DNA of 64,000 nt from Acidobacteriota bacterium. Its GTDB lineage: Bacteria > Acidobacteriota > Terriglobia > Terriglobales > Acidobacteriaceae. Shown here piece by piece: positions 1-64,000 of the stretch. Every line of letters starts with the position of its first letter. Position 1 is the stretch's first letter. The notes beneath the pieces are model-generated. The model saw nothing but the letters and a program-made list of their open reading frames with translations. It made no database searches and had not been told where the DNA came from. The stretch lies in NCBI GenBank assembly GCA_003225055.1, contig QIAU01000123.1, positions 50,353 through 114,352 of the forward strand, given 5' to 3'. The translations under genes were made by a program, and so were the position numbers.

Positions 1-186
1 GTTAAGTTATGGGATATTTCCCCGAAATCTACTTGCATCTGAAGGTTAGCGAAGGTCGCCCTGCAAATCTTTGATTCTGGGAGAGCGAGCAGGAGAGGGT
101 CTATCCCTGGCGCGCGGCATTGCGCTTCACTCGACAGTAGGCCCAGCCTTTGCAAAGGTGGGAATTAAAGACGGTTGCGTTGGCAC

Positions 187-208
187 GCGCGGACAGGAGT
201 ATCCGCGC
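187..208. repeat. REP-like palindrome, copy 1
   Basis: GCGCGGA (187-193) and TCCGCGC (202-208) form a perfect 7-bp stem around CAGGAGTA, followed by CACAC. A closely related palindrome with the same AGGAG loop core and trailing CACAC lies at 12063-12082. It sits just downstream of the PEPCK gene. The rest of bases 1-228 shows no convincing gene. Confidence 0.5.
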
Positions 209-228
209 CACACTGGATGTTCAAGAAT

Positions 229-2061
229 CTACTGCTTGTCCGACTTCAGCCGGTCGACTAGCGCAGCCAGTTCCGTCTGCAGACCTTCGGGTAATCGCGT
301 GCCGAACTTTGCGAAATGCTCTTTGATGAGGGGGACCTCAGCGAGCCAGTCCTTCGTCTCCACGTGGAGCAGTTTCTCCATGTTCTCGGCGGGCATGTGG
401 ATGCCGTCCAAATCGAGTTCGCCGCGAGCGGGAACACGGCCAACCGGAGTGTCCTGTGCTAAGGCGTTTCCGTCGCAGCGCTCGAAGATCCACTTCAGCA
501 CGCGGCTGTTGTCGCCGTATCCGGGCCACAAGAATTTTCCGCTTTCATCCTGACGGAACCAGTTGACGTAATAAATCTGGGGCAGCTTGGAGACCGGGGC
601 ATGTTTGCCGATCTTCAACCAGTGAGCGAAATAGTCACCCATGTGGTAGCCGCAGAAGGGGAGCATCGCCATCGGATCGCGGCGGAGTTGGCCGACTTTG
701 CCTGTGGTCGCCGCAGTGGTCTCGCTGCTGGCGGTCGCTCCCAAGAAGGTTCCATGTTGCCAGTTAAAGGCTTCGATCACCAGGGGAACAACCCCTGCGC
801 GACGGCCTCCGAAGAGGATGGCGTCAATCGGCACGCCTTTGGGGTCTTCCCACTCGGGGGCTATGGCCGGACATTGGCCGGCAGGGGTGGTGAAACGGGC
901 GTTGGGATGGGCGGCTTTGCGGCCTGAGTTTGGGGTCCATGGCCGGCGAAGCCAATCGACCAGCTCGGCGGGCTTGTCCTCGGTCATGGATTCCCACCAC
1001 ACGTCACCGTCAGGCGTCATGGCGCAGTTGGTGAAAATGGAATTCTTGTTCACCGTGAGCATGGCATTCAGGTTCGACTTCATGCCAGTGCCGGGCGCGA
1101 CTCCGAAGAAGCCGGCTTCAGGATTGATGGCATAGAGGCGGCCGTCGGCGCCGAATTTCATCCACGCGATGTCGTCTCCGATGGTTTCCACCTTCCAGCC
1201 AGGTAGCGTGGGGATCAGCATGGCGAGATTGGTTTTGCCGCAGGCCGATGGGAACGCACCGGTCATGTACTTGGACTCGCCAGCAGGATTGGTGAGTTTC
1301 AGGATAAGCATGTGCTCCGCCATCCAGCCCTCGTCACGCGCCTGCACCGATGCGATGCGCAGGGCATGACATTTCTTACCCAGCAGTGCGTTTCCGCCAT
1401 AACCGGAACCGTAGGACAGGATCTCGCGAGTTTCCGGGAAGTGACAGATGTACTTTTGCCCCTTGTTGCAAGGCCAGGTGGAATCCTGCTGATTGGGCGC
1501 GAGAGGCGCACCAATCGAGTGCAGGCCGCGTACGAATTCGGCGTCTTCTCCGAAAACATCGAGAACGTGGGTACCCACGCGGGCCATGATGTGCATGTTG
1601 ACCACGACGTAAGGCGAGTCGGTGATCTCGACGCCGATCTTGGCGATGGGCGAACCAATCGGACCCATGCTGTACGGAATCACGTACAGGGTGCGTCCCG
1701 CCATGGACCCGGTGAAGAGTTCGGTGAGTTTCTCTTTCATCTTGGCCGGGTCTTCCCAGTTGTTGGTAGGGCCGGCGTCTTCCTGGGAGCGCGAGCAAAT
1801 AAAGGTGCGATCCTCCACGCGAGCGACGTCGCCAGGATCGGACCGAACCAGAATGCTGTTGGGACGCTTCTCCGGGTCGAGCGGGATGGCAATGCCCGAT
1901 AGGGTCATGAGACGCTGCAGGGCCTGGTATTCTTCGGCGGAACCGTCACACCAATGGATGCGATCGGGCTTGCACATCTGCGCGACTTGGTCTACCCAAC
2001 GCGTCAACGGCCTGTGTTTCGGTTTGCTGCTTGATTCCACTTCCAGGGCAAGGCTAGACAT
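229..2061 (-). CDS. pckG: Phosphoenolpyruvate carboxykinase (GTP)
   Basis: This enzyme converts oxaloacetate and GTP to phosphoenolpyruvate, CO2 and GDP, the entry step of gluconeogenesis, in the cytosol. The 610-aa length is typical of the GTP-dependent family and differs from the roughly 530-aa ATP enzyme. The GTP-family P-loop with its reactive cysteine is visible ([11 protein letters not shown], residues 268-277). The substrate-binding region around residues 215-231 ([15 protein letters not shown]) and the C-terminal NWFR segment are also present. An AGGAG lies about 9 bases upstream of the ATG. The gene stands alone, with no partner on the same strand nearby. Identification is secure. 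Confidence 0.97.
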
Positions 2062-2375
2062 GATCGGTGTCTCCTGGTACCGGCCGGCTTGGGTCGATCA
2101 GTGCCGTTAGCTACAGGCGGCTTAGCGGCAAAAGGAAAGCCAATATTGTCCCCTATTTACGGAGCATCTCCAAGTGCCCACCCGGTTAAACAGGGCCGAA
2201 ATCCCGAGCCGCTCGAAGACAACGGTTAATTTTCGCGGCACGAAAAAAGAACGAAAGTGTTTTCACGTCACAGATAAAAGTGACCAGTGTACTTGGAGGG
2301 TGTTAGGGGAGAAAGGGTTTGCTCGGGCCTGAGAGACGCGGCAAGCCGCGTCTCTACCGGGAAGTGTGCGCTCGC
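2062..2375. other. Intergenic region upstream of pckG
   Basis: About 310 bases between the PEPCK start and the end of the next minus-strand gene. It should hold the PEPCK promoter, but I could not fix a convincing -35/-10 pair. The only clear structure is a perfect palindrome at 2332-2355, listed separately. Confidence 0.4.
2332..2355. repeat. Perfect 11-bp palindrome with AA loop
   Basis: AGAGACGCGGC (2332-2342), loop AA, then GCCGCGTCTCT (2345-2355). It lies just past the end of the minus-strand gene at 2376 and has no T-tract on either side, so it is not a normal intrinsic terminator. It resembles the dispersed GAGACGCGGC palindromes I know from acidobacterial genomes; that family link is from memory and not tested here. 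Confidence 0.55.
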
Positions 2376-2762
2376 TCAGGACGACACGCTTTGGGACTGG
2401 ATGGCCGGGGCCGCTTCCAGTTCAGTGACAACCGCATTGAGATGCTGAAGAGTTTGGTTCACGGTGAGCGAGTACATCTCGCGGCCCACGCCTTCGCCCG
2501 ACTGCAGCGCGGTCTTCAGATAATGGCCGGCAATTTCTACGGCCAGCGGGTCAGTAATCGTTTTGCCGGTACGGTCTCGGTATTTAACCCAGGCGGGATG
2601 TGGCAGAGCGATCCAGACGGGCTTGCCATCTACCAGGAACTTGACGTCTACCGCGTCGGCGTGGCGTGTTGCAATGGCCACGATCAGAGCCTGGTAGATG
2701 CAGTGCACGTTCTTCTTCGTCCAGGGGTCGACGGCGCAGAAGTCGTCGTACATGAGTTTCAA
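2376..2762 (-). CDS. Conserved hypothetical protein, 128 aa
   Basis: No family recognised. The product is soluble, with no signal peptide or membrane segment. It starts MKLMYDDFCAVDPWTK and has a mixed alpha/beta-looking composition, including a likely strand-turn-strand segment (VKFLVDGKPVWIALPHPAW, residues 40-58) and a Ser/Ala-rich tail. It is divergent from the laccase-domain gene that starts 54 bases away, so the two may share a promoter region. Protein-like composition and a clean start support a real gene; the function is unknown. Confidence 0.6.
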   Translation of the reverse strand: MKLMYDDFCAVDPWTKKNVHCIYQALIVAIATRHADAVDVKFLVDGKPVWIALPHPAWVKYRDRTGKTITDPLAVEIAGHYLKTALQSGEGVGREMYSLTVNQTLQHLNAVVTELEAAPAIQSQSVSS

Positions 2763-2816
2763 CTATAGCGAACCGGAGTCGGTCCCAGCAAACGCGCGCT
2801 CCGTTAAGATGGTGAT

Positions 2817-3692
2817 GTGCCGATCAAAGTGGGTGCATCGGGAAAACTAAATATCCTGCGAGCCGAGTCTCTTGAGGGAATTCCCTGGCTGGTGCACGGG
2901 TTCAGCACGCGGGTGGGCGGGTTCTCGAAGTTATATGGCGGTAATGCTCTGAATCTCGGATTCACGAAAGGCGACTGGCGAGCTGATGTCGAGCGTAACC
3001 GGGAGGCTTTTCTCAAGGCTGTTGGGGCAATGCGCAGGGAACAGCAGTGGCCCCTTGTCACGCTGCGCCAGGTCCATTCGGATCTAATCCAGCGGGTGAG
3101 CGGCGTCGCGCAACATCCAGTTGGTGATGGATTGGTTACGAATACTCCCGGAGTCCTGCTAGCCGTGCAAACGGCAGATTGTTTGCCGGTAGTTCTGGTG
3201 GATACAAAACGGCGTGCCCTTGGAGTCTTTCACGCCGGCTGGCGAGGGACGATCAAACGGATTGTGGAAAAAGGAGTTGGCGAAATGCGGCGCTGGTTTG
3301 AAAGCCAGCCGGAGGACATTCGGGCGGCGATTGGTCCGGGGATTCACAAGTGCTGCTATGAAGTCGGCGAGGAGGTCCGAAGCAAATTTGAGTCGCAGTT
3401 TGCTTATGCCGCTGATCTGTTCCATGAAATCAAAGAGGCGGATCCCATTCGGGACAAGTATCCTCTGCTGTTTCTGAGCGCACGTCCGCCGGGGCATTCG
3501 GAACTGCCGCTGAAGTTGTTTCTGGATTTAGTGGAGGCAAATCGAAGGCAGCTTCTCGCGGTCGGGGTGCCGGCCAAAAGTATTGGCGCGTCGGACCTGT
3601 GCACATCATGCCGCCGGGACATTTTGTTTTCCTACCGTGCCGAGCATGGCAATACAGGGCGGTTACTGGGAGTAGCAGGAATTCGGGGCTAA
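2817..3692 (+). CDS. pgeF: Laccase-domain protein PgeF/YfiH
   Basis: A member of the DUF152 multicopper-like family. Known members act as purine nucleoside phosphorylases/adenosine deaminases with Zn, or as peptidoglycan editing factor in E. coli. The metal ligands are visible: His87 (RQVHSD), Cys122 (TADCLP) and His139 (HAGWRGT). The 291-aa length is slightly longer than the usual 240-260 because of an N-terminal lead-in. The start is a GTG at 2817. A serine hydrolase gene begins 18 bases after the stop, so the two are probably co-transcribed. The family is certain; the exact substrate is not. Confidence 0.9.
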   Translation: MPIKVGASGKLNILRAESLEGIPWLVHGFSTRVGGFSKLYGGNALNLGFTKGDWRADVERNREAFLKAVGAMRREQQWPLVTLRQVHSDLIQRVSGVAQHPVGDGLVTNTPGVLLAVQTADCLPVVLVDTKRRALGVFHAGWRGTIKRIVEKGVGEMRRWFESQPEDIRAAIGPGIHKCCYEVGEEVRSKFESQFAYAADLFHEIKEADPIRDKYPLLFLSARPPGHSELPLKLFLDLVEANRRQLLAVGVPAKSIGASDLCTSCRRDILFSYRAEHGNTGRLLGVAGIRG

Positions 3693-3709
3693 GTCGTCAG
3701 GAGCTTCGG

Positions 3710-4825
3710 TTGCGCCGAAGATTGAGAATTGGATTGCTGCTCTGCTGCGTCGTTTCGGCTCGGCTCGGCATGGCCGAGCCGGATCGAACCAAGCAAGTGG
3801 ACGCGATTTTTCAATCCCTCAAATCTCGCGATTTGCCGGGCGCGGCCGTGCTGGTCATCGAAAATGGACATGTAGTCTTCCAGCGTGGCTATGGTGTGAC
3901 CGACCTGCGCACCCATCGCCCGATCGATGGGCGTACTGATTTTCGTCTGGCCTCAGTAACGAAGCAATTCACTGCCATGGCGATCATGCTGCTCGTGCAC
4001 GACGGGAAGCTGCGGTACGAGAGTCGCCTGACCGACATCTTTCCGGATTTTCCGGACTACGGCAGGGAGATAACCATCCGACAGCTTCTGAACCACACTT
4101 CCGGCCTGAAAGATTACGAGGACCTCATGCCTAAGGATTACCAGTCTGGGTCGCGGGAGCTTCGTCAAATAAGAGATCCCGAGGTGCTTGAGTTGTTGAA
4201 GCGAGAGAAGACAACAAACTTCCCGCCCGGAACAAAATGGGCCTACAGCAACTCGGGGTATGTTTTGCTGGGAATGGTTGTTGAGAGGGTATTAGGCAAG
4301 CCGTTCGGCCAATTTTTGCACGATCGGATCTTCATGCCGCTCAAGATGAGGGGCAGCATCGCGTATGAGAAAGGAAAGAAAGAGGTTCCGAACCGCGCCT
4401 ATGGTCACAGCCGGGAACCGGACGGCTGGCATGAGACCGATCAGAGTCCTACCTCGGCGACGCTCGGAGACGGAGGCGTCTATTCATCGGTCGAGGATTT
4501 AGACCAGTGGGATACCGCCTTGCGGGAGCACACTCTGTTGAGCCCGGCCGAGATGGAGCCCGCCTTGACTCCGGTTAGACTCCCTCAGGGTCAACTCACT
4601 CAGCCGGATGGCAGTCCTGCAGAATACGGTTTTGGCTGGTTTCTGAATCCCTACAATGGCCACAGACGGATGTGGCATTACGGAGAGACCCTGGGCTTCC
4701 GTACCGCCATCCAGCGCTTCGTGGATGACAGGCTTACGGTGATCGTTTTGTGCAACCGGAGTGACTTGGATGCCAGCGCTTTGGCGTTGAAGGTGGCGGA
4801 TGTGTATGTGGCCGGAACGCGGTAA
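3710..4825 (+). CDS. Class C beta-lactamase-fold serine hydrolase, exported
   Basis: A secreted penicillin-binding-protein-like hydrolase (beta-lactamase/transpeptidase superfamily). The catalytic SxxK is Ser82-Val-Thr-Lys85. The YxN motif is Tyr179-Ser-Asn181, and an HxG-type segment (HYGETLG) lies near the C-terminus. I prefer the TTG start at 3710: AGGAG at 3699-3703 is spaced 6 bases from it, and it begins exactly at a signal peptide (MRRRLRIGLLLCCVV, cleavage near MA-EPD). The open frame runs back to 3599 inside pgeF, but that extension has no family similarity. The product is 371 aa. The substrate cannot be told from sequence: esterase, D-aminopeptidase or beta-lactamase are all possible. 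Confidence 0.88.
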   Translation: MRRRLRIGLLLCCVVSARLGMAEPDRTKQVDAIFQSLKSRDLPGAAVLVIENGHVVFQRGYGVTDLRTHRPIDGRTDFRLASVTKQFTAMAIMLLVHDGKLRYESRLTDIFPDFPDYGREITIRQLLNHTSGLKDYEDLMPKDYQSGSRELRQIRDPEVLELLKREKTTNFPPGTKWAYSNSGYVLLGMVVERVLGKPFGQFLHDRIFMPLKMRGSIAYEKGKKEVPNRAYGHSREPDGWHETDQSPTSATLGDGGVYSSVEDLDQWDTALREHTLLSPAEMEPALTPVRLPQGQLTQPDGSPAEYGFGWFLNPYNGHRRMWHYGETLGFRTAIQRFVDDRLTVIVLCNRSDLDASALALKVADVYVAGTR

Positions 4826-4910
4826 GCGATAGTAGTCAGTGGCTAGCTAGTCCCGTCGCTACCAACCAGGTAGGCAAGGACTTCGCCCTTCATTCTAACC
4901 ACAACTTTGA

Positions 4911-5240
4911 TTACTGGGCCGGAGGAGCCGGAGGGGTGGCGGTCGCGCCCGCGGCTTCGCCTTGGCCACCATTCACCAAATCCTTTAACTCCTTGCTGGG
5001 CTTGAAGAACGGGATCTTTTTAGCGGGAACCTCGACGCGGTCTCCGGTTTTGGGGTTGCGGCCGACGCGGGGCTTGCGCTGGCGGGTGCGGAAGCTGCCG
5101 AAACCACGAATCTCAATTTTGTCGCCCACCCGGAGGGAACGCACGATGCTGTCAAAGATGGTCTCGACGATCACTTCGCTGTCCTTGCGGGTTAGTTCAG
5201 CTAGCCGGGAGACTTCGTCGATTAGATCGGCTTTGGTCAT
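4911..5240 (-). CDS. hup: HU/IHF family DNA-binding protein
   Basis: A nucleoid-associated histone-like protein. The 90-residue HU fold is complete: helix-turn-helix start MTKADLIDEVSRLA, the hydrophobic core GDKIEIRGFGSF, and the DNA-binding arm RKPRVGRNPKTGDRVEVP with the Pro that intercalates. A 19-residue tail rich in Gly, Ala and Pro follows (109 aa in total), as in several acidobacterial HU paralogues. A GGAGAG lies upstream of the ATG. It is downstream of sppA on the same strand, 184 bases away, and may have its own promoter. Confidence 0.93.
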   Translation of the reverse strand: MTKADLIDEVSRLAELTRKDSEVIVETIFDSIVRSLRVGDKIEIRGFGSFRTRQRKPRVGRNPKTGDRVEVPAKKIPFFKPSKELKDLVNGGQGEAAGATATPPAPPAQ

Positions 5241-5424
5241 AACGTCTCTCTCCGTGAGTGTCTAGGCCCTCGTGTCGGGAAAAGGGTCCGGATAAAGGTC
5301 TCAAATTTCATGTACTTCGCGCAAGGGCGTTTTAGATACCCGGGGACTTGCGTGACCCTGATCCTGGGGAGCGGGACAACCAGGCGTACCCTTGCAAGAG
5401 AGTAGGAAAGACCAATTCCTGCTG

Positions 5425-6339
5425 TCACTTCCAGAGATAATAAAAGCCCATGTGCTGTTCCATTAACTTTTCTCGCGTGGGCAGGAGTTGGGAGATGTCC
5501 CCGAAAAGCAGGTCGAGAACGGTCTTACGGTCCTTCTCTGGGCGGACCAGGGTTGGCTCTCCCTTGATTCCTACGGCTTTGGCCGTATCTTCCACGGCTC
5601 CCTGGAAATCGGCCACCTGATCGATCAGCTTCATAGGCAACGCCTGTGCGCCAGTCCAGACCTTGCCGTTGGCAATGGCGCGTACCTCGTCCACCTTCAG
5701 CTTGCGGCCCTCAGCCACGGCCTGGATGAACTGTCCGTACAGATTGTTGATCAGAGCCTGTAGGTACTCTTTCTCGGCGGCAGTCAAGTCGCGGGTGGGA
5801 TTGCCGGTGTCCTTGAATTCGCCGGTCTTGAGGATGATCTCTTTCATCTTGGCCCAGTGCAGGAGATCTCCGTAATTTACCCATTCTGAAATGACTCCGA
5901 TGGAGCCGACAATGCTTCCCTGGTCGGCGTAAATCTTGTTGGTAGCAGAGGATACGTAGTAGGCACCACTTGCCCCTACGGTTTCGATGGAGGCTACGAT
6001 TCGCTTCTTCTTCTCGTCGCGCACGCGCTTGACCTCGCGATAGATTTCTTCCGAGGCGGCGACACCCCCGCCGGGCGAGTTGACGTGCAGGATGATGGCT
6101 TTTATGGAGTCGTCGTCAGCATATTTCTTGAGCTGGTCGACAACAGTTTTGGGGTTAAGAATGACCCCCTCGAGGTCGACAACCGCGATCTTGTCCCCGA
6201 AGCTGCTGGCAAAAGAAGTCTGCTCTCCGGTACGCAGGGTGATGTAGACAAGCGCGAACACAGCCAAGACGAAAAGGAAGAAGGCGCCTCCTCCTATCAG
6301 GATCCAAAGCAGGGTGCGCGAACCTTTGCCATCTGCCAT
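5425..6339 (-). CDS. sppA: Signal peptide peptidase SppA (short form)
   Basis: A membrane-anchored serine protease of family S49 that degrades released signal peptides. A single N-terminal membrane helix (residues 10-33) is followed by one protease domain. The Ser-Lys dyad is visible: Ser124 in VGASGAYY and Lys176 in KTGEFKD. The oxyanion/substrate segment VNSPGGGVAAS (residues 86-96) is intact. At 304 aa this is the short, single-domain form, unlike the duplicated 67-kDa E. coli protein. Confidence 0.94.
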   Translation of the reverse strand: MADGKGSRTLLWILIGGGAFFLFVLAVFALVYITLRTGEQTSFASSFGDKIAVVDLEGVILNPKTVVDQLKKYADDDSIKAIILHVNSPGGGVAASEEIYREVKRVRDEKKKRIVASIETVGASGAYYVSSATNKIYADQGSIVGSIGVISEWVNYGDLLHWAKMKEIILKTGEFKDTGNPTRDLTAAEKEYLQALINNLYGQFIQAVAEGRKLKVDEVRAIANGKVWTGAQALPMKLIDQVADFQGAVEDTAKAVGIKGEPTLVRPEKDRKTVLDLLFGDISQLLPTREKLMEQHMGFYYLWK

Positions 6340-6661
6340 AGTTTGCCTTGTGAGGGGGTTAGTGTAGCACTAAGGCTGTTTCCAGTTTCTAGTTTCGAGT
6401 GGCTATCTTCGCTCCCACCGGCGACATCGATTGCAGGAGTCGATGCAGATGCCGGCTCACCTCCCCTGACCGTGTACTGCTCTAAGGCCGGTTCAATTAG
6501 ACACTAGAAGGCCAGAGGCTAGATCACGCCTGGAAGAACCCAGGCCGAGAATGGCAGCGGCGCGCATTTTTGCGGCACGAGAGTAGCAGAAAGTCTAGCC
6601 ACGAAGACAGGACAGGGGAAGATTTTTTCCCGCCGAGAGCGCCGCGATCGCAGAGAAAGGC
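6340..6661. other. Intergenic region between tyrS and sppA
   Basis: About 320 bases between two minus-strand genes. No gene-like ORF, repeat or clear terminator was recognised. It presumably carries the sppA promoter and the end of the tyrS transcript. Confidence 0.4.
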
Positions 6662-7891
6662 TCAGGCTAGAGAAATTTTGCGTAACGAGCGGCCCACTCT
6701 GATGGTCATTTCGCCGGGCACTGTGACCGGGACGATCAAATCGGTTATCACCTCGCCGTTTATCCGCACGGCTTTTTGTTTAATTTTGCGGGATCCGTCA
6801 GTTACCGAGTCGGCGAGGCCGCAGCGTGCTAACAACTTGTCAAGCTTGACAGCATGCCCGTTCTTTGAACTGGCTGCGACATCAGCGTAGGGTATCTTGA
6901 TCTGCTCGATATTCTCCGGGACTTGGTTTTTCTGAAACTGCTTGGCCCAGTCCTCGGCCGCCTTGGTGGCCGCATCCGCAGAGTGGAAATCAGCCACGAT
7001 GCGATGGGCCAGGTTTTTCTTGGCTTCCATCGGGTGCGAGTCCCGCTTCATTTTCTCGATCTCGGGCAGAGACAGATCGGTCAGCAGCTCGTAATAACGC
7101 CACATCATCTCATCGGAGGTCGACATCAGCTTGCCGTACATGTCCAGCGGCTTCTCCTGGATGCCGACAGCGTTGCCCAGAGACTTCGACATCTTCTGCA
7201 CGCCGTCGAGACCTTCGAGGATGGGAGTAGTCAACACCACCTGTGATTCCTGGCCAAAATGGCGCTGGATTTCGCGCCCCACAAGGAGGTTGAACTTTTG
7301 ATCCGTGCCGCCCAGTTCAACATCGGCTTTCAGCATTACGGAGTCGTACGCCTGAGCCAGCGGGTAGAGCAGCTCGTGCATCGCGATCGGCTTTTCTTCC
7401 TGGAAACGTTTGTGAAACTCGTCGCGCTCGAGCATCTGGGACACGGTGTACTTGGCGGCGAGGCGTATCCAGTCTTCCGAATTCATCTTGCCCAGCCACT
7501 CGCTGTTAAAGCGTACCTCGGTCTTGTGCAGGTCGAGGAATTTGTACACCTGAGTCATGTAGGTCTGGGCGTTTCGCCTAATCTCTTCGGTACTGAGCGG
7601 GGGGCGTGTCACGGAGCGACCGGTTGGATCGCCGATCATGCCAGTAAAGTCGCCGATGACGAAGATTATGGTGTGGCCCATGTCCTGGAAATGTTTCAGC
7701 TTGCGCAACAGGACGGTGTGGCCGAGGTGCAGGTCGGGAGCGGTGGGGTCGAAACCTGCCTTTACGCGCAGTGGTTTGCTGGAGACGAGCGATTTCTCCA
7801 GCTTGGCGCGGAGGTCCGCTTCGCGAATGATCTCGGCGGCGCCTTTTTTAAGATAGGCGAATTGTTCGTCGACGGGTTTAAAGCCGGGCAT
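6662..7891 (-). CDS. tyrS: Tyrosyl-tRNA synthetase
   Basis: A class I aminoacyl-tRNA synthetase that charges tRNA-Tyr. The HIGH motif is HLGHT (residues 55-59) and the KMSKS loop is residues 233-237. The tyrosine-binding GGTDQKFN segment is at 194-201, and a C-terminal S4 RNA-binding domain ends the protein. The start ATG at 7891 begins the family N-terminus ([10 protein letters not shown]). The open frame continues 94 codons further upstream, but those codons belong to a decayed four-helix-bundle gene. The 409-aa length fits the TyrZ-like branch. No T-box leader was seen. Confidence 0.95.
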
Positions 7892-7907
7892 CGGGCATTG
7901 ATTATAT

Positions 7908-8348
7908 TTACGAATTGACGGATTTACGAGTTGACCGATTGTGGGGGAAGCCCTTTGGCCGCGGGTTGGGAGGATACAAAGATGGCAAACCGTTCGTTCG
8001 CTTGCTGCTGCAGTGGCGCACGGCGAGCTTGTGTAATCTTCAAGGATGCCGGATTCGACTAGAAGTTCGAGCCATAACACTGCTTCATCGATTTCTTCTA
8101 CGACTACACCGATTCGAGCTACGAATTTGCCGCCTGAACGTGATCGGAAAACGGCGCGATAATGCGCGGCCACCGATGTGACGGAGCGTAAGAGTTGCTT
8201 GCCGAGAATACGGGCCTCGTCAGAGTCGAATCATGCGCAATGCGAACTTTTCGTCCTCGGGTTGAGTTCGTCTGTCGGCCTCACCGCGACTCAAGTACTG
8301 TTCTGTGCGAAAATTCTTCAATCCGAAAATACCGAACCTTGCCGTCAT
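7908..8348 (-). pseudogene. Four-helix-bundle protein (23S rRNA IVS type), frameshifted
   Basis: Three consecutive minus-strand segments in two alternating frames rebuild one protein of the four-helix-bundle/S23 family. Segment 1, starting near 8348, ends [11 protein letters not shown] then TGA. Segment 2 reads [20 protein letters not shown] through [19 protein letters not shown] and [11 protein letters not shown]. Segment 3 reads [20 protein letters not shown] and ends in a TAA at 7908-7910. The residues that usually join segments 1 and 2 are missing. The second shift lies near 8039-8045. In life these small proteins are encoded in 23S rRNA intervening sequences, near diversity-generating retroelements, or free in genomes. 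The remnant is fused in frame to tyrS by chance, which creates a false 94-codon tyrS extension. Confidence 0.8.
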
Positions 8349-8959
8349 GGCGCCGTGATTTTCCTCACGAGTCGTCTGCCCACGATTTCGAAATTTGCTT
8401 CCAGCACGATCTTGATGGCTTCCGAATAGGCTAGGTGCTCTTGTTCGAGGATGCGGATGGCTAGGCTGTGTTCGTCGTCGCGGTCGAGAACGGGAATCGC
8501 CCGTTGCACGATGATGGCTCCGTGGTCGAGTTCCTCGTCGACGAAGTGGACGGTGCAGCCGGAGACCTTCACGCCATAGGCAAAGGCTTGTTGCTGAGCT
8601 TCGAGACCCGGGAATGCCGGGAGCAGGGAGGGATGGATATTGAGGATGCGCTGCGGGAACTGCTGCACAAACCATGGTGAAAGAAGGCGCATATAGCCGG
8701 CGAGGCAGACGAGGTCGATGTTATGTTTTTGGAGAGCGGCTACCATCTCGCGCTCGTGCTCTTCCCGTTGTTTGCCTTTAGACCTAATGACTAATGCCGT
8801 CAATCCACGGCTGCGCGCGATTTCGATGCCGGGCGCATCGGCTTTGTTGGAAATGACCACGGCGATGCGGGCATTCGGAATGCGCCCTGCGGCAACATTG
8901 TCGGCGATGGCAACGAAATTAGAGCCGCGTCCGGAGAGGAGGATGCCAAGGTTCTTCAT
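8345..8959 (-). CDS. purN: Phosphoribosylglycinamide formyltransferase
   Basis: It transfers a formyl group from 10-formyl-THF to GAR, the third step of purine synthesis. The phosphate-binding loop is GILLSGRGSN near the start. The catalytic Asn-His pair lies in ILNIHPSLLPAFPG, and the conserved Asp is in VDEELDHGAII. At 204 aa it is full length. It follows purM on the same strand after 138 bases, so a purMN transcript is likely. Its stop codon region overlaps by 4 bases the likely start of the decayed four-helix-bundle gene. Confidence 0.95.
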   Translation of the reverse strand: MKNLGILLSGRGSNFVAIADNVAAGRIPNARIAVVISNKADAPGIEIARSRGLTALVIRSKGKQREEHEREMVAALQKHNIDLVCLAGYMRLLSPWFVQQFPQRILNIHPSLLPAFPGLEAQQQAFAYGVKVSGCTVHFVDEELDHGAIIVQRAIPVLDRDDEHSLAIRILEQEHLAYSEAIKIVLEANFEIVGRRLVRKITAP

Positions 8960-9097
8960 GAAGACAGGTCCCAGGTGCCGGGTCTCGGGTGTCAGGAAGC
9001 ATTATTCAACAGCGAAGGGAGAATTGGTGATTTTTGATTTCAGATTGAAACATTCAAGAGATCTAGAAAAGTCTGCAATCTGAAATCTACAATCGTG

Positions 9098-10150
9098 TTA
9101 GGAGTAGATTACTTTGCGATCGCCCTTAACTACGCGCCCGACGGTGTAGGACTTCTCTCCGGCTCGCTCCAGAACAGTCTGGGCTTTCTTAAACTTTTTG
9201 GCGGGAACCACCAGCAACAAACCCATCCCCATGTTGAAGGTGCGGAGCATCTCGTCTTGGGGGACATTGCCTATTTTTTGCATGTGCTCGAAGATGGGGA
9301 GTACCGGCCAGGAACCGAACTCAATGGCCGCTGCCATGCCACGAGGCAGGACTCGCGGCAGGTTTTCGGTGATGCCACCGCCAGTAATATGAGCCATCGC
9401 CGTCACACAGTCGCCATCAATGAGTTTTCGCAGGACCGGCCAGTAGCTTCTGTGAGGGCGCATGAGTTCATTGCCCACTTTGCCCTTGAGTTCATTCACG
9501 TAGGTATCTGCTGTGTAGCGAGCTACCTCAAAAAGGAGTTTGCGAGCCAGCGAGTAGCCATTGGTGTGCAGGCCATTGGAAGATAACCCGAGCACGATGT
9601 CGCCAATCTGGACGTTCTTGCCGTTTACAATGCGCTCGCGCTCCACCACTCCCACGATGAAGCCGGCAAGATCGTACTCGCCTTCGGGATAGAAACCGGG
9701 CATCTCGGCAGTCTCGCCACCGATGAGGGCGCAGCCGTTGTGTTTGCAGGCTTCGGCAATGCCTTCGACGACCTTTTCGGCAATCTCCGGTTCCAGCTTG
9801 CCCATAGCCAGGTAGTCCATAAAAAACAGGGGGGCGGCGCCTTGCACGGCGATGTCGTTGACGCAGTGGTTGACCAGGTCCCCGCCCACGGTGTGGTGAA
9901 CGTTCATCTCAAACGCCACCTTGAGCTTCGTCCCCACACCATCGACGCTCGAAACCAGCACCGGATCCTGGTACTTCAGCGGGATCGAGAACATGCCTCC
10001 AAAGCCGCCAATCTCGCTCAGGACGCTTTTCGTGAAGGTCTTGTGGGCCAAGTATTTAATGCGTTGCTTGGTGCGATTCGCGCGATCGATGTTTACGCCG
10101 GCGTCGGCATAGATGATGGCGGCGGTCTTCGGCATGGGGTCTTGGGCCAC
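9098..10150 (-). CDS. purM: Phosphoribosylformylglycinamidine cyclo-ligase (AIR synthetase)
   Basis: An ATP-dependent enzyme that closes FGAM to AIR, the fifth step of purine synthesis. Family signatures are present: YADAGVNID near the start, SSVDGVGTKLKVA, DYLAMGKLEPE, ALIGGETAEMPGFY and HITGGGITENLPRVLP. The 350-aa length is normal. It is upstream of purN in a probable two-gene unit. An in-frame second Met lies at codon 6, so the start could be five codons shorter. Confidence 0.96.
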   Translation of the reverse strand: MAQDPMPKTAAIIYADAGVNIDRANRTKQRIKYLAHKTFTKSVLSEIGGFGGMFSIPLKYQDPVLVSSVDGVGTKLKVAFEMNVHHTVGGDLVNHCVNDIAVQGAAPLFFMDYLAMGKLEPEIAEKVVEGIAEACKHNGCALIGGETAEMPGFYPEGEYDLAGFIVGVVERERIVNGKNVQIGDIVLGLSSNGLHTNGYSLARKLLFEVARYTADTYVNELKGKVGNELMRPHRSYWPVLRKLIDGDCVTAMAHITGGGITENLPRVLPRGMAAAIEFGSWPVLPIFEHMQKIGNVPQDEMLRTFNMGMGLLLVVPAKKFKKAQTVLERAGEKSYTVGRVVKGDRKVIYS

Positions 10151-10341
10151 AGTTTAATGATAAATCGGGAAACTGCTGGGTATTTCCTCGAACGGGGAAA
10201 GTTCAAGAGCGGCTCATTGTAGCACGATGCCAGCGTGGTACTGGACGGGCGCTGCGGCACTCCGGGCACATGCAACTTGAGCATTCACGCCGAGCTGCGC
10301 TCGGCTGGATGGGCGGGGAGGTCCCTCCATCTCATTCCAAG

Positions 10342-10512
10342 TCAGTGAACGATGTAGGAGGAGAAGTAATAAGCGAGAATGCCGAACAACGCCAGACCCG
10401 AGATCCCATAAATGGTCAGAATCCAAACGTTGCGGCCCTCACGCCGCACGGCAGAGGAAGAGCTGGTATGCGATACGCTTCCGGAGGGATTCCCAATTGG
10501 CCTTTGCTCCAT
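10342..10512 (-). CDS. Small single-pass membrane protein, 56 aa
   Basis: It starts MEQRPIGNPSGSVSH, continues with a polar Ser-rich stretch and RREGRN, and ends with one membrane helix (VWILTIYGISGLALFGILAY) and a short tail. A GGGGG motif sits 6-8 bases before the ATG at 10512. The frame is open further upstream to 10683, but that part has no start signal and reads like noise. The protein is unnamed; the sharp helix and ribosome site make it a plausible real gene. Confidence 0.6.
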   Translation of the reverse strand: MEQRPIGNPSGSVSHTSSSSAVRREGRNVWILTIYGISGLALFGILAYYFSSYIVH

Positions 10513-10684
10513 GATAAACCCCCTAGCATTTCTGGATTCGCGAGGTTGCCAGACACCAGACGCGGGAGGCAATGCAGCCCGGGTCCGGTGATCACCCCAC
10601 GCTGCCTGGAAAGGCAGCTTTAATGGCGCGGATTTTACTACGGTTTGGCGCGCGAACAGCAGAAATAATCCTGTAATCCGCAAT

Positions 10685-10713
10685 ACAAAAACCCCGGCCA
10701 GAGTGGGCCGGGG
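10685..10713 (-). terminator. Intrinsic terminator of the Lys/Glu-rich small gene
   Basis: Read on the minus strand, a perfect 8-bp stem (CCCCGGCC / GGCCGGGG, 10713-10706 with 10699-10692) with a 6-base loop is followed by TTTTTG. It lies 29 bases after the stop of the gene at 10742-10939. Confidence 0.85.
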
Positions 10714-10741
10714 TCCTCGCGAAGCTTCGACTTGAGAGGGA

Positions 10742-10939
10742 TTACTTCGCTTCTTCCTTCTTCTCTTCCTTCTTCTCCTCTTTCTTTTCCTTCTTAGCCT
10801 TCTTCTTGGCGGCCTTCTTCTCGGCTTTGGCTTCCTTCTTAGTGTCGTCGGTCTTGGCAGCGTCGCCTTGGGCGAACGTCACTGACGACAATGAGAAGGC
10901 CAGGGCAACCGCAAACAACAGCGTAAGCAGCTTCTTCAT
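10742..10939 (-). CDS. Secreted Lys/Glu-rich low-complexity protein, 65 aa
   Basis: A clear signal peptide (MKKLLTLLFAVALAFSLSSV, cleavage near TFA-QG) is followed by about 40 residues that are nearly all Lys, Glu, Asp and Ala, with KKE/EEK repeats. The mature part should be a highly charged helix or disordered. AAGGAG lies about 12 bases before the ATG and a good terminator follows, so it is a complete single-gene unit. No enzyme function is expected. A periplasmic polyelectrolyte or surface role is only a guess. Confidence 0.75.
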   Translation of the reverse strand: MKKLLTLLFAVALAFSLSSVTFAQGDAAKTDDTKKEAKAEKKAAKKKAKKEKKEEKKEEKKEEAK

Positions 10940-11323
10940 AGTCCTTATCGCTCCTTAGTGGATATTGAATTGTCTTCAGGACGCACTGCCGCTTGGGATG
11001 CTTTTAGCAGACCAGTGTCCCGGATGGGCGAGCATTGTAGACCAGAGTACCCGTTTGACCAAGCACAAAATGTGGGCACAAAATGTGGGCCCTGGGAGTT
11101 TGGTTTTGGGTCTGGGTGAGAACTCGGTGTTTACCCTTACATGGGTTCGCGGGACATTAAGCAATTTCCGCGTGCAAATCATTGCGGGGGTGAGGCGAGC
11201 GTGTCCAGGGTCACAGCAGTGAGTATCAGCGTGAGAGTAAGCTTTTGGTTTTATGAGCACGACTACTAAACCTGCCAGCCAGCCGGGAAAATCAAGCAGA
11301 CTCACGACCGCGCGCACGATGTA
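10940..11323. other. Intergenic region with a 13-base tandem duplication
   Basis: Holds the upstream region of the minus-strand gene ending at 10939. It also has an exact tandem copy of GCACAAAATGTGG (11063-11075 and 11076-11088). The last 50 or so bases may be decayed 5' sequence of the GNAT fragment that follows. No other gene was recognised. Confidence 0.45.
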
Positions 11324-11635
11324 TTGCGCAGCGAGGGGCATCCTGAGGATGCAAGCGGGGCGCCGCAGATCATAGCAGTGGGTCGCATGAGTAAGCTGCA
11401 CCGGCGCGACGAGGCCGAGTTGGCGGTGCTCATCCATGACGGATTCCAGCACCTGGGGCTGGGTACAGAATTGTACCGTCGGCTCATTGCGGTGGCTCGC
11501 GATGAGAAATTGCGGCGGCTGCGCTCGACGGTGCTGTCGGAGAACCACGCGATGCTCGCCATCTGCCAGAAGCTCGGTTTCCGTTTGCACGCTCACATGG
11601 AGGATCGGACCATAAGGGCCGAGCTGGACTTGTGA
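11324..11635 (+). pseudogene. Truncated GNAT acetyltransferase
   Basis: The last two thirds of a GNAT domain are clear: IIAVGRMSKLH (beta strand 4), AELAVLIHDGFQHLGLGTEL with the acetyl-CoA loop, RRLIAVARDEKLRRL, then ENHAMLAICQKLGFRLH. The usual N-terminal strand and helices are absent. The frame has a TAA about 60 bases upstream of the listed start, with no good start codon or ribosome site between. It therefore looks like a 5'-truncated remnant, although a short functional protein from the TTG at 11324 cannot be excluded. The closest relatives I know are GNAT domains attached to acyl-CoA synthetases. Confidence 0.55.
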
Positions 11636-11720
11636 GGCCGATTCCCGGGCCTTCGCAAGCGGTCCCGAACTGCACCGAGCTGGTTTCATCAATGGTATCG
11701 CCGCTCTCCAGAGTACCTCA

Positions 11721-11958
11721 GCGGCTAAAGCCGGTTCCTAAAGGGAATGAGTTGTGTAGGACCAAAGGCCCTGCTCCACCCTTCTCGAGTACATAGCTCG
11801 GTGCTGGTTGACAGATTCGCATTGCGTGTCACAAATCAAAACCGCGGCAACTCCTGGTTTGGGCCCAGAGACAGGATTAGGACCAGCTCCAGTGGGGTGG
11901 CGGAGGGGTCTTCGGCTTCTGCATTCTCAAGCCAACAATGGGAACCGGCTTTAGCCGC
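11721..11958. repeat. Possible small inverted-repeat element (MITE-like)
   Basis: GCGGCTAAAGCCGGTTCC at 11721-11738 is the exact reverse complement of GGAACCGGCTTTAGCCGC at 11941-11958. The element spans 238 bases and encodes no recognisable protein. Each arm itself contains the small palindrome GGCTAAAGCC or its complement. No target-site duplication was recognised at the outer ends. Confidence 0.5.
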
Positions 11959-12062
11959 AGCTAGCCTAGCTTTAGCCTAATGACAACTAGCCGGGTTGTG
12001 CATGATCCCTGGCCCACAACCGCGGAGCGCGCGCATAGATCGACGCGCAGCGCGATCTTCTC

Positions 12063-12082
12063 CGCGGGCAGGAGCGCCCGCG
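12063..12082. repeat. REP-like palindrome, copy 2
   Basis: CGCGGGC (12063-12069) and GCCCGCG (12076-12082) flank AGGAGC, followed by CCACAC. It shares its layout, AGGAG core and CACAC flank with the palindrome at 187-208. Confidence 0.5.
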
Positions 12083-12171
12083 CCACACACTACTTGCAAA
12101 GTCAATTCCTGATCCATTCGATATAATGCCTGCCGCAAAATATCGTTGCACGACAAGATCGGGAGGTGGAG

Positions 12172-13818
12172 ATGCGTTCTTTTTGTCTGCTGTCCCTTCT
12201 GGTAGTCGCACTGCTGAGGGGTGGGCTTGGTCAGCAACCAGACTCCTCCCAGGCCAAGAATGAGAAGACCAAGAGTGAGCAACCCCGGACAGCCGAGAGA
12301 AAGACGCCGGAAACAGCACCGGCGCGTGAAGAGAAGAAGCCGGAAACCGAAAAAGCAGAACCGGAGGACAAGGAGAAGGAAGAACATTATGATGTTACGG
12401 AAATCCCGCCCGTGACTACACACCATCAGGTCACGGTCGAAGGCAAGCTTCTGAAGTACACGGCGACGGGCGGGCGGCTGCCGATCAAGCGCGCTGACGG
12501 GAAAATCGAGGCCGAGATGTTCTTTGTGGCCTACACCCTGGATGGGCAGGATGTAAGCAAGCGCCCCTTGACCTTCGCATTCAACGGCGGGCCTGGATCG
12601 GCGTCGATCTGGTTACACATGGGGGCGCTCGGTCCGAAACGAGTCGTTCTGAAACCGGATGGCTTCATGCCGGCAGCGCCTTACCGGATGGAAGACAACG
12701 CTCATTCCGCTCTTGATCGTACCGATCTGGTGCTGGTGGATGCCATTGGAACGGGATTCAGCCGTGCCGCTAATGCGGAATTATCGAAGAAGTACTGGGG
12801 CGTGAAAGGGGACATCGAGGCCTTTGGCGAATTTATCCGACTGTATCTGACGCGCTATCAGCGCTGGGCGTCCCCGCTTTATTTGCTGGGCGAAAGTTAC
12901 GGCACCACGCGGGCGGCTGGGGTGGCTGGATACCTGACCGAGCATGGCATTTCCTTCAACGGGATTGTCCTGCTGTCCATGGTTTTGAACTTCGAGACGC
13001 TGGTATTTGCGAAGACGAATGATCTGCCGTACGTTCTCATCCTGCCCTCGTACACGATGATTGCGGCGTATCACAAGAAGCTGGCGCGGGAACTAACGCA
13101 GGATCTGGCCAAGACGCGACTGGAGGCAGAGAAGTGGGCATCGACAGAGTACAAGCAGGCATTGGATAAGGGCGATGCGCTGAGTCCGCAAGAACGGCAA
13201 GCGGTCATTGATCAGATGGCGCGGTACACCGGGCTGAGCAAAGAGGTGATCGATGAGGCTAACTTGCGGATCAACGTGCGCGAGTTCACACATTATCTTT
13301 TAATTGATCAGAAGCTGCGGGTCGGGCGTTTGGACGGCCGCTTTACCGGGCCGGATCCCGAGGGATTGATGGACACACCTTTCCATGATCCGACCGGGTC
13401 GGCGACTCTGCCTCCGTATACGTCGGTGTTCAACAACTACGTGCGCACGGAGCTGGGGTACAAGTCGGACATGCCTTATAACGTGTTTGCGTTTCAGGCC
13501 GGTTCGGGATTTTCCAAATGGGAATGGGGATCGGCAATCCAGGGGTTTCCGGACACCGCGTCGGCTCTGCGGGAGGCGATCACCAAGAATCCATACTTGA
13601 AAGTGCTGATCATGGAAGGCTATTACGATCTGGCCACTCCCTTCTATGCGGCCGATTACACGATCCAGCACCTCGATCTGCCGGCCGACTATCGCAAAAA
13701 CATTTCATATGCCACTTACGATTCGGGGCACATGGTCTATTTGCATACGCCGTCCTTGAGGAAGTTCAAGCGGGATCTGGTCAGCTTTATTGATACGTCC
13801 ATGGGCGAGGGACAATAA
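12172..13818 (+). CDS. Exported serine carboxypeptidase-like protein (peptidase S10)
   Basis: An alpha/beta-hydrolase of the S10 family, expected to cleave C-terminal residues outside the cytoplasm. The catalytic triad is visible: Ser in GESYGTTRA (about residue 240), Asp in GYYDLATPF (about 483) and His in DSGHMVYL (about 520). The oxyanion segment FNGGPGSAS is present. The start ATG at 12172 has GGGAGG 5 bases upstream and opens a signal peptide (MRSFCLLSLLVVALL, cleavage near GLG-QQ). A Lys/Glu/Pro-rich linker of about 50 residues precedes the catalytic domain. The length is 548 aa. An in-frame GTG two codons upstream overlaps the ribosome site and is less likely. Confidence 0.93.
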   Translation: MRSFCLLSLLVVALLRGGLGQQPDSSQAKNEKTKSEQPRTAERKTPETAPAREEKKPETEKAEPEDKEKEEHYDVTEIPPVTTHHQVTVEGKLLKYTATGGRLPIKRADGKIEAEMFFVAYTLDGQDVSKRPLTFAFNGGPGSASIWLHMGALGPKRVVLKPDGFMPAAPYRMEDNAHSALDRTDLVLVDAIGTGFSRAANAELSKKYWGVKGDIEAFGEFIRLYLTRYQRWASPLYLLGESYGTTRAAGVAGYLTEHGISFNGIVLLSMVLNFETLVFAKTNDLPYVLILPSYTMIAAYHKKLARELTQDLAKTRLEAEKWASTEYKQALDKGDALSPQERQAVIDQMARYTGLSKEVIDEANLRINVREFTHYLLIDQKLRVGRLDGRFTGPDPEGLMDTPFHDPTGSATLPPYTSVFNNYVRTELGYKSDMPYNVFAFQAGSGFSKWEWGSAIQGFPDTASALREAITKNPYLKVLIMEGYYDLATPFYAADYTIQHLDLPADYRKNISYATYDSGHMVYLHTPSLRKFKRDLVSFIDTSMGEGQ

Positions 13819-13948
13819 GGTCACCGGGTTTCGATGTCATGCTGAGCGGCTTTGAGCCGCCAAGCATGGGCGTGCAGAAGCGAGAAGCGTTGCCAGTGCA
13901 CGCGAGGTCCTCACCGGCTTACGCCGGTTCAGGACGGCCACATACTCT

Positions 13949-13978
13949 TAAGTAGTCATCAAGTAAGTAGTCATCAAG
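13949..13978. repeat. 15-base tandem duplication
   Basis: TAAGTAGTCATCAAG occurs twice in immediate tandem (13949-13963 and 13964-13978), 28 bases upstream of the OsmC-like start. It may separate promoter and ribosome site; no function is known. Confidence 0.7.
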
Positions 13979-14006
13979 CATTTCTCCCTGGCAGCAGGAG
14001 GCCGCC

Positions 14007-14492
14007 ATGCCCGACGTCGTTTACACCTCGAAAGCGCGGATCGAGCGGCTGAAAGGTCCGCTGCGTCTAGCCTATCTGCCCGGCGAGTCGCAGCCGGTTA
14101 CCTTCAGCGTTCACGGCGCGATTGCTGAGCACTATAAAGTCGATCCTGCCACGCTCGGCGAATCTCACGCCTCCACACTCGACTACGTGATAGCCGCAGC
14201 CGCCGGTTGAATGATGGGCACCTTCGGAGGTGCGCTGGAGGCGCGCCACATCGACGCCAGCCATGGTCGACTCACCGCGGAATGCGTGGGAGAGGTAGAA
14301 AAGGAAGAGGGCGTACTCGTCGTCCGGCGCATTCACGTTGACCTGAGACTGGTTGCCTCGGAGGAGGTCCGCGAAACGGTCGAGCGAGTCCATGGCCTGT
14401 ACGCCATGCGCTGCCCGCTGTATCGCACCTTGCACAACGCCATTCAGCTCACCTCTTCTTACACCCTGGTGGTTCCGGGAGCGGATTCTTGA
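14007..14492 (+). CDS. OsmC-family peroxiredoxin with in-frame TGA at the catalytic position (candidate selenoprotein)
   Basis: OsmC/Ohr proteins reduce organic or inorganic hydroperoxides with two cysteines. Two adjacent ORFs in one frame, joined at the TGA at 14208-14210, rebuild a normal 161-aa OsmC protein. The N-terminal part ends STLDYVIAAAAG; after the TGA it continues MMGTFGGALEARHI, where relatives have a Cys at the head of the long helix. The second redox residue, Cys136 in MRCPLYRTL, is intact. AGGAGG sits 5 bases before the ATG at 14007, so the 5' end is functional. A 6-bp hairpin (GCACCT/AGGTGC, 14218-14233) follows the TGA by 7 bases. Either UGA encodes Sec68, as in some OsmC-like selenoproteins known from metagenomes, or this is a Cys-to-stop change. 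No sel gene is in the window. Confidence 0.65.
14218..14233 (+). promoter_or_regulatory. Possible bacterial SECIS-like hairpin
   Basis: GCACCT, loop TCGG, AGGTGC: a perfect 6-bp stem starting 7 bases after the in-frame TGA, with the loop 14-17 bases after it. Bacterial SECIS elements lie just downstream of the UGA and present a G in the apical loop. Here the G is at loop positions 3-4, not the first two, so the match to the strict consensus is partial. Confidence 0.35.
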
Positions 14493-14782
14493 GCGCCAAC
14501 CCCTTTCTCGAATGAAGGCTGGGCTCGGCACCGCTAAAAACGTGCCCGATCGGGGTGATGCGCATTCCCCAAAGCAGATCCTTGGCTTCGCTCCCGACCG
14601 CAATTTCTTGAATGGGTGAGCCGGCCGTCGCAACGTAACGTGCGGGTGCTAGAGAAAAGCAGGTCCTTCGACTCGCCTTGCCGTTCGCGAGGCGAATGGC
14701 TTCGCTCGCTCGGGATGGAAGAGGGGGCAGAAGTCCCTTGCGCGCTGCAGCAGCTTGGGATACAAACAGCGCAGGGTATTTC

Positions 14783-17700
14783 ATGATTCGGCGTGTCCTC
14801 GCACTTGCTGTTTTCTTGGTGTTGTCGATCTTCGCCGGTGCCCAGAAGCCGGAGGGCAAGCCCTCGGAGAAGTCGGCCGAAAAGCCTGATTACTCGCAGG
14901 AATCGTTTGTCGTCGAGCAGGTGCGTACCAGCTACCGCTTTGAAGACGACGGCACTGGGCGGAAAGAACTTTTTGCCCGGGTCAAAGTGCAGAGCGAAGC
15001 GGGGGTCGGGCAGTGGGGCCAAGTGGTGGTTGGCTACAACTCTGCCAACGAGCGGATCGAGATCCCCTACGTTCGCGTGCACAAATCCGATGGGGGCACG
15101 ATTACTGCCCCGCCCGATGCGGTGCAGGATCTGAGCGCGCCGATCGAGCGTGACGCCCCCGTCTATACCGACTACCGGCAGAAACACATTACGGTTCCGG
15201 GATTGCGGCCTGGCGAGGTGCTCGAGTACGACATCGTGACCATCATCCACACTGCCCTGGCTCCCGGGCAGTTCTGGATGGAGTATGACTTCGATAAGAC
15301 CAGCATCACATTGGACGAGCAGCTTGAGGTCAATATTCCTCGGGAGCGGACGATCAAACTTAAGAACAAGTCGGAATTCGCGCCAAAGGTCAGCGAGGAG
15401 GATGGGCGCAGGATTTATCGCTGGACGAGTTCTCACCTGGTTCGCGAGGACGACGACAAGGACAAAAGCAAGAAGAAGAAGAAGAAGTTGGAGCCGGAAC
15501 CCCCGGCGGTGCAATTAACCACCTTTGGCAGCTGGGAGGAGGTCGGGCGTTGGTATGCGGCGCTGGAGCGCGAGCGACGCATGCCTACGCCAGAAATTCG
15601 CGCCAAGGTCGAAGGCCTGATTAAAGGGCTCGCCTCAGATTCGGACCGAGTCCAGACGCTCTATGATTATGTTTCCACTAACTTCCGTTATGTGAGTTTG
15701 TCGCTGGGCGTGGGCCGCTATCAGCCACACAGCGCGGCGGACGTGTTCCACAACCAATACGGCGATTGCAAGGACAAGCACACCCTGCTGGAAGCAATGT
15801 TGGATGCGGCAGGTTACCGGGCTTCGTCGGTGCTGATCAACTCCAGCCGCAAACTGGATCCCGATGTTCCTTCGCCCTCGCAGTTTGATCACGTGATCAG
15901 TCTGCTGCCCGTGGGGAAAGATCAAATCTGGATGGATACGACTCCGGAGGTCGCGCCGTATCGGTTGCTGGCCTTCAATCTGCGCAAGAAACAGGCGCTC
16001 GTCGTGCCTCCGAACGGGGCTGGCCATCTGGTAGAGACGCCTGCCGACCCGCCCGTGCCCAATACGCAGCTGGAAGAGATGGAGGGGAAAGTCAGCGATT
16101 TGGGCAAGCTGACAGTCCACGTGCATTACACGCTGCGCGGCGACACTGAACTTTTACTGCGAGTGATTTTCCGAAAAGTGGCCCGGCAACAATGGGAGCG
16201 GCTCGCGCAAACTATGAGCGCGCTGAGTGGACTGGACGGCGAAGTCAGCGATCTCAAAGCGAGCGATCCGGCAGTCACACGCCAGCCGTTTGAATTGGAG
16301 TACACGGTTGCGAAGGCAAATTACTTCGACTGGTCAAAAAAGAAGTCTGACCTGAATTTGCCCTTGTCGCAATTCCCGCTGGCGGAAGCGGACCAGGACG
16401 ACACTGATCTTGAGCCCGTCAAATTCGGCCCGCCGGGCCAGTACACCTACCGCATCAAGCTGGAACTTCCGGCCAAGTACGCGGCTCACGCTCCCCTGCC
16501 TTTTTCCATGAAGCGGGACTACGCCGAGTACCAGGCGAGCTACAAGCTGGAAGGCAGCACGTTTACCGCAGAGCGCAAGCTCGTTTTGCGAGAGCGCGAA
16601 CTGCCGGCTGAGCGCACCGGAGATTATCTGGCCTTCCGGCGTGCTGTGTTCTCGGACCTGGCGCAGCGGGTTTCGATCGAGAGCACGGTAGCCGGAAGTC
16701 CAGCGCCGCCGCCGAACCTGAAGGCTGACGAGCTGAACGAAAGCGGATACGCGGCGCTCCAGAATGGGAATTATCCGCTGGCTCTTCAACTGTTGAAGCG
16801 AGCGGTCGAAGTCGATCCAAAGCACAAGCTGGCGTGGAACAACCTAGGTAACGCCTACTTGGCCCAACGCGACACCAAAGCGGCGATTCCGGCTTACAAC
16901 AAACAGATTGAAGTCAGTCCGTATGACCAATATGCCTACAACAACCTGGGGCGGGCTTACTGGATGGACCGCAACTATGACGAAGCCGTGAAGGCTTTCC
17001 GCCAGCAGATCGAAGTTAATCCTTTAGATCGGTCGGCTCACGGCAACCTGGGGACCATGTATGCGGAATGGCATAAATATGATGAGGCGGCGGGGGAGTT
17101 GGAGAAGGCAGTGTCGCTCGCGCCTGATGATCCTCTACTGCAGGTTACTTTGGGGGATTCGTACCTCAATCTTGGGCAGGATGAGAAGGCACTGGCGGCC
17201 TTCGATCATGCCGTGGAAATCTCAGCTACGCCGGTGGTGTGGAACAACATCGCTTATCAGCTTTCGTTGAAGAAGGTCCATCTGGATAAGGCGCAGCAAT
17301 ATGCCGAATCAGCCATTGCCGCGACCGCGGCCGCGCTGCGCAATTTGACTCTCGAACAACTCAGCGCGCGGGACCTGGGGCTGGCGCCTTCCCTGGTCGC
17401 CTATTGGGACACACTGGGGTGGATTCATTTTGCTAAAGGCGATCTGGACAAAGCGGAGAAGTACGTCTCGGCAGCCTGGCTCCTGGGACAGCACGGCGAG
17501 GTCGGCGATCACCTCGGCCAGATTTACGAAAAGCGCGGGCGGAAGGAACAAGCGATTCACACTTACGCGCTGGCGATGAGCGGTATCCGGCCAATTCCGG
17601 AAACGCGCGGTCGATTGGCGGCATTGGTGGGCGGCGAAGGCAAGGTCCCTCCCCTGGTCTCGAAATCGAACCAGGAGTTGCAGAACCTACGCACCGTCAA

Positions 17701-17977
17701 ACTGGGTACGTTGGCCAAGCAGAGCGGCAGCGCGGAATTCTTTGTACTGTTCCGATCCAGCGCCTCGGGTGTAACGGTGGAGAATGTGAAATTTATAAGC
17801 GGCGAGGAAAAGCTGCGGGCGTTCGGCGGGGCGCTACAAAAAATCAACTACAAGCCCACTTTGCCCGATGATACTCCCACCAAGATTCTGCGCCGCGGGG
17901 TTATTTCCTGTTCGGAGGTGAGCGGCGATTGCACGTTCGTGATGCAATTGACCGACGATGTGCGTTCGGTCGATTAG
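14783..17977 (+). CDS. Exported DUF3857/transglutaminase-like protein with TPR repeats
   Basis: A 1064-aa protein with a signal peptide (MIRRVLALAVFLVLSIFAGA). Next comes a DUF3857 beta domain (about residues 30-210), then a transglutaminase-like core. Its Cys is in NQYGDCKDKH (about 327), His in FDHVIS and Asp in WMDTTPE. A beta-rich region follows, then TPR repeats from about residue 645 (NESGYAALQNGNYPLALQLL, NNLGNAYLAQRD, NNLGRAYW, GNLGTMYAEW). A charged Lys-rich insert lies near residue 230. Such proteins are frequent in Acidobacteria and Bacteroidota; protease-like or scaffold roles are suggested but unproven. The start is chosen at the signal peptide; the frame is open to 14678. It is convergent with the amidase gene. 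Confidence 0.85.
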   Translation: MIRRVLALAVFLVLSIFAGAQKPEGKPSEKSAEKPDYSQESFVVEQVRTSYRFEDDGTGRKELFARVKVQSEAGVGQWGQVVVGYNSANERIEIPYVRVHKSDGGTITAPPDAVQDLSAPIERDAPVYTDYRQKHITVPGLRPGEVLEYDIVTIIHTALAPGQFWMEYDFDKTSITLDEQLEVNIPRERTIKLKNKSEFAPKVSEEDGRRIYRWTSSHLVREDDDKDKSKKKKKKLEPEPPAVQLTTFGSWEEVGRWYAALERERRMPTPEIRAKVEGLIKGLASDSDRVQTLYDYVSTNFRYVSLSLGVGRYQPHSAADVFHNQYGDCKDKHTLLEAMLDAAGYRASSVLINSSRKLDPDVPSPSQFDHVISLLPVGKDQIWMDTTPEVAPYRLLAFNLRKKQALVVPPNGAGHLVETPADPPVPNTQLEEMEGKVSDLGKLTVHVHYTLRGDTELLLRVIFRKVARQQWERLAQTMSALSGLDGEVSDLKASDPAVTRQPFELEYTVAKANYFDWSKKKSDLNLPLSQFPLAEADQDDTDLEPVKFGPPGQYTYRIKLELPAKYAAHAPLPFSMKRDYAEYQASYKLEGSTFTAERKLVLRERELPAERTGDYLAFRRAVFSDLAQRVSIESTVAGSPAPPPNLKADELNESGYAALQNGNYPLALQLLKRAVEVDPKHKLAWNNLGNAYLAQRDTKAAIPAYNKQIEVSPYDQYAYNNLGRAYWMDRNYDEAVKAFRQQIEVNPLDRSAHGNLGTMYAEWHKYDEAAGELEKAVSLAPDDPLLQVTLGDSYLNLGQDEKALAAFDHAVEISATPVVWNNIAYQLSLKKVHLDKAQQYAESAIAATAAALRNLTLEQLSARDLGLAPSLVAYWDTLGWIHFAKGDLDKAEKYVSAAWLLGQHGEVGDHLGQIYEKRGRKEQAIHTYALAMSGIRPIPETRGRLAALVGGEGKVPPLVSKSNQELQNLRTVKLGTLAKQSGSAEFFVLFRSSASGVTVENVKFISGEEKLRAFGGALQKINYKPTLPDDTPTKILRRGVISCSEVSGDCTFVMQLTDDVRSVD

Positions 17978-17993
17978 GCTGGCAGGAGCTGTC

Positions 17994-19370
17994 TCAGCCC
18001 TCCAGATTTACTTTACGAGCGTGCCAGTCCGTGGCTTGTTCGTAAGCCTGGGCCAGTGCCAACACTCGTCCCTCTTTCCAGTGTGGTCCGATGATCTGCA
18101 GTCCAATGGGCAATCCTCCCTGAGTGAAGCCGCAGGGCAGCGAGATGGCGGGCAATCCCCAGACATTGAACGGACGGGTGTTGCGCAGCATGAGGAGTTC
18201 GCGCGGACGTAACAGGTCTGGGTTTTCGGTTAGCTCAGTAAGTGTCGGCGGAGGGATGGGAACGGTCGGAGTGACAAGCACATCGACCGTGGCGAAGATT
18301 TGGCTGGCGGAGCGACGAAGTTCCTGCAATTCGGCTGTCAGCCGAGTTCGATTCTCGGCGGAGACACCCTTCCCGCTCTGAATTCTCCGCAAAGTTTCCG
18401 ATTGGTAGAGCTCTGGAGACTTCTCCACAAAGCTGGCGTGGTAGGCATAGGACTCGGCCGACTGTAGCGTTCGATCCATCGGGGCAGAAAGGGAGACGTC
18501 GCGTACGCCTGCGGTCGCATCCGAAAGAACCGACAGAGCTTGGTTCATTGCCGAAGCGACCTCCGGGTGCAGGTCCTCGTAGAACAACGCACGCGGCACG
18601 CCGACGCGGAGGTGCTGGGTCGTTGCATTCAGTGCTTCAACATAGTTCTGCGCGGGAACGTTCGCACTGTGTGGATCGGAGGGGTCGTACCCGGCGAGTG
18701 CCTGTAGCATAAGCGCGGAATCCGCAACGGTGCGCGTTAAGGGCCCGACATGATCCAGGGACCAGGAGAGCGGAATCACGGCACGAGCACTGACGCGTCC
18801 GTAGGTAGGCTTCAGACCGACAATTCCGCAAAGCGCGGCGGGCTCGCGGATCGAGCCCGCGGTATCTGTACCAATGGCTGCATAACACAGACCGGCGGCA
18901 ACCGCGGCGGCGGAACCTCCGGAAGAGCCGCCGGCAATGTGTTGCCGATTCCAGGGATTGCGGACTGCGCCGAAGTAACTCACGACCGAACTGCCACCGT
19001 AAGCGAATTCGTGCAAGTTATGCTTGCCTAGAAACAGGGCGCCTGCTGTTTTCAGGCGGCGGACAACTTCGGCGTCTTCCGACGGAACGCGATCTTTGAA
19101 TAGGGCACTGGCAGCGGTGGTCTTCACACCCGCTGTGTCGATGAGATCTTTGAGAGCGATGGGGATGCCGTGCAGCGGGCCGCGCCACCGGCCGGCTTGA
19201 ATTTCAGCTTCGGCGGCGCGCGCTTTGGACAGGGCCGATTCCGCCGTTACCGTGATGAAAGCGTTGATGGTCGGGTTCAGCTTTTCAATGTTATGCAGGC
19301 AGTCCTTCGTGAGTTTGGCGGGCGAGATCACGCCTCGGCGCACCTGTTCCGAGATTTCTGCGATTCCCAT
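17994..19370 (-). CDS. Amidase (amidase signature family, GatA-like)
   Basis: It hydrolyses an amide bond by the Ser-cisSer-Lys mechanism. By alignment with GatA the triad is Lys74 (ALKDLID), Ser149 (AGGSSGGSA) and Ser173 (TDTAGSIREPA). At 458 aa it is slightly shorter than GatA (about 480), and there is no gatB or gatC beside it. A stand-alone amidase is therefore as likely as the Glu-tRNA(Gln) amidotransferase subunit. It is divergent from the aldehyde dehydrogenase gene, with 115 bases between the starts. Confidence 0.85.
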   Translation of the reverse strand: MGIAEISEQVRRGVISPAKLTKDCLHNIEKLNPTINAFITVTAESALSKARAAEAEIQAGRWRGPLHGIPIALKDLIDTAGVKTTAASALFKDRVPSEDAEVVRRLKTAGALFLGKHNLHEFAYGGSSVVSYFGAVRNPWNRQHIAGGSSGGSAAAVAAGLCYAAIGTDTAGSIREPAALCGIVGLKPTYGRVSARAVIPLSWSLDHVGPLTRTVADSALMLQALAGYDPSDPHSANVPAQNYVEALNATTQHLRVGVPRALFYEDLHPEVASAMNQALSVLSDATAGVRDVSLSAPMDRTLQSAESYAYHASFVEKSPELYQSETLRRIQSGKGVSAENRTRLTAELQELRRSASQIFATVDVLVTPTVPIPPPTLTELTENPDLLRPRELLMLRNTRPFNVWGLPAISLPCGFTQGGLPIGLQIIGPHWKEGRVLALAQAYEQATDWHARKVNLEG

Positions 19371-19445
19371 GCAGTCGGAAAAGTATATCGTTTAACGACT
19401 TAAGCAAGAGCCGGGTTGACCCCAGCAACTTATTGCGCAAGGTTC

Positions 19446-19451
19446 TATAAT
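19446..19451 (+). promoter_or_regulatory. Candidate -10 element of the aldehyde dehydrogenase gene
   Basis: TATAAT at 19446-19451, 35 bases before the ATG at 19486. The only good -35-like hexamer (TTGACC, 19416-19421) is 24 bases away, too far for a standard promoter, so the call rests on the -10 alone. Confidence 0.35.
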
Positions 19452-19485
19452 CTTGCCTTGGCCGTTCGGCCCGGGGGTTGATTCC

Positions 19486-20931
19486 ATGGCACAGATGACC
19501 GCGACGCCTGTCACTACGCGTGGGTTTTTCGTTGACGGCAAATGGATCGAACAGGGCGAACTGGTGGAGGTGCGTGCGCCCTATGAGGGAAGCGTCTTGG
19601 CGCAGGTATTTCAAGGGACACGCCAACATGCCGAAGCCGCCATCCGAGCCGCGGTAAAGGCATTCGGCACCACCCGGCGATTGCCGGCATTCGAACGACA
19701 GCGGGTACTGCGCCGGGTCGCGCAGACCATCACAGAGCGCAAAGACGAGTTTTCGCGCACGCTGGCGCAGGAGGCGGGCAAGCCGATCAAGGCGGCTCGC
19801 ACCGAAGTCGAGCGCGCCATCTTTACCTTCACCGTGGCGGCCGAGGAGAGTACCCGCATCCACGGTGAGTTCCTGCCCTTGGATTGGCAAGAATTTACGG
19901 CCGGACGGTGGGGCATTGTGCGTCGATTCCCGCTGGGACCGATCGCGGGGATCACTCCGTTCAATTTTCCTGTGAATCTTGTCGCTCACAAAGTGGCTCC
20001 CGCCATCGCAGCCGGGTGTTCCATGGTGCTCAAGCCGGCGCCACAAACGCCTTTAAGCGCGCTGCTGCTGGCCGAAGCAGTACAACAGGCGGGCTGGCCC
20101 GACGGCGGACTGAACATATTGCCGCTCTCGAACGAAGATGCCGGCTTACTGGTGGCGGATGAACGCATCAAGCTCATCAGCTTTACCGGGAGCGCTACGG
20201 TAGGCTGGGCGATCAAGCGAAATGCCGGGAAGAAAAAGGTGGTTCTCGAGTTGGGCGGCAATGCCGGAGTCATCGTGCACAGCGATGCCGACCTCACCTA
20301 TGCCGCCGAGCGCTGCGTGGCGGGCGGTTTTGCCTACGCCGGTCAGACGTGCATCTCGGTCCAGCGTATCCTGGTGGAGCGGTCGGTATACGGGAAATTT
20401 ACCGATGCCCTGCTGGCCGGGGTGAAGAAGCTAACCCTAGGCGACCCTCTGGAGGAAGCGACCGATGTGGGTCCGCTGATCCGCGAATCGGATGCTGCGC
20501 GCGCTGTGGACTGGGTACAGGAAGCGGTGCGTGGCGGCGCGAGGTTGCTTTGTGGCGGGCAGCGCAAGGGCCAGATGCTCGAGCCCACCGTACTCAGCGG
20601 CACCAGGCCGGATATGAAAGTCAATTGCCAGGAAATTTTTGCCCCCGTGGTGACGGTCGAACCCTATGATGAGTTCGAGGCCGCGGTGCGGCAGGTCAAC
20701 AACTCTCCTTATGGTCTGCAAGCGGGCATCTTCACTCGCGACGCGAAGCTTCTCTTTCAGGCTTACGAAGAATTGGAAGTGGGAAGCGTCATTGCCGGCG
20801 ATATCCCCAGTTTTCGGATAGACCACATGCCTTATGGCGGCATCAAAGACTCCGGACTGGGCCGCGAAGGATTGCGCTACGCCATCGAAGAGATGACTGA
20901 ACCCAAACTGCTGGTTATGAATTTGCGCTAA
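19486..20931 (+). CDS. NAD(P)-dependent aldehyde dehydrogenase
   Basis: It oxidises an aldehyde to the acid. ALDH superfamily signatures are complete: Rossmann/cofactor segment PFNFPVNLVAHKVAPA with CSMVLKPAPQTP, ISFTGSATVGW, general base Glu in LELGGNAG, and nucleophile Cys in AGQTCISVQRI. The end segment PYGGIKDSGLGREG is also present. The start ATG at 19486 gives 481 aa with the domain beginning TTRGFFVDGKWIEQG; the frame is open to 19453, but those codons are not family-like. It resembles GapN/lactaldehyde dehydrogenase-type enzymes. The substrate cannot be read from sequence. Confidence 0.93.
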   Translation: MAQMTATPVTTRGFFVDGKWIEQGELVEVRAPYEGSVLAQVFQGTRQHAEAAIRAAVKAFGTTRRLPAFERQRVLRRVAQTITERKDEFSRTLAQEAGKPIKAARTEVERAIFTFTVAAEESTRIHGEFLPLDWQEFTAGRWGIVRRFPLGPIAGITPFNFPVNLVAHKVAPAIAAGCSMVLKPAPQTPLSALLLAEAVQQAGWPDGGLNILPLSNEDAGLLVADERIKLISFTGSATVGWAIKRNAGKKKVVLELGGNAGVIVHSDADLTYAAERCVAGGFAYAGQTCISVQRILVERSVYGKFTDALLAGVKKLTLGDPLEEATDVGPLIRESDAARAVDWVQEAVRGGARLLCGGQRKGQMLEPTVLSGTRPDMKVNCQEIFAPVVTVEPYDEFEAAVRQVNNSPYGLQAGIFTRDAKLLFQAYEELEVGSVIAGDIPSFRIDHMPYGGIKDSGLGREGLRYAIEEMTEPKLLVMNLR

Positions 20932-21034
20932 GCAGAATTTTTGTCGGAACCGAGCTCGGCCCGGGCGAGAGTTGTAGAAAAAAACAACCCTCACCTCATC
21001 CTAAACTTCTTGTTTCCTGATCGGCGACAGGCAC

Positions 21035-21061
21035 GTGACAAGGCGTGCCGCCTGTTATAAT
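21035..21061 (+). promoter_or_regulatory. Candidate promoter of the act-cox respiratory operon
   Basis: A consensus -10 TATAAT (21056-21061) is preceded by GTGACA (21035-21040) at 15 bases, a slightly short spacer. It lies about 100 bases upstream of the first gene, in the only sizeable gap before twelve tightly packed genes. Confidence 0.45.
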
Positions 21062-21162
21062 CACAGGCTTTCGTATGCACCGTCACACTCATCGTGATGG
21101 CGTAACCGGCTCTTCCTGAAACCGGGAACCTCGGTTCCCGCCTCGCTGGAAAGTTTTCGTCG

Positions 21163-21861
21163 ATGGCGCAGATCTTTCATCGCAGTACTAATACAATTTC
21201 GCGGGCCACAATTTTTGGAGCGGTATTCATTGTCGCCTTTCTGTTCTGGGCCGCGGCGCAAGTTCAGCGCTCCCCCTACGTGACGTATGCGGGCGTGGTG
21301 CGGCCGCAGCCGGTTCCCTTCAGCCATCAGCACCACGTGGCCGGACTCGGCATTGATTGCCGCTACTGCCACACCTCGGTTGAGGAGTCCCGGTTCGCAG
21401 GGATTCCGCCCACCAAGACCTGCATGAATTGCCACGCTCAGGTCTGGACCAAGGCTTCGCTGCTGGAGCCGGTGCGGGAGAGCTTGCGGACGGACAAGTC
21501 TCTGGTCTGGACGCGGGTCAACGACCTCCCCGATTTCGTTTATTTCGATCACAGCATTCACATCCACAAGGGCGTGGGCTGCGATACATGCCATGGGCCA
21601 GTCGACCGCATGCCCATGATGTACAACTACGGGTCGCTGCTGATGGAGTGGTGCCTGAATTGCCACCGCGCTCCGGAGAAAAATCTTCGCCCGCGCGAGC
21701 AGGTCTTCAACATGCGGTATCAGCAGCCTTCGAGCGACAATCCCGTTCTGCTCGACGGCAGGAGCTTCAGCGATCAAGATTCGCTGGGAACTTATCTGGT
21801 CACGAAATACAAGGTGCGTACCGTGGCCGATATCACCAGTTGCGACACGTGCCATCGCTAA
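21163..21861 (+). CDS. actA: Alternative complex III subunit ActA, pentaheme cytochrome c
   Basis: The membrane-anchored multiheme subunit of alternative complex III, which passes electrons from menaquinol to a cytochrome c domain or oxidase. One N-terminal membrane helix (FGAVFIVAFLFWAAAQ) precedes a periplasmic part with five CxxCH heme sites: CRYCH, CMNCH, CDTCH, CLNCH and CDTCH. The 232-aa length and five hemes match the family. It is the first gene of the act-sco-cox operon, 28 bases upstream of actB. Confidence 0.93.
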   Translation: MAQIFHRSTNTISRATIFGAVFIVAFLFWAAAQVQRSPYVTYAGVVRPQPVPFSHQHHVAGLGIDCRYCHTSVEESRFAGIPPTKTCMNCHAQVWTKASLLEPVRESLRTDKSLVWTRVNDLPDFVYFDHSIHIHKGVGCDTCHGPVDRMPMMYNYGSLLMEWCLNCHRAPEKNLRPREQVFNMRYQQPSSDNPVLLDGRSFSDQDSLGTYLVTKYKVRTVADITSCDTCHR

Positions 21862-21889
21862 AGGTAGAGCGGCATGTTTAGGAGAGGCG

Positions 21890-24800
21890 TTGACAGCCAA
21901 GATGGAAAAAAACAACAACAAGCAGCCCCGCGAAGACGTTGGCCCGGGAAAGAAGAACAAACTGGACTTGGCGAGGGTGCGCGCCAAAATTGCCGAGACC
22001 AAGGGGCCCGAGTATTGGCGAAGCCTGGAGGAGCTCACGGGCAGCGAAGAATTCCGGGACATGCTCCGCCGTGAGTTTCCCGAGGGCGCGTCGGAGTGGC
22101 TGGACTCGGTGTCGCGGCGCGGGTTTCTGAAATTAATGGGCGCATCGCTGGCGCTCGCCGGGATGACGGCCTGCACAAAGCAACCGCTCGAACCCATCGT
22201 TCCTTACGTAAAGCAGCCGGAGGAAGTGGTTCCGGGGCGGCCTCTGTTTTACGCTACCGCTTTTTCGCTGGGTGGATACGCGACTCCGCTGCTGGTGGAA
22301 AGTCACCTCGGTCGCCCCACCAAGATCGAAGGCAACGATCAGCATCCTGTCAGTCTCGGCGGAACCGATGTCTTCTCACAGGCGTCGCTGCTCGATCTTT
22401 ACGATCCTGATCGCTCCCAGACCGTCACCTACATGGGCGATGCCTATTCCTGGAGTTCGTTCCTGGCAGCGTTCCAGGGACCCCTGAACGTGCAGAAGAC
22501 GCTGAAAGGTGCTGGCATTCGCGTGCTCACGCAAACCGTCTCTTCACCTACGCTGGCTGACCAGATGCGGCAGTTCCTGAAGCTGTATCCGGAGGCGAAG
22601 TGGCATGTATACGAGCCGGTGAACCGGGACAACGTGCTTGCCGGGGCACAGATGGCGTTCGGGCAGCCGGTCGAGACGCAGTACAAACTGGAATATGCGG
22701 ACATCATCATTTCCCTCGATGCCGATTTTCTTTATGCGGGATTTCCGGGGTTCACGCGCTACGCGCGCGACTACGCAGCACGACGAGATCCGGATGGGCA
22801 CATGAACCGGCTGTACGTGATCGAGAGCACGCCCACCTCTACCGGAGTGAAGGCTGATCACAGGTTGCCGATGCGGGCGGCGGAGGTCGAAGAATTTACC
22901 CGGGCGCTGGCGTCCGCTCTGGGCATTAATGGAGGCGGCGTACCGCCGAGGGACACACAGGCGAAGTTTCTCCATGCGATGGTCGGCGATCTAAGGTCGC
23001 AGCGCGGGAACAGCGTTGTGATCGTGGGCGATCACCAGCCGCCCGTAGTCCATGCGCTCGGTCATGCCATTAATCAGGCGCTCGGCAACGTTGGGCGCAC
23101 CTTAGTTTACACCGATCCTGTCGATGCCAATCCCATCAACCAGACCGAATCTTTGCGCGATCTGGTTGCCGATATGCGGGGCGGGAAAGTGGACATGCTG
23201 CTGATCCTGGGCGGCAATCCTGCCTACGATGCACCTGCCGACCTGGGTTTTGCCGATGCGCTTAAGAACACCAAGGTCCCACTCCGGATCCACGTGGGTC
23301 TTCACCAGAACGAAACGGCTGAGCTTTGCCTGTGGCACATCAACGAAGCGCACTATCTGGAATCCTGGGGCGATACGCGGGCGTATGACGGGACGTTGAG
23401 CATGGTTCAACCGCTGATTGCGCCTTTGTACAGCGGAAAAAGCATTTACGAAATGATGGCGCTTTTTTCCGGTCAGGCGGAAGCGACCGGATACCAGTTG
23501 CTGCGCAGCTATTGGCAGAAGCAGCATGCGGGTGCGGACTTCGAGATGTTCTGGCGCAAGTCGCTGCATGACGGCTGGATTGAGGGCTCCGCCTATCGGC
23601 CCAAGCAGGTTGCGCTGAAAGCCGCGGACTTCCCCGTCGCCAGCCAAGTCGACGCAAGAGCCATCGAGATTAACTTCCGTCGCGATCCGTCGATTTGGGA
23701 TGGACGCTTCGCCAACAACGGCTGGCTGCAGGAATTGCCCAAGCCGCTGACCAAGATGACCTGGGACAACCCGCTGCTGATCGGCGTCGCGATGGCGGAG
23801 CGGCTCGGGCTCGAGAAGGAAGATGTCGTGGAACTGGAGCTGCAAGGCAAGAAGCTGATGGCGCCGGTCTGGGTGCAGGCGGGCCATCCCGATAACTCGG
23901 TGACGGTTTTTCTCGGCTATGGGCGCAGCCGGGCCGGACGAACGGGCACAGGATTTGGCATCAACGTGTACCACCTGCGCACTAGCGCGATCCCCTGGTT
24001 CACGACTGGCGCTTCCCTGCGCAAGACCGGGGACACATACAAGCTGGCCACCACCCAGGGTTATCAGACGATGGAAACTCCCATCGGGAGCCGCCCGCAG
24101 GTGCGGGAAGCTTCGCTCGAGGACTACAAGAAGGATCCGAATTTTGCCAGTGAAGACGAGCCCAAGCCGGACTTCAGTCTCTATCCCAGGCTGCCGGGCT
24201 TTGAATACGAGAAAAATCAGTATGCATGGGGCATGGCGATTGACCTGAATGCCTGCGTCGGGTGCAACAACTGCATGGTTGCCTGCCAGTCGGAGAACAA
24301 TGTGCCGGTGGTGGGCAAAGATCAGACCGTCAAGGGCCGGCACATGCATTGGCTTCGCGTGGATACGTACTACCAGGGCGAGCGCGACGCTCCGCGGGCT
24401 TTCTTCCAGCCGGTGCCCTGCATGCAGTGCGAGAACGCGCCCTGTGAAGTGGTTTGCCCGGTGGGCGCGACCGTGCACAGTACCGAAGGCCTGAATGACA
24501 TGGTCTACAACCGCTGCGTGGGGACGCGCTATTGCTCGAACAACTGTCCTTACAAGGTGCGGCGGTTCAATTTCCTGCGTTTCCAGGATTGGGACACACC
24601 GCAATACAAGATGATGCGCAATCCCAACGTCTCCGTGCGTAGCCGCGGGGTTATGGAGAAGTGCACTTACTGCGTGCAGCGCATCACGCAGCACCGGGTG
24701 GATGCGGAACGGGAAGATCGCAAGATTGCCGACGGTGAACTCGAAACCGCATGCCAGCAGTCCTGCCCGGCCAACGCGATTGTATTCGGCAACATCAACG

Positions 24801-24946
24801 ATCCCAACAGCCGGGTGGCCAAGTTGAAAGCATCGTCGCGAAATTATGGCCTGCTAGCGGATTTGAATACTCGGCCGCGGACTACTTACCTGGCGGAAGT
24901 TCGCAACCTCAATCCCGAACTGGAAGAGAAAGCGGAGCACCGCTAA
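21890..24946 (+). CDS. actB: Alternative complex III subunit ActB (molybdopterin-oxidoreductase-like plus Fe-S)
   Basis: The large periplasmic subunit of alternative complex III (1018 aa), a fusion of a molybdopterin-oxidoreductase-like domain without the cofactor role and an FeS ferredoxin domain. A twin-arginine motif (SRRGFLKLMGASLALAG, about residue 75) lies after an unusually long leader, as is normal for ActB. Four Cys clusters are at the C-terminal side: CVGCNNCMVAC, CMQCENAPCEVVCP, CVGTRYCSNNCP and CTYCVQR with CQQSCP. The start is a TTG at 21890 with AGGAG 5 bases upstream; the next in-frame ATG (21902) has no ribosome site. Confidence 0.94.
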   Translation: MTAKMEKNNNKQPREDVGPGKKNKLDLARVRAKIAETKGPEYWRSLEELTGSEEFRDMLRREFPEGASEWLDSVSRRGFLKLMGASLALAGMTACTKQPLEPIVPYVKQPEEVVPGRPLFYATAFSLGGYATPLLVESHLGRPTKIEGNDQHPVSLGGTDVFSQASLLDLYDPDRSQTVTYMGDAYSWSSFLAAFQGPLNVQKTLKGAGIRVLTQTVSSPTLADQMRQFLKLYPEAKWHVYEPVNRDNVLAGAQMAFGQPVETQYKLEYADIIISLDADFLYAGFPGFTRYARDYAARRDPDGHMNRLYVIESTPTSTGVKADHRLPMRAAEVEEFTRALASALGINGGGVPPRDTQAKFLHAMVGDLRSQRGNSVVIVGDHQPPVVHALGHAINQALGNVGRTLVYTDPVDANPINQTESLRDLVADMRGGKVDMLLILGGNPAYDAPADLGFADALKNTKVPLRIHVGLHQNETAELCLWHINEAHYLESWGDTRAYDGTLSMVQPLIAPLYSGKSIYEMMALFSGQAEATGYQLLRSYWQKQHAGADFEMFWRKSLHDGWIEGSAYRPKQVALKAADFPVASQVDARAIEINFRRDPSIWDGRFANNGWLQELPKPLTKMTWDNPLLIGVAMAERLGLEKEDVVELELQGKKLMAPVWVQAGHPDNSVTVFLGYGRSRAGRTGTGFGINVYHLRTSAIPWFTTGASLRKTGDTYKLATTQGYQTMETPIGSRPQVREASLEDYKKDPNFASEDEPKPDFSLYPRLPGFEYEKNQYAWGMAIDLNACVGCNNCMVACQSENNVPVVGKDQTVKGRHMHWLRVDTYYQGERDAPRAFFQPVPCMQCENAPCEVVCPVGATVHSTEGLNDMVYNRCVGTRYCSNNCPYKVRRFNFLRFQDWDTPQYKMMRNPNVSVRSRGVMEKCTYCVQRITQHRVDAEREDRKIADGELETACQQSCPANAIVFGNINDPNSRVAKLKASSRNYGLLADLNTRPRTTYLAEVRNLNPELEEKAEHR

Positions 24947-24949
24947 ACG

Positions 24950-26325
<1,376 letters not shown>

Positions 26326-26329
<4 letters not shown>

Positions 26330-26862
26330 AGAAGGTTCCCATCTACGGACTGATGGCGGAATTCGATTCGCCGGCTGACCTGGTGAAGGCGGCGCATCGG
26401 ACGTACGAAGAGGGATACCGAAAAATCGATGCCTATAGTCCGTTCCCGATTGAAGAACTGGCGGAAGCGATCGGGTTTCATCGCAGCGGCGTGCCGCTGG
26501 TGGTGCTGGTGGGGGGAATCCTGGGCTGCGTAGGCGGATACATGATGCAGTACTGGATCCACGTCATCAATTACCCGATCAACGTCGGAGGGCGGCCATT
26601 TAATTCCTGGCCGTCGTTCGTCGTGGTCACGTTTGAGACGACGATCCTGTTTGCGGGATTGGCCGCGGTTTTCGGGATGCTGGCGCTGAATGGCCTGCCT
26701 ATGCCCTATCACCCGGTGTTTAACGTGCCGCGATTTGCATTCGCCACCAAGGATAGATTCTTCCTCATCATTTTTTCTTCGGATGTCAAGTACGATCGAG
26801 CAGCGACCCGGCGCTTTCTGGAAAGCCTGGAACCGCGTTCGATTTCGGAGGTGCCGAGCTGA
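26326..26862 (+). CDS. actD: Alternative complex III subunit ActD (DUF3341)
   Basis: A small membrane subunit of 178 aa. It has an N-terminal soluble domain with the family motif GLMAEFDSPADLVKAA, then two membrane helices (VPLVVLVGGILGCVGGYMM and WPSFVVVTFETTILFAGLAA), and a DRFFLIIFSSD segment near the end. The GTG start at 26326 overlaps the actC stop by 4 bases. Confidence 0.92.
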
Positions 26863-26864
26863 GT

Positions 26865-27527
26865 ATGGCGGACCTGCGAAAGATTGCGCCGCTCGGAACT
26901 GCTGTCTTGTTGTTGGCAGGATGCCGCCAAGACATGCACAACCAGCCGCGCTTCAAGCCGCTGGCAAAGAGCGATTTTTATACGGATTTGCGATCAGCCC
27001 GGCCGCCGGTCGAAGGCACGGTGGCCCGCGGCGACTTACGGGCTGATTCGTACCTCTATAGCGGCATGATTCCAGGGAGCGATACTCCGGGTGAGTACAT
27101 GCCCTTCCCGGTAAACGAGGAAGTTTTGGCGCGCGGGCGAGAGCGATTCAACATCTACTGCACGCCATGTCACTCGCGACTGGGAGACGGCAACGGGATT
27201 GTACCCACGCGGGGATTTGCGCGTAAGCCGCCTTCATTCCACATCGACCGCCTGAGGAAGGCTCCGCTGGGACATTTTTTTGACATCATCACGCACGGGT
27301 TTGGAATCATGCCCGACTACGCTGCGCAAATTGCTCCCAAGGACCGGTGGGCGATTGTGGCGTACATCCGGGCGCTGCAGCTAAGCCAGAACGCGAGTGC
27401 GGATCAGATTCCTCGAGGGCAGGCGATGCCATCGCCGATGCCCAAGTTTCGCGGCGACCCGGGCTCGGGTGCAACTCTGCCCGAGTCCGCGGCACCGTCC
27501 AAGGCACAACCGGAGGAGCCCAAATGA
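26865..27527 (+). CDS. actE: Alternative complex III subunit ActE, monoheme cytochrome c lipoprotein
   Basis: A 220-aa periplasmic cytochrome c anchored by a lipid. A lipoprotein signal ends in the lipobox LLAGC (Cys at about residue 24). One heme site, CTPCH, lies in FNIYCTPCHSRLGDGNG, with a distal Met likely in the FGIMPDYAAQ segment. The C-terminal tail is Pro/Ala-rich. It starts 2 bases after actD and overlaps actF by 4 bases (ATGA). Confidence 0.92.
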   Translation: MADLRKIAPLGTAVLLLAGCRQDMHNQPRFKPLAKSDFYTDLRSARPPVEGTVARGDLRADSYLYSGMIPGSDTPGEYMPFPVNEEVLARGRERFNIYCTPCHSRLGDGNGIVPTRGFARKPPSFHIDRLRKAPLGHFFDIITHGFGIMPDYAAQIAPKDRWAIVAYIRALQLSQNASADQIPRGQAMPSPMPKFRGDPGSGATLPESAAPSKAQPEEPK

Positions 27528-28720
27528 GCCCGGCGCGCGTGAACATCGATCTGCTGGCGCCTCCCGTCGCGCACACTATCCAGCGGCGATCGCTGTACAT
27601 TGGGCTGGTATTTGCCGTGCTGTCGGTCATCGGCATTTTCATCTCTCCGCCTGAGCAGTTCCTGCATTCCTATCTTCTTGGGTACATGGCTTGGCTGGGA
27701 TTGACCCTCGGGTGCATGGCGATCCTGATGCTGCAGTACCTGACCGGCGGCAAATGGGGCCTGGTGATTCGGAGAATTCTCGAGGCCGCGATGCAAACCT
27801 TGCCGCTGATGATGGTTCTTTTTGTGCCGCTGGCCGTCGGAGTTCATCACTTGTACGATTGGGCCAGGCCCGAGAAGGTGGCGGCCGACAAACACTTGCG
27901 GGAGATTACGCGCGACTTTCTCAATCCCACCGGCTTTGGTTTGCGCTCGATTATCTACCTGGTGATCTGGGGCGGGTTGATTTATCTGCTCAGCCGCTGG
28001 TCGGCGCAACAAGATGACCCGCCGGTCCGCGATTTCAGTCCTCGTTACAAGAGGCTGAGCGCGCCGGGACTGATTCTCTACGTCTTCGCGATATCTTTCG
28101 GCGCCATCGACTGGGTCATGTCGCTGGATGCGCGCTGGATCTCGACCATCTATCCGCTGATCTTTGTGGCTGGACAGGTGCTTGCGGCCTTCTGCTTCGT
28201 AGTTGTTGTCGAGGCGATACTGTCGCGCTACAGCCCCATGGCGCAGCTGCTCAAGCCCGACGAGCTGAAGGACCACGGCAACATGATGCTGACCTTCATC
28301 ATGTTGTGGGCTTACTTTTCTTTTTCGCAATTGCTGATTATCTGGGCGGGGAACCTACCGGAGGAGATCAGGTGGTATGTCCGCCGCTGGGTGGGGGGAT
28401 GGCAATATCTCGGGCTGGGGCTGGCGGCATTTCATTTCGCCGTGCCTTTTGTCTTACTGCTTTCGCGAGAGCGGAAACGGCAGGTACATAGGCTGGTACG
28501 GGTCGCGATCCTCATCATCATTATGCGGTTTGTGGATTTGTTCTGGTTTATCGAGCCCAGCAATCACACGCGGTTGCTCGTGCACTGGCTCGATCTCGTG
28601 ATCCCGGTGGCCATGGGCGGGTTCTGGCTGGCGTACTTCTTTTACAACCTGAAGGCGCGGCCGCTGCTGCCGGTCTACGATCCGCAAACCGCGTCGCTTT
28701 TGGAGCCGGCTCATGAGTAA
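27524..28720 (+). CDS. actF: Alternative complex III subunit ActF, NrfD-like
   Basis: The second polytopic NrfD-like quinol-interacting subunit, 398 aa with about ten membrane helices. The ATG at 27524 overlaps the actE stop and has GGAGGAG upstream; the open frame extends further back but is not ActF-like. Family segments include the AISFGAIDWVMSLD loop and the LVIPVAMGGFWLAYFFYNL end helix. The downstream membrane protein gene overlaps it by 8 bases. Confidence 0.92.
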   Translation: MSPARVNIDLLAPPVAHTIQRRSLYIGLVFAVLSVIGIFISPPEQFLHSYLLGYMAWLGLTLGCMAILMLQYLTGGKWGLVIRRILEAAMQTLPLMMVLFVPLAVGVHHLYDWARPEKVAADKHLREITRDFLNPTGFGLRSIIYLVIWGGLIYLLSRWSAQQDDPPVRDFSPRYKRLSAPGLILYVFAISFGAIDWVMSLDARWISTIYPLIFVAGQVLAAFCFVVVVEAILSRYSPMAQLLKPDELKDHGNMMLTFIMLWAYFSFSQLLIIWAGNLPEEIRWYVRRWVGGWQYLGLGLAAFHFAVPFVLLLSRERKRQVHRLVRVAILIIIMRFVDLFWFIEPSNHTRLLVHWLDLVIPVAMGGFWLAYFFYNLKARPLLPVYDPQTASLLEPAHE

Positions 28721-29216
28721 CGAGGAACTCAGGCACGAAGAAATCGAGTTCGAGCGACAAGACCTGAGCGCCGGGGGCATTCTGGGTTTCCTGGCCGGGC
28801 TGGCGATTGTCGGGTTGCTCATACACATCATTTTGGCTGGAATGTACATGTACCTGGACCGCTACGACCAAACCCATCAGCCGCCGCAGAATCCGCTGGT
28901 GAAAATTGTCAATACGGATACACGGCAAGCGACGCCCGAGGAGGCCAACAAATTTCCCCTGCCGCGCCTGGAGACGAATGAACGCGGGCAGCTCTACGAC
29001 CAGCGAATAAGAGAAGAGCAGACGCTGAACACCTACGGTTGGGTGGATCAGAATGCAGGCGTCGCTCACATCCCGATCGATCGGGCCATGCAGATTATCG
29101 CGCAACGCGGGTTGCCCACGGCGCCGCCCGGGGCGCCGCGGAACGAAGCGCAGAAGCACCCCAGCCCAGCTGCGAAACCGGCCAAGCCAGCCGGCAGCCG
29201 GCCGGCTAAGCAGTAG
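28713..29216 (+). CDS. Small act-cox operon membrane protein, 167 aa
   Basis: One membrane helix (GILGFLAGLAIVGLLIHIIL, about residues 22-41) follows an acidic cytoplasmic N-terminus. An extra-cytoplasmic domain then holds the conserved-looking segment AHIPIDRAMQIIAQRGLP, and the tail is rich in Pro, Ala and Lys. Its place between actF and sco, overlapping actF by 8 bases, argues for a role in the assembly or structure of alternative complex III or the oxidase. It might correspond to the poorly conserved ActG/ActH subunits, but I cannot assign it to either. Confidence 0.75.
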   Translation: MSNEELRHEEIEFERQDLSAGGILGFLAGLAIVGLLIHIILAGMYMYLDRYDQTHQPPQNPLVKIVNTDTRQATPEEANKFPLPRLETNERGQLYDQRIREEQTLNTYGWVDQNAGVAHIPIDRAMQIIAQRGLPTAPPGAPRNEAQKHPSPAAKPAKPAGSRPAKQ

Positions 29217-29243
29217 GGTGAAGGCGAATTGGAGAGGACGGCA

Positions 29244-30095
29244 GTGGGCAGTACACGGAAACCTATCGTTTGGCAAACGGCGTTGGTAATTTTCGCCCTT
29301 GTGGCATCGGCGTGGGGACAGGGGATGACGCGCGGCATCATGTCTCCGCCGGCGAATCAGCGTCCGCCGGGTCTGAAGGATGTCGGCGTCGAGCAGCACT
29401 TGAATGAGCAGATACCGCCGGACCTGACTTTCCGCGATGAGACGGGAGAGCCGGTGCGGCTGGGCGATTACTTCGGCAGCAAGCCGATCATTTTGGACTT
29501 GGCTTACTACAAATGCCCCCTGTTGTGCAGCGAAGTCTTGGCCGGCCTTACCAGCGCACTCAAGCCGATGAAATTCGACGTGGGAAGAGATTTCGAAGTG
29601 TTGACCGTCAGCTTCGATCCCCGAGAGACCCCGCAGGATGCTACGGAAACCAAAGCGGTTTATCTGAAGCGATACGGACGCGCGGAAGCGGAGCGCGGCT
29701 GGCATTTCTTAACCGGCCCGCAGGAATCAATCGACACACTGACCAGGGCTGCCGGGTTTCAGTATCACTACGACGCCGGGACAGGGCAGTTTGCACACTC
29801 CACCGCGATCATGATTCTGACGCCGCCAGGAAAGATCGCGCAGTACTACTACGGCGTGGAGTTCCCTTCCAGGGACTTGCGGCTCGCTCTGCTTGAGGCT
29901 TCCAGGAACAAGATTGGCAATCTTGTCGATCAGATCCTGCTGTACTGCTATCACTACGACCCGAGCGCCGGTAGGTACAACGTCGTTATTTTCCGCGTTC
30001 TGCGGCTGGCGGGCGTTCTCACTGTGCTGTTGCTAGGCGGCTTCATGATCCTGATGTTCCGGCGAGACGCGCACAATTCGGGAGCTCAACGGTAA
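29244..30095 (+). CDS. SCO1/SenC copper chaperone
   Basis: A thioredoxin-fold protein that delivers copper to the CuA site of cytochrome oxidase subunit II, which is the next gene. The copper ligands are visible: CxxxC in YKCPLLCSEV and His in AHSTAIM. A signal peptide opens the protein (MGSTRKPIVWQTALVIFALV) and a C-terminal membrane helix (AGVLTVLLLGGFMILMF) anchors it. I prefer the GTG at 29244, with GGAGAGG 6 bases upstream (283 aa). A TTG at 29229 would add five residues. The stop overlaps the coxB start (TAATG). Confidence 0.9.
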   Translation: MGSTRKPIVWQTALVIFALVASAWGQGMTRGIMSPPANQRPPGLKDVGVEQHLNEQIPPDLTFRDETGEPVRLGDYFGSKPIILDLAYYKCPLLCSEVLAGLTSALKPMKFDVGRDFEVLTVSFDPRETPQDATETKAVYLKRYGRAEAERGWHFLTGPQESIDTLTRAAGFQYHYDAGTGQFAHSTAIMILTPPGKIAQYYYGVEFPSRDLRLALLEASRNKIGNLVDQILLYCYHYDPSAGRYNVVIFRVLRLAGVLTVLLLGGFMILMFRRDAHNSGAQR

Positions 30096-31084
30096 TGTTT
30101 GACCTACCACTTTGGCCTCCGCGGGCCTCGACTACGGCGGGAAGTGTCGACGCGCTGTTCATCTTCCTGCTCACCTTGTGCGGGTTCATGGCGCTGGCTA
30201 TCTTCACGATGATCATCGTCTTCGCTATCCGTTACCGCCGGCGTCCCGGTCATCAGGCGGAGCAGATCGAAGGATCCAATGCTCTGGAGTTCACCTGGAC
30301 ATTCATCCCGCTGGGCATCTTTCTCTGCATCTTCGTCTGGGGTGCCTACATTTACTTCCAGGAGCGGACGCCGCCGCGGGGAGCCGCCGAGGTTTACACC
30401 GTTGCCAAGCAATGGATGTGGAAGTTTCAGCATGTGGAGGGGCATCGGGAGATTAATGAGCTGCACGTTCCGGTAGGCCGCGACGTGCGCATGATCATGA
30501 CGTCCCAGGACGTCATCCACAGCTTTTACGTGCCGGCATTTCGCATCAAGCAGGATGTACTCCCCGGACGCTACACCGTGGCATGGTTCCATGCCACCAA
30601 GGCGGGTACGTACCACCTCTTTTGCGCGGAGTACTGCGGCACCATGCACTCTGGAATGATTGGCGACGTGGTGGTGATGGAGCCCGCGCAATACGAAGCC
30701 TGGTTGAGTGGCGGAGCGGCTCTAGGTTCGCTTGCCAACACGGGACAGGGAATTTTTCAGTCGCTTGGTTGCTCGACCTGCCACCGGTTCGACACGCAGG
30801 GTCGCGGCCCGAACCTCGTTGGCGTGTTCGGGAGACCCGTTCTGCTGGAGGATGGACGGACAGTAATCGCCGATGAGAATTACATTCGAGAGTCGATCCT
30901 CATTCCGGCGGCGAAAGTTGTGTCGGGATTCAAGCCGATCATGCCGACTTTTCAGGGGATCGTTAGTGAAGAGCAGTTGAATGCGCTGGTCGCGTATGTC
31001 AAATCACTGAATCCGCCGCCAGCGGGGGCGGCGGGGACTCCGAACCTAAAGCCGCCGACTAGCCAGCCCGAGACCAACCGGTGA
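30095..31084 (+). CDS. coxB: Cytochrome c oxidase subunit II fused to cytochrome c (caa3 type)
   Basis: It carries the CuA centre that receives electrons. Two N-terminal membrane helices are followed by a cupredoxin domain with the CuA ligands in [12 protein letters not shown] (about residues 176-187). A covalently fused class I cytochrome c domain has heme site CSTCH (226-230) and a likely axial Met in IMPTFQG. The fusion makes this a caa3-type enzyme, which can take electrons from alternative complex III through its own tethered cytochrome. The length is 329 aa. It overlaps sco by one base. Confidence 0.94.
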
Positions 31085-31085
31085 A

Positions 31086-32720
31086 ATGAGTATGGCAACC
31101 CTCACTGCACCGAGCGCAGAGCGCGAGAATTACCTGAACCAAGAATACGGCATCAGGTCGTGGCTCCTGACCACGGACCACAAGCGCATCGCACTGCTCT
31201 ATTTGCTCTCCATTACATTTTTCTTTTTTATCGGGGGATTTTTTGCGCTGCTGATCCGCCTGGAGTTGCTCACCCCCGCCGGCGACCTGCTGCAGGCCGA
31301 CACCTACAACAAGATGTTTACCATGCACGGGCAGGTCATGGTGTTCTTCTTCCTGATTCCTGCGGTCCCGGCAGTGCTGGGGAATTTTCTGATTCCCATC
31401 ATGATCGGCGCCAAGGATCTCGCGTTTCCGCGCATAAACCTGCTGAGCTGGTACCTGTTCATCATCGGCGGCCTGTTTATGCTATACACCATCCTGACGG
31501 GTGGAGTGGATACGGGTTGGACGTTCTACACTCCGCTGAGCACGCAATTTCTCGACACACACGTAGTCGCCGCGGCCTTGGCCATCTTCATCGCAGGCTT
31601 CTCGTCCATTCTCACGGGATTGAATTTCATCGTCACTGTGCACCGCATGAGGGCTCCTGGAATGACCTGGTCGCGCCTGCCGCTCTTTGTATGGTCGAAC
31701 TATGCCACGTCGATCATTCAGGTCCTGGGAACACCAGTGCTGGCTATCACACTCATGCTGGTCGCGCTGGAAAGAATCTTCAAGCTCGGGATTTTCAATC
31801 CGCAGATGGGGGGAGATCCACTGCTGTTCCAGCACCTGTTCTGGTTCTACTCGCACCCAGCGGTCTACATCATGATCCTGCCCGGGATGGGCGTGGTCAG
31901 CGAGGTAGTGACCTGTTTCTCGCGCAAACGGATCTTCGGCTACAAGTTTATGGCGCTGGCGGTCATCGCTATCGCGGTGTTGGGATTTCTGGTGTGGGCG
32001 CATCACATGTTCGCGGCCGGCATCTCGCTATACGCCGCCATGATCTTTTCCTTGCTCAGTTACTTTGTCGCGGTGCCCTCGGCCATCAAGGTTTTCAACT
32101 GGACAACCACAATGTACAAGGGATCGATCTCCTACATGACCCCGATGCTTTATGCATTTGGGTTTATCGGACTGTTTACGATGGGTGGATTGACTGGCTT
32201 GTTCGTGGCCGCACTCGGCATTGACGTGCACGTCACGGATACCTACTTTGTCGTCGCGCATTTCCACTACATCATGGTCGGCGGAATGGTGATGGCCTAT
32301 CTGGGCGGCATTCATTTCTGGTGGCCCAAGATTTCCGGCCGCATGTATCCCGAGGCCTGGGGAAAGTTGGCCGCCCTGATCATCTTCATCGGGTTTAACC
32401 TGACCTTCTTCCCCCAGTTCGTGCTCGGTTACCTGGGAATGCCGCGACGGTACTGGCAGTACTCGCCGGAGTTCCAGGTGTTGAATGTGCTCTCCACCGC
32501 CGGAGCGACCATCCTGGCCGTGGGCTACCTGCTGCCGATGGTCTACCTGCTTTGGTCCATGCGCTACGGAAAAGTCGCGAACGAGAATCCGTGGAATGCC
32601 GCCGGGCTGGAATGGATGACCGCTTCGCCGCCGCCCACGTTCAATTTCGACCAGACCCCAACCGTCACCTGGGAGGCATACAACTACGACGAGCTGAAGG
32701 AGGTCCCGGTTGAGCGATAG
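31086..32720 (+). CDS. coxA: Cytochrome c oxidase subunit I (A2-type)
   Basis: The catalytic heme-copper subunit, with twelve membrane helices. Metal ligands are present: heme His in [10 protein letters not shown], CuB ligands in SHPAVY and WAHHMFAAG, and the heme pair His residues in [11 protein letters not shown]. Helix VI reads [16 protein letters not shown], so the D-channel glutamate of mitochondrial-type enzymes (HPEVY) is Ala and the preceding YS pair marks the A2 subfamily, as in Thermus caa3. The length is 544 aa. coxC overlaps its end by 11 bases. Confidence 0.96.
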
Positions 32721-33387
32721 AGCGCCGGCAATCGCGACTCACAGCCCGGAGCTCGAACACCACTTCTCCAGCCTGGAGCAGCAGCTCGAAGCCTCGGTGA
32801 TGGGAATGTGGGTGTTCTTGATCACCGAGATCATGTTTTTCGGCGGAATGTTTTGCGGCTACATGGTCTACCGCTACCAGTATTACAGCGCATGGGTCGC
32901 GGGCAGCCAGAAAATGGATTTCAGGTGGGGGACGCTAAACACGATTGTCCTGCTGTGCAGCAGCCTGACGATGGCGCTGGCGGTGCGGTCAGCTCAATTA
33001 GGGCGGCGTAAGGCGATTGTCATTTTTCTCCTCATAACGATTCTGTTTGGGTTGGGCTTTCTCGGGATTAAAGGCATCGAGTATCACGGGCACTGGGCCG
33101 AGCATCAGTTCCCCGGACTGAACTGGGCTTGGCCGGAGGCGAACAGTCACCTGGTGGCGCTGTTCTTTTCCTTCTACTGGGCGATGACCGGGTTCCACGC
33201 GCTGCACATGGTGATCGGAGTTGGCTTGGTCTCGTGGATTGCGTACCAGGCGTGGAAAGGCCGCTATCACTCCGCATACTACACACCAGTCGAGGTGGTT
33301 GGGCTGTACTGGCATTTCGTAGATATCATTTGGATTTATCTATACCCGCTGCTGTACCTGATCAGTCACAAACATATTTCGGGATAG
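32710..33387 (+). CDS. coxC: Cytochrome c oxidase subunit III
   Basis: A structural membrane subunit of the proton-pumping oxidase, 225 aa. It has five to six helices, with family segments [35 protein letters not shown] and [19 protein letters not shown]. It starts with TTG at 32710 inside the coxA end; the next in-frame Met (in SVMGMWVFL) would remove the conserved soluble lead. Confidence 0.94.
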
Positions 33388-33393
33388 GAACTT

Positions 33394-33681
33394 ATGTCGC
33401 GCCATATCGCGTCCGCGAAGCTTTACGTTGGGGTCTGGCTGGCCCTGATATGCCTGACGGCAGCCACGGCGGCGGTGTCCGGGGTGGAGCTGGGACCTTT
33501 TAATGTCGTTGTAGCCCTCGTCATTGCCACCTCCAAGATGCTGCTGGTTGCGTTGTTCTTCATGGGAGTGAAGTACCTTAGCCAGAGGATGACGGTCGTG
33601 GTTATCGTTGCCGGCCTGTTCTGGCTATTCATTCTGCTGGCATTGAGCATGACAGATTACGTCAGCCGTGCGTGGGCGTAG
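33394..33681 (+). CDS. coxD: Cytochrome c oxidase subunit IV (prokaryotic type)
   Basis: A 95-aa protein with three short membrane helices (YVGVWLALICLTAATAAVS, VVALVIATSKMLLVALFFMG and VVVIVAGLFWLFILLAL). The SKMLLVALFFMGVKY segment is typical of the COX4/CtaF family. It is the last gene of the operon, 6 bases after coxC. No intrinsic terminator is evident in the 210 bases that follow. Confidence 0.9.
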   Translation: MSRHIASAKLYVGVWLALICLTAATAAVSGVELGPFNVVVALVIATSKMLLVALFFMGVKYLSQRMTVVVIVAGLFWLFILLALSMTDYVSRAWA

Positions 33682-33889
33682 CCGGCTTATCATCTTAAGC
33701 GGAGCTTGGAGTCGCGCCGAGAGCAGAACGCCTCCGGGCAGCAAAAGTTTCCAAAGCAAGTAGCAATCCTTCGACTCGGGCTGAAGCCCGCGCTCAGGAT
33801 GACAGCGCGGATGGAATCGAACCATGGAAGGCCGGCACGGCATTTCCGGCTGAGATTGCGATATACTCCGCCCTTATAGTTCCCACCTT

Positions 33890-33919
33890 AATATGCACCA
33901 CGTCAATATGCACCACGTC
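33890..33919. repeat. 15-base tandem duplication at a start codon
   Basis: AATATGCACCACGTC occurs twice in direct tandem (33890-33904 and 33905-33919), duplicating the start codon and the next four codons of the FAD/Fe-S oxidoreductase gene. Confidence 0.85.
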
Positions 33920-36900
33920 GTGACCGAACCCGCCAGGCCTACCAAGCTCTCCAAGGTTGATGCTGCTGGATTAGCTGCCGCACTGCGCAGACACATTCGT
34001 GGCGAAGTGCGCTTTGATGACGGCAGCCGCGCCCTGTACGCCACCGACGGTTCGAATTATCGCCAGGTCCCGTTTGGAGTTGTGCTTCCCCGCGATGTGG
34101 AAGATGTGCTGGCGACGGTGTCCCTGGCCCGGGAATTTGCTGCGCCCATCCTTTGCCGAGGCGGCGGAACCTCGTTGGCGGGCCAGTGCTGCAATGTTGC
34201 CGTCGTCATCGACTTCTCGAAGTACATGGCGAACATCCTGGAGCTTGACCCTCAGAAGCGGATGGCTCGGGTTCAGCCGGGCGTGATCCTCGATCACCTG
34301 CGCAACGCTGCTGAAAAACACCATCTGACCTTCGGGCCTGATCCGGCCACGCACGATCGTTGCACGCTGGGCGGGATGATTGGCAACAACTCGTGCGGCG
34401 TGCACTCGGTCATGGCGGGGAAGACGGATGACAATATCGAGGCGCTCGACATCCTGACCTATGACGGGATACGGATGAAAGTCGGCGCGACCAGCGGCGA
34501 TGAACTGGAGAGGATCGTTCGCGAGCCCGGACCCCGGGCCGAGATTTATTCCAAGCTCAAGGCGTTGGCGGCCGCTCATGCGGAGCAAGTTCGGCAGCGC
34601 TTTCCCAACATTCCGCGCCGGGTGTCGGGATACAACCTGAACTATCTGCTGCCGGAACAGGGCTTTCATGTGGCGCGGGCTCTGGTGGGGTCGGAGGGAA
34701 CCTGCGTCACCGTCCTGGAGGCGAGTTGCCGGTTGGTCGATAGCCCTCCGGCGCGGACGCTCGCGGTTGTAGCCTATCCGGACATCTTTACCTGCGGCGA
34801 CCAGGTCCCCGAGATCATGTCCTACGGCCCGATTGGGCTGGAGGGCGTGGACGAATTCCTCGTGGAATTTACCCGGCGCAAGAACCTTAACCCGGAAGGG
34901 CTCTCGCTTTTGCCCGAAGGAAAGGGATGGCTGTTCGTCGAGTTCGGTGGTGCGACTCAGAAGGAAGCCGAGGATCGAGCCCGCAAGATGGTGGACGCAC
35001 TCGACAAAAGTCCGAATCCGCCAGCCGTGCGCCTCTATACCGACAAGTACCAGGCCAGGAAAGTGTGGGAGGTACGGGAATCAAGCCTGGGGGCAATTTC
35101 GCATGTGCCGGGCGAGCCGCTTACCTGGGAAGGCTGGGAGGACTCCGCCGTTCCTCCCGAGAAGCTAGGCGCCTACTTGCGGGATTTGCGCCGGCTGATG
35201 AACACCTACACTTATAGCGGCGTTCTCTACGGGCACTTCGGACATGCCTGCATTCACACCCGCATCAGCTTCGACTTGGAGAGCGAAGCGGGCATTCGCA
35301 AGTTCCGCTCTTTCATGGAGGAGGCAGCCGACCTGGTGGTCAGCTACGGAGGGTCGCTCTCGGGAGAACACGGAGACGGCCAGTCGCGCGCCGAGCTGCT
35401 CCCCAAAATGTTTGGTCCGGAACTGATGGAAGCCTTCCGACAGTTCAAAACCATTTGGGATCCCGACTGGAAGATGAATCCCGGCAAGGTGATTCAGCCC
35501 TACCGCCTTGATGAAAACCTGCGGTTGGGTGCCAATTACCATCCGTGGGAACCGGAGACACACTTTCATTATCCGGAAGATCACGGGAGTCTGGCGCGCG
35601 CCAGCTTGCGTTGCGTCGGTGTGGGCAAATGCCGGCACTACGAGGGTGGCGTGATGTGCCCCAGCTTCCGGGTGACACGTGAAGAAGAACATTCCCCGCG
35701 CGGCCGGGCGCACCTGCTCTGGGAAATGACCCAAGGGGAGGTGGTCAGTGGCGGCTGGCAGGATGAGAACGTCAAGCGGTCTTTGGACCTATGCCTCTGC
35801 TGCAAAGGATGCAAGAGCGATTGCCCGGTCGGCGTCGATGTGGCGACCTATAAGGCGGAATTTCTCTCGCATTACTACCAGGGACGGCCTCGTCCACGGA
35901 GCGCCTACGCGTTTGGGAATATTGATCTGTGGGCGCGCCTGGCTTCGTTGGTGCCGGGGGTGGCAAATCTCACTACCCAACTCCCGTTCTTGCGTGATAT
36001 TGCCAAGATGGTGGCAGGAATGCCTTTGGAACGCCGCATTCCTGCCTTTGCGCCGCAGCCGTTCAAACGCTGGTTCCAGCGGCATCGAACGGAGAACAGC
36101 GGGGGGCCGCCGGTCATTCTCTGGCCGGACACCTTTAATAACTATTTCCTGCCCGATACGGCGATCGCGGCGGTTGAAGTTCTGGAAGCCGCCGGGTTCG
36201 AAGTTCTGGTGCCGCCGGCAAGCCCCTGTTGCGGGCGTCCGCTTTACGACTTCGGGATGCTCGACCGCGCCAAGGATCTGCTCCTTGAGGTATTGGACAC
36301 GCTTGCGCCTTATATCGAAGCCGGTATGCCAGTCATCGGACTTGAACCGAGTTGCGCGGCCGTGTTCCGGGATGAGCTTAACAGCCTTTTTCCCAACGAT
36401 GAGCGTGCTCAGCATCTGGCCCGGCAAACTTTCCTGTTGAGCGAGTTTCTGGAGAAATGTGCACCTGACTTTCAACTGCCTAGACTGGAGCGCCGGGCCA
36501 TCGTTCACGGGCACTGTCATCACAAGTCGATCATGAAGATGACCGACGAGGAGGCCCTGCTGCACAAGATGGGCATCAGTTTCCAGACTCCGGCTCCCGG
36601 CTGCTGCGGCATGGCAGGGTCGTTCGGGTTTGAAGAAGACAAGTACCCGGTGTCTATGGCAGTAGGCGAGTTGGAGCTTCTTCCCGCGATCCGCCAGGCT
36701 CCCCTGGACTCGCTCATCATCGCCAACGGGTTTAGCTGCCGGGAGCAGATTGCCCACGGCACCGATCGGCACGCTTTTCACCTGGCGGAAATCATCCAGA
36801 TGGCCCTCGAAGAAGGACCCCAGGGGATCTCCGGCGCCTATCCGGAGCAGGGCATGGTGGGCCGACGACGGGCAGCGGTGGCGAGCTCGATGAAAAGGGC

Positions 36901-36964
36901 GGGACTGGGACTGGCGGCGATAGCCACTGCCGGCGGGCTCCTCTGGGCTTCTGCTCGCCGATAG
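33893..36964 (+). CDS. Fused FAD-linked oxidase/Fe-S/CCG-domain oxidoreductase
   Basis: A GlcD-GlcF-like or D-lactate dehydrogenase-like protein of 1023 aa. The N-terminal FAD-binding domain (about 50-230) shows LCRGGGTSLAGQ and LGGMIGNNSCG. The FAD-oxidase C domain (about 250-560) shows GHFGHACIHTRISFD and SGEHGDGQSR. An Fe-S domain follows, with CVGVGKCRHYEGGVMCP (574 on) and CLCCKGCKSDCP (633 on). Two CCG half-domains come next, with SPCCGRPLYDFG (778) and GCCGMAGSFGFEEDK (903). A short hydrophobic C-terminus could anchor it to the membrane. It probably oxidises a 2-hydroxy acid and passes electrons to quinone. The start is ambiguous between 33893 and 33908 because of the tandem duplication. 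Confidence 0.87.
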   Translation: MHHVNMHHVVTEPARPTKLSKVDAAGLAAALRRHIRGEVRFDDGSRALYATDGSNYRQVPFGVVLPRDVEDVLATVSLAREFAAPILCRGGGTSLAGQCCNVAVVIDFSKYMANILELDPQKRMARVQPGVILDHLRNAAEKHHLTFGPDPATHDRCTLGGMIGNNSCGVHSVMAGKTDDNIEALDILTYDGIRMKVGATSGDELERIVREPGPRAEIYSKLKALAAAHAEQVRQRFPNIPRRVSGYNLNYLLPEQGFHVARALVGSEGTCVTVLEASCRLVDSPPARTLAVVAYPDIFTCGDQVPEIMSYGPIGLEGVDEFLVEFTRRKNLNPEGLSLLPEGKGWLFVEFGGATQKEAEDRARKMVDALDKSPNPPAVRLYTDKYQARKVWEVRESSLGAISHVPGEPLTWEGWEDSAVPPEKLGAYLRDLRRLMNTYTYSGVLYGHFGHACIHTRISFDLESEAGIRKFRSFMEEAADLVVSYGGSLSGEHGDGQSRAELLPKMFGPELMEAFRQFKTIWDPDWKMNPGKVIQPYRLDENLRLGANYHPWEPETHFHYPEDHGSLARASLRCVGVGKCRHYEGGVMCPSFRVTREEEHSPRGRAHLLWEMTQGEVVSGGWQDENVKRSLDLCLCCKGCKSDCPVGVDVATYKAEFLSHYYQGRPRPRSAYAFGNIDLWARLASLVPGVANLTTQLPFLRDIAKMVAGMPLERRIPAFAPQPFKRWFQRHRTENSGGPPVILWPDTFNNYFLPDTAIAAVEVLEAAGFEVLVPPASPCCGRPLYDFGMLDRAKDLLLEVLDTLAPYIEAGMPVIGLEPSCAAVFRDELNSLFPNDERAQHLARQTFLLSEFLEKCAPDFQLPRLERRAIVHGHCHHKSIMKMTDEEALLHKMGISFQTPAPGCCGMAGSFGFEEDKYPVSMAVGELELLPAIRQAPLDSLIIANGFSCREQIAHGTDRHAFHLAEIIQMALEEGPQGISGAYPEQGMVGRRRAAVASSMKRAGLGLAAIATAGGLLWASARR

Positions 36965-37101
36965 ATCCAAAGTATCCCATTTACCTTCAATAACTTACAT
37001 CCTGTCTCGCCAGACCGCCTTCAATCTGGGAGAATAGATAGGTTCGTTCAGCAGGTCACAGGTTCTTCTTCACTCCCTCTTTCCTGCTCGCTGGGGCATC
37101 T

Positions 37102-38256
37102 ATGGAACGTGAAAGCGCAACCCCTCTGGTGCTAACCGACATCTCCGCGCAGATTCGCAAGCAACCCGTCTCGGAGCCCTCGCTCCATGGGTCCCTGCTG
37201 GTGCTCATGCAGTTTGACGTCTGCGAAGAAATCCGGCTGGATCAGTTGCGTGAAATCATAGGCGCCCGAACCATGGAGCCCAGCTTCAAACATCCGGCCC
37301 CCGGATACGTTCGTTACCAGCGGCCGCCGGTGATGGAACGGATCGAGTCCGTGGTCCTGGAAACGGGCGAGCGGTTGGAAGGGCAGATCAAGTACTACGA
37401 CTACGGTGTCGTGAGTCTGATTTTCGAGCTACCCTTCTCGGGGGACTGGGACAAGCTGGTGCAGTTGGCCAGCCGCTGGGTGTGGAACTCGGACTTCGAA
37501 CCCTTTGCCGCGCGCATCGCGCAGGTGAAGCTGGGAAATGCGGCGCCTGCCATGGTCAAGCCTTACCAGGACTGGCTAAGCGAAGACTACTGCATTTTTC
37601 ATGTACGCGAGATCGCAGGCGCGCCCACCGCGGCTGAGTTGCTTGAGCGGCATGGAGCGGACGTGGCCCAGATTGTTCGCGGCGAGACCGTCCGTTTATC
37701 GGAGGGCGAGCGGAAGGAGATCCTGCAGTCTCGGACTTCTTACTACCCCAATGACCTGGCGGTGATCGGGTGGAATGGAACTTTTATTTATGACACCCCA
37801 GCCGGGGCTGAAACCGCGATTCAGCTGCTGGAGTACGCCAACTCACAGTTGCTCGAGTTTCGCCACTACGATGAGCTGATGACCCGCGAGCTGGCGGGCG
37901 TCTACGATTTCCTGGAAAAAGGCACGGGCATGCTGGCACGGTGGAGATTGGCACGTGCTGCATCCCACCTGCATACGGTCCTGCTCGACGTCATGGAGCT
38001 GACCGAGCGCGTGGATAACGCCATCAAGTTTCTGAGCGACATGTTTTCGGCACGTTTGTATCGGCTGGCGGCCGGCAAGGTTGGGGTGCCGGATTACAAG
38101 GATTTGGTCAACGAAAAGCTCCGGACCGCTGAAGAGTTGTACCGGTTCATGGTGGAACAGTTTCATCAGGCGCGGGCATTTGTCCTGGAGTTGATGGTGG
38201 TGATCATCCTGATCATCGACCTGGTCTGGCTATTCCGCGGCAGAATCCCGGTGTAA
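37102..38256 (+). CDS. DUF155/RMD1-like membrane protein
   Basis: A 384-aa protein. A soluble domain with YYDYGVVSLIFELPFSGDW is followed by a helical region (YDFLEKGTGMLARWRLAR, HTVLLDVMELTERVDNAI, FSARLYRLAAGKVGVPDY). It ends with a membrane helix (LELMVVIILIIDLVWLF, about residues 361-378). This order, a helical hairpin with a single C-terminal helix, is that of the RMD1/SIF2 (DUF155) family found in bacteria and in mitochondria. The molecular role in bacteria is unknown. It is a single gene, separated from its neighbours by 137 and 207 bases. Confidence 0.65.
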   Translation: MERESATPLVLTDISAQIRKQPVSEPSLHGSLLVLMQFDVCEEIRLDQLREIIGARTMEPSFKHPAPGYVRYQRPPVMERIESVVLETGERLEGQIKYYDYGVVSLIFELPFSGDWDKLVQLASRWVWNSDFEPFAARIAQVKLGNAAPAMVKPYQDWLSEDYCIFHVREIAGAPTAAELLERHGADVAQIVRGETVRLSEGERKEILQSRTSYYPNDLAVIGWNGTFIYDTPAGAETAIQLLEYANSQLLEFRHYDELMTRELAGVYDFLEKGTGMLARWRLARAASHLHTVLLDVMELTERVDNAIKFLSDMFSARLYRLAAGKVGVPDYKDLVNEKLRTAEELYRFMVEQFHQARAFVLELMVVIILIIDLVWLFRGRIPV

Positions 38257-38463
38257 TCTTCCAACTCAGATTTTGTCGGCGATGCCCGTGGGGCCGTCCC
38301 GGGCGGGACTCGGTCACTTCTTACTCTCGCTTTTCCCGACCCTTCCGTGCCGGGCTTTCACATTTCGCCGCCTTGCGGCGAGATTGTGCCAGTCCTAACT
38401 AAAACGGCTGGCGTCCTTTCCGGTCAACATTTATCCTGATTCGCTGAAATCCCCAGGGGGCCC

Positions 38464-39216
38464 ATGCGCAGCTTACGGGGAAAACGCGTCCTGATTACGG
38501 GCGGGGCCAGCGGAATCGGCGCAGCAACCGCGGCCCGATTTCTGCAAGAAGGCTCGGCCGTGTGTGTGCTGGACCGAGACGCCAAAGGACGGCAACGGAT
38601 TCAGCAGGCCTTGCCCGATCTGGCCGGGACGGTTGACGCCGACGTGTCTGACCTGGCCCAGGTCCAGGCCGCAGTGGAGAACGCGGCCGGGATCATGGGC
38701 GGCCTGGAGGTGGTCATCAATAATGCCGGCATCAGTATTCGTCATCCTTTCCTGGACATAACCGCGGAGGAATGGAACAAGGTCATCGCGGTGAACCTGA
38801 CCGGAGTATTCTACGTGGCGCAAACTGCCGCTCGGCACATGATGCGCCATGATGGCGGCGTGATCCTGCAGACAGCGTCTACCAACGGGATTATGGGGTA
38901 TCCCTTCTATGCCGACTACAACGCGACTAAGGCGGGAGTGATCGAGCTGACGCGCTCGATGGCGCTGGAACTGGCTCCTAGGGTGCGGGTGTGCGCGGTG
39001 GCGCCGGGGTACGTGCTGACTCCCATGCAGCGCGCCGAGTACACCGACCAGATGCTGGAGGAAGTGAACCGGAAGATTCCGCTGCGCCGCCATGCGAAGC
39101 CGGAAGAAGTGGCGGCTTTGTTTGCCTTTCTTGCCTCCGACGACGCCGCCTACATGACCGGACACGTGTACACGATCGATGGAGCGGAAACTGCGGGAGG
39201 GCTGGCCAGCAGGTAA
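38464..39216 (+). CDS. Short-chain dehydrogenase/reductase
   Basis: A classical SDR of 250 aa with the NAD(P) glycine motif TGGASGIG (residues 13-20), NNAGIS, and active-site Ser with the YxxxK motif (YNATK). An Asp (VLDRDAKG) follows the second strand, which favours NAD(H). It is the first gene of a four-gene set with a second SDR, an aminotransferase and a ProC-like reductase. GGGGG lies just before the ATG. The substrate is unknown; it resembles FabG-like sugar or alcohol dehydrogenases. Confidence 0.88.
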   Translation: MRSLRGKRVLITGGASGIGAATAARFLQEGSAVCVLDRDAKGRQRIQQALPDLAGTVDADVSDLAQVQAAVENAAGIMGGLEVVINNAGISIRHPFLDITAEEWNKVIAVNLTGVFYVAQTAARHMMRHDGGVILQTASTNGIMGYPFYADYNATKAGVIELTRSMALELAPRVRVCAVAPGYVLTPMQRAEYTDQMLEEVNRKIPLRRHAKPEEVAALFAFLASDDAAYMTGHVYTIDGAETAGGLASR

Positions 39217-39278
39217 AGACAGTTTCGTGTTTCAAATTTCTCGTTGCCAGTGGCTAGGCGGCGCGGCACGCCGACCGA

Positions 39279-40052
39279 ATGACCAAATCATTACAAGGTC
39301 GAGTCGCACTAATCACAGGCGGTGCGTCGGGAATCGGACGTGCCACTGCCCTTGTCTTCACCCGCGCCGGGGCCGAGGTTAGCATTGCCGACTTGAACGA
39401 AACCGCAGGCGAAGCGCTGCTTCAGGAAATTCGAGAGAAGGGCGGCAAAGCTGTCTTCGAAACAGCCGATGTAACTCGGGTGGCTGACTGCAAGCGCGTG
39501 GTGGATCGAGTTCTTCGGGAATTCGGCGGCATCCACATTCTCTTTAACAACGTCGGCATCATCCGTCGGGCTTCCGTTACCGAACTCAGCGAAGAAGACT
39601 GGGACCGCGTGATGGACGTCAATGTCAAATCCATCTTCGTGATGTCACGGCTGGTGATACCCATCATGGCCCGGGCAGGCGGGGGAGCGATTATTAATAC
39701 CGCCTCGGGCTGGGGGCTCAGCGGGGGTTCCAAAGCGGCCGTCTATTGCGCTTCGAAAGGTGCCGTTGTCCTGCTCACAAAAGCGATGGCGGTAGATCAC
39801 GGACCGCAAAACATCCGCGTGAATTGCATCTGCCCTGGCGACACGGACACGGCAATGTTGCGCAATGAGGCGGAGCAGCTTGGGGAACCAACCGAGCGCT
39901 TTCTGGCTGCAGCGGCGCGACGTCCGCTAGGCCGGGTGGGTACACCGGAAGAGATTGCACAGGCCGCGCTGTACCTGGCCAGCGATGCGTCTTCTTTCGT
40001 GACCGGGACGGCGCTGGTCGTAGACGGCGGCGGATTGGCGGGATCGATTTGA
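39279..40052 (+). CDS. Short-chain dehydrogenase/reductase
   Basis: A second classical SDR, 257 aa, with TGGASGIG, SIADLNE (Asp after strand 2, NAD preference), NNVGIIRR, and the active-site motif YCASK. It is related to but distinct from the SDR 62 bases upstream, so it may be an old tandem duplication that diverged. The next gene starts 7 bases after its stop. The substrate is unknown. Confidence 0.88.
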   Translation: MTKSLQGRVALITGGASGIGRATALVFTRAGAEVSIADLNETAGEALLQEIREKGGKAVFETADVTRVADCKRVVDRVLREFGGIHILFNNVGIIRRASVTELSEEDWDRVMDVNVKSIFVMSRLVIPIMARAGGGAIINTASGWGLSGGSKAAVYCASKGAVVLLTKAMAVDHGPQNIRVNCICPGDTDTAMLRNEAEQLGEPTERFLAAAARRPLGRVGTPEEIAQAALYLASDASSFVTGTALVVDGGGLAGSI

Positions 40053-40059
40053 TTGGGCC

Positions 40060-41412
40060 ATGAGATCAATGACAATGACTCCAACTCGCACTCGCAGCCG
40101 CTCTCAGGAATTGTTTGAGCGGGCGCAGCGGTCCCTGATCGAAGGCGTGAATTCGCCTTCGCGGGGAAGCGCCGTCTTCGCCGGCGGTCCGCTGATGATC
40201 GAGCGCGGGCGCGGGTCGCGGGTGTGGGACGCTGACGGCAACGAATATGTCGACTTCTTGATGTCCTTCGGAGCGCTCATTCATGGCCACGCACACCCAG
40301 TTCTGGTTTCCGCAGTTTCTCAGGCCGTGGCGGAGGGATCGCACTTTGCTTCCGCCACCTCGGCGGAAGTGGAAGCGGCTGAGCGATTCCGTGGCATGGT
40401 GCCGTCGGCGGAAGTCGTGCGATTTACCAATAGCGGCAGTGAGGCCACCATGCTGGCCTTGCGCCTGGCGCGCGCACATACGGGGCGCACCAAGTTCCTG
40501 AAGTTCGAGGGACACTATCACGGATGGTATGACCCGTATCTTCTGAACGCTCACAGCCACCCGCCTGAAACCTTGGGTTCTGCTGAGAGTCCTGCGCGCA
40601 TCCCGGATTCGGAAGGAATTCCGTCCTCCACCTTCGCCGAAGTTGTGCTTGTCCCATGGAACGACGTCGGCGCCCTGGAACGAGTGATGAAGAAGCACGG
40701 ACGCGAACTCGCCGCTGTCATTACCGAACCGATCATGGCAAATATGGGGTGTATTCCACCGCGTGACGGATATCTAGAGCGGCTTCGCGATGTCACACGC
40801 CAGTGGGGGGCGTTATTGATTCTGGACGAAGTAGTCACCGGGTTCCGGTACGCTCCGGGCGGATGCCAGGAATATTACCGAATCCAGCCAGACATCAGCA
40901 CCTTTGGGAAGGCCCTGGGAGCAGGGTTTCCGGTAGGCGCCGTGGCTGGGCCGCGCTTGCTTCTTAATCGAATGCAGTGGGGCAGCGGCATGGTTCTGCA
41001 TTATGGAACCTTCAACGGGCATCGCCTGACGATGAAGGTCATCGCGGCGAACCTCGACCTGCTGGCCGCGGATCATAATGCGGCATACGACAAATTGCAT
41101 GCTTTGGGCGATTGCGCCATCACCGGGCTGCGAGAGGTCTTTAAGAAACGCAAAGTCAGAGCCATCGTGCAAGGCTTGGGGCCAATGTTTCAGATTTATT
41201 TTACGGACCGCGACGCGATCCACGATTATCGGGATTACTGCACCTGGGTGGACACCGGCAAATATTCGCGCTTCGTTCATGCACTGCTCGACCTTGGAAT
41301 CTACATGACGCCATCGAATGGGTTGCATTGGATCATCAGCACGGCTCATACCCAGGCTGACATTGCGGCTTTGATCGATGCGGGCGACCGAGCCTGCGCG
41401 GAACTTTCGTGA
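40060..41412 (+). CDS. Class III aminotransferase, glutamate-1-semialdehyde aminomutase-like
   Basis: A PLP enzyme of 450 aa. The PLP-binding motifs are TNSGSEATMLALRLARA, LILDEVVTGFR, and the Schiff-base Lys in TFGKALGAGFPVGA. It resembles HemL, but the biosynthetic context is wrong: it lies in an SDR-SDR-aminotransferase-ProC set, which suggests amino-acid or amino-sugar catabolism rather than tetrapyrrole synthesis. Alternative starts exist at codons 1, 4 and 6 (ATG clusters at 40060-40078). It overlaps the following gene by 4 bases. Confidence 0.85.
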   Translation: MRSMTMTPTRTRSRSQELFERAQRSLIEGVNSPSRGSAVFAGGPLMIERGRGSRVWDADGNEYVDFLMSFGALIHGHAHPVLVSAVSQAVAEGSHFASATSAEVEAAERFRGMVPSAEVVRFTNSGSEATMLALRLARAHTGRTKFLKFEGHYHGWYDPYLLNAHSHPPETLGSAESPARIPDSEGIPSSTFAEVVLVPWNDVGALERVMKKHGRELAAVITEPIMANMGCIPPRDGYLERLRDVTRQWGALLILDEVVTGFRYAPGGCQEYYRIQPDISTFGKALGAGFPVGAVAGPRLLLNRMQWGSGMVLHYGTFNGHRLTMKVIAANLDLLAADHNAAYDKLHALGDCAITGLREVFKKRKVRAIVQGLGPMFQIYFTDRDAIHDYRDYCTWVDTGKYSRFVHALLDLGIYMTPSNGLHWIISTAHTQADIAALIDAGDRACAELS

Positions 41413-42200
41413 AAGCTATCGTTTTTTTGGGTGGCGGGCGGATCACGTCGGCGCTGGTTGCCGGACTGCGGCAAGCGGGTTCAAAGGTGTCCATGGTGGT
41501 GTACGATCGGCATCCTGGAAAGCTACGCGCACTAAAGCGCCAGCACCGGATCATCGCGGAGCCTGATCTCGAGCGGGCTGTGCGCCGGGCAAGTCTGCTG
41601 GTGGTTGCGGTCCGCCCAAGTTCGGTAGCTCACCTGCTACGGGAAATTGGGCGAGTTGATCGGCCCCTTGTGGCGATAAGCCTGGCGGCGGGGGTTCCAC
41701 TAAGGACCCTGCAAGGGCAAGCTGGGAAATCTGTCCAATGGGCTCGGGCTATGCCGAGTCCAGCTTGCCGCACCCGACGTGGATTAACCGCAATTACGTT
41801 TGCGCGAGGGCTGCCAGCAGAAGCTCGGGAGGAGGTCAGGAAGTTGTTTGCGCGGGTAGGAGCCGTGGCGGAGATTCCGGAGTCCCGTTTCGATGCGTTC
41901 ACCGTCACCTATTCCACGAGCCACGGATATCATGCCCTGGCTACTCTGGCCGGAGCCGCGGAGAAAATCGGACTGGACCGCAAAAGCGCGTGGATCGCTG
42001 CTGCCCACGGCTTGGCGGACGGGATTCTGTTGTGGCGAGAAGGCAAGCTCTCGGTCAACGAACTGGTACACGAGGCGGCTACGCCGGGCGGAGTCGCGGC
42101 GACGGTAATGGCGGCGATGGATAAGGCGGGATATCTGCGCATGGTGGAACAAGCGTTGCGGGCGGGTGTAGCGCGAGCCAAGGCGAATGCCAGAGGGTGA
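41409..42200 (+). CDS. Pyrroline-5-carboxylate reductase-like protein
   Basis: A ProC-family NAD(P)H reductase of 263 aa. The N-terminal Rossmann motif reads IVFLGGGRITSALVAGL; the second Gly-rich position differs from the canonical GxGxMG/A. The C-terminal dimer/substrate signature VHEAATPGGVAATVMAAMDKAGY is well kept. The GTG start at 41409 overlaps the aminotransferase stop. Because it is coupled to an aminotransferase, it may reduce a cyclic imine formed by that enzyme and need not be the housekeeping ProC. Confidence 0.82.
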   Translation: MKAIVFLGGGRITSALVAGLRQAGSKVSMVVYDRHPGKLRALKRQHRIIAEPDLERAVRRASLLVVAVRPSSVAHLLREIGRVDRPLVAISLAAGVPLRTLQGQAGKSVQWARAMPSPACRTRRGLTAITFARGLPAEAREEVRKLFARVGAVAEIPESRFDAFTVTYSTSHGYHALATLAGAAEKIGLDRKSAWIAAAHGLADGILLWREGKLSVNELVHEAATPGGVAATVMAAMDKAGYLRMVEQALRAGVARAKANARG

Positions 42201-42480
42201 CAGGGGCTCGGTTCGAGTGCAGGGAAGGTTCTTCGCCAGCCCGGAGCCCGGCGCCCGGCTCAGAATCACGACATTTCAAATTAGCTTTCGGAGCAGACGG
42301 AATAGGCGCGAATCACGCGATAGAGCGGAAACAGCCGCGCAGGAAGCTGCCGTAGGGTCCACTCGCCGACACTGGGCGCGAATGTGCCAGACGAGCGAAG
42401 AAGCGGAGCTTGTCGGAGGGGCGCTCGCGCAGGCCGGCGATTCGCTGGAAGTAGCCTAGACAGCCCACGTTATCAAGCTC

Positions 42481-42723
42481 AACGAACTACAGGTCCACAC
42501 CCTTTCTCCCGAAGACCTTCTTCTCGTGCTCTGCGTACATGCCGCCAAGCATGTTTGGAGGCGCCTGTCTTGGGTCCGTGGTCCGGGGACATAGCAGACC
42601 TGGCCGCCTCGGCGCCGTGCTAGTGGGAACAGGTACTCGATCAGGCCAGGCTGCTGGGAGTCAAGCGCATCCTTATGGATTAGTTTTTTCCCGGCGCAAG
42701 CTCTGCTCGGCGCCGCCACTCCG
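42481..42723 (+). pseudogene. Remnant of a nucleotidyltransferase family (NTP_transf_5) gene
   Basis: Three plus-strand frames together give the C-terminal part of a NTP_transf_5-type protein. Frame 1 from 42493 reads VHTLSPEDLLLVLCVHAAKH then VWRRLSWV. After a shift near 42580, frame 2 reads IADLAASAP, stop, WEQVLDQARLLGVKRILMD, stop. After another shift frame 3 reads FFPAQALLGAATP. The order matches the LSPEDLLLxLCxHxxKHxWxxLxW...DIAxL...LDWExxLxxA layout of the family. At least two frameshifts and two stops show it is dead. The sequence back to 42201 may be further decayed coding sequence but is not recognisable. Confidence 0.7.
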
Positions 42724-42737
42724 TCTCACTAGAGTCA

Positions 42738-44375
42738 TTATTTCTGCTTTTTTTTGCCAAACAGGTTGGTCAGAGCCTCCACTGCTGACTGTCCAGTCGT
42801 TGTAGAGCCAGAGAGTCCTTTCATCTTCCCACCCATCAGGCCCTTTACGTCGGGCAAGAATCTGGGTTCGGAAGTGGTTCCCTGGATCAGAAAAGGTAAA
42901 TTCCCGCTGCTCGCATTCTTAAGACCGGCGAGCTGAGTGAGGCCTCCGACCAGGCTGCCACCGGTAAACCGGGCGTTCATCCTAAAATCAAGTGCGTTGC
43001 TGGCACTGATAATTCCCGTGCCCGTGATTTCTCCCAGAGCAGGAATTACCAGGTTAATCTGTTCCGTACGGATGCCGTTAGGGGCCACATACACCTTGGT
43101 GCTTAAGTTCTGAATGGATGTATCGGGACCGGTTTTGCCGCCGGTCAGGGAGGCAATAGCCGACATCTTGGAACCCAGGTCGAAACCCGCCAGCTTGGTG
43201 TTGGATAGCTTGATCGGGCCAGTGCTAGCCAGTTTGTCAAGCGGGCCGTTGATGGCGAGGCTAGCGGAAAGCGTCCCGCCGTTGAGCGAGGCGCCGGAGG
43301 GCAGCGTTACTCCCAGGGCGGGCAGCATGGCTTGTAATTCGTCAACCGGCATGCTTTGCCCGACCAGTTTCATGTCCAACAGGGTGGAGTCGCCTTGGGT
43401 GCGGTAATTCCCGGTCAGGCGGGCCACGGCTTTGCCAATCCTGATGTCGCCCTGGGAGAGCGTTCCGGACTGCTTTTCGAGGTCGTGAATCAAGGAGTAT
43501 TTCACTTCGACGGAGCGGCGGGCGGCGGTCGCTTTTGGATTCAACTTCAGCTTGTCGGCCCTGAGGGTTCCTGTGGTCCGAACTTGCCGACCGTCTGATG
43601 TGACCCTTCCGTCGAAGTCGGCGAGAGCGGCTAGGCCGGAGGCGGGCTCGATGAATCCCGAATCCGCCAGATCGAGTTGATGAATCTTGATGCCTGCCTG
43701 GAAGGGGGTGAGGGCTGTGTCTTCTGAATTGATTGGGCCGGCTTTGCCCTCCAGTTTCAAATCGCCACTGCCCGGCAAGTTGGCGGTTAAAGTAAATGGG
43801 AATTCGGAAGTAAAAGAAAAGTCCCGCACCTCGATGTTCACCTTGTCGTAGACCTGCGGCTTTTGTTGGGAATGGGCCTTCCCAACTGCCAGACGTCCAT
43901 TGCTGACATTCAGCCTGCTAACCGACAAATCGGGAGTGACGGATTTGGCAGGGGCAGGAGCAGGCTGGGAGTGCTTCGCCTCCGACTTGCCTCCCAAGCT
44001 CGAGAAATTCCATTTGCCCGAAGCGGTGCGCAGCAACGCAATCTCAGGCCGGTCGAGGGTCAGACTGGTCACGCGCAGGCTGCGGGACATGATCAGCGGC
44101 ATCCATTCCACTCCGACCCTAAGCGACTTGGCACGGACGAAGGGCGATTGACTGAAGGCCGGATCGTCGGCAATGGAGAGGTCATCGGCGCTTACACTAC
44201 CGGCAAGGATAGAGAGGCCCAGGTCACCGAGCTTGACCTGACGTCCTAAGCTTTCCGTCAGCTCGGATTCGAGCCGGGGGCGGAAGGAGTTCACGTTGAT
44301 GAAGGAGGGAAGCGCAACGAGGATGACGAGGGAGATTGCGATCACGATGCCGACGATGCGCAGTTTGCGTTTCAT
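42738..44375 (-). CDS. AsmA family protein
   Basis: An inner-membrane-anchored periplasmic protein of the AsmA/bridge-like lipid-transfer group, implicated in phospholipid transport to the outer membrane. An N-terminal membrane helix (RIVGIVIAISLVILVALP) is followed by the family start FINVNSFRPRLESELTESLG. Long repeated beta segments follow (LSVSRLNVSNGRLAVG, LNGGTLSASLAINGPLDKL), and the C-terminus includes DFRMNARFTGGSLVGG. I place the start at the ATG at 44375 (545 aa). The frame is open to 44660 but that part overlaps the cys leader region and lacks coding character. It is short compared with E. coli AsmA (about 617 aa). Confidence 0.85.
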   Translation of the reverse strand: MKRKLRIVGIVIAISLVILVALPSFINVNSFRPRLESELTESLGRQVKLGDLGLSILAGSVSADDLSIADDPAFSQSPFVRAKSLRVGVEWMPLIMSRSLRVTSLTLDRPEIALLRTASGKWNFSSLGGKSEAKHSQPAPAPAKSVTPDLSVSRLNVSNGRLAVGKAHSQQKPQVYDKVNIEVRDFSFTSEFPFTLTANLPGSGDLKLEGKAGPINSEDTALTPFQAGIKIHQLDLADSGFIEPASGLAALADFDGRVTSDGRQVRTTGTLRADKLKLNPKATAARRSVEVKYSLIHDLEKQSGTLSQGDIRIGKAVARLTGNYRTQGDSTLLDMKLVGQSMPVDELQAMLPALGVTLPSGASLNGGTLSASLAINGPLDKLASTGPIKLSNTKLAGFDLGSKMSAIASLTGGKTGPDTSIQNLSTKVYVAPNGIRTEQINLVIPALGEITGTGIISASNALDFRMNARFTGGSLVGGLTQLAGLKNASSGNLPFLIQGTTSEPRFLPDVKGLMGGKMKGLSGSTTTGQSAVEALTNLFGKKKQK

Positions 44376-44582
44376 TTGGCCCTGCTCCTTGTCTCGTAAG
44401 TCCAGCTTTTCTAATAGATAAGTGTATGTCTTTGGCGAGAGATCGTCGGAGGAAAGTGTGAATTCCTCAGATTCGGATTTGGGACACAGATGAGAGCTGT
44501 TTCGAGGGATCGCCGAGCGTCCGCGCAGGAATTTCTGATTCCTTCCATCGGAATTATTCATCGAAGGAACTGATGAGCTTGG

Positions 44583-44611
44583 TTGACGGGAGTGCCAGCC
44601 CGCTCTAAAAT
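44583..44611 (+). promoter_or_regulatory. Promoter of the cysteine leader/sulfur assimilation operon
   Basis: TTGACG (44583-44588), a 17-base spacer, then TAAAAT (44606-44611): five of six matches in each hexamer at ideal spacing. The expected transcription start is about 44617-44620, at or a few bases before the ATG of the polycysteine ORF (44620), so the leader mRNA is probably leaderless. Confidence 0.75.
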
Positions 44612-44619
44612 TGCAGCTT

Positions 44620-44724
44620 ATGTCGGGTAGCCAAAATTTTCGCCAGATGTGCCGGTGCACGTGTTGCTGCTGCTGTTGTTGTTGTGCATTCGTCTCTTCT
44701 GACGCGAGGGGGCTGCTGACTTAG
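44620..44724 (+). CDS. Polycysteine leader peptide (34 aa) of the sulfur assimilation operon
   Basis: The ORF reads MSGSQNFRQ, then M-C-R-C-T and eight consecutive Cys, then AFVSSDARGLLT and a TAG. Ten of its 34 codons are Cys (44650, 44656, then 44662-44685), in a mix of TGC and TGT, so it is not a simple trinucleotide slip product. There is no ribosome site. The promoter at 44583-44611 places the mRNA 5' end close to the ATG, which suggests leaderless translation; an internal ATG at 44647 is a second option. A terminator lies 26 bases after the stop and cysteine-synthesis genes follow. Known parallels are Trp/His/Leu leader peptides and leaderless polycysteine ORFs upstream of mycobacterial cys genes. 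The expected role is a ribosome-based cysteine sensor. The peptide itself probably has no function. Confidence 0.85.
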   Translation: MSGSQNFRQMCRCTCCCCCCCCAFVSSDARGLLT

Positions 44725-44744
44725 AAATTTCTTAATACCGGCAC
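44649..44744 (+). promoter_or_regulatory. Leader stem enclosing the polycysteine codons
   Basis: GTGCCGGT (44649-44656), which overlaps the first two Cys codons, is the exact complement of ACCGGCAC (44737-44744). A G-T pair can extend it to 9 bp. It would form when no ribosome sits on the first Cys codons. It is topologically incompatible (pseudoknotted) with the antiterminator pairing 44695-44712/44751-44765, so it should favour termination in untranslated leaders. Confidence 0.5.
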
Positions 44745-44765
44745 TCATAACCCACCGCCAGAAGA
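44695..44765 (+). promoter_or_regulatory. Predicted antiterminator pairing
   Basis: TCTTCTG (44695-44701) pairs with CAGAAGA (44759-44765). After a 2-base bulge GCG (44704-44706) pairs with CGC (44756-44758). G44708 pairs with C44755, and GGG (44710-44712) pairs with CCC (44751-44753). Together this takes up the whole 5' arm of the terminator. The 5' strand lies just past the Cys codons and just before the leader stop codon. A ribosome stalled on Cys would leave it free; one at the stop codon would cover part of it. Confidence 0.55.
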
Positions 44766-44790
44766 AAGCTGGCGGTGGGGTTTTGTTTTT
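44751..44790 (+). terminator. Attenuator terminator directly before the sulfite reductase start
   Basis: A perfect 11-bp stem, CCCACCGCCAG (44751-44761) with CTGGCGGTGGG (44769-44779), a 7-base loop AAGAAAG, then G and TTTTGTTTTT (44781-44790). It points toward the sulfite reductase gene, whose ATG begins at the very next base. It ends no upstream plus-strand gene other than the polycysteine ORF, which marks it as an attenuator. Confidence 0.9.
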
Positions 44791-46488
44791 ATGGCAACTA
44801 TCGAAACGAAAGCACAGCGAGCCGAACGCCTCAAGCGGGAGAAGAACCCCTGGGAGGGGCTTGAGGAAATTCGCCGTTTTGCCCGCGAGGGGTTGGCTTC
44901 GATCCCGCCGGAATGGATGGGGACTTACTTCCGGTGGTGGGGTGTATACACGCAGGGAGATGGCGCCGGCGTTGTGGGTGGGCAGGGGGGCGAGGGGCGC
45001 GCACTGCCCTACTTCATGGTGCGTATCCGTATCCCGAACGGATTGCTGCTGTCCCACCGGTTGCGCACAATCGCCGACCTCACCCAACGCTATGCCCGCG
45101 GAATTGCCGACATCACTGTACGCCAGAACATTCAGTTGCACTGGGTTACCATTGAGGCCCTCCCCCAAGTCATGGAGGCGCTGTGGCGCTGCGGGCTCAG
45201 TACTCTCGGCGCCTGCGGTGACGTAACGCGGAACATCACCGGCTGCCCGGTGGCGGGGGTTGATGGCGATGAAGTTTGCGATGCGTCACCCTTAACCCTG
45301 GAAGCCAACCGGATGCTGGTCGGGAATTCTGATTTCTACAACCTTCCCCGAAAATTCAAAATCTCAATCACCGGTTGCCGCGTGTGGTGCGCTTATCCGG
45401 AGATAAATGACATTGGACTAACCGCGATCAGGCGCGCTGTGGCCGGCAGGTCGGAGGTGGGTTTCTCGTTGCGCGTGGGCGGCGGACTTTCGGCCGATCC
45501 GCATCTGGCCGCTCGCTTGAATGTTTTTGTGCGCTGGAACCAAGTGTTGCCAGTTGTCAAAGGTATTGCCGAAATCTTCCGTGACTCGGACCAGTTGCGC
45601 GAGCATCGCGAGCGGGCGCGGCTGAAATTCCTGTTCCTCCGGCATGGCTGGACCGCCGAGGATTTCCAGAAAGACCTGGAACGACGAATCGGTTTCCAAC
45701 TCGATCCGGGGGTCGAGGAGGAGCCGCCGGCGGACATTTATCGCGACCACGTGGGGATCCATTCACAAAAACAAGCGGACTATTACTACGTGGGAGCGGC
45801 GGTCCTGCGAGGCAGAATCAGCGCGGAGCAGATCCGTGCAGCCGCTGATCTGGCCGACCGCTTTGCTGCCGGCCAATTGCGCACCACCAATATGCAGAAT
45901 CTGCTGATCGTCAACGTGCCCCGCCCCAATACGGAGCCACTGGCCAAAGAACTGGACGCAATCGGGTTGCGGGTGGGCGGATCCCCCTTCTGGCGTGGAG
46001 CCATTGCTTGCAGCGGGACGGAATTCTGCAAGCTGGCGATCACGGAAACCAAGAGCTTCTCGCGCTGGCTGGTCGAGGAACTGGAAGAACGCCTGCCTGG
46101 CTTCGATCAGGACCTCAAACTGCATGTCACCGGGTGTCCGAACAGTTGCGGGCAGCATTGGATCGCTGACATCGGGATTGAGGGCAAGAAGATCAAGCTG
46201 GATGGGCGAATGGTGGACGCCTACTACTTCTGCCTTGGGGGTGCGGTCGGTTTGAACCAGGCGACAGCCCGTCCGATTGGCTACCGTTGCCCCGCCAGCG
46301 AGGTTCCGGATGCGATCGAGCGCCTGCTGCGCCGCTACTTGGAAGGCCGCTACGCGGGGGAAAACCTGCGCCAGTTTTTTGCCCGGCATCGTGACCAGGA
46401 ACTGCGCGAGTTTCTGGCTGGCGAATGGGTGGAGGCGGTGGCAAGAGACCTGTCGCCGGGGCGCGTGCCGCACGGGCTGGAAGGATAA
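44791..46488 (+). CDS. Ferredoxin-type sulfite/nitrite reductase, siroheme and [4Fe-4S]
   Basis: Six-electron reduction of sulfite to sulfide (or nitrite to ammonia). The cluster/siroheme cysteines are Cys407 and Cys413 (CSGTEFC) and Cys449 and Cys453 (CPNSC). The paired-repeat siroheme motifs RQNIQLHWV and TTNMQNLLIV are both visible. The length is 565 aa. Context decides for sulfite: siroheme synthesis genes and APS reductase follow at once. The ATG at 44791 follows the terminator T-tract with no canonical ribosome site; the GGTGGGG of the terminator 3' arm is the only G-rich stretch, 11 or more bases away. The operon is expected to respond to cysteine through the leader. Confidence 0.92.
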   Translation: MATIETKAQRAERLKREKNPWEGLEEIRRFAREGLASIPPEWMGTYFRWWGVYTQGDGAGVVGGQGGEGRALPYFMVRIRIPNGLLLSHRLRTIADLTQRYARGIADITVRQNIQLHWVTIEALPQVMEALWRCGLSTLGACGDVTRNITGCPVAGVDGDEVCDASPLTLEANRMLVGNSDFYNLPRKFKISITGCRVWCAYPEINDIGLTAIRRAVAGRSEVGFSLRVGGGLSADPHLAARLNVFVRWNQVLPVVKGIAEIFRDSDQLREHRERARLKFLFLRHGWTAEDFQKDLERRIGFQLDPGVEEEPPADIYRDHVGIHSQKQADYYYVGAAVLRGRISAEQIRAAADLADRFAAGQLRTTNMQNLLIVNVPRPNTEPLAKELDAIGLRVGGSPFWRGAIACSGTEFCKLAITETKSFSRWLVEELEERLPGFDQDLKLHVTGCPNSCGQHWIADIGIEGKKIKLDGRMVDAYYFCLGGAVGLNQATARPIGYRCPASEVPDAIERLLRRYLEGRYAGENLRQFFARHRDQELREFLAGEWVEAVARDLSPGRVPHGLEG

Positions 46489-46493
46489 AAGGT

Positions 46494-47111
46494 ATGAGCA
46501 GCATGTTTCCCATGTTTGTCAAACTTGAAGGACGACCGGTGCTGGTGGTCGGGGCGGGCAAGGTGGCGGAAGGCAAGATCGAAGGCCTGCTCGATACCGG
46601 CGCGCAGATTCGGGTGGTTGCACTGAAAGCCACTGCCGCCGTTCGGGAACGCGCTCGCAGAAGCAAGATTGACTTCGAAGAGCGTGCTTTCACTCCGAGT
46701 GATCTCGACGGAGCGTTCCTGGCCATTGTAGCAACTCCGTCGCGCAGCCTTAATGAAGCGGTCTATCGCGAAGCGCAGCGGCGCGGGGTTCTCTGCAATG
46801 TGGTGGACGTTCCCGAGCTGTGCGATTTCTTTTATCCCGCCGTGGTTCGCCGTGGAGATCTGCAGATTGCCGTTTCGACTTCCGGCCAGAGCCCATCGCT
46901 GGCGCAGCGGGTTCGCCAGGACTTGGAACAGCAGTTCGGGCCCGGTTTCGCGGAGTGGGTGGCTGAATTGGGAGCGACACGGCGCGAGGTACTGAAGAGC
47001 GATCTCGATCCCGCGACGAAACGAGAGCTTCTACAGTCGCTCGCCAGCCGACAGGCGTTCGAAGCCAAGCTGGCAGAGTTGGTGTTAGCCGAAGAAGGAG
47101 ATGCCGCATGA
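46494..47111 (+). CDS. Precorrin-2 dehydrogenase/siroheme ferrochelatase
   Basis: The NAD-dependent oxidation and iron insertion half of siroheme synthesis (CysG N-terminal/Met8p type), 205 aa. The Rossmann motif is VLVVGAGKVAEGKIEGLL. The family segments LCNVVDVPELCDFFYPAVV and LQIAVSTSGQSPSLAQRVR are intact. The ATG at 46494 is 5 bases after the reductase stop; the open frame starts earlier inside the reductase gene but is not family-like. The stop overlaps the methyltransferase start (ATGA). It supplies siroheme for the reductase upstream. Confidence 0.92.
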   Translation: MSSMFPMFVKLEGRPVLVVGAGKVAEGKIEGLLDTGAQIRVVALKATAAVRERARRSKIDFEERAFTPSDLDGAFLAIVATPSRSLNEAVYREAQRRGVLCNVVDVPELCDFFYPAVVRRGDLQIAVSTSGQSPSLAQRVRQDLEQQFGPGFAEWVAELGATRREVLKSDLDPATKRELLQSLASRQAFEAKLAELVLAEEGDAA

Positions 47112-47902
47112 CCGGCAAAGTCTATCTGGTGGGGGCGGGGCCGGGGGACCCCGAGCTGCTCACCTTAAAAGCTCTTCGGCTGCTGAAAACAGCCGATGTC
47201 GTGCTGTACGACGAACTGGTTTCGCCCGAAATATTGAAACTCATCTCCTCGACGGCGCAGCTTCAAAACGTGGGGAAGCGTTGTGGGAACAAGACTATCA
47301 GCCAGGAAGAGATTAATTTCCTGCTGGTGACCCTGGCAGCTTCGGGGCTCGAGGTGGTGCGGCTTAAGAGCGGTGATCCCCTGATCTTTGGACGGGCCGG
47401 CGAGGAGATGGAAGCCTTGCGCAAGGCGGGAGTTGAATGCGAGATTGTGCCTGGAGTGACCGCGGCACTCGGCGCGGCTGCGGCGGCCGAGATTCCGCTG
47501 ACCGATCGGCGGCATTCATCCGCGCTGGTCCTTCTCACCGGGCATCGCGCCGGGCATGACCAGGAACAGGAAGACGACTGGAGCAAGCTGGTATCGAGCG
47601 GGGCAACGGTGGTGATCTATATGCCGGGACATCGGTATAGCGATACTGCTAGCCGCCTGCGCCGCGCAGGACTGGCTGACCAGACACCTTGCGCCATCGT
47701 CTCGCGGGCTACAACAACCGCCCAGAAAGTCCACTTGACCACCGTCGAAGATCTTCCCCGGGCCCCGCAGCTGCCTGCACCTACGCTCCTGGTGCTCGGC
47801 GACGTGGTTCGCTTCACGGAACAAGGAGAGCAGCATTTCTACTCCAGGCTCGGTGCGCTTGCAGCCGAGCCCCTTTCCCAGGATGAGGGGGCAATCTGGT
47901 GA
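47108..47902 (+). CDS. cobA: Uroporphyrinogen-III C-methyltransferase
   Basis: SAM-dependent methylation of uroporphyrinogen III to precorrin-2, 264 aa. Signatures are the N-terminal VYLVGAGPGDPELLTLKALR, DVVLYDELVS, VRLKSGDPLIFGRAGEE and the SAM-binding VPGVTAALGAAAAAEIPLT. Together with the preceding dehydrogenase it makes the full siroheme path that CysG carries as one protein in enterobacteria. It overlaps both neighbours by 4 bases. Confidence 0.94.
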   Translation: MTGKVYLVGAGPGDPELLTLKALRLLKTADVVLYDELVSPEILKLISSTAQLQNVGKRCGNKTISQEEINFLLVTLAASGLEVVRLKSGDPLIFGRAGEEMEALRKAGVECEIVPGVTAALGAAAAAEIPLTDRRHSSALVLLTGHRAGHDQEQEDDWSKLVSSGATVVIYMPGHRYSDTASRLRRAGLADQTPCAIVSRATTTAQKVHLTTVEDLPRAPQLPAPTLLVLGDVVRFTEQGEQHFYSRLGALAAEPLSQDEGAIW

Positions 47903-48606
47903 AGACGCTTGTCGAGCACATGCAGTTAGTCGTGGAGCGCTGGAGCGCTGGGGAAGTCGTGCGTTGGGCATTTGGGCGATTCGGGAATGACGTGGCGATC
48001 TCATCGGCGTTCGGCGCCGAGGGGATGGTGCTCATTGACATGGCCTCTCGGGTGCGGCCTGATTTCCGCCTGTTCACGGTGGATACCGAATTTCTCTTTC
48101 CCGAGACCTACAACCTGATGGACCAGATCGAACAGCGATATGGCATCAAGATTGAGAAGGTCTACCCGCTGTTCTCGCCGGAGGCGCAGGAACGGGAGTG
48201 CGGCCCGGCTTTATGGAGCCGCGATCCCGACCGGTGCTGCCAGATGCGGAAGGTAGAGCCGCTCCGCCGGAAGCTGGGCGAGTTGCGGGCCTGGATCAGC
48301 AGCATTCGACGCGACCAGACCGTAATGCGGGCAGGTGCGGGCAAGGTCGAGTGGGATTCGAAATTTGGACTCATCAAAATCAATCCGCTGGCGGATTGGA
48401 CGTCCAAGCAGGTTTGGCAATACATCCATGAGCACAAGGTTCCCTATAACCCCCTGCATGATCGTGATTATCCGAGTATCGGGTGCACGCACTGCACGCG
48501 TGCGGTCAGGCCCGGAGAGGATCCGCGGGCGGGTCGGTGGTCAGGGTTCGCCAAGACGGAATGCGGCCTGCACCTAGTCGAACCGGCACCTATCGCTACC
48601 AGCTGA
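47899..48606 (+). CDS. cysH: Adenylyl-sulfate (APS) reductase, [4Fe-4S] type CysH
   Basis: Thioredoxin-dependent reduction of activated sulfate to sulfite, 235 aa. The presence of Cys113-Cys114 (DRCCQMRK) and Cys196-x-x-Cys199 (CTHC) shows an iron-sulfur cluster, which by family rule means APS rather than PAPS as substrate. The catalytic Cys222 is in KTECGLH. The nucleotide loop is ISSAFGAEGMVLIDM. The start is a GTG at 47899 overlapping the cobA stop. It is the last gene of the operon; no ATP sulfurylase is in the window. Confidence 0.93.
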   Translation: MKTLVEHMQLVVERWSAGEVVRWAFGRFGNDVAISSAFGAEGMVLIDMASRVRPDFRLFTVDTEFLFPETYNLMDQIEQRYGIKIEKVYPLFSPEAQERECGPALWSRDPDRCCQMRKVEPLRRKLGELRAWISSIRRDQTVMRAGAGKVEWDSKFGLIKINPLADWTSKQVWQYIHEHKVPYNPLHDRDYPSIGCTHCTRAVRPGEDPRAGRWSGFAKTECGLHLVEPAPIATS

Positions 48607-48755
48607 GCATGATTCGTGCGGGGGGGGTGGGACCCCACCTTTCACGGAACAAAAACCGTCCCCCATGCTCGCAAACAAAAACCCACCGCAATTCTCTCGC
48701 CGTGGGCAGGGCTCTGAACTGTCGCCAGAATACACCTAATCATCTGGGTCGGGAA

Positions 48756-48929
48756 TTAGTGGCTGGTTCGGCCGGCGTGAGTCGCACCTTGGTTTTCCTG
48801 CGTCACCAGTTGCTCGAAAAACTCGGCCAGGCGCGCGATCAGGCGGGTGCGCCCTCCAATGATGTGCAGGCCGCTCTCGTGCTGATGCTCTTCTAAAACC
48901 TTGTTCAATCCGCTCTCAAGCTCAGTCAT
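48756..48929 (-). CDS. Small hypothetical protein, 57 aa
   Basis: It starts MTELESGLNKVLEEHQHE and continues GLHIIGGRTRLIARLAEFFE, a compact helix-loop-helix-like composition. A GGGGAA lies about 7 bases before the ATG at 48929. Its frame extends nine codons further up without a better start. No family is recognised. It sits alone between the convergent end of the sulfur operon and the LysR gene. Coding status is moderate. Confidence 0.45.
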   Translation of the reverse strand: MTELESGLNKVLEEHQHESGLHIIGGRTRLIARLAEFFEQLVTQENQGATHAGRTSH

Positions 48930-49049
48930 GGCAGATTCCCCGCGTACAAGCTTCAAACATTTGCTCTCTATTACATTAAACAGTCCCGGGTTCCCAGGGG
49001 AAATTCGAAATTTTGATGGAAGTTATCAGCAAAATCAGGGGGTGGCGAT

Positions 49050-49955
49050 TCAAGGCTGCTCCTGTTTTTTCGCCTTGGCAGAGACTTCCCGTATGGTCGA
49101 GATGAAGAGAGTCGCCGCGCGGGGCAAGGTACGATCACGGCGGTAGGCCAAGCCCAGTTCACGCCAGAGCTCGACGTCCTCCATCTCAATGAGTCTGACT
49201 CGCCCAGCCTCGGCCTCGTCGCGGGCAAAGGAAGCGCTGATAAGGGACACGCCGAGGTCGGCGGCCACGAAACTCTTGATCATTCCGACGCTAGGCAGTT
49301 CCATCCTGACCTGTACATCGGAGTTCTGGCCGCGAAACAAACGATCCAGCAGCCGGCGCGTGTGACCGGTTTTGGGAAAAAGCAGCGGGTATTTCAGGAT
49401 TTCGCTGACGGGAACAACCTTGTACTTGGCCAAGGGATTCTTGGGACTCACCATCAGCACCAGCTTGTCGCGGAACATGGCCTGGACTTTCAAACTCGGC
49501 GACTTCACGGGAAGGGTCACGATGCCAACGTCAATCGAGCCGTTTTCCAGCTTCTCGACAATCTTGTAGGTAAAGTTGCGGTAGATGCTGATCTGGACGC
49601 CGGGATAGAGGCGGCAATATTCGGCGAAAACCTCGGGCAATACATAAAGGCAGGTGGCCTCGTTGGCCCCAATCGATAGCGTGCCGCGGGGCGTGCGGCC
49701 ATGGTCCGCCACCGCCATCAGGGATTCGTCGCGCAAGCTCTTGAGGCGCTCGGCGTACTCGAACAGGACTTGTCCCGCCGGGGTGAGCTTCACCGATTTT
49801 CCGGAGCGGTCCAGCAGTCGGTCGCCGTATTCCTGCTCGAGCTGGCGGATTTGCGCACTGACAGCCGACTGCGAGCGGAAAACTTTTTCTCCGGCGCGCG
49901 AAAAACTCCCTTGCTTGGCAACTTCTAGAAACGTTATCAGTTGATCAAAATCCAT
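49050..49955 (-). CDS. LysR-family transcriptional regulator
   Basis: 301 aa. The N-terminal winged helix-turn-helix reads MDFDQLITFLEVAKQGSFSR then FRSQSAVSAQIRQLEQEYG, followed by the linker helix and a substrate-binding domain (LSIGANEATCLYVLPEVFAE and later). It lies 100 bases after gltB on the same strand and faces the end of the sulfur operon. Regulators of sulfur (CysB/CysL) and nitrogen metabolism both belong to this family, so control of either neighbour is possible. The ligand is unknown. Confidence 0.92.
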   Translation of the reverse strand: MDFDQLITFLEVAKQGSFSRAGEKVFRSQSAVSAQIRQLEQEYGDRLLDRSGKSVKLTPAGQVLFEYAERLKSLRDESLMAVADHGRTPRGTLSIGANEATCLYVLPEVFAEYCRLYPGVQISIYRNFTYKIVEKLENGSIDVGIVTLPVKSPSLKVQAMFRDKLVLMVSPKNPLAKYKVVPVSEILKYPLLFPKTGHTRRLLDRLFRGQNSDVQVRMELPSVGMIKSFVAADLGVSLISASFARDEAEAGRVRLIEMEDVELWRELGLAYRRDRTLPRAATLFISTIREVSAKAKKQEQP

Positions 49956-50055
49956 CGCTTAACTCGATTATAGCCAAGCGGAGAAGGAGGAAATGGAAAC
50001 TTAATAACGGGTATGAATATCAATTCAAAACTGGGAAACGATGACGCTCTGCTCG

Positions 50056-53000
50056 TTACATGACGAGCGGACCCTCGGACGGGAGAACCTGGCGAGGCTC
50101 GAAGGTCTGGGCCTCTTGCCGGTCGAGCCGCAACAGGATGGTTGACCAAGTTTCCTCAGTCGAGCAAGGAGGCTGTAACGGTTCGACCCGGAGCAGCGGC
50201 AAGGTGGCACTGCTTAGGAGTCGCGCGGCGCGAGGGCTGCCTGTTAGTTGCACATGGCGGCGCAGGACGCGACGTAACCAGCGGTGTTCGGTGGCTTGCA
50301 AATTTCCGAGACGCACCGACTGATGGTTGGAGTGGTCGGCCGCCGAATCGCGCATTATGTAGCCGAGGCCGCCCGTCATGCCGGCGCCCAGATTGATGCC
50401 TCTTGGGCCCAGGATCACGACGATGCCCGCCGTCATGTATTCGCATCCATGCTGGCCCACGCCTTCCACCACGGCCAGCGCGCCGCTGTTGCGGACGGCG
50501 AAGCGCTCGCCGGCTTGTCCGGAAACGTAGAGTTCGCCCGAAGTCGCACCATAGAGCACCGTGTTGCCTATCAGGACGTCTCCCCGCTCGGACGCTTCCG
50601 CTCCCGCGCTGATTGCGATGGTTCCGCCACACAGGCCTTTGCCTACGTAGTCATTGGCTTCGCCCGCCAGGCGGAAATTCGCGCCGGAGATCAGGAAGGC
50701 TCCAAAGCTCTGTCCCGCGGTGCCGACGAATTCGCAATCGACCCCACTCAGGTCGAGCGAGGAAGGACCGAGGCGGCGCAGAATTTCACCGCTGAAGTGG
50801 GCGCCTACCGCACGGTCGGAATTGGTGATGCGGAAACGGTAGGAACGCGTGGAAAGCGATTCGAGTTCCTCCACGGCACGGTTCAATTCGAGGTGCAGTT
50901 CGCTTGTGTCCTCATGCGGGCAGGGGAACTGCAACGGCGGATTCGTGATCGGCGTAAGAAGGCTTTCGAGGGATCGTTCGACCTCCGGAGTGCGAGGAAG
51001 CAGCCGGTCGACGGCTCCGATGATTTCATCAATGGACCGCGCGCCCATATCAGCCAGCATCTGCCGCACCTCTGCAGCCAGAGCACGGAAATAGGTTTCC
51101 ACCATTTCCGGGTTTCCAGTGAAGCGGGCGCGCAGCTGCTCGTTTTGCGTAGCGATGCCGACCGGACAGGTGTTGAGGTGGCATTGGCGAGCCATTACAC
51201 AACCGATCGCCAACAGGGCCGCCGTGCCGAACCCAAATTCCTCGGCGCCCAGCAAGGCCGCGATCACGACATCGCGGGCGAACTTCAACCCGCCGTCAAC
51301 GCGTAGGCGAACCCGTGCACGCAGCCCGGCTTTGACCAGCGCGGTGTGAGCATCGCGCAGGCCGGCTTCCCAGGGAATTCCGGTGTTCTTTATCGACGTC
51401 AAGGGCGACGCGCCCGTTCCGCCGTCGTGGCCACTGATCGTAATTACGTCTGCGCCGGCCTTGGCGACTCCGGTCGCAATGATGCCGACTCCCGAGCTAG
51501 AGACAAGTTTCACCCCGATGCGCGCGCGAGGATTTACTGCGCGCAGGTCGTAGATCAGTTGCGCCAAATCCTCGATGCTGTAGATGTCGTGATGCGGCGG
51601 CGGCGAAATCAGCGAAGTTCCGGGCACGGCATGGCGCAAACGGGCGATATAGGGCGTGACCTTAATCGCTGGCAACTGGCCACCTTCGCCCGGCTTCGAT
51701 CCTTGCGCCATCTTGATTTCAAGCTCGTCGGCGTGCACGAGGTACTCGGCGGTCACCCCGAACCGGCCCGACGCGACCTGCTTCACGCGGTTATTGGCTT
51801 CCGGGTCGGTGGCGTAGATGCGAGGATCTTCACCGCCTTCTCCCGTATTGCTGCGAGCGCCCAGACGATTCATAGCAATGGCCAGCGTGCGATGGGCTTC
51901 GGGAGATATCGCACCCAGCGACATTGCCTGCGTGCTGAATCGGCTCAGGACGGATGCCTCGGCCTCAACCTCGTCCACCGGCAAAGGGTCGGATGGCGCT
52001 ATGTCGAGCAAGTCCCGGACCGCAACCGGAGCCCGTTCTTTTGCCAGGATGGACAGAGCCTCATGATTCTCCGGGCTGGGGAACTTGATGTAGCGATGCA
52101 TCCGGCGCACGAACTCGGGCGAGGTGGCATGACGTTCGCCGTTGTGTCGGAAGCGATATAGGCCGACATCGCGAAATTCAGCCGCAGGTGAGCCGAAGCC
52201 GGCAGCATGGAAGAGCAGGCAGTCTTCGAGGATCTGGTCCAGGCTCTTGCCGCCTAAAATATGTCCGGCATCATCAAAGAACTCGCTGCACACCTCGGCT
52301 TCCAAGCCAACCGTCTCGAACAACTGGCTGTTACGATAGCTGGCAATTGTCGAAATTCCCATGCGGGCCAGCACCTTGCGAAGGCCTTTTTCCACGCCCG
52401 CACGATAGCGCGCCGGGCCGTCGACCTTGTGCCGGGCCGCCAGTTCCATGGCCAGGTAGGGATGAACCGCGCTGGCCCCCGCCGCAATCAGCAAGGCCAC
52501 ATGATGAGTGTCGAGGACTTGGCCCGTCTCGATAATTACTGGAACATTCCATGCGCCGGCTTCCACCGTGGCCTTCCATACAGCAGAGAGGGCGAGTAGA
52601 GCGGGCAGGGCCGCACGATCTTGGTTGACCCCCCTATCCGTGAGGAGAACGAGTCCAGTTCCTTGGGATGCCGCAGCCTGTGCCTCGCTCTGAATCCGTT
52701 CGAGGGCCTTGCGGGCGCCTTCCAGGCGGCCGCAGGCTTCAAACGTGAAGTCGATGTTGCGGATGGGCTTAAATTTTTCGCACAATCCCAGAATTTGACC
52801 GGCATCGAGCAGGGGTGAAGAAACTACGGCAGATTGGCCCAGGTAGACATCCAGGGCCATCACATGGGTCTCGCGCAGAGGGTCGATAGGCGGATTGGTC
52901 ACTTGGGCAAACCGCTGCTTGCAGTAGTCCCACAGCGGGCGGTGCATTGCGGATAAGGAAGCCGGAGGGGCGTCGTCGCCCATGCTCCACAGCGGCTCCT

Positions 53001-54390
53001 GAGCCTCATCAACCAAGGGCTGGAAGAGCATGCGGAACTGGTCTTCGGTCCAGCCCAAAGCCACCATCAGGCGCTTGCCATCAGTTTCGGCAGCGGACGT
53101 AACCTGTTCGGTTGGGGCAATAACGATGGCCGGCAGCAATCCCGCGGGAGCGCTTCGCTGAAGAAGCCCCGCAATCTCCGTCGGGCGGAAGAAAACCCCG
53201 GCGGCTGGACTGGCCAGCAGCATTTCGCCGGGACCAAGACGCTGACGCTCAACCACGTGCTTGTCATGGAGATCGGCGATACCAACTTCAGACCCGACGA
53301 CCAGCAGGCCGTCGGAGGTGAGCGTATAGCGGAGGGGGCGAAGCCCGTTGCGGTCGAGCTTGGCGCCTACCGTATGACCGTCGCTGAATAGAAGCGCGGC
53401 CGGGCCGTCCCATGGCTCCTGTTGGTGGAGGCTGCTCCGGAAAAACTCGCGCAGGCCCGCCTCCATTCGCTCGTCCTTCTCCCAGGCGGGAGGAACGAGT
53501 CGCGAAACGGCCTCTGCCAGGGGGTGACCTCGGCGGAGAGAAACCTCAAGAGCATTATCGAAGCTGGCCGAGTCGCTCATTCGAGGTTCGAGGAGCGTAG
53601 CCTGGCGTGGCACGCCAAGCGTCTCGGAAAGCATCGGCTCGCGTGCCCGCAGCCAGCGGCGATTGCCGCTTACCGTGTTGATTTCGCCGTTATGCGCCAC
53701 AAAACGAAAGGGTTGGGCCAGAGCCCAGCTGGGTTGCGTGTTGGTCGAGTAGCGCTGGTGAAAGATGGCAAAGGGGCTGTAGAACTCAGGATCGGCGAGA
53801 TCAAGATAGAAGGCGGGCAGTTGCTGGGGCGTAAGCAGGCCCTTGTAGACGATCGTACGGGAAGAAAGAGAGCAGAAGTAAACGCTCGGATCGCTGACCT
53901 GCACTTTCTTGCGCAGGCGAAACAGGCTCAATTCCAGATCTGAAGCCTCTTCGCCCAGGGCGAAGAAGCAATGGCGGACCGCCGGGAGCGACTCCAGGGA
54001 GCGCGGGCCGATGATGGAGGAGTCGGTCGGAACCGTGCGCCAGCCGAGAAACCGGAGGCCAACGGCTGCGGCCGCCCTTTCCACTGCGACATACGATTCG
54101 ACACCCGGCTCGGGTCGAAGAAACACCATGCCCACGCCAAATTGTTCCGGCAGATCTATGCCGACCTCAGCGGCGCGAGTGCGGAAGAAAGCCTGGGGGA
54201 TGGCGGTCAGCAGGCCGGCCCCATCGCCGCTACGGCCGTCGGCGTCGACTCCGCCCCGATGGGCCAGCCGGGCCAGTGCGGTGAGCGCCCGTTCCACGAT
54301 CTCGTGGGAACCGGAACTACCGAGCTGCGCGATGAAACCTACGCCGCACGCATCATGGTCGGTAGAAAAGTTTTGGCGATTCTCTGCCAT
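50056..54390 (-). CDS. gltB: Glutamate synthase large subunit
   Basis: It makes two glutamates from glutamine and 2-oxoglutarate. 1444 aa, in the usual order: class II glutamine amidotransferase with nucleophile Cys15 (DHDACGVGF, exposed after removal of a short propeptide), central domain, FMN/synthase domain (RIGVKLVSSSGVGIIATGVA, SGHDGGTGASP), [3Fe-4S] cysteines in CVMARQCHLNTCPVG, and the GXGXG C-terminal domain (GGTIAISAGAEASERGD). The ATG at 54390 is preceded by AAGGGAT. The frame opens ten codons earlier without similarity. No gltD is beside it, so the small subunit is elsewhere or the enzyme uses ferredoxin. Confidence 0.95.
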   Translation of the reverse strand: MAENRQNFSTDHDACGVGFIAQLGSSGSHEIVERALTALARLAHRGGVDADGRSGDGAGLLTAIPQAFFRTRAAEVGIDLPEQFGVGMVFLRPEPGVESYVAVERAAAAVGLRFLGWRTVPTDSSIIGPRSLESLPAVRHCFFALGEEASDLELSLFRLRKKVQVSDPSVYFCSLSSRTIVYKGLLTPQQLPAFYLDLADPEFYSPFAIFHQRYSTNTQPSWALAQPFRFVAHNGEINTVSGNRRWLRAREPMLSETLGVPRQATLLEPRMSDSASFDNALEVSLRRGHPLAEAVSRLVPPAWEKDERMEAGLREFFRSSLHQQEPWDGPAALLFSDGHTVGAKLDRNGLRPLRYTLTSDGLLVVGSEVGIADLHDKHVVERQRLGPGEMLLASPAAGVFFRPTEIAGLLQRSAPAGLLPAIVIAPTEQVTSAAETDGKRLMVALGWTEDQFRMLFQPLVDEAQEPLWSMGDDAPPASLSAMHRPLWDYCKQRFAQVTNPPIDPLRETHVMALDVYLGQSAVVSSPLLDAGQILGLCEKFKPIRNIDFTFEACGRLEGARKALERIQSEAQAAASQGTGLVLLTDRGVNQDRAALPALLALSAVWKATVEAGAWNVPVIIETGQVLDTHHVALLIAAGASAVHPYLAMELAARHKVDGPARYRAGVEKGLRKVLARMGISTIASYRNSQLFETVGLEAEVCSEFFDDAGHILGGKSLDQILEDCLLFHAAGFGSPAAEFRDVGLYRFRHNGERHATSPEFVRRMHRYIKFPSPENHEALSILAKERAPVAVRDLLDIAPSDPLPVDEVEAEASVLSRFSTQAMSLGAISPEAHRTLAIAMNRLGARSNTGEGGEDPRIYATDPEANNRVKQVASGRFGVTAEYLVHADELEIKMAQGSKPGEGGQLPAIKVTPYIARLRHAVPGTSLISPPPHHDIYSIEDLAQLIYDLRAVNPRARIGVKLVSSSGVGIIATGVAKAGADVITISGHDGGTGASPLTSIKNTGIPWEAGLRDAHTALVKAGLRARVRLRVDGGLKFARDVVIAALLGAEEFGFGTAALLAIGCVMARQCHLNTCPVGIATQNEQLRARFTGNPEMVETYFRALAAEVRQMLADMGARSIDEIIGAVDRLLPRTPEVERSLESLLTPITNPPLQFPCPHEDTSELHLELNRAVEELESLSTRSYRFRITNSDRAVGAHFSGEILRRLGPSSLDLSGVDCEFVGTAGQSFGAFLISGANFRLAGEANDYVGKGLCGGTIAISAGAEASERGDVLIGNTVLYGATSGELYVSGQAGERFAVRNSGALAVVEGVGQHGCEYMTAGIVVILGPRGINLGAGMTGGLGYIMRDSAADHSNHQSVRLGNLQATEHRWLRRVLRRHVQLTGSPRAARLLSSATLPLLRVEPLQPPCSTEETWSTILLRLDRQEAQTFEPRQVLPSEGPLVM

Positions 54391-54583
54391 TATCCCTTGT
54401 GTACCGTCAAGGGCAGCCAAAAGTACAATTGAGAATTTCGATGACCATGATGGATTTTTCTGAAGCTGTCAGGCACTCGGTTTCCGAGTCGTGAAATCGT
54501 CGGTGTTTAGGCTGAGGGGAGGCACTTGTTCGCCGCCGGCGCCGAGGGTCTAGAGCTGGGAGCCGGTTCGGTTAAATTCGTAC

Positions 54584-54589
54584 TTGACA
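54584..54589 (+). promoter_or_regulatory. -35 element of the arginine operon
   Basis: Consensus TTGACA at 54584-54589. The matching -10 region, at a 17-18 base spacing (from 54607), overlaps the first ARG box, so a bound repressor would block polymerase. Confidence 0.6.
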
Positions 54590-54604
54590 CTCCCCCTCGC
54601 AATG

Positions 54605-54642
54605 TCTGAATATTTATTCAATTGGATGGATAGCTATTCAGG
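54605..54642 (+). promoter_or_regulatory. Pair of ARG boxes (ArgR operator)
   Basis: Box 1 TGAATATTTATTCA (54607-54620) is a perfect palindrome matching the ArgR consensus TGAAT-4-ATTCA. Box 2 TGGATAGCTATTCA (54627-54640) has one changed half. The centres are 20 bases apart, the usual tandem arrangement bound by an ArgR hexamer. They lie directly before the argR ATG (54643), which implies autoregulation and arginine control of the whole operon. Confidence 0.88.
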
Positions 54643-55086
54643 ATGACGAAACTCGCCAGACACAAGACAATCCTGGAACTCGCAAGCAATGCGCCGCTGG
54701 CCAGTCAGGAGGAGCTTCAGCGGGCGCTCGGCAAACGCGGGTTCAAGGTCGGGCAGGCCACTTTATCTCGCGACATTCACGAGCTCGGCTTGGTTAAAAC
54801 CGGCGAGGGTTACGCCCTGCCTAACGGAAATGGTGCAAGCGACCCCAGCTTGCCTCCCGTGTCGCGTCTGGTGCGGGAATTTGTTCTTGACGTTCGTCCC
54901 GCCCAGAACCTCTTGGTGATCAAAACTGCGGTGGGGAGCGCTCAGCCTGTAGCGGCGGCGCTGGACAGCGAGTCGTGGCCCGAGGTGGTAGGCACCATTG
55001 CGGGTGACGATGCCATTCTTATTGTTTCTCCGAACAAAAAAGCTACCGCCAAGCTGGCAAACCGTATTCGGGAGATGCTGGCCTGA
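54643..55086 (+). CDS. argR: Arginine repressor
   Basis: Arginine-responsive DNA-binding protein, 147 aa. The N-terminal winged helix (HKTILELASNAPLASQEELQ, with recognition segment QATLSRDIHELGL) is followed by the C-terminal hexamer/arginine domain (VIKTAVGSAQPVAAALD, VGTIAGDDAILIVSP). It is the first gene of the operon and starts 3 bases after an ARG box pair. Its stop overlaps the argC start (TGATG). Confidence 0.95.
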   Translation: MTKLARHKTILELASNAPLASQEELQRALGKRGFKVGQATLSRDIHELGLVKTGEGYALPNGNGASDPSLPPVSRLVREFVLDVRPAQNLLVIKTAVGSAQPVAAALDSESWPEVVGTIAGDDAILIVSPNKKATAKLANRIREMLA

Positions 55087-56135
55087 TGACGGCAAAGGTC
55101 AGAACCGCGGTGGTGGGCGCGACCGGCTATGCCGGATTGGAGTTGACGCGCCTTCTAGTCCGTCATCCTAGGACCGGGAAGCCGCTACTGCTCCGCGGCC
55201 GCGATGGCGAGAGGCAAGGATTGGCGGACCTGGCGGAAGCTTTTCCCGGGCTGGCCGGAAACGGCGGCTACCCGCTGGAATCTTTTTCTTGGGAAAAATT
55301 TAAGCAACGGGGTGTGGACTTGCTGTTCCTGGCAACCCCTCATGAAGTGTCACGCGCGTTGGTTCCCGAAGCGGTGAGCCGTGGGCTACGGGTTGTCGAC
55401 CTGAGCGGAGCCTGGCGACTCAAGCAAGAAGCCAACCGCGCGGTGTACGGATTCGAAGATAAAGACCTACGTGCTGCCTCCCAACTGACGAAAGAAGCGG
55501 TATATGGGCTGCCTGAGTTGAACCGTGAGCAGATTTCCAATGCCACGGTGGTGGCCAACCCGGGTTGCTACGCCACTTCGGTGATCCTGGCGCTCGCTCC
55601 CCTACTGAGGGCCGGGTTGGTGGACAAAGAGAAAGGAATTATTTCGGACTCGAAGTCGGGTGTGTCCGGCGCGGGCAAAGAACCGACTTCAAGAACGCAT
55701 TTCGTTTCCGTGGCCGACAATCTCTCGGCCTACTCGGTTTTCGGTCACCGGCACACCGGGGAAATCCTCGAGCAGCTGCAGCTCAAAGCGCAAGAGTTGA
55801 TCTTCACGCCTCACTTGCTGCCGATCCCGCGGGGGATTCTCTCGACCATTTATCTCCACCTAGCGCGACCCAGCGCGCCCAGGGAAGTGGAATCGCGCTT
55901 CCGCAAATTTTACAAAGGTGCGACTTGGGTGCGCGTGTTTTCCACACCGCAACTTCCGCAAATCCATTTTTCGCTGCACACCAATTACTGCGACCTCGGG
56001 TTTTGCCTGGCGGACGACAGGCAGCGGCTGGTGCTGATTTCCTGCATCGACAACCTGCTCAAGGGAGCCGCGGGACAGGCGGTGCAGAACATGAATGTGA
56101 TGTACGGCTGGAGCGAAGCGGAAGGCCTGAATTGA
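55086..56135 (+). CDS. argC: N-acetyl-gamma-glutamyl-phosphate reductase
   Basis: NADPH-dependent third step of arginine synthesis, 349 aa. The N-terminal dinucleotide motif is VVGATGYAGLEL and the catalytic Cys161 is in VANPGCYAT. The segment SGVSGAGKEP and the C-terminal DNLLKGAAGQAVQNMN are family signatures. It overlaps argR by one base and argB by 4. Confidence 0.96.
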   Translation: MTAKVRTAVVGATGYAGLELTRLLVRHPRTGKPLLLRGRDGERQGLADLAEAFPGLAGNGGYPLESFSWEKFKQRGVDLLFLATPHEVSRALVPEAVSRGLRVVDLSGAWRLKQEANRAVYGFEDKDLRAASQLTKEAVYGLPELNREQISNATVVANPGCYATSVILALAPLLRAGLVDKEKGIISDSKSGVSGAGKEPTSRTHFVSVADNLSAYSVFGHRHTGEILEQLQLKAQELIFTPHLLPIPRGILSTIYLHLARPSAPREVESRFRKFYKGATWVRVFSTPQLPQIHFSLHTNYCDLGFCLADDRQRLVLISCIDNLLKGAAGQAVQNMNVMYGWSEAEGLN

Positions 56136-56917
56136 AACTTGTCGTCAAAATCGGCGGCGCCGCCCTGGAAAACAAAACGACGCTGCACAAGTGTGCGCGC
56201 GCCGTGGTGGAACTCGCTCAGGATGGTCACCGCCTCGCAGTGGTGCACGGCGGCGGCCCCGCCCTCACTCGCACCCTACAACTTCTTGGGAAGAAGAGCG
56301 CTTTCATCAACGGTTTGCGCGTGACGGATGCGGAAACCCGGGATGTGGCCCTGATGGTGCTTGCGGGCATCGTGAACAAGAGCCTGGTCGCCGCCCTTGG
56401 TGCCGCGGGACAGCCTGCGGTCGGGTTGTGCGGCGGCGACGGCATGATGTTCCGGGCGCGGAAGAAAAACACCAGCGGATACGACCTCGGATTCGTGGGC
56501 GAGATCGCCGTGGTCGAGCCGCGCTGGATGGAAGCGATCTGGGGGCAAGGCGGCATCCCGGTCATCTCCAGCGTCGCAATCGGTTCAGATGGTGAGTACT
56601 ACAACGTGAACGCCGACCAGATGGCGGCGGCTTGCGCAGTCGGGTGTCATGCGAACGCGTTGATTTTTCTGACCGATGTGCCGGGCGTAAAAGATGCAGA
56701 CGGGTCCGTCATCCCGTGGTTGAGACTCAAGCGAGTTGAGCAGCTAATTCGCGAGTCAGTGATTGCCGGCGGGATGCTTCCCAAGCTCGAGGCCTGTGGC
56801 CACGCCTTGCATCATGGCGTTGGACGGGTTCGGATTGTGCCGGCGGAGCAGGCCCATATGCTGCCGGAGTTTTACTTTTCGAAATTGGAATGTGGGACGG
56901 AGGTTTTGGAGGTATGA
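56132..56917 (+). CDS. argB: Acetylglutamate kinase
   Basis: It phosphorylates N-acetylglutamate with ATP, the second step. 261 aa. The ATP loop is KLVVKIGGAAL, the substrate loop VVHGGGPALTR, and the Asp/Lys region FLTDVPGVKD. The TTG start at 56132 overlaps the argC stop (TTGA) and has GGAAGG upstream; a longer open frame overlapping argC is not argB-like. This is the main feedback-controlled step in many bacteria, but the N-terminal helix of arginine-sensitive forms is absent here. Confidence 0.95.
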   Translation: MKLVVKIGGAALENKTTLHKCARAVVELAQDGHRLAVVHGGGPALTRTLQLLGKKSAFINGLRVTDAETRDVALMVLAGIVNKSLVAALGAAGQPAVGLCGGDGMMFRARKKNTSGYDLGFVGEIAVVEPRWMEAIWGQGGIPVISSVAIGSDGEYYNVNADQMAAACAVGCHANALIFLTDVPGVKDADGSVIPWLRLKRVEQLIRESVIAGGMLPKLEACGHALHHGVGRVRIVPAEQAHMLPEFYFSKLECGTEVLEV

Positions 56918-58155
56918 GTCTCGCCTCGGTAATGCGGTCCGAAGCTTCGTTGCTTCTGCCTACCTACGAGCGCAACCCCGTGCTGTTTACGCAGGGTCGC
57001 GGCGTGTACTTGTGGGATTCGAAGGGCAAGAAGTATTTGGATTTCTTGAGTGGTATTGGCGTGAACGCGTTGGGTTACGGTCATCCCGCGATCCAGGCAG
57101 TGGTGGCTCGCCAGTCCGCGAAGCTGATTCACGTTTCCAACCTTTTCTTCCACGAGTACCAGGCGGAATTGGCCAAACGGTTGACGAAGATTTCCGGTTT
57201 CGATCGAGCTTTTTTCTGCAACAGCGGTACGGAGGCGTGGGAGGGAGCCCTCAAGCTAGCGCGCGCGTATGCGCATGCGCAGAACCATAACGGGCACAAG
57301 GCCAAGTGGCGCATGATCGCCCTGGAAAACTCGTTTCATGGGCGGACGTTTGGCGCTCTGGCCACCACCGGTCAGCAAAAATATCGGACGCCTTTTGCGC
57401 CGCTGATGCCGGGCGTCAGCTTCGTTGCGCTGAATGATCTGGACGATCTGAAGCGGCAATTCGACGGGAGCGTGTGCGCCATTTGCCTGGAGACAATTCA
57501 GGGCGAGGGCGGAGTTTTTCCGGTGAGCCCTGAGTTTCTGAGATTGGCACGAGAACTCACCCAAAAGCATGGGGCTTTGCTGATCATCGACGAGATTCAG
57601 TGCGGGCTCGGGCGCACCGGGCAAAATTTTGCTTATCAGGATTATGGTGTGCAGCCGGATATAGTCACCGTGGCGAAGCCTCTCGCTGCGGGGTTGCCGT
57701 TAGGCGCGATCCTGACCAGCAACCAGGTTGCCGGCTGCATGCATCCCGGATTGCATGGGACTACGTTTGGCGGCGGCCCTCTTTCCTGTGCGGTGGCAGT
57801 CGAGTTTCTGAAGCAAATGGAGAAATTGCTGCCTCACATTCGGACCATCGGCGGCCACTTCCGTTCCCGGCTCGGGGAACTGGCCTCGAAATATCCGCAG
57901 ATTCGCGAAGTGCGAGGCCTCGGGCTGATGTTGGCGGTCGATCTGAACTCGGCTGATCTCGCCAAGGCGGTTGCCAGGCAACTGCTTCAGGAAGGAATCA
58001 TCATCAATCGGACGCACGAGACGGTTCTGCGCTTTTTGCCTCCTTACATCATTCAGGAGAAGCACGTGGACCAGGTCATTAAGGCACTCGATTCGGCTCT
58101 GGCACGGACCAGGACGCCCGTGCCTCTACTCAAGACGAAAAGGAGTCAGGCATGA
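56914..58155 (+). CDS. argD: Acetylornithine aminotransferase
   Basis: A PLP enzyme, the fourth step, 413 aa. Signatures are FLSGIGVNALGYGHP, FFCNSGTEAWEGALKLAR, LIIDEIQCGLGRTG and the Schiff-base Lys in VTVAKPLAAGLPLGA. The ATG at 56914 overlaps the argB stop and follows GGAGG; the frame opens eight codons earlier inside argB. It overlaps argF by 4 bases. Confidence 0.95.
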   Translation: MSLASVMRSEASLLLPTYERNPVLFTQGRGVYLWDSKGKKYLDFLSGIGVNALGYGHPAIQAVVARQSAKLIHVSNLFFHEYQAELAKRLTKISGFDRAFFCNSGTEAWEGALKLARAYAHAQNHNGHKAKWRMIALENSFHGRTFGALATTGQQKYRTPFAPLMPGVSFVALNDLDDLKRQFDGSVCAICLETIQGEGGVFPVSPEFLRLARELTQKHGALLIIDEIQCGLGRTGQNFAYQDYGVQPDIVTVAKPLAAGLPLGAILTSNQVAGCMHPGLHGTTFGGGPLSCAVAVEFLKQMEKLLPHIRTIGGHFRSRLGELASKYPQIREVRGLGLMLAVDLNSADLAKAVARQLLQEGIIINRTHETVLRFLPPYIIQEKHVDQVIKALDSALARTRTPVPLLKTKRSQA

Positions 58156-59165
58156 ACAGCACGACACTCCGGGTTTCACAGGCCTCCAGTCTTCCGCGCC
58201 CTAAAGGATTTTTGAGTCACGACTTGGTTTCTATTCGCGACCTTGCTCCGCGGGAAGTGGAGGCCGTGCTCGAACTCACGGCAGTGGTCAAGGCCCGGCC
58301 CGGCAATTTTCGGGCGGCGCTGGCCGGCAAACAGCTGGTGATGTTTTTTGAGAAGCCGTCTCTGCGCACGCGGTTGACCTTCGAGTCGGGTATGGCGAGT
58401 TTGGGGGGAGTGTCGTTCTTCGTAGATCAGACACACAGCCGGCTCGATGCGCGAGAAAAGCTGAGCGATATCGCTCACAATCTGGAGCGCTGGGTGAACG
58501 TCATCGTGCTACGCACGTTCTCCCATGTCACGGTCGAGCAGATGGCTGAGTGTGCGGGAATTCCGGTCATCAATGCGCTCAGCGAACTGGAGCATCCGTG
58601 CCAGGCTCTGGCCGACTACTTCACGCTACAGGAGAAGTTCGGGGACCTGAAGAACGTCCGGCTTGCTTACGTGGGAGATGGGAACAATGTCGCACATTCC
58701 CTGGTGCTGGCCTGTGCATCCCTCGGGTCCTCGATTCGCATAGCCACGCCCGCGGGCTACGGGCCTGACGCGCACATTGTCGCCGACGCACGCGAAATCG
58801 CGCGCGAAACAGGGGCCAATATTGAATTGTTACGTGATCCTCATGAAGCGGTGCAGGGGGCAGATGCCGTGTACACCGATACCTGGGTCAGCATGGGCCA
58901 TGAACACGAGTCGGAACAGCGAGCCGGCATCTTCGCTGATTATCAGGTTAATGAAGCTCTGATGGCCGAGGCCGCAGCTCATGCCCTGTTCCTGCACTGC
59001 CTTCCGGCATGCCGCGGCAAAGAAGTGACAGATGCGGTGATCGATTCGCAGCAGTCGGCCGTCTTCGATCAGGCAGAGAACCGGATGCATGTGCAGAAAG
59101 CTATTCTTTTACTGCTGCTGGGTGGCGGTATGACCCATCCCGCAAGGAGAAGTGACCATGCCTGA
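58152..59165 (+). CDS. argF: Ornithine carbamoyltransferase
   Basis: It joins carbamoyl phosphate and ornithine to citrulline, 337 aa. The carbamoyl-phosphate motif reads KPSLRTRLTFE, where many OTCases have STRTR. HPCQALADYFT, DTWVSMGHE and the C-terminal HCLPACRGKEV are standard for OTCase, and the ordinary argD upstream argues against the acetylcitrulline variant. The N-terminus is about 20 residues longer than usual. The 3' end overlaps argG by 8 bases. Confidence 0.93.
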   Translation: MNSTTLRVSQASSLPRPKGFLSHDLVSIRDLAPREVEAVLELTAVVKARPGNFRAALAGKQLVMFFEKPSLRTRLTFESGMASLGGVSFFVDQTHSRLDAREKLSDIAHNLERWVNVIVLRTFSHVTVEQMAECAGIPVINALSELEHPCQALADYFTLQEKFGDLKNVRLAYVGDGNNVAHSLVLACASLGSSIRIATPAGYGPDAHIVADAREIARETGANIELLRDPHEAVQGADAVYTDTWVSMGHEHESEQRAGIFADYQVNEALMAEAAAHALFLHCLPACRGKEVTDAVIDSQQSAVFDQAENRMHVQKAILLLLLGGGMTHPARRSDHA

Positions 59166-60363
59166 AAAAGTCGTCCTCGCCTATTCCGGCGGTCTCGACA
59201 CCTCGATCATCATTCCATGGCTGAAGGAGAACTATGCCTATGACGTGATCGCCATGGTGGGCGATGTTGGCCAGGGGGATGATTTCGAAGCGGTCGTCAG
59301 CAAGGCGTACAAGACCGGCGCCAGCAAGGTCGTGGTTGAGGATTTACGTGAGGAATTCCTGGCTGGGTACGTGTGGCCGGCGCTGAAGGCGGGGGCGGTG
59401 TACGAGCACAAATATTTGCTGGGGACATCGCTGGCACGGCCGCTGCTTGCAAAACACCAGATTGAAGTGGCGTTGCGGGAAGGTGCCGCTGCCGTTGCCC
59501 ACGGCTGCACCGGCAAGGGCAACGATCAGGTGCGGTTCGAACTGGCTTACCAGGCGCTGGCGCCAGAGTTGAAAGTGATTGCTCCCTGGCGGGAGTGGGA
59601 CCTGAAATCGCGGGAAGATTGCCTCAATTATGCCGAGCAGCATGGCATCCCGGTCGCGGCTACCCGAGAGAAAATTCACAGCCGCGACCGCAATCTGTGG
59701 CACCTCAGCCACGAGGGTGGCGAGCTGGAAGATGCTGCCCGTGCGCCTCTCCCGAGCACGTGGCAACTGACGCGTTCTCCGCAGGATGCGCCCGATCGCG
59801 AGGAGCAGGTAGAGATCGGCTTTGAGAAGGGCATTGCGGTTGCTGTGAACGGCATGAAGATGGATGCGGTCTCGCTGGTTGAGCTGCTCAACGAGGTCGG
59901 GGGGCGCAACGCGATCGGCCGCGTGGACCTGGTGGAAAACCGGTTTGTGGGGATCAAGTCGCGGGGATGCTATGAGACGCCCGGGGGCACGCTAGTGCTC
60001 ACCGCCCATCGGGAACTGGAAGCCCTGTGCCTCGATCGCGACCTGATGCATTTCAAGCAGCACGTTGGCCTGAAGTATGCCGAAATGGTTTACTTCGGGC
60101 TTTGGTTTACGCCTTTGCGCGAGGCTCTGGACGCCTTCGTCGAAACGACCCAGAAGCAAGTGACGGGGACGGTTTCCCTGAGTCTCTACCGAGGGAATGT
60201 TTCGGTGGTCAGCCGACGCTCGGAGTACTCGATGTACCGCACAGATTTGGCGGCCTTCACCATGGGCGACAGCTACGATCAGAAAGACGCAGCGGGATTT
60301 ATTCGAATCCTCGGCCTGCCCGCGCGCTCACGTGCGCAGGCTCGCATGGAGGTGGCGAAGTGA
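59158..60363 (+). CDS. argG: Argininosuccinate synthase
   Basis: ATP-dependent coupling of citrulline and aspartate, 401 aa. The PP-loop is LAYSGGLDTSIIIPWL, and further signatures are AHGCTGKGNDQVRFE and DGVSLVEL-like MDAVSLVELLNEVGG. The ATG at 59158 lies 8 bases after AAGGAG; an in-frame GTG at 59152 is too close to it. It overlaps argF by 8 bases and argH by 4. Confidence 0.96.
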   Translation: MPEKVVLAYSGGLDTSIIIPWLKENYAYDVIAMVGDVGQGDDFEAVVSKAYKTGASKVVVEDLREEFLAGYVWPALKAGAVYEHKYLLGTSLARPLLAKHQIEVALREGAAAVAHGCTGKGNDQVRFELAYQALAPELKVIAPWREWDLKSREDCLNYAEQHGIPVAATREKIHSRDRNLWHLSHEGGELEDAARAPLPSTWQLTRSPQDAPDREEQVEIGFEKGIAVAVNGMKMDAVSLVELLNEVGGRNAIGRVDLVENRFVGIKSRGCYETPGGTLVLTAHRELEALCLDRDLMHFKQHVGLKYAEMVYFGLWFTPLREALDAFVETTQKQVTGTVSLSLYRGNVSVVSRRSEYSMYRTDLAAFTMGDSYDQKDAAGFIRILGLPARSRAQARMEVAK

Positions 60364-61760
60364 AGATGTGGTCGGGGCGGTTCCGACAGAGGCTCGATCC
60401 CGAATTCGAGCGTTGGCAGCGATCGTTTCCCTTGGATCGGCGCTTGCTCGGCCACGAACTGGAGGCGAGCCGCGCTCATGCCCGCGCGTTGCAGCGCGCC
60501 GGGATCTTGTTGGCGGAGGAGCTGGCATCCATCCTGTTCGGGCTCGATCAGATTGCCGAGCGCGCAGCTGCTCCCTCGTTTCTGGAAGATGACGAGGCGG
60601 AAGATGTGCACCACTTCGTCGAGAAGCAACTGGTATCGACGATCGGAGATACGGGTTACAAGCTGCACAGCGGGCGAAGCCGCAATGAGCAGATCGCTAC
60701 CGACCTGCGATTATATGCCCGGGCCAGCATCGATCAGTTGCAGGAGCTCATCGCCGATTGGATGGAAATCCTGGTGACGCGCGCGGAGCGGGCCGGCAAT
60801 GCGGTCATGCCGGCTTATACGCACCTGCAGCGCGCTGAGCCGGTGCTGGTTGCACACTGGCTGCTGGCTTATGTCGAGATGTCCGGCCGCGATACGGAGC
60901 GGCTGGCGGATTGCCGCAAGCGCGCAAATTTGTGTCCGCTGGGTTCCGGAGCGGTGGCGGGAGCGACCCTTGCGCTGGATCGCGAGGCCATTGCCCACGA
61001 CTTGGGTTTCGACCGCCCCACCGTAAACAGCATGGATGCGACCGGCGATCGTGATTTCGCCATCGAGTTGGTCAATGCGCTTTCGTTGTTGTCCACGCAT
61101 TTGAGCCGCTGGGCCGAGGAGATGATCCTGTTTTCAACCCCGGAGTTCGGGTTCATCCAGTTGCCGGAAGCTTATTCGACGGGCAGCAGCGCCCTGCCGC
61201 AGAAGAAAAATCCCGATCTGCTGGAGTTAACTCGTGCCAAAGCGGCGCGGGTCATCGGTGATGCTACTGCGCTGCAAATAGGGGTGAAGGGATTGCCGCT
61301 GGCCTACAACAAAGACCTTCAGGAAACGCAGGAACCGCTGTTCGATGCCAGCGAGACGCTGCTCGCGTTATTGCCGCTGGTGAGCGGCTGGATGAAGGCG
61401 GTCGACTTCGACTACCCGCGCATGCAAGCGGCGGCCCAGTCTGGATTCATGAATGCCTGGGCGGCGGCCACGTATCTGGTCGAACGCGGAGTGCCCTTCC
61501 GGCTTGCGCATGAGCAGGTGGGAAAAGCAGTCCAACGATGCCTGGACAAAGGATGCGAACTCGAGGAGCTTTCGCTCAATGAATTGAAGGAGCTGAATCC
61601 GGCATTCGATCAGGATTTCTATTCGCGGCTCACCCTGCCGGCAGTACTCGCCATTCACGATGTGGTCGGCGGTACCGCGCCGGCACAGGTGAAACAGGCT
61701 ATTGCAGAAGCCAAACAGAAAATCGCAGCACTTCGTGGGGTGGCCCATGCGCACGCGTGA
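60360..61760 (+). CDS. argH: Argininosuccinate lyase
   Basis: It releases arginine and fumarate, 466 aa. The N-terminus is KMWSGRFRQRLDPEFERW. The segment HSGRSRNEQIATDLRLY and the catalytic loop TGSSALPQKKNPDLLEL (Leu where most have Met) are present. The GTG at 60360 overlaps the argG stop and has GGAGG 7 bases upstream; the ATG at 60366 is a less likely start. The stop lies 14 bases inside the next gene. Confidence 0.95.
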   Translation: MKMWSGRFRQRLDPEFERWQRSFPLDRRLLGHELEASRAHARALQRAGILLAEELASILFGLDQIAERAAAPSFLEDDEAEDVHHFVEKQLVSTIGDTGYKLHSGRSRNEQIATDLRLYARASIDQLQELIADWMEILVTRAERAGNAVMPAYTHLQRAEPVLVAHWLLAYVEMSGRDTERLADCRKRANLCPLGSGAVAGATLALDREAIAHDLGFDRPTVNSMDATGDRDFAIELVNALSLLSTHLSRWAEEMILFSTPEFGFIQLPEAYSTGSSALPQKKNPDLLELTRAKAARVIGDATALQIGVKGLPLAYNKDLQETQEPLFDASETLLALLPLVSGWMKAVDFDYPRMQAAAQSGFMNAWAAATYLVERGVPFRLAHEQVGKAVQRCLDKGCELEELSLNELKELNPAFDQDFYSRLTLPAVLAIHDVVGGTAPAQVKQAIAEAKQKIAALRGVAHAHA

Positions 61761-62253
61761 AGCGATTCTGCCGGATGCGGCGCAGATTCACCAGTTGATC
61801 TCGGCCCATTTCGAGACGGGCACGCTTCTGCCGCGCAGCTTCGCCGAGATTTGCGAGAACGTGCGCGATTTTATTGTCGCCGAACAAGACGGTCGAATCG
61901 TGGGCTGCGGAGCTCTACACTTGTATGGGCCGCATCTAGCCGAAATCCGTTCCATTACCGTACACGCGTCCGGGCGGGGCAAAGGAACGGGGCGTCGGAT
62001 GGTACGAGCCTTGCTGAAACAGGCTAAGAAACATCACGTGAACAGCGTGTGCCTGTTCACACGCATTCCGGAGTTTTTCGCGCCCCTGGGATTTTCGGTG
62101 GTCACGCGGGAAGACATTCCCGACAAGCTGTACAAAGACTGCTGCGTCTGCCCGAAGCTCTACTGCTGCGACGAAGTTGCCATGGTGCGGGGCAGCCTGC
62201 CTACGTTTGCCATCCTGCAACCGGCGTCGTCGCTGGTCAAACTCGAGGCATGA
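61747..62253 (+). CDS. N-acetylglutamate synthase (short GNAT type)
   Basis: It acetylates glutamate with acetyl-CoA, the first step. A single GNAT domain of 168 aa, without the kinase-like domain of E. coli ArgA. The acetyl-CoA loop is SGRGKGTGRRMV (about 75-86), and ALHLYGPHLAEIRSITVH is typical of argA-type GNATs. The C-terminal cysteine group (Cys132, 133, 135, 140, 141 in KDCCVCPKLYCCDE) is a common mark of short NAGS proteins. The ATG at 61747 overlaps argH by 14 bases; it overlaps argJ by 4. Confidence 0.88.
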   Translation: MRTREAILPDAAQIHQLISAHFETGTLLPRSFAEICENVRDFIVAEQDGRIVGCGALHLYGPHLAEIRSITVHASGRGKGTGRRMVRALLKQAKKHHVNSVCLFTRIPEFFAPLGFSVVTREDIPDKLYKDCCVCPKLYCCDEVAMVRGSLPTFAILQPASSLVKLEA

Positions 62254-63458
62254 CACTGTCGGATACGCCTGCCCAGATTCATCTGCCAAATGGATTTTCT
62301 TTTTCTTCCGTAGCTGCCGGAATCAAAGCCAGCGGCCGTCCGGACCTCGCTTTAGTGACGTGTTCTGCCGGAACCAGGGCAGCTGCCGTGTTCACCAAAA
62401 ATCGCGTCGTGGCCGCACCGGTTCAGGTCGGTCGTGCCGCGCTGAAGAGGGCGCGCGGGAGAGTGCGCGCTTTGGTCGTCAATTCTGGCAACGCGAATTG
62501 CGCGACGGGCGCGGCGGGCATGGCCGCTTGCCGGCAGGTTTGTCGAGAGGCCGCGAGACATCTGGGCGTTAACCCAACGGAAGTCTTTCCGTCGTCGACC
62601 GGCATCATCGGGGTGCCCTTACCTGCGGAGAAGATTGTTGTCAGGTTGCCGGAACTGGTCGCGCAACAGGCGGCAACCGAGGAGGCCGCCTGTCAGTTCG
62701 CGCAGACCATCATGACAACCGATATGCGGCCCAAGTTGGCTTCCGTCAGGTTCCGAAGCCGTGGCACAGAAGTTCGATTGCTCGGGATCGCAAAGGGGGC
62801 CGGCATGATCCATCCGCAACTGGCGACCATGCTGGTGTACGTGCTCACAGATGTCGCTGCGCGGACGACCGAATTGAAGCGGCATCTGGTCCAAACCTCT
62901 GAGGAAACGTTCAACTGCATTTCAATTGACGGCGATACTTCCACCAACGATACGGTATTGCTTTTGGCCAGCGGACAAGCGGACGTCCGCCTGGACCAAT
63001 GCACAAAAGCGTTCAACGCCGCACTGCTGGAAGTCTGTCGATCTTTGGCGCGGCAGATTGTGCGCGATGGCGAGGGCGCCCAGCACGTGATTCGCTTGTC
63101 GGTCGAACAAGCCAAGACGCGCGAGGAAGCCAAGCAGGTGGCGCGTGCCATCGCGCATTCGGCGTTGGTGAAAACCGCGTGGGCGGGCGCTGATCCCAAT
63201 TGGGGGCGCATTCTTGCGGCCATCGGATATTCGGGCGCGCCGGTGAATCCTGCGCGGGTCAATATTTTCATTGGCGCCCAGCAGGTTTGTCGCAACGGGA
63301 GCGCGGCGCATTTCGATCAGAAGGAAGCCCATTTCCATCTTGCTCAGTCAGAATGCGATATACGGGTTCAATTGGGACGCGGCAGGAGCCGGCTGCACTT
63401 CTACACGACTGATCTCACTGCCGAATACGTGCGAATTAATGCCGACTATTCCACTTAA
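62250..63458 (+). CDS. argJ: Glutamate N-acetyltransferase/ArgJ
   Basis: It recycles the acetyl group from N-acetylornithine to glutamate, 402 aa. It is made as a precursor that cleaves itself before the nucleophile Thr193 (HPQLATMLVYVLTD). Other signatures are VVNSGNANCATG, SSTGIIGVPLP and the C-terminal DPNWGRILAAIGYSG. The ATG at 62250 overlaps the NAGS stop. With both NAGS and ArgJ the operon encodes the energy-saving cyclic pathway; whether ArgJ also uses acetyl-CoA cannot be told. It is the last gene of the arginine operon. Confidence 0.95.
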   Translation: MTLSDTPAQIHLPNGFSFSSVAAGIKASGRPDLALVTCSAGTRAAAVFTKNRVVAAPVQVGRAALKRARGRVRALVVNSGNANCATGAAGMAACRQVCREAARHLGVNPTEVFPSSTGIIGVPLPAEKIVVRLPELVAQQAATEEAACQFAQTIMTTDMRPKLASVRFRSRGTEVRLLGIAKGAGMIHPQLATMLVYVLTDVAARTTELKRHLVQTSEETFNCISIDGDTSTNDTVLLLASGQADVRLDQCTKAFNAALLEVCRSLARQIVRDGEGAQHVIRLSVEQAKTREEAKQVARAIAHSALVKTAWAGADPNWGRILAAIGYSGAPVNPARVNIFIGAQQVCRNGSAAHFDQKEAHFHLAQSECDIRVQLGRGRSRLHFYTTDLTAEYVRINADYST

Positions 63459-63482
63459 TCTACCGTGTTTTCCACCGTGTAC

Positions 63483-63526
63483 TCGGGGTCCCCGGGGTCC
63501 CTCGGGGTCAGCACTCGGGGTCAGCA
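63483..63526. repeat. Short tandem repeat of CTCGGGGTC units
   Basis: CTCGGGGTCAGCA is present twice in exact tandem (63501-63513, 63514-63526), preceded by two degenerate CGGGGTCC units (from 63483). It lies 25 bases after argJ. Origin by slippage is likely. Confidence 0.7.
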
Positions 63527-63603
63527 CACCTTGACAAAATCGATTAAGTAGACGATATTCTGTGACTTGGACCCATGTGTCCGTTGGCGAGGTGGAGTGA
63601 GTG

Positions 63604-63834
63604 ATGAACACGGTTACCTCGAAATCGAAGCGGCCGGGTGCTTACTGGGATCGCGCAGGCAACGTGATTCGGGACTGGAACACGGACCAGGTGCTTCCCG
63701 GCTACGAAGGCAGCTGCCTCGTTTACCTGGACACCCGGGGTCCGGTTTTTGCAACCACTTTCCTGCGCGACGGAGAACGTTGCTGGGAGGACCTCGACCA
63801 GAAAGTTCCTGCCTTTACGTCCTGGCTAAGCTAA
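63604..63834 (+). CDS. Small hypothetical protein, 76 aa
   Basis: No family recognised. A soluble, Trp/Asp-rich short protein: MNTVTSKSKRPGAYWDRAG, then DQVLPGYEGSCLVYLDTRGP and a C-terminal RDGERCWEDLDQ. GGAG at 63594-63597 is 6 bases before the ATG; a GTG one codon earlier is possible. It lies between the arginine operon and a transposase-like gene and could belong to accessory DNA. Confidence 0.55.
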   Translation: MNTVTSKSKRPGAYWDRAGNVIRDWNTDQVLPGYEGSCLVYLDTRGPVFATTFLRDGERCWEDLDQKVPAFTSWLS

Positions 63835-63924
63835 AGTCGCCCGCCTTTTGCGCCCAGACTCATCTGCTGACGGCCGGGATCCTGAACCGCCAGCGCGCCT
63901 TTTTCGACAGCGTGAGACAACTAC

Positions 63925-64000
63925 ATGATCGCAGCGGACAAGCGCCAAGCGGTGTATCTGCTCCATCAGGATGGCATGAGCCTGCGGGAGATCGCTCATC
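63925..64000 (+). mobile_element. Start of a transposase-like HTH gene (partial, right edge)
   Basis: From the ATG at 63925 the frame reads MIAADKRQAVYLLHQDGMSL then REIAH and runs off the window. This is the first helix-turn-helix of a resolvase/IS21 IstA-type transposase (the SLREIA helix is typical). Only 25 codons are visible, so the family is provisional. Terminal inverted repeats could not be identified in 63835-63924. Confidence 0.5.

Follow-up and report, generated by a model that had tools for sequence, protein, structure and literature searches.

A predicted cysteine-responsive transcription attenuator with a polycysteine leader peptide ahead of a sulfur assimilation operon in Acidobacteriota

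Ribosome-mediated attenuators of the trp/his type are commonly set out in a four-region scheme, and a separate group of leaders devoted to cysteine, the polycysteine leaderless short ORFs of mycobacteria, was reportedly described by Canestrari et al. in 2020. As trp/his-type attenuation is described in PMC1183508, slow translation of the leader allows transcription to continue, and fast translation leads to termination. The attenuator RNA of Sinorhizobium meliloti is described as beginning with the trpL ATG, making it a possible leaderless mRNA (PMC7298713). The mycobacterial cys leader peptides of Seliverstov et al. (2005) are reported as having no conserved terminator hairpin (PMC1262725). 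The uORFC-8-2 motif found before cysS in Rhodobacterales combines two tandem Cys codons with a terminator-like 3' end, and transcription attenuation has been proposed for it (PMC8632094). The first-pass annotation of the locus reported here had located known polycysteine leaders in mycobacteria; that much is correct, but Cys leaders have also been described outside this group, as the Rhodobacterales example demonstrates (PMC8632094). Premature terminators or leader genes of Acidobacteriota have been counted in general terms (PMC2965389 and PMC4833913), and a literature search, excluding subscription papers and preprints, found among the papers listed no cysteine leader or characterised leader-peptide attenuator for this phylum.

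The window analysed comprises 64,000 nucleotides of an Acidobacteriota contig (QIAU01000123.1), on the forward strand of which positions 44620-44724 form an ORF of 34 codons, from an ATG at 44620 to a TAG at 44722-44724, with the product MSGSQNFRQMCRCTCCCCCCCCAFVSSDARGLLT. The first-pass annotation was accurate in counting ten Cys codons of mixed usage, eight of them in a row: these are codons 11, 13 and 15-22, five TGC and five TGT, and the putative sensor block they constitute (44650-44685) consists of single codons at 44650 and 44656 followed by the eight-codon run at 44662-44685. The ORF does lie, as had also been claimed, between a promoter and sulfur genes. The predicted sigma-70-type promoter, TTGACG-17-TAAAAT, occupies 44583-44611 on the same strand with 10 of 12 matches, and is the one promoter-like site in the 800-base region 44200-45000, compared with a mean of 0.2 in shuffled sequence. 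Its -10 element ends 8 nt before the leader ATG, which predicts an mRNA whose 5' end coincides with this codon or adjoins it. The same spacing measure could be applied to 124 of 156 leaders examined in relatives, after setting aside 20 without a promoter match and 12 without an ATG beyond the promoter; taking the ATG as the nearest one at least 4 nt past the best promoter, the distance was 5-11 nt in 111 of the 124 placed leaders, and a Shine-Dalgarno-like motif was present in just seven of the 124. The spacing and the scarcity of such motifs fit the prediction of near-leaderless initiation for the Cys leaders. Leaderless genes are reported at 13.3% on average across three Acidobacteria genomes (PMC3160421).

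Downstream, four genes that overlap one another follow on the forward strand in the order nirA, cysG-N, SUMT, cysH. The first, at 44791-46488, encodes a nirA-type siroheme nitrite/sulfite reductase (PRK09566, E 1.5e-107, below the curated cut-off), and is succeeded by a siroheme synthase N-terminal domain (CysG-N, 46425-47111; TIGR01470), a uroporphyrinogen-III C-methyltransferase (SUMT, 47108-47902; TIGR01469) and an APS/PAPS reductase (CysH, 47899-48606; PRK02090 and TIGR00434), all three exceeding the cut-offs of their models. The nirA product matches ferredoxin-nitrite reductase models with scores below their cut-off, and we infer that it reduces sulfite because of its siroheme and cysH partner genes in the operon. 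A LysR-family regulator is encoded on the opposite strand downstream of the operon (49050-49955), and might constitute a second layer of control on it. On the other side, a mechanically called divergent ORF with a weak YhdP-like match (42738-44660, reverse strand) overlaps the leader on the opposite strand; its start is likely the ATG near 44374, in which case the leader would be intergenic.

We consider it very likely that 44620-44724 encodes the leader peptide of a cysteine-responsive, ribosome-mediated transcription attenuator of the his/trp type, which would admit RNA polymerase to nirA-cysG-cysH when charged tRNA-Cys is scarce. Ribosome stalling at the Cys codons had been proposed as the sensor from the ORF and its context; it is the best-supported reading of the sequences and folding models, on the strength of conservation, a terminator, complementarity, state-dependent folding and a change of sensor codons in related leaders. 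The first-pass annotation did not include the terminator-like hairpin at 44751-44779 with its T-tract, nor the pairings that are alternative to it.

Conservation was assessed upstream of homologous reductase genes. Protein searches of whole genomes gave matches in 47 of 61 genomes and in 311 of 398 genomes of the family; from named contigs, the best 80 of 583 matches were used. The resulting 216 upstream regions were oriented, and the 192 that were unique and at least 170 nt long were retained, 24 being dropped. An ORF of 6-60 codons with at least four Cys per 10 codons was present in 138 of the 192 regions, as against 5 of 192 reverse complements and 49 of 3,840 dinucleotide shuffles. At a threshold of at least six Cys, the count was 80 of 192, with none in the reverse complements or the shuffles. 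At least three Cys were found in 164 of 192 regions, compared with 30 of 192 reverse complements and 530 of 3,840 shuffles; given these control counts, a three-Cys match alone carries a background of approximately 15%. Hence the claim that chance is a poor explanation of the Cys run is borne out by 138 upstream regions set against these controls, and the conservation in relatives for which the first-pass annotation had called was found rather than refuted.

The distribution extends across the class. A protein search of class genomes, with matches in 95 of 299, added 36 regions, 34 of them of readable length: within the class but outside the family of the host, at least three Cys were present in 22 of 23 regions and at least four in 19 of 23, and in 11 more regions from the same family as the host, the corresponding numbers were ten and five. 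Carriers include Candidatus Sulfotelmatobacter (L042), Candidatus Angelobacter (L097) and Candidatus Acidoferrales (L081). None of the 17 Rokubacteriota/Methylomirabilota homologs among the matches listed had an ORF with at least four Cys, despite their reductases being 67-78% identical, and so the Cys leader is no by-product of the reductase gene. At L110, L211 and L214, the ORF counted was MCCRQGK(R/P)C, which no terminator follows, and an apparent cysH lies before nirA; these were taken as false positives of the three-Cys rule. Codon preference was likewise set aside as an argument. TGT makes up 64% of Cys codons across 82 leaders, compared with 9.7% for 61 nirA genes, but other NNY codons in the leaders are also 50% T-ending, hence this control weakens the case for a preference and the bias says little.

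The putative intrinsic terminator occupies 44751-44790 on the forward strand, and is identified by a hairpin search, by folding and by covariation in 82 relatives. Its stem joins 44751-44761 to 44769-44779 through 11 pairs, and is followed by a T-tract to 44790; the layout is CCCACCGCCAG-AAGAAAG-CTGGCGGTGGG, then GTTTTGTTTTT, up to the nirA ATG at 44791. This ATG adjoins the T-tract without a clear Shine-Dalgarno site, the sole G-rich stretch nearby being the 3' arm of the terminator. Three regions could form alternative pairings. Region 1 (CGCCAGA, 44641-44647), just 5' of the first Cys codon, is complementary to region 2 and is a predicted protector, judging by the sequence, the minimum-energy fold and duplex energies over 143 loci. 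Region 2 (44695-44718), within the 3' end of the ORF, is the predicted antiterminator strand by complementarity and folding: its TCTTCTG (44695-44701) can pair with CAGAAGA (44759-44765), its G run with CCC at 44751-44753, and its TGCTG (44714-44718) with CGGCA (44739-44743). Region 3 (44739-44765), defined on the same two grounds, comprises this CGGCA, the 5' arm CCCACCGCCAG of the terminator and the start of the loop. The leader at 44620-44724 has CTGACG where most aligned relatives have CTGGC, resulting in an A-C mismatch. Additionally, GTGCCGG at 44649-44655, which spans the first Cys codon, has a perfect complement in CCGGCAC at 44738-44744, just before the terminator; these stretches are paired when the RNA is folded with a ribosome at the stop codon, and may be an extra helix particular to this leader.

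The same anatomy is widespread in relatives. Of the 164 loci that have three or more Cys, 146 carry a terminator 3' of the ORF, a median of 27 nt separating stop codon and stem; among the remaining 18, some have a terminator by a looser finder and others have none. A typical region 2, TCTGGCGCGGGGAGGCTGCTGA, is located inside the last codons of the ORF, between the Cys run and the terminator. Excluding three loci with terminators more than 60 nt away left 143 for duplex calculations, in which region 2 and the terminator arm plus loop had a mean energy of -18.5 kcal/mol, compared with -12.5 kcal/mol when region 2 was shuffled, and z fell below -2 in 97. Partners swapped in from other loci gave a mean of -17.1 kcal/mol, and a locus's own partner beat the mean swap in 100 of 143. 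Loci outside the aligned set of 82, including near-duplicates of its members, had a mean z of -1.55, with 33 of the 75 scored below -2. The core sequence is divergent in L009, L168 and L227, and by the duplex measure there is no antiterminator in the distant members L238, L240-L242 and L245, in which z was about zero or above.

The 82 aligned leaders were obtained from 103 selected by a motif, after dropping near-identical ones; this motif includes the CTGGC/GCCAG core, hence the invariance of that core is partly a selection effect, and the leader at 44620-44724, with its CTGACG, fails the motif and stands outside the set. Against a tree-based null of 500 simulations, the 12 pairs of the terminator were kept at 92.5% (null mean 72.1%) and the 16 of the antiterminator at 85.2% (null 68.9%), neither level being reached in any simulation. 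Double-sided changes were in excess for the terminator (29 vs 6 under the null, p 0.008), whereas those in the antiterminator did not exceed the null (27 vs 21, p 0.25), nor was its outer helix alone significant (p 0.13). An unbiased covariation scan over all column pairs of these 82 leaders, with a tree-based null, left no single pair significant. RNAalifold, applied to alignment A1 (52 of 83 leader stretches), recovered just three pairs, which can happen where segments have several partners.

State-dependent folding was modelled with a 30-nt ribosome footprint on RNA extending from the ATG to the terminator loop, the 3' arm being not yet made, for the 82 leaders and that at 44620-44724. On average, region 3 was paired to region 2 at a share of 0.45 without a ribosome; the value was 0.63 when the A site held the first Cys codon, 0.56 as a mean of all Cys codons, and 0.21 when the ribosome had reached the stop codon. 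The share was higher for a ribosome at the first Cys codon than for one at the stop in 82 of 83 leaders, with a difference above 0.2 in 73, although this contrast is partly (and for the region 2 block largely) geometry, region 2 lying under a ribosome that has reached the stop. For the leader at 44620-44724, the minimum-energy fold contains the 1:2 protector pairing, and the core of the antiterminator formed at 0.003 without a ribosome, and at 0.65 and 0.84 for stalls at the first and last Cys codons, respectively, but only 0.06 for one in mid-run and 0 at the stop. Region 1 is free again in mid-run, hence the strongest influence is expected from the early Cys codons. Compared with the ribosome-free state, stalling at the first Cys codon raised the antiterminator by more than 0.2 in just 31 of 83 leaders; on these models, region 1:2 protection is not general, and holds for part of the Cys-leader family. 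At equilibrium, the terminator prevailed at 0.94-0.95 in the full-length RNA of the 44620-44724 leader, whichever the ribosome state, and therefore the decision between the two structures must, on this model, be kinetic. Such kinetic decisions are a feature of known attenuators.

The proposed sequence of events begins with transcription starting at, or within a few nucleotides of, the leader ATG, such that a ribosome would load on the 5' end. Were Cys-tRNA scarce, this ribosome would pause at the first Cys codons and cover region 1, leaving region 2 free to pair with region 3 as an antiterminator, and transcription would continue. Were cysteine plentiful, translation would run on to the stop codon, where the ribosome would mask region 2; the 3:4 terminator would form, and the output would most likely be termination at the predicted intrinsic terminator.

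Translational attenuation, as in mycobacteria, would account for the same leader if its translation controlled access to the downstream start, with the hairpin sequestering that start and no termination taking place. Mycobacterial polycysteine leaderless short ORFs are reported to act on translation (PMC9031893 and PMC13236596), and the position of the nirA ATG beside the T-tract, with the 3' arm of the hairpin as the sole G-rich stretch just before it, would suit such a mechanism. Yet a stem followed by a T-tract comes after the leader in 146 of 164 loci, and the matched part of the gene begins a median of 45 nt past the terminator, placing simple sequestration out of reach in many relatives. 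We consequently regard translational control as improbable.

Transcription attenuation governed by codon sensing is also consistent with related leaders before other genes. A covariance model of 52 leaders (R1), extending from approximately the last Cys codon to the T-tract, found 67 matches at E ≤0.001 in 41 of 80 family genomes: 21 known nirA leaders, three antisense echoes, one partial match, two left unread and 40 further loci that were read. Pfam was run on 39 of the 40, counting a gene within 350 nt, and 38 of the 40 precede amino-acid or sulfur-related genes. The amino-acid genes were aspartokinase (17), homoserine dehydrogenase (three), ilvC (two), ilvD (one) and an ilvB-like gene (one); the 17 are inferred to be aspartokinases from an AA_kinase domain, joined in 15 by ACT domains. 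The sulfur-related genes were siroheme synthase (four), nitrite/sulfite reductase (four), cysK-like (one), PAPS reductase (one), rhodanese (two), carbonic anhydrase (one) and SufS-like (one), although the rhodanese, carbonic anhydrase and SufS-like loci were assigned to this group after their leaders had been seen, and leaving them out lowers the count to 34 of 40. The gene after L319 is a nirA ortholog (72% identical over 437 residues), and that after L357, the weakest R1 match, encodes an outer-membrane barrel. A Cys-rich leader with the RNA core at L345:248-362 has no recognised gene directly downstream, where there is a short unscanned ORF.

The sensor codons of these leaders, with one ORF chosen per locus by promoter score and then length, differ with the gene that follows. 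At least three Cys per 10 codons were present in 13 of 13 sulfur-group leaders and 0 of 23 others (9 of 9 without the four late assignments; a 14th, L322, is cut by a contig end, and one ilvC locus gave no ORF). Conversely, at least three Thr per 10 codons were found in 12 of 17 aspartokinase leaders vs 0 of 13 in the sulfur group. Across 18 aspartokinase leaders, being the 17 and one at L034, Thr made up 18.3% of residues (7.1% when shuffled), Ile 7.9% (3.6%) and Met 5.5% (1.5%). Three ilv leaders were read, that of ilvD being clearly rich in Val/Leu and the other two less so. Gln occupied codon 6 in 23 of 37 further-locus leaders, compared with 2.2 expected, at a position outside the R1 model; in 112 nirA leaders, Gln occurred anywhere from codon 2 to codon 10, 23 times at codon 6. 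Attenuator-like leaders, many of them Thr-rich, precede aspartokinase, homoserine dehydrogenase and ilv genes (L321, L323-L325, L327-L332, L334-L336, L338-L340, L343, L346-L348, L351, L353, L354 and L356), and attenuators of similar layout but with other sensor codons probably control these genes in relatives. The Cys-rich leaders L326, L333, L337, L344 and L352, before rhodanese-domain, cysK-like, carbonic-anhydrase-like and SufS-like genes, suggest that the cysteine-responsive regulon is wider in relatives. In four genomes of different genera (G010:C43, G092:C7, G081:C30 and G073:C18), Cys and aspartokinase attenuators stand approximately 10 kb apart on the same strand.

Recent duplication was rejected as the origin of this likeness. 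Alignment scores between a nirA leader and another type were 78.7 within genomes and 76.7 between genomes (23.2 when shuffled), and the same-genome partner was the best match in none of the nine genomes compared; a tenth pair was lost when its nirA leader was removed as a duplicate. As leaders sharing a genome are no more alike than others, any shared ancestry would lie far back, and the likeness may instead have arisen by convergence under the constraint of the terminator. In the host genome, R1 found only the 44620-44724 copy and its antisense echo, and up to 330 nt read by eye before two aspartokinase-like and two ilvC-like genes contained no such leader. A broader proposal can be offered only tentatively, with not quite an even chance of being right: that Acidobacteriota possess a family of leaderless attenuators on one RNA chassis (a Gln around codon 6/region 1, and a shared core of region 2 and terminator), which arose once and was re-coded through a swappable sensor block, with Cys for sulfur genes, Thr/Ile/Met for aspartokinase and homoserine dehydrogenase, and Val/Leu/Ile for ilv genes, serving the phylum much as T-boxes serve Firmicutes.

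These comparisons also bear on whether the product itself matters. A functional cysteine-rich micropeptide, binding metal or acting in redox chemistry, with the terminator merely separating its ORF from the operon, would be compatible with conservation of the ORF. It is nevertheless most improbable, as the number and position of Cys and most other leader residues vary among relatives, the conserved stretches being those that pair with the terminator, and similar leaders before aspartokinase and ilv genes lack Cys clusters. Sulfur genes are often controlled by riboswitches in other bacteria, such that a known riboswitch or a T-box could regulate the operon with the Cys run being incidental; Rfam detected nothing near the gathering score at the 44620-44724 locus and nothing at that score in the 20 of the 40 further loci scanned, and these readings were dropped as having scarcely any chance of being correct. 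A chance run of TGY codons can be dismissed with equal assurance: such runs are not rare in the host genome, where TGYTGYTGYTGY matches 68 times and 36 sites have a start codon yielding a 6-60-codon ORF, but, with all 68 read, a terminator-like hairpin within 110 nt past the stop follows only the five overlapping matches at 44620-44724, and the recurrence of the arrangement at orthologous places refutes the idea.

The cysteine-responsive attenuator remains the preferred reading: the Cys leader is predicted to join sensor, RNA switch and target operon, and it recurs in 138 of the 192 regions examined upstream of homologous genes, as well as elsewhere in the class outside the family of the host. 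With sensor codons that differ between leaders of similar RNA core, nature has in effect run an experiment on codon sensing, from which the amino acid read by any one leader can be predicted. The kind of attenuator is already known; this one stands apart in its lineage, its predicted leaderless form and its relatives that carry other sensor codons. Like the trp/his attenuators of E. coli and Salmonella, the locus has a leader ORF with codons for the end product of the pathway, but it differs in its cysteine signal, its sulfur operon, its predicted leaderless start, its occurrence in Acidobacteriota and a 1:2 protector that is supported in part. It shares with the mycobacterial polycysteine leaders a short ORF, predicted here to be leaderless, with a Cys run ahead of cys genes; unlike them, it has a conserved terminator-like hairpin, the mycobacterial leaders being described as translational attenuation (PMC9031893, PMC13236596). 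The resemblance to uORFC-8-2 lies in a short ORF with Cys codons and a terminator-like hairpin, although that motif has two Cys codons, precedes cysS and belongs to Alphaproteobacteria. Transcription attenuation on an RNA that begins at the ATG, as predicted here, is shared with S. meliloti trpL, which responds to Trp in Alphaproteobacteria rather than to Cys. Taken with rhizobial trpL, this hints that the pairing of a leaderless leader with an intrinsic terminator may be a plan that recurs among bacteria.
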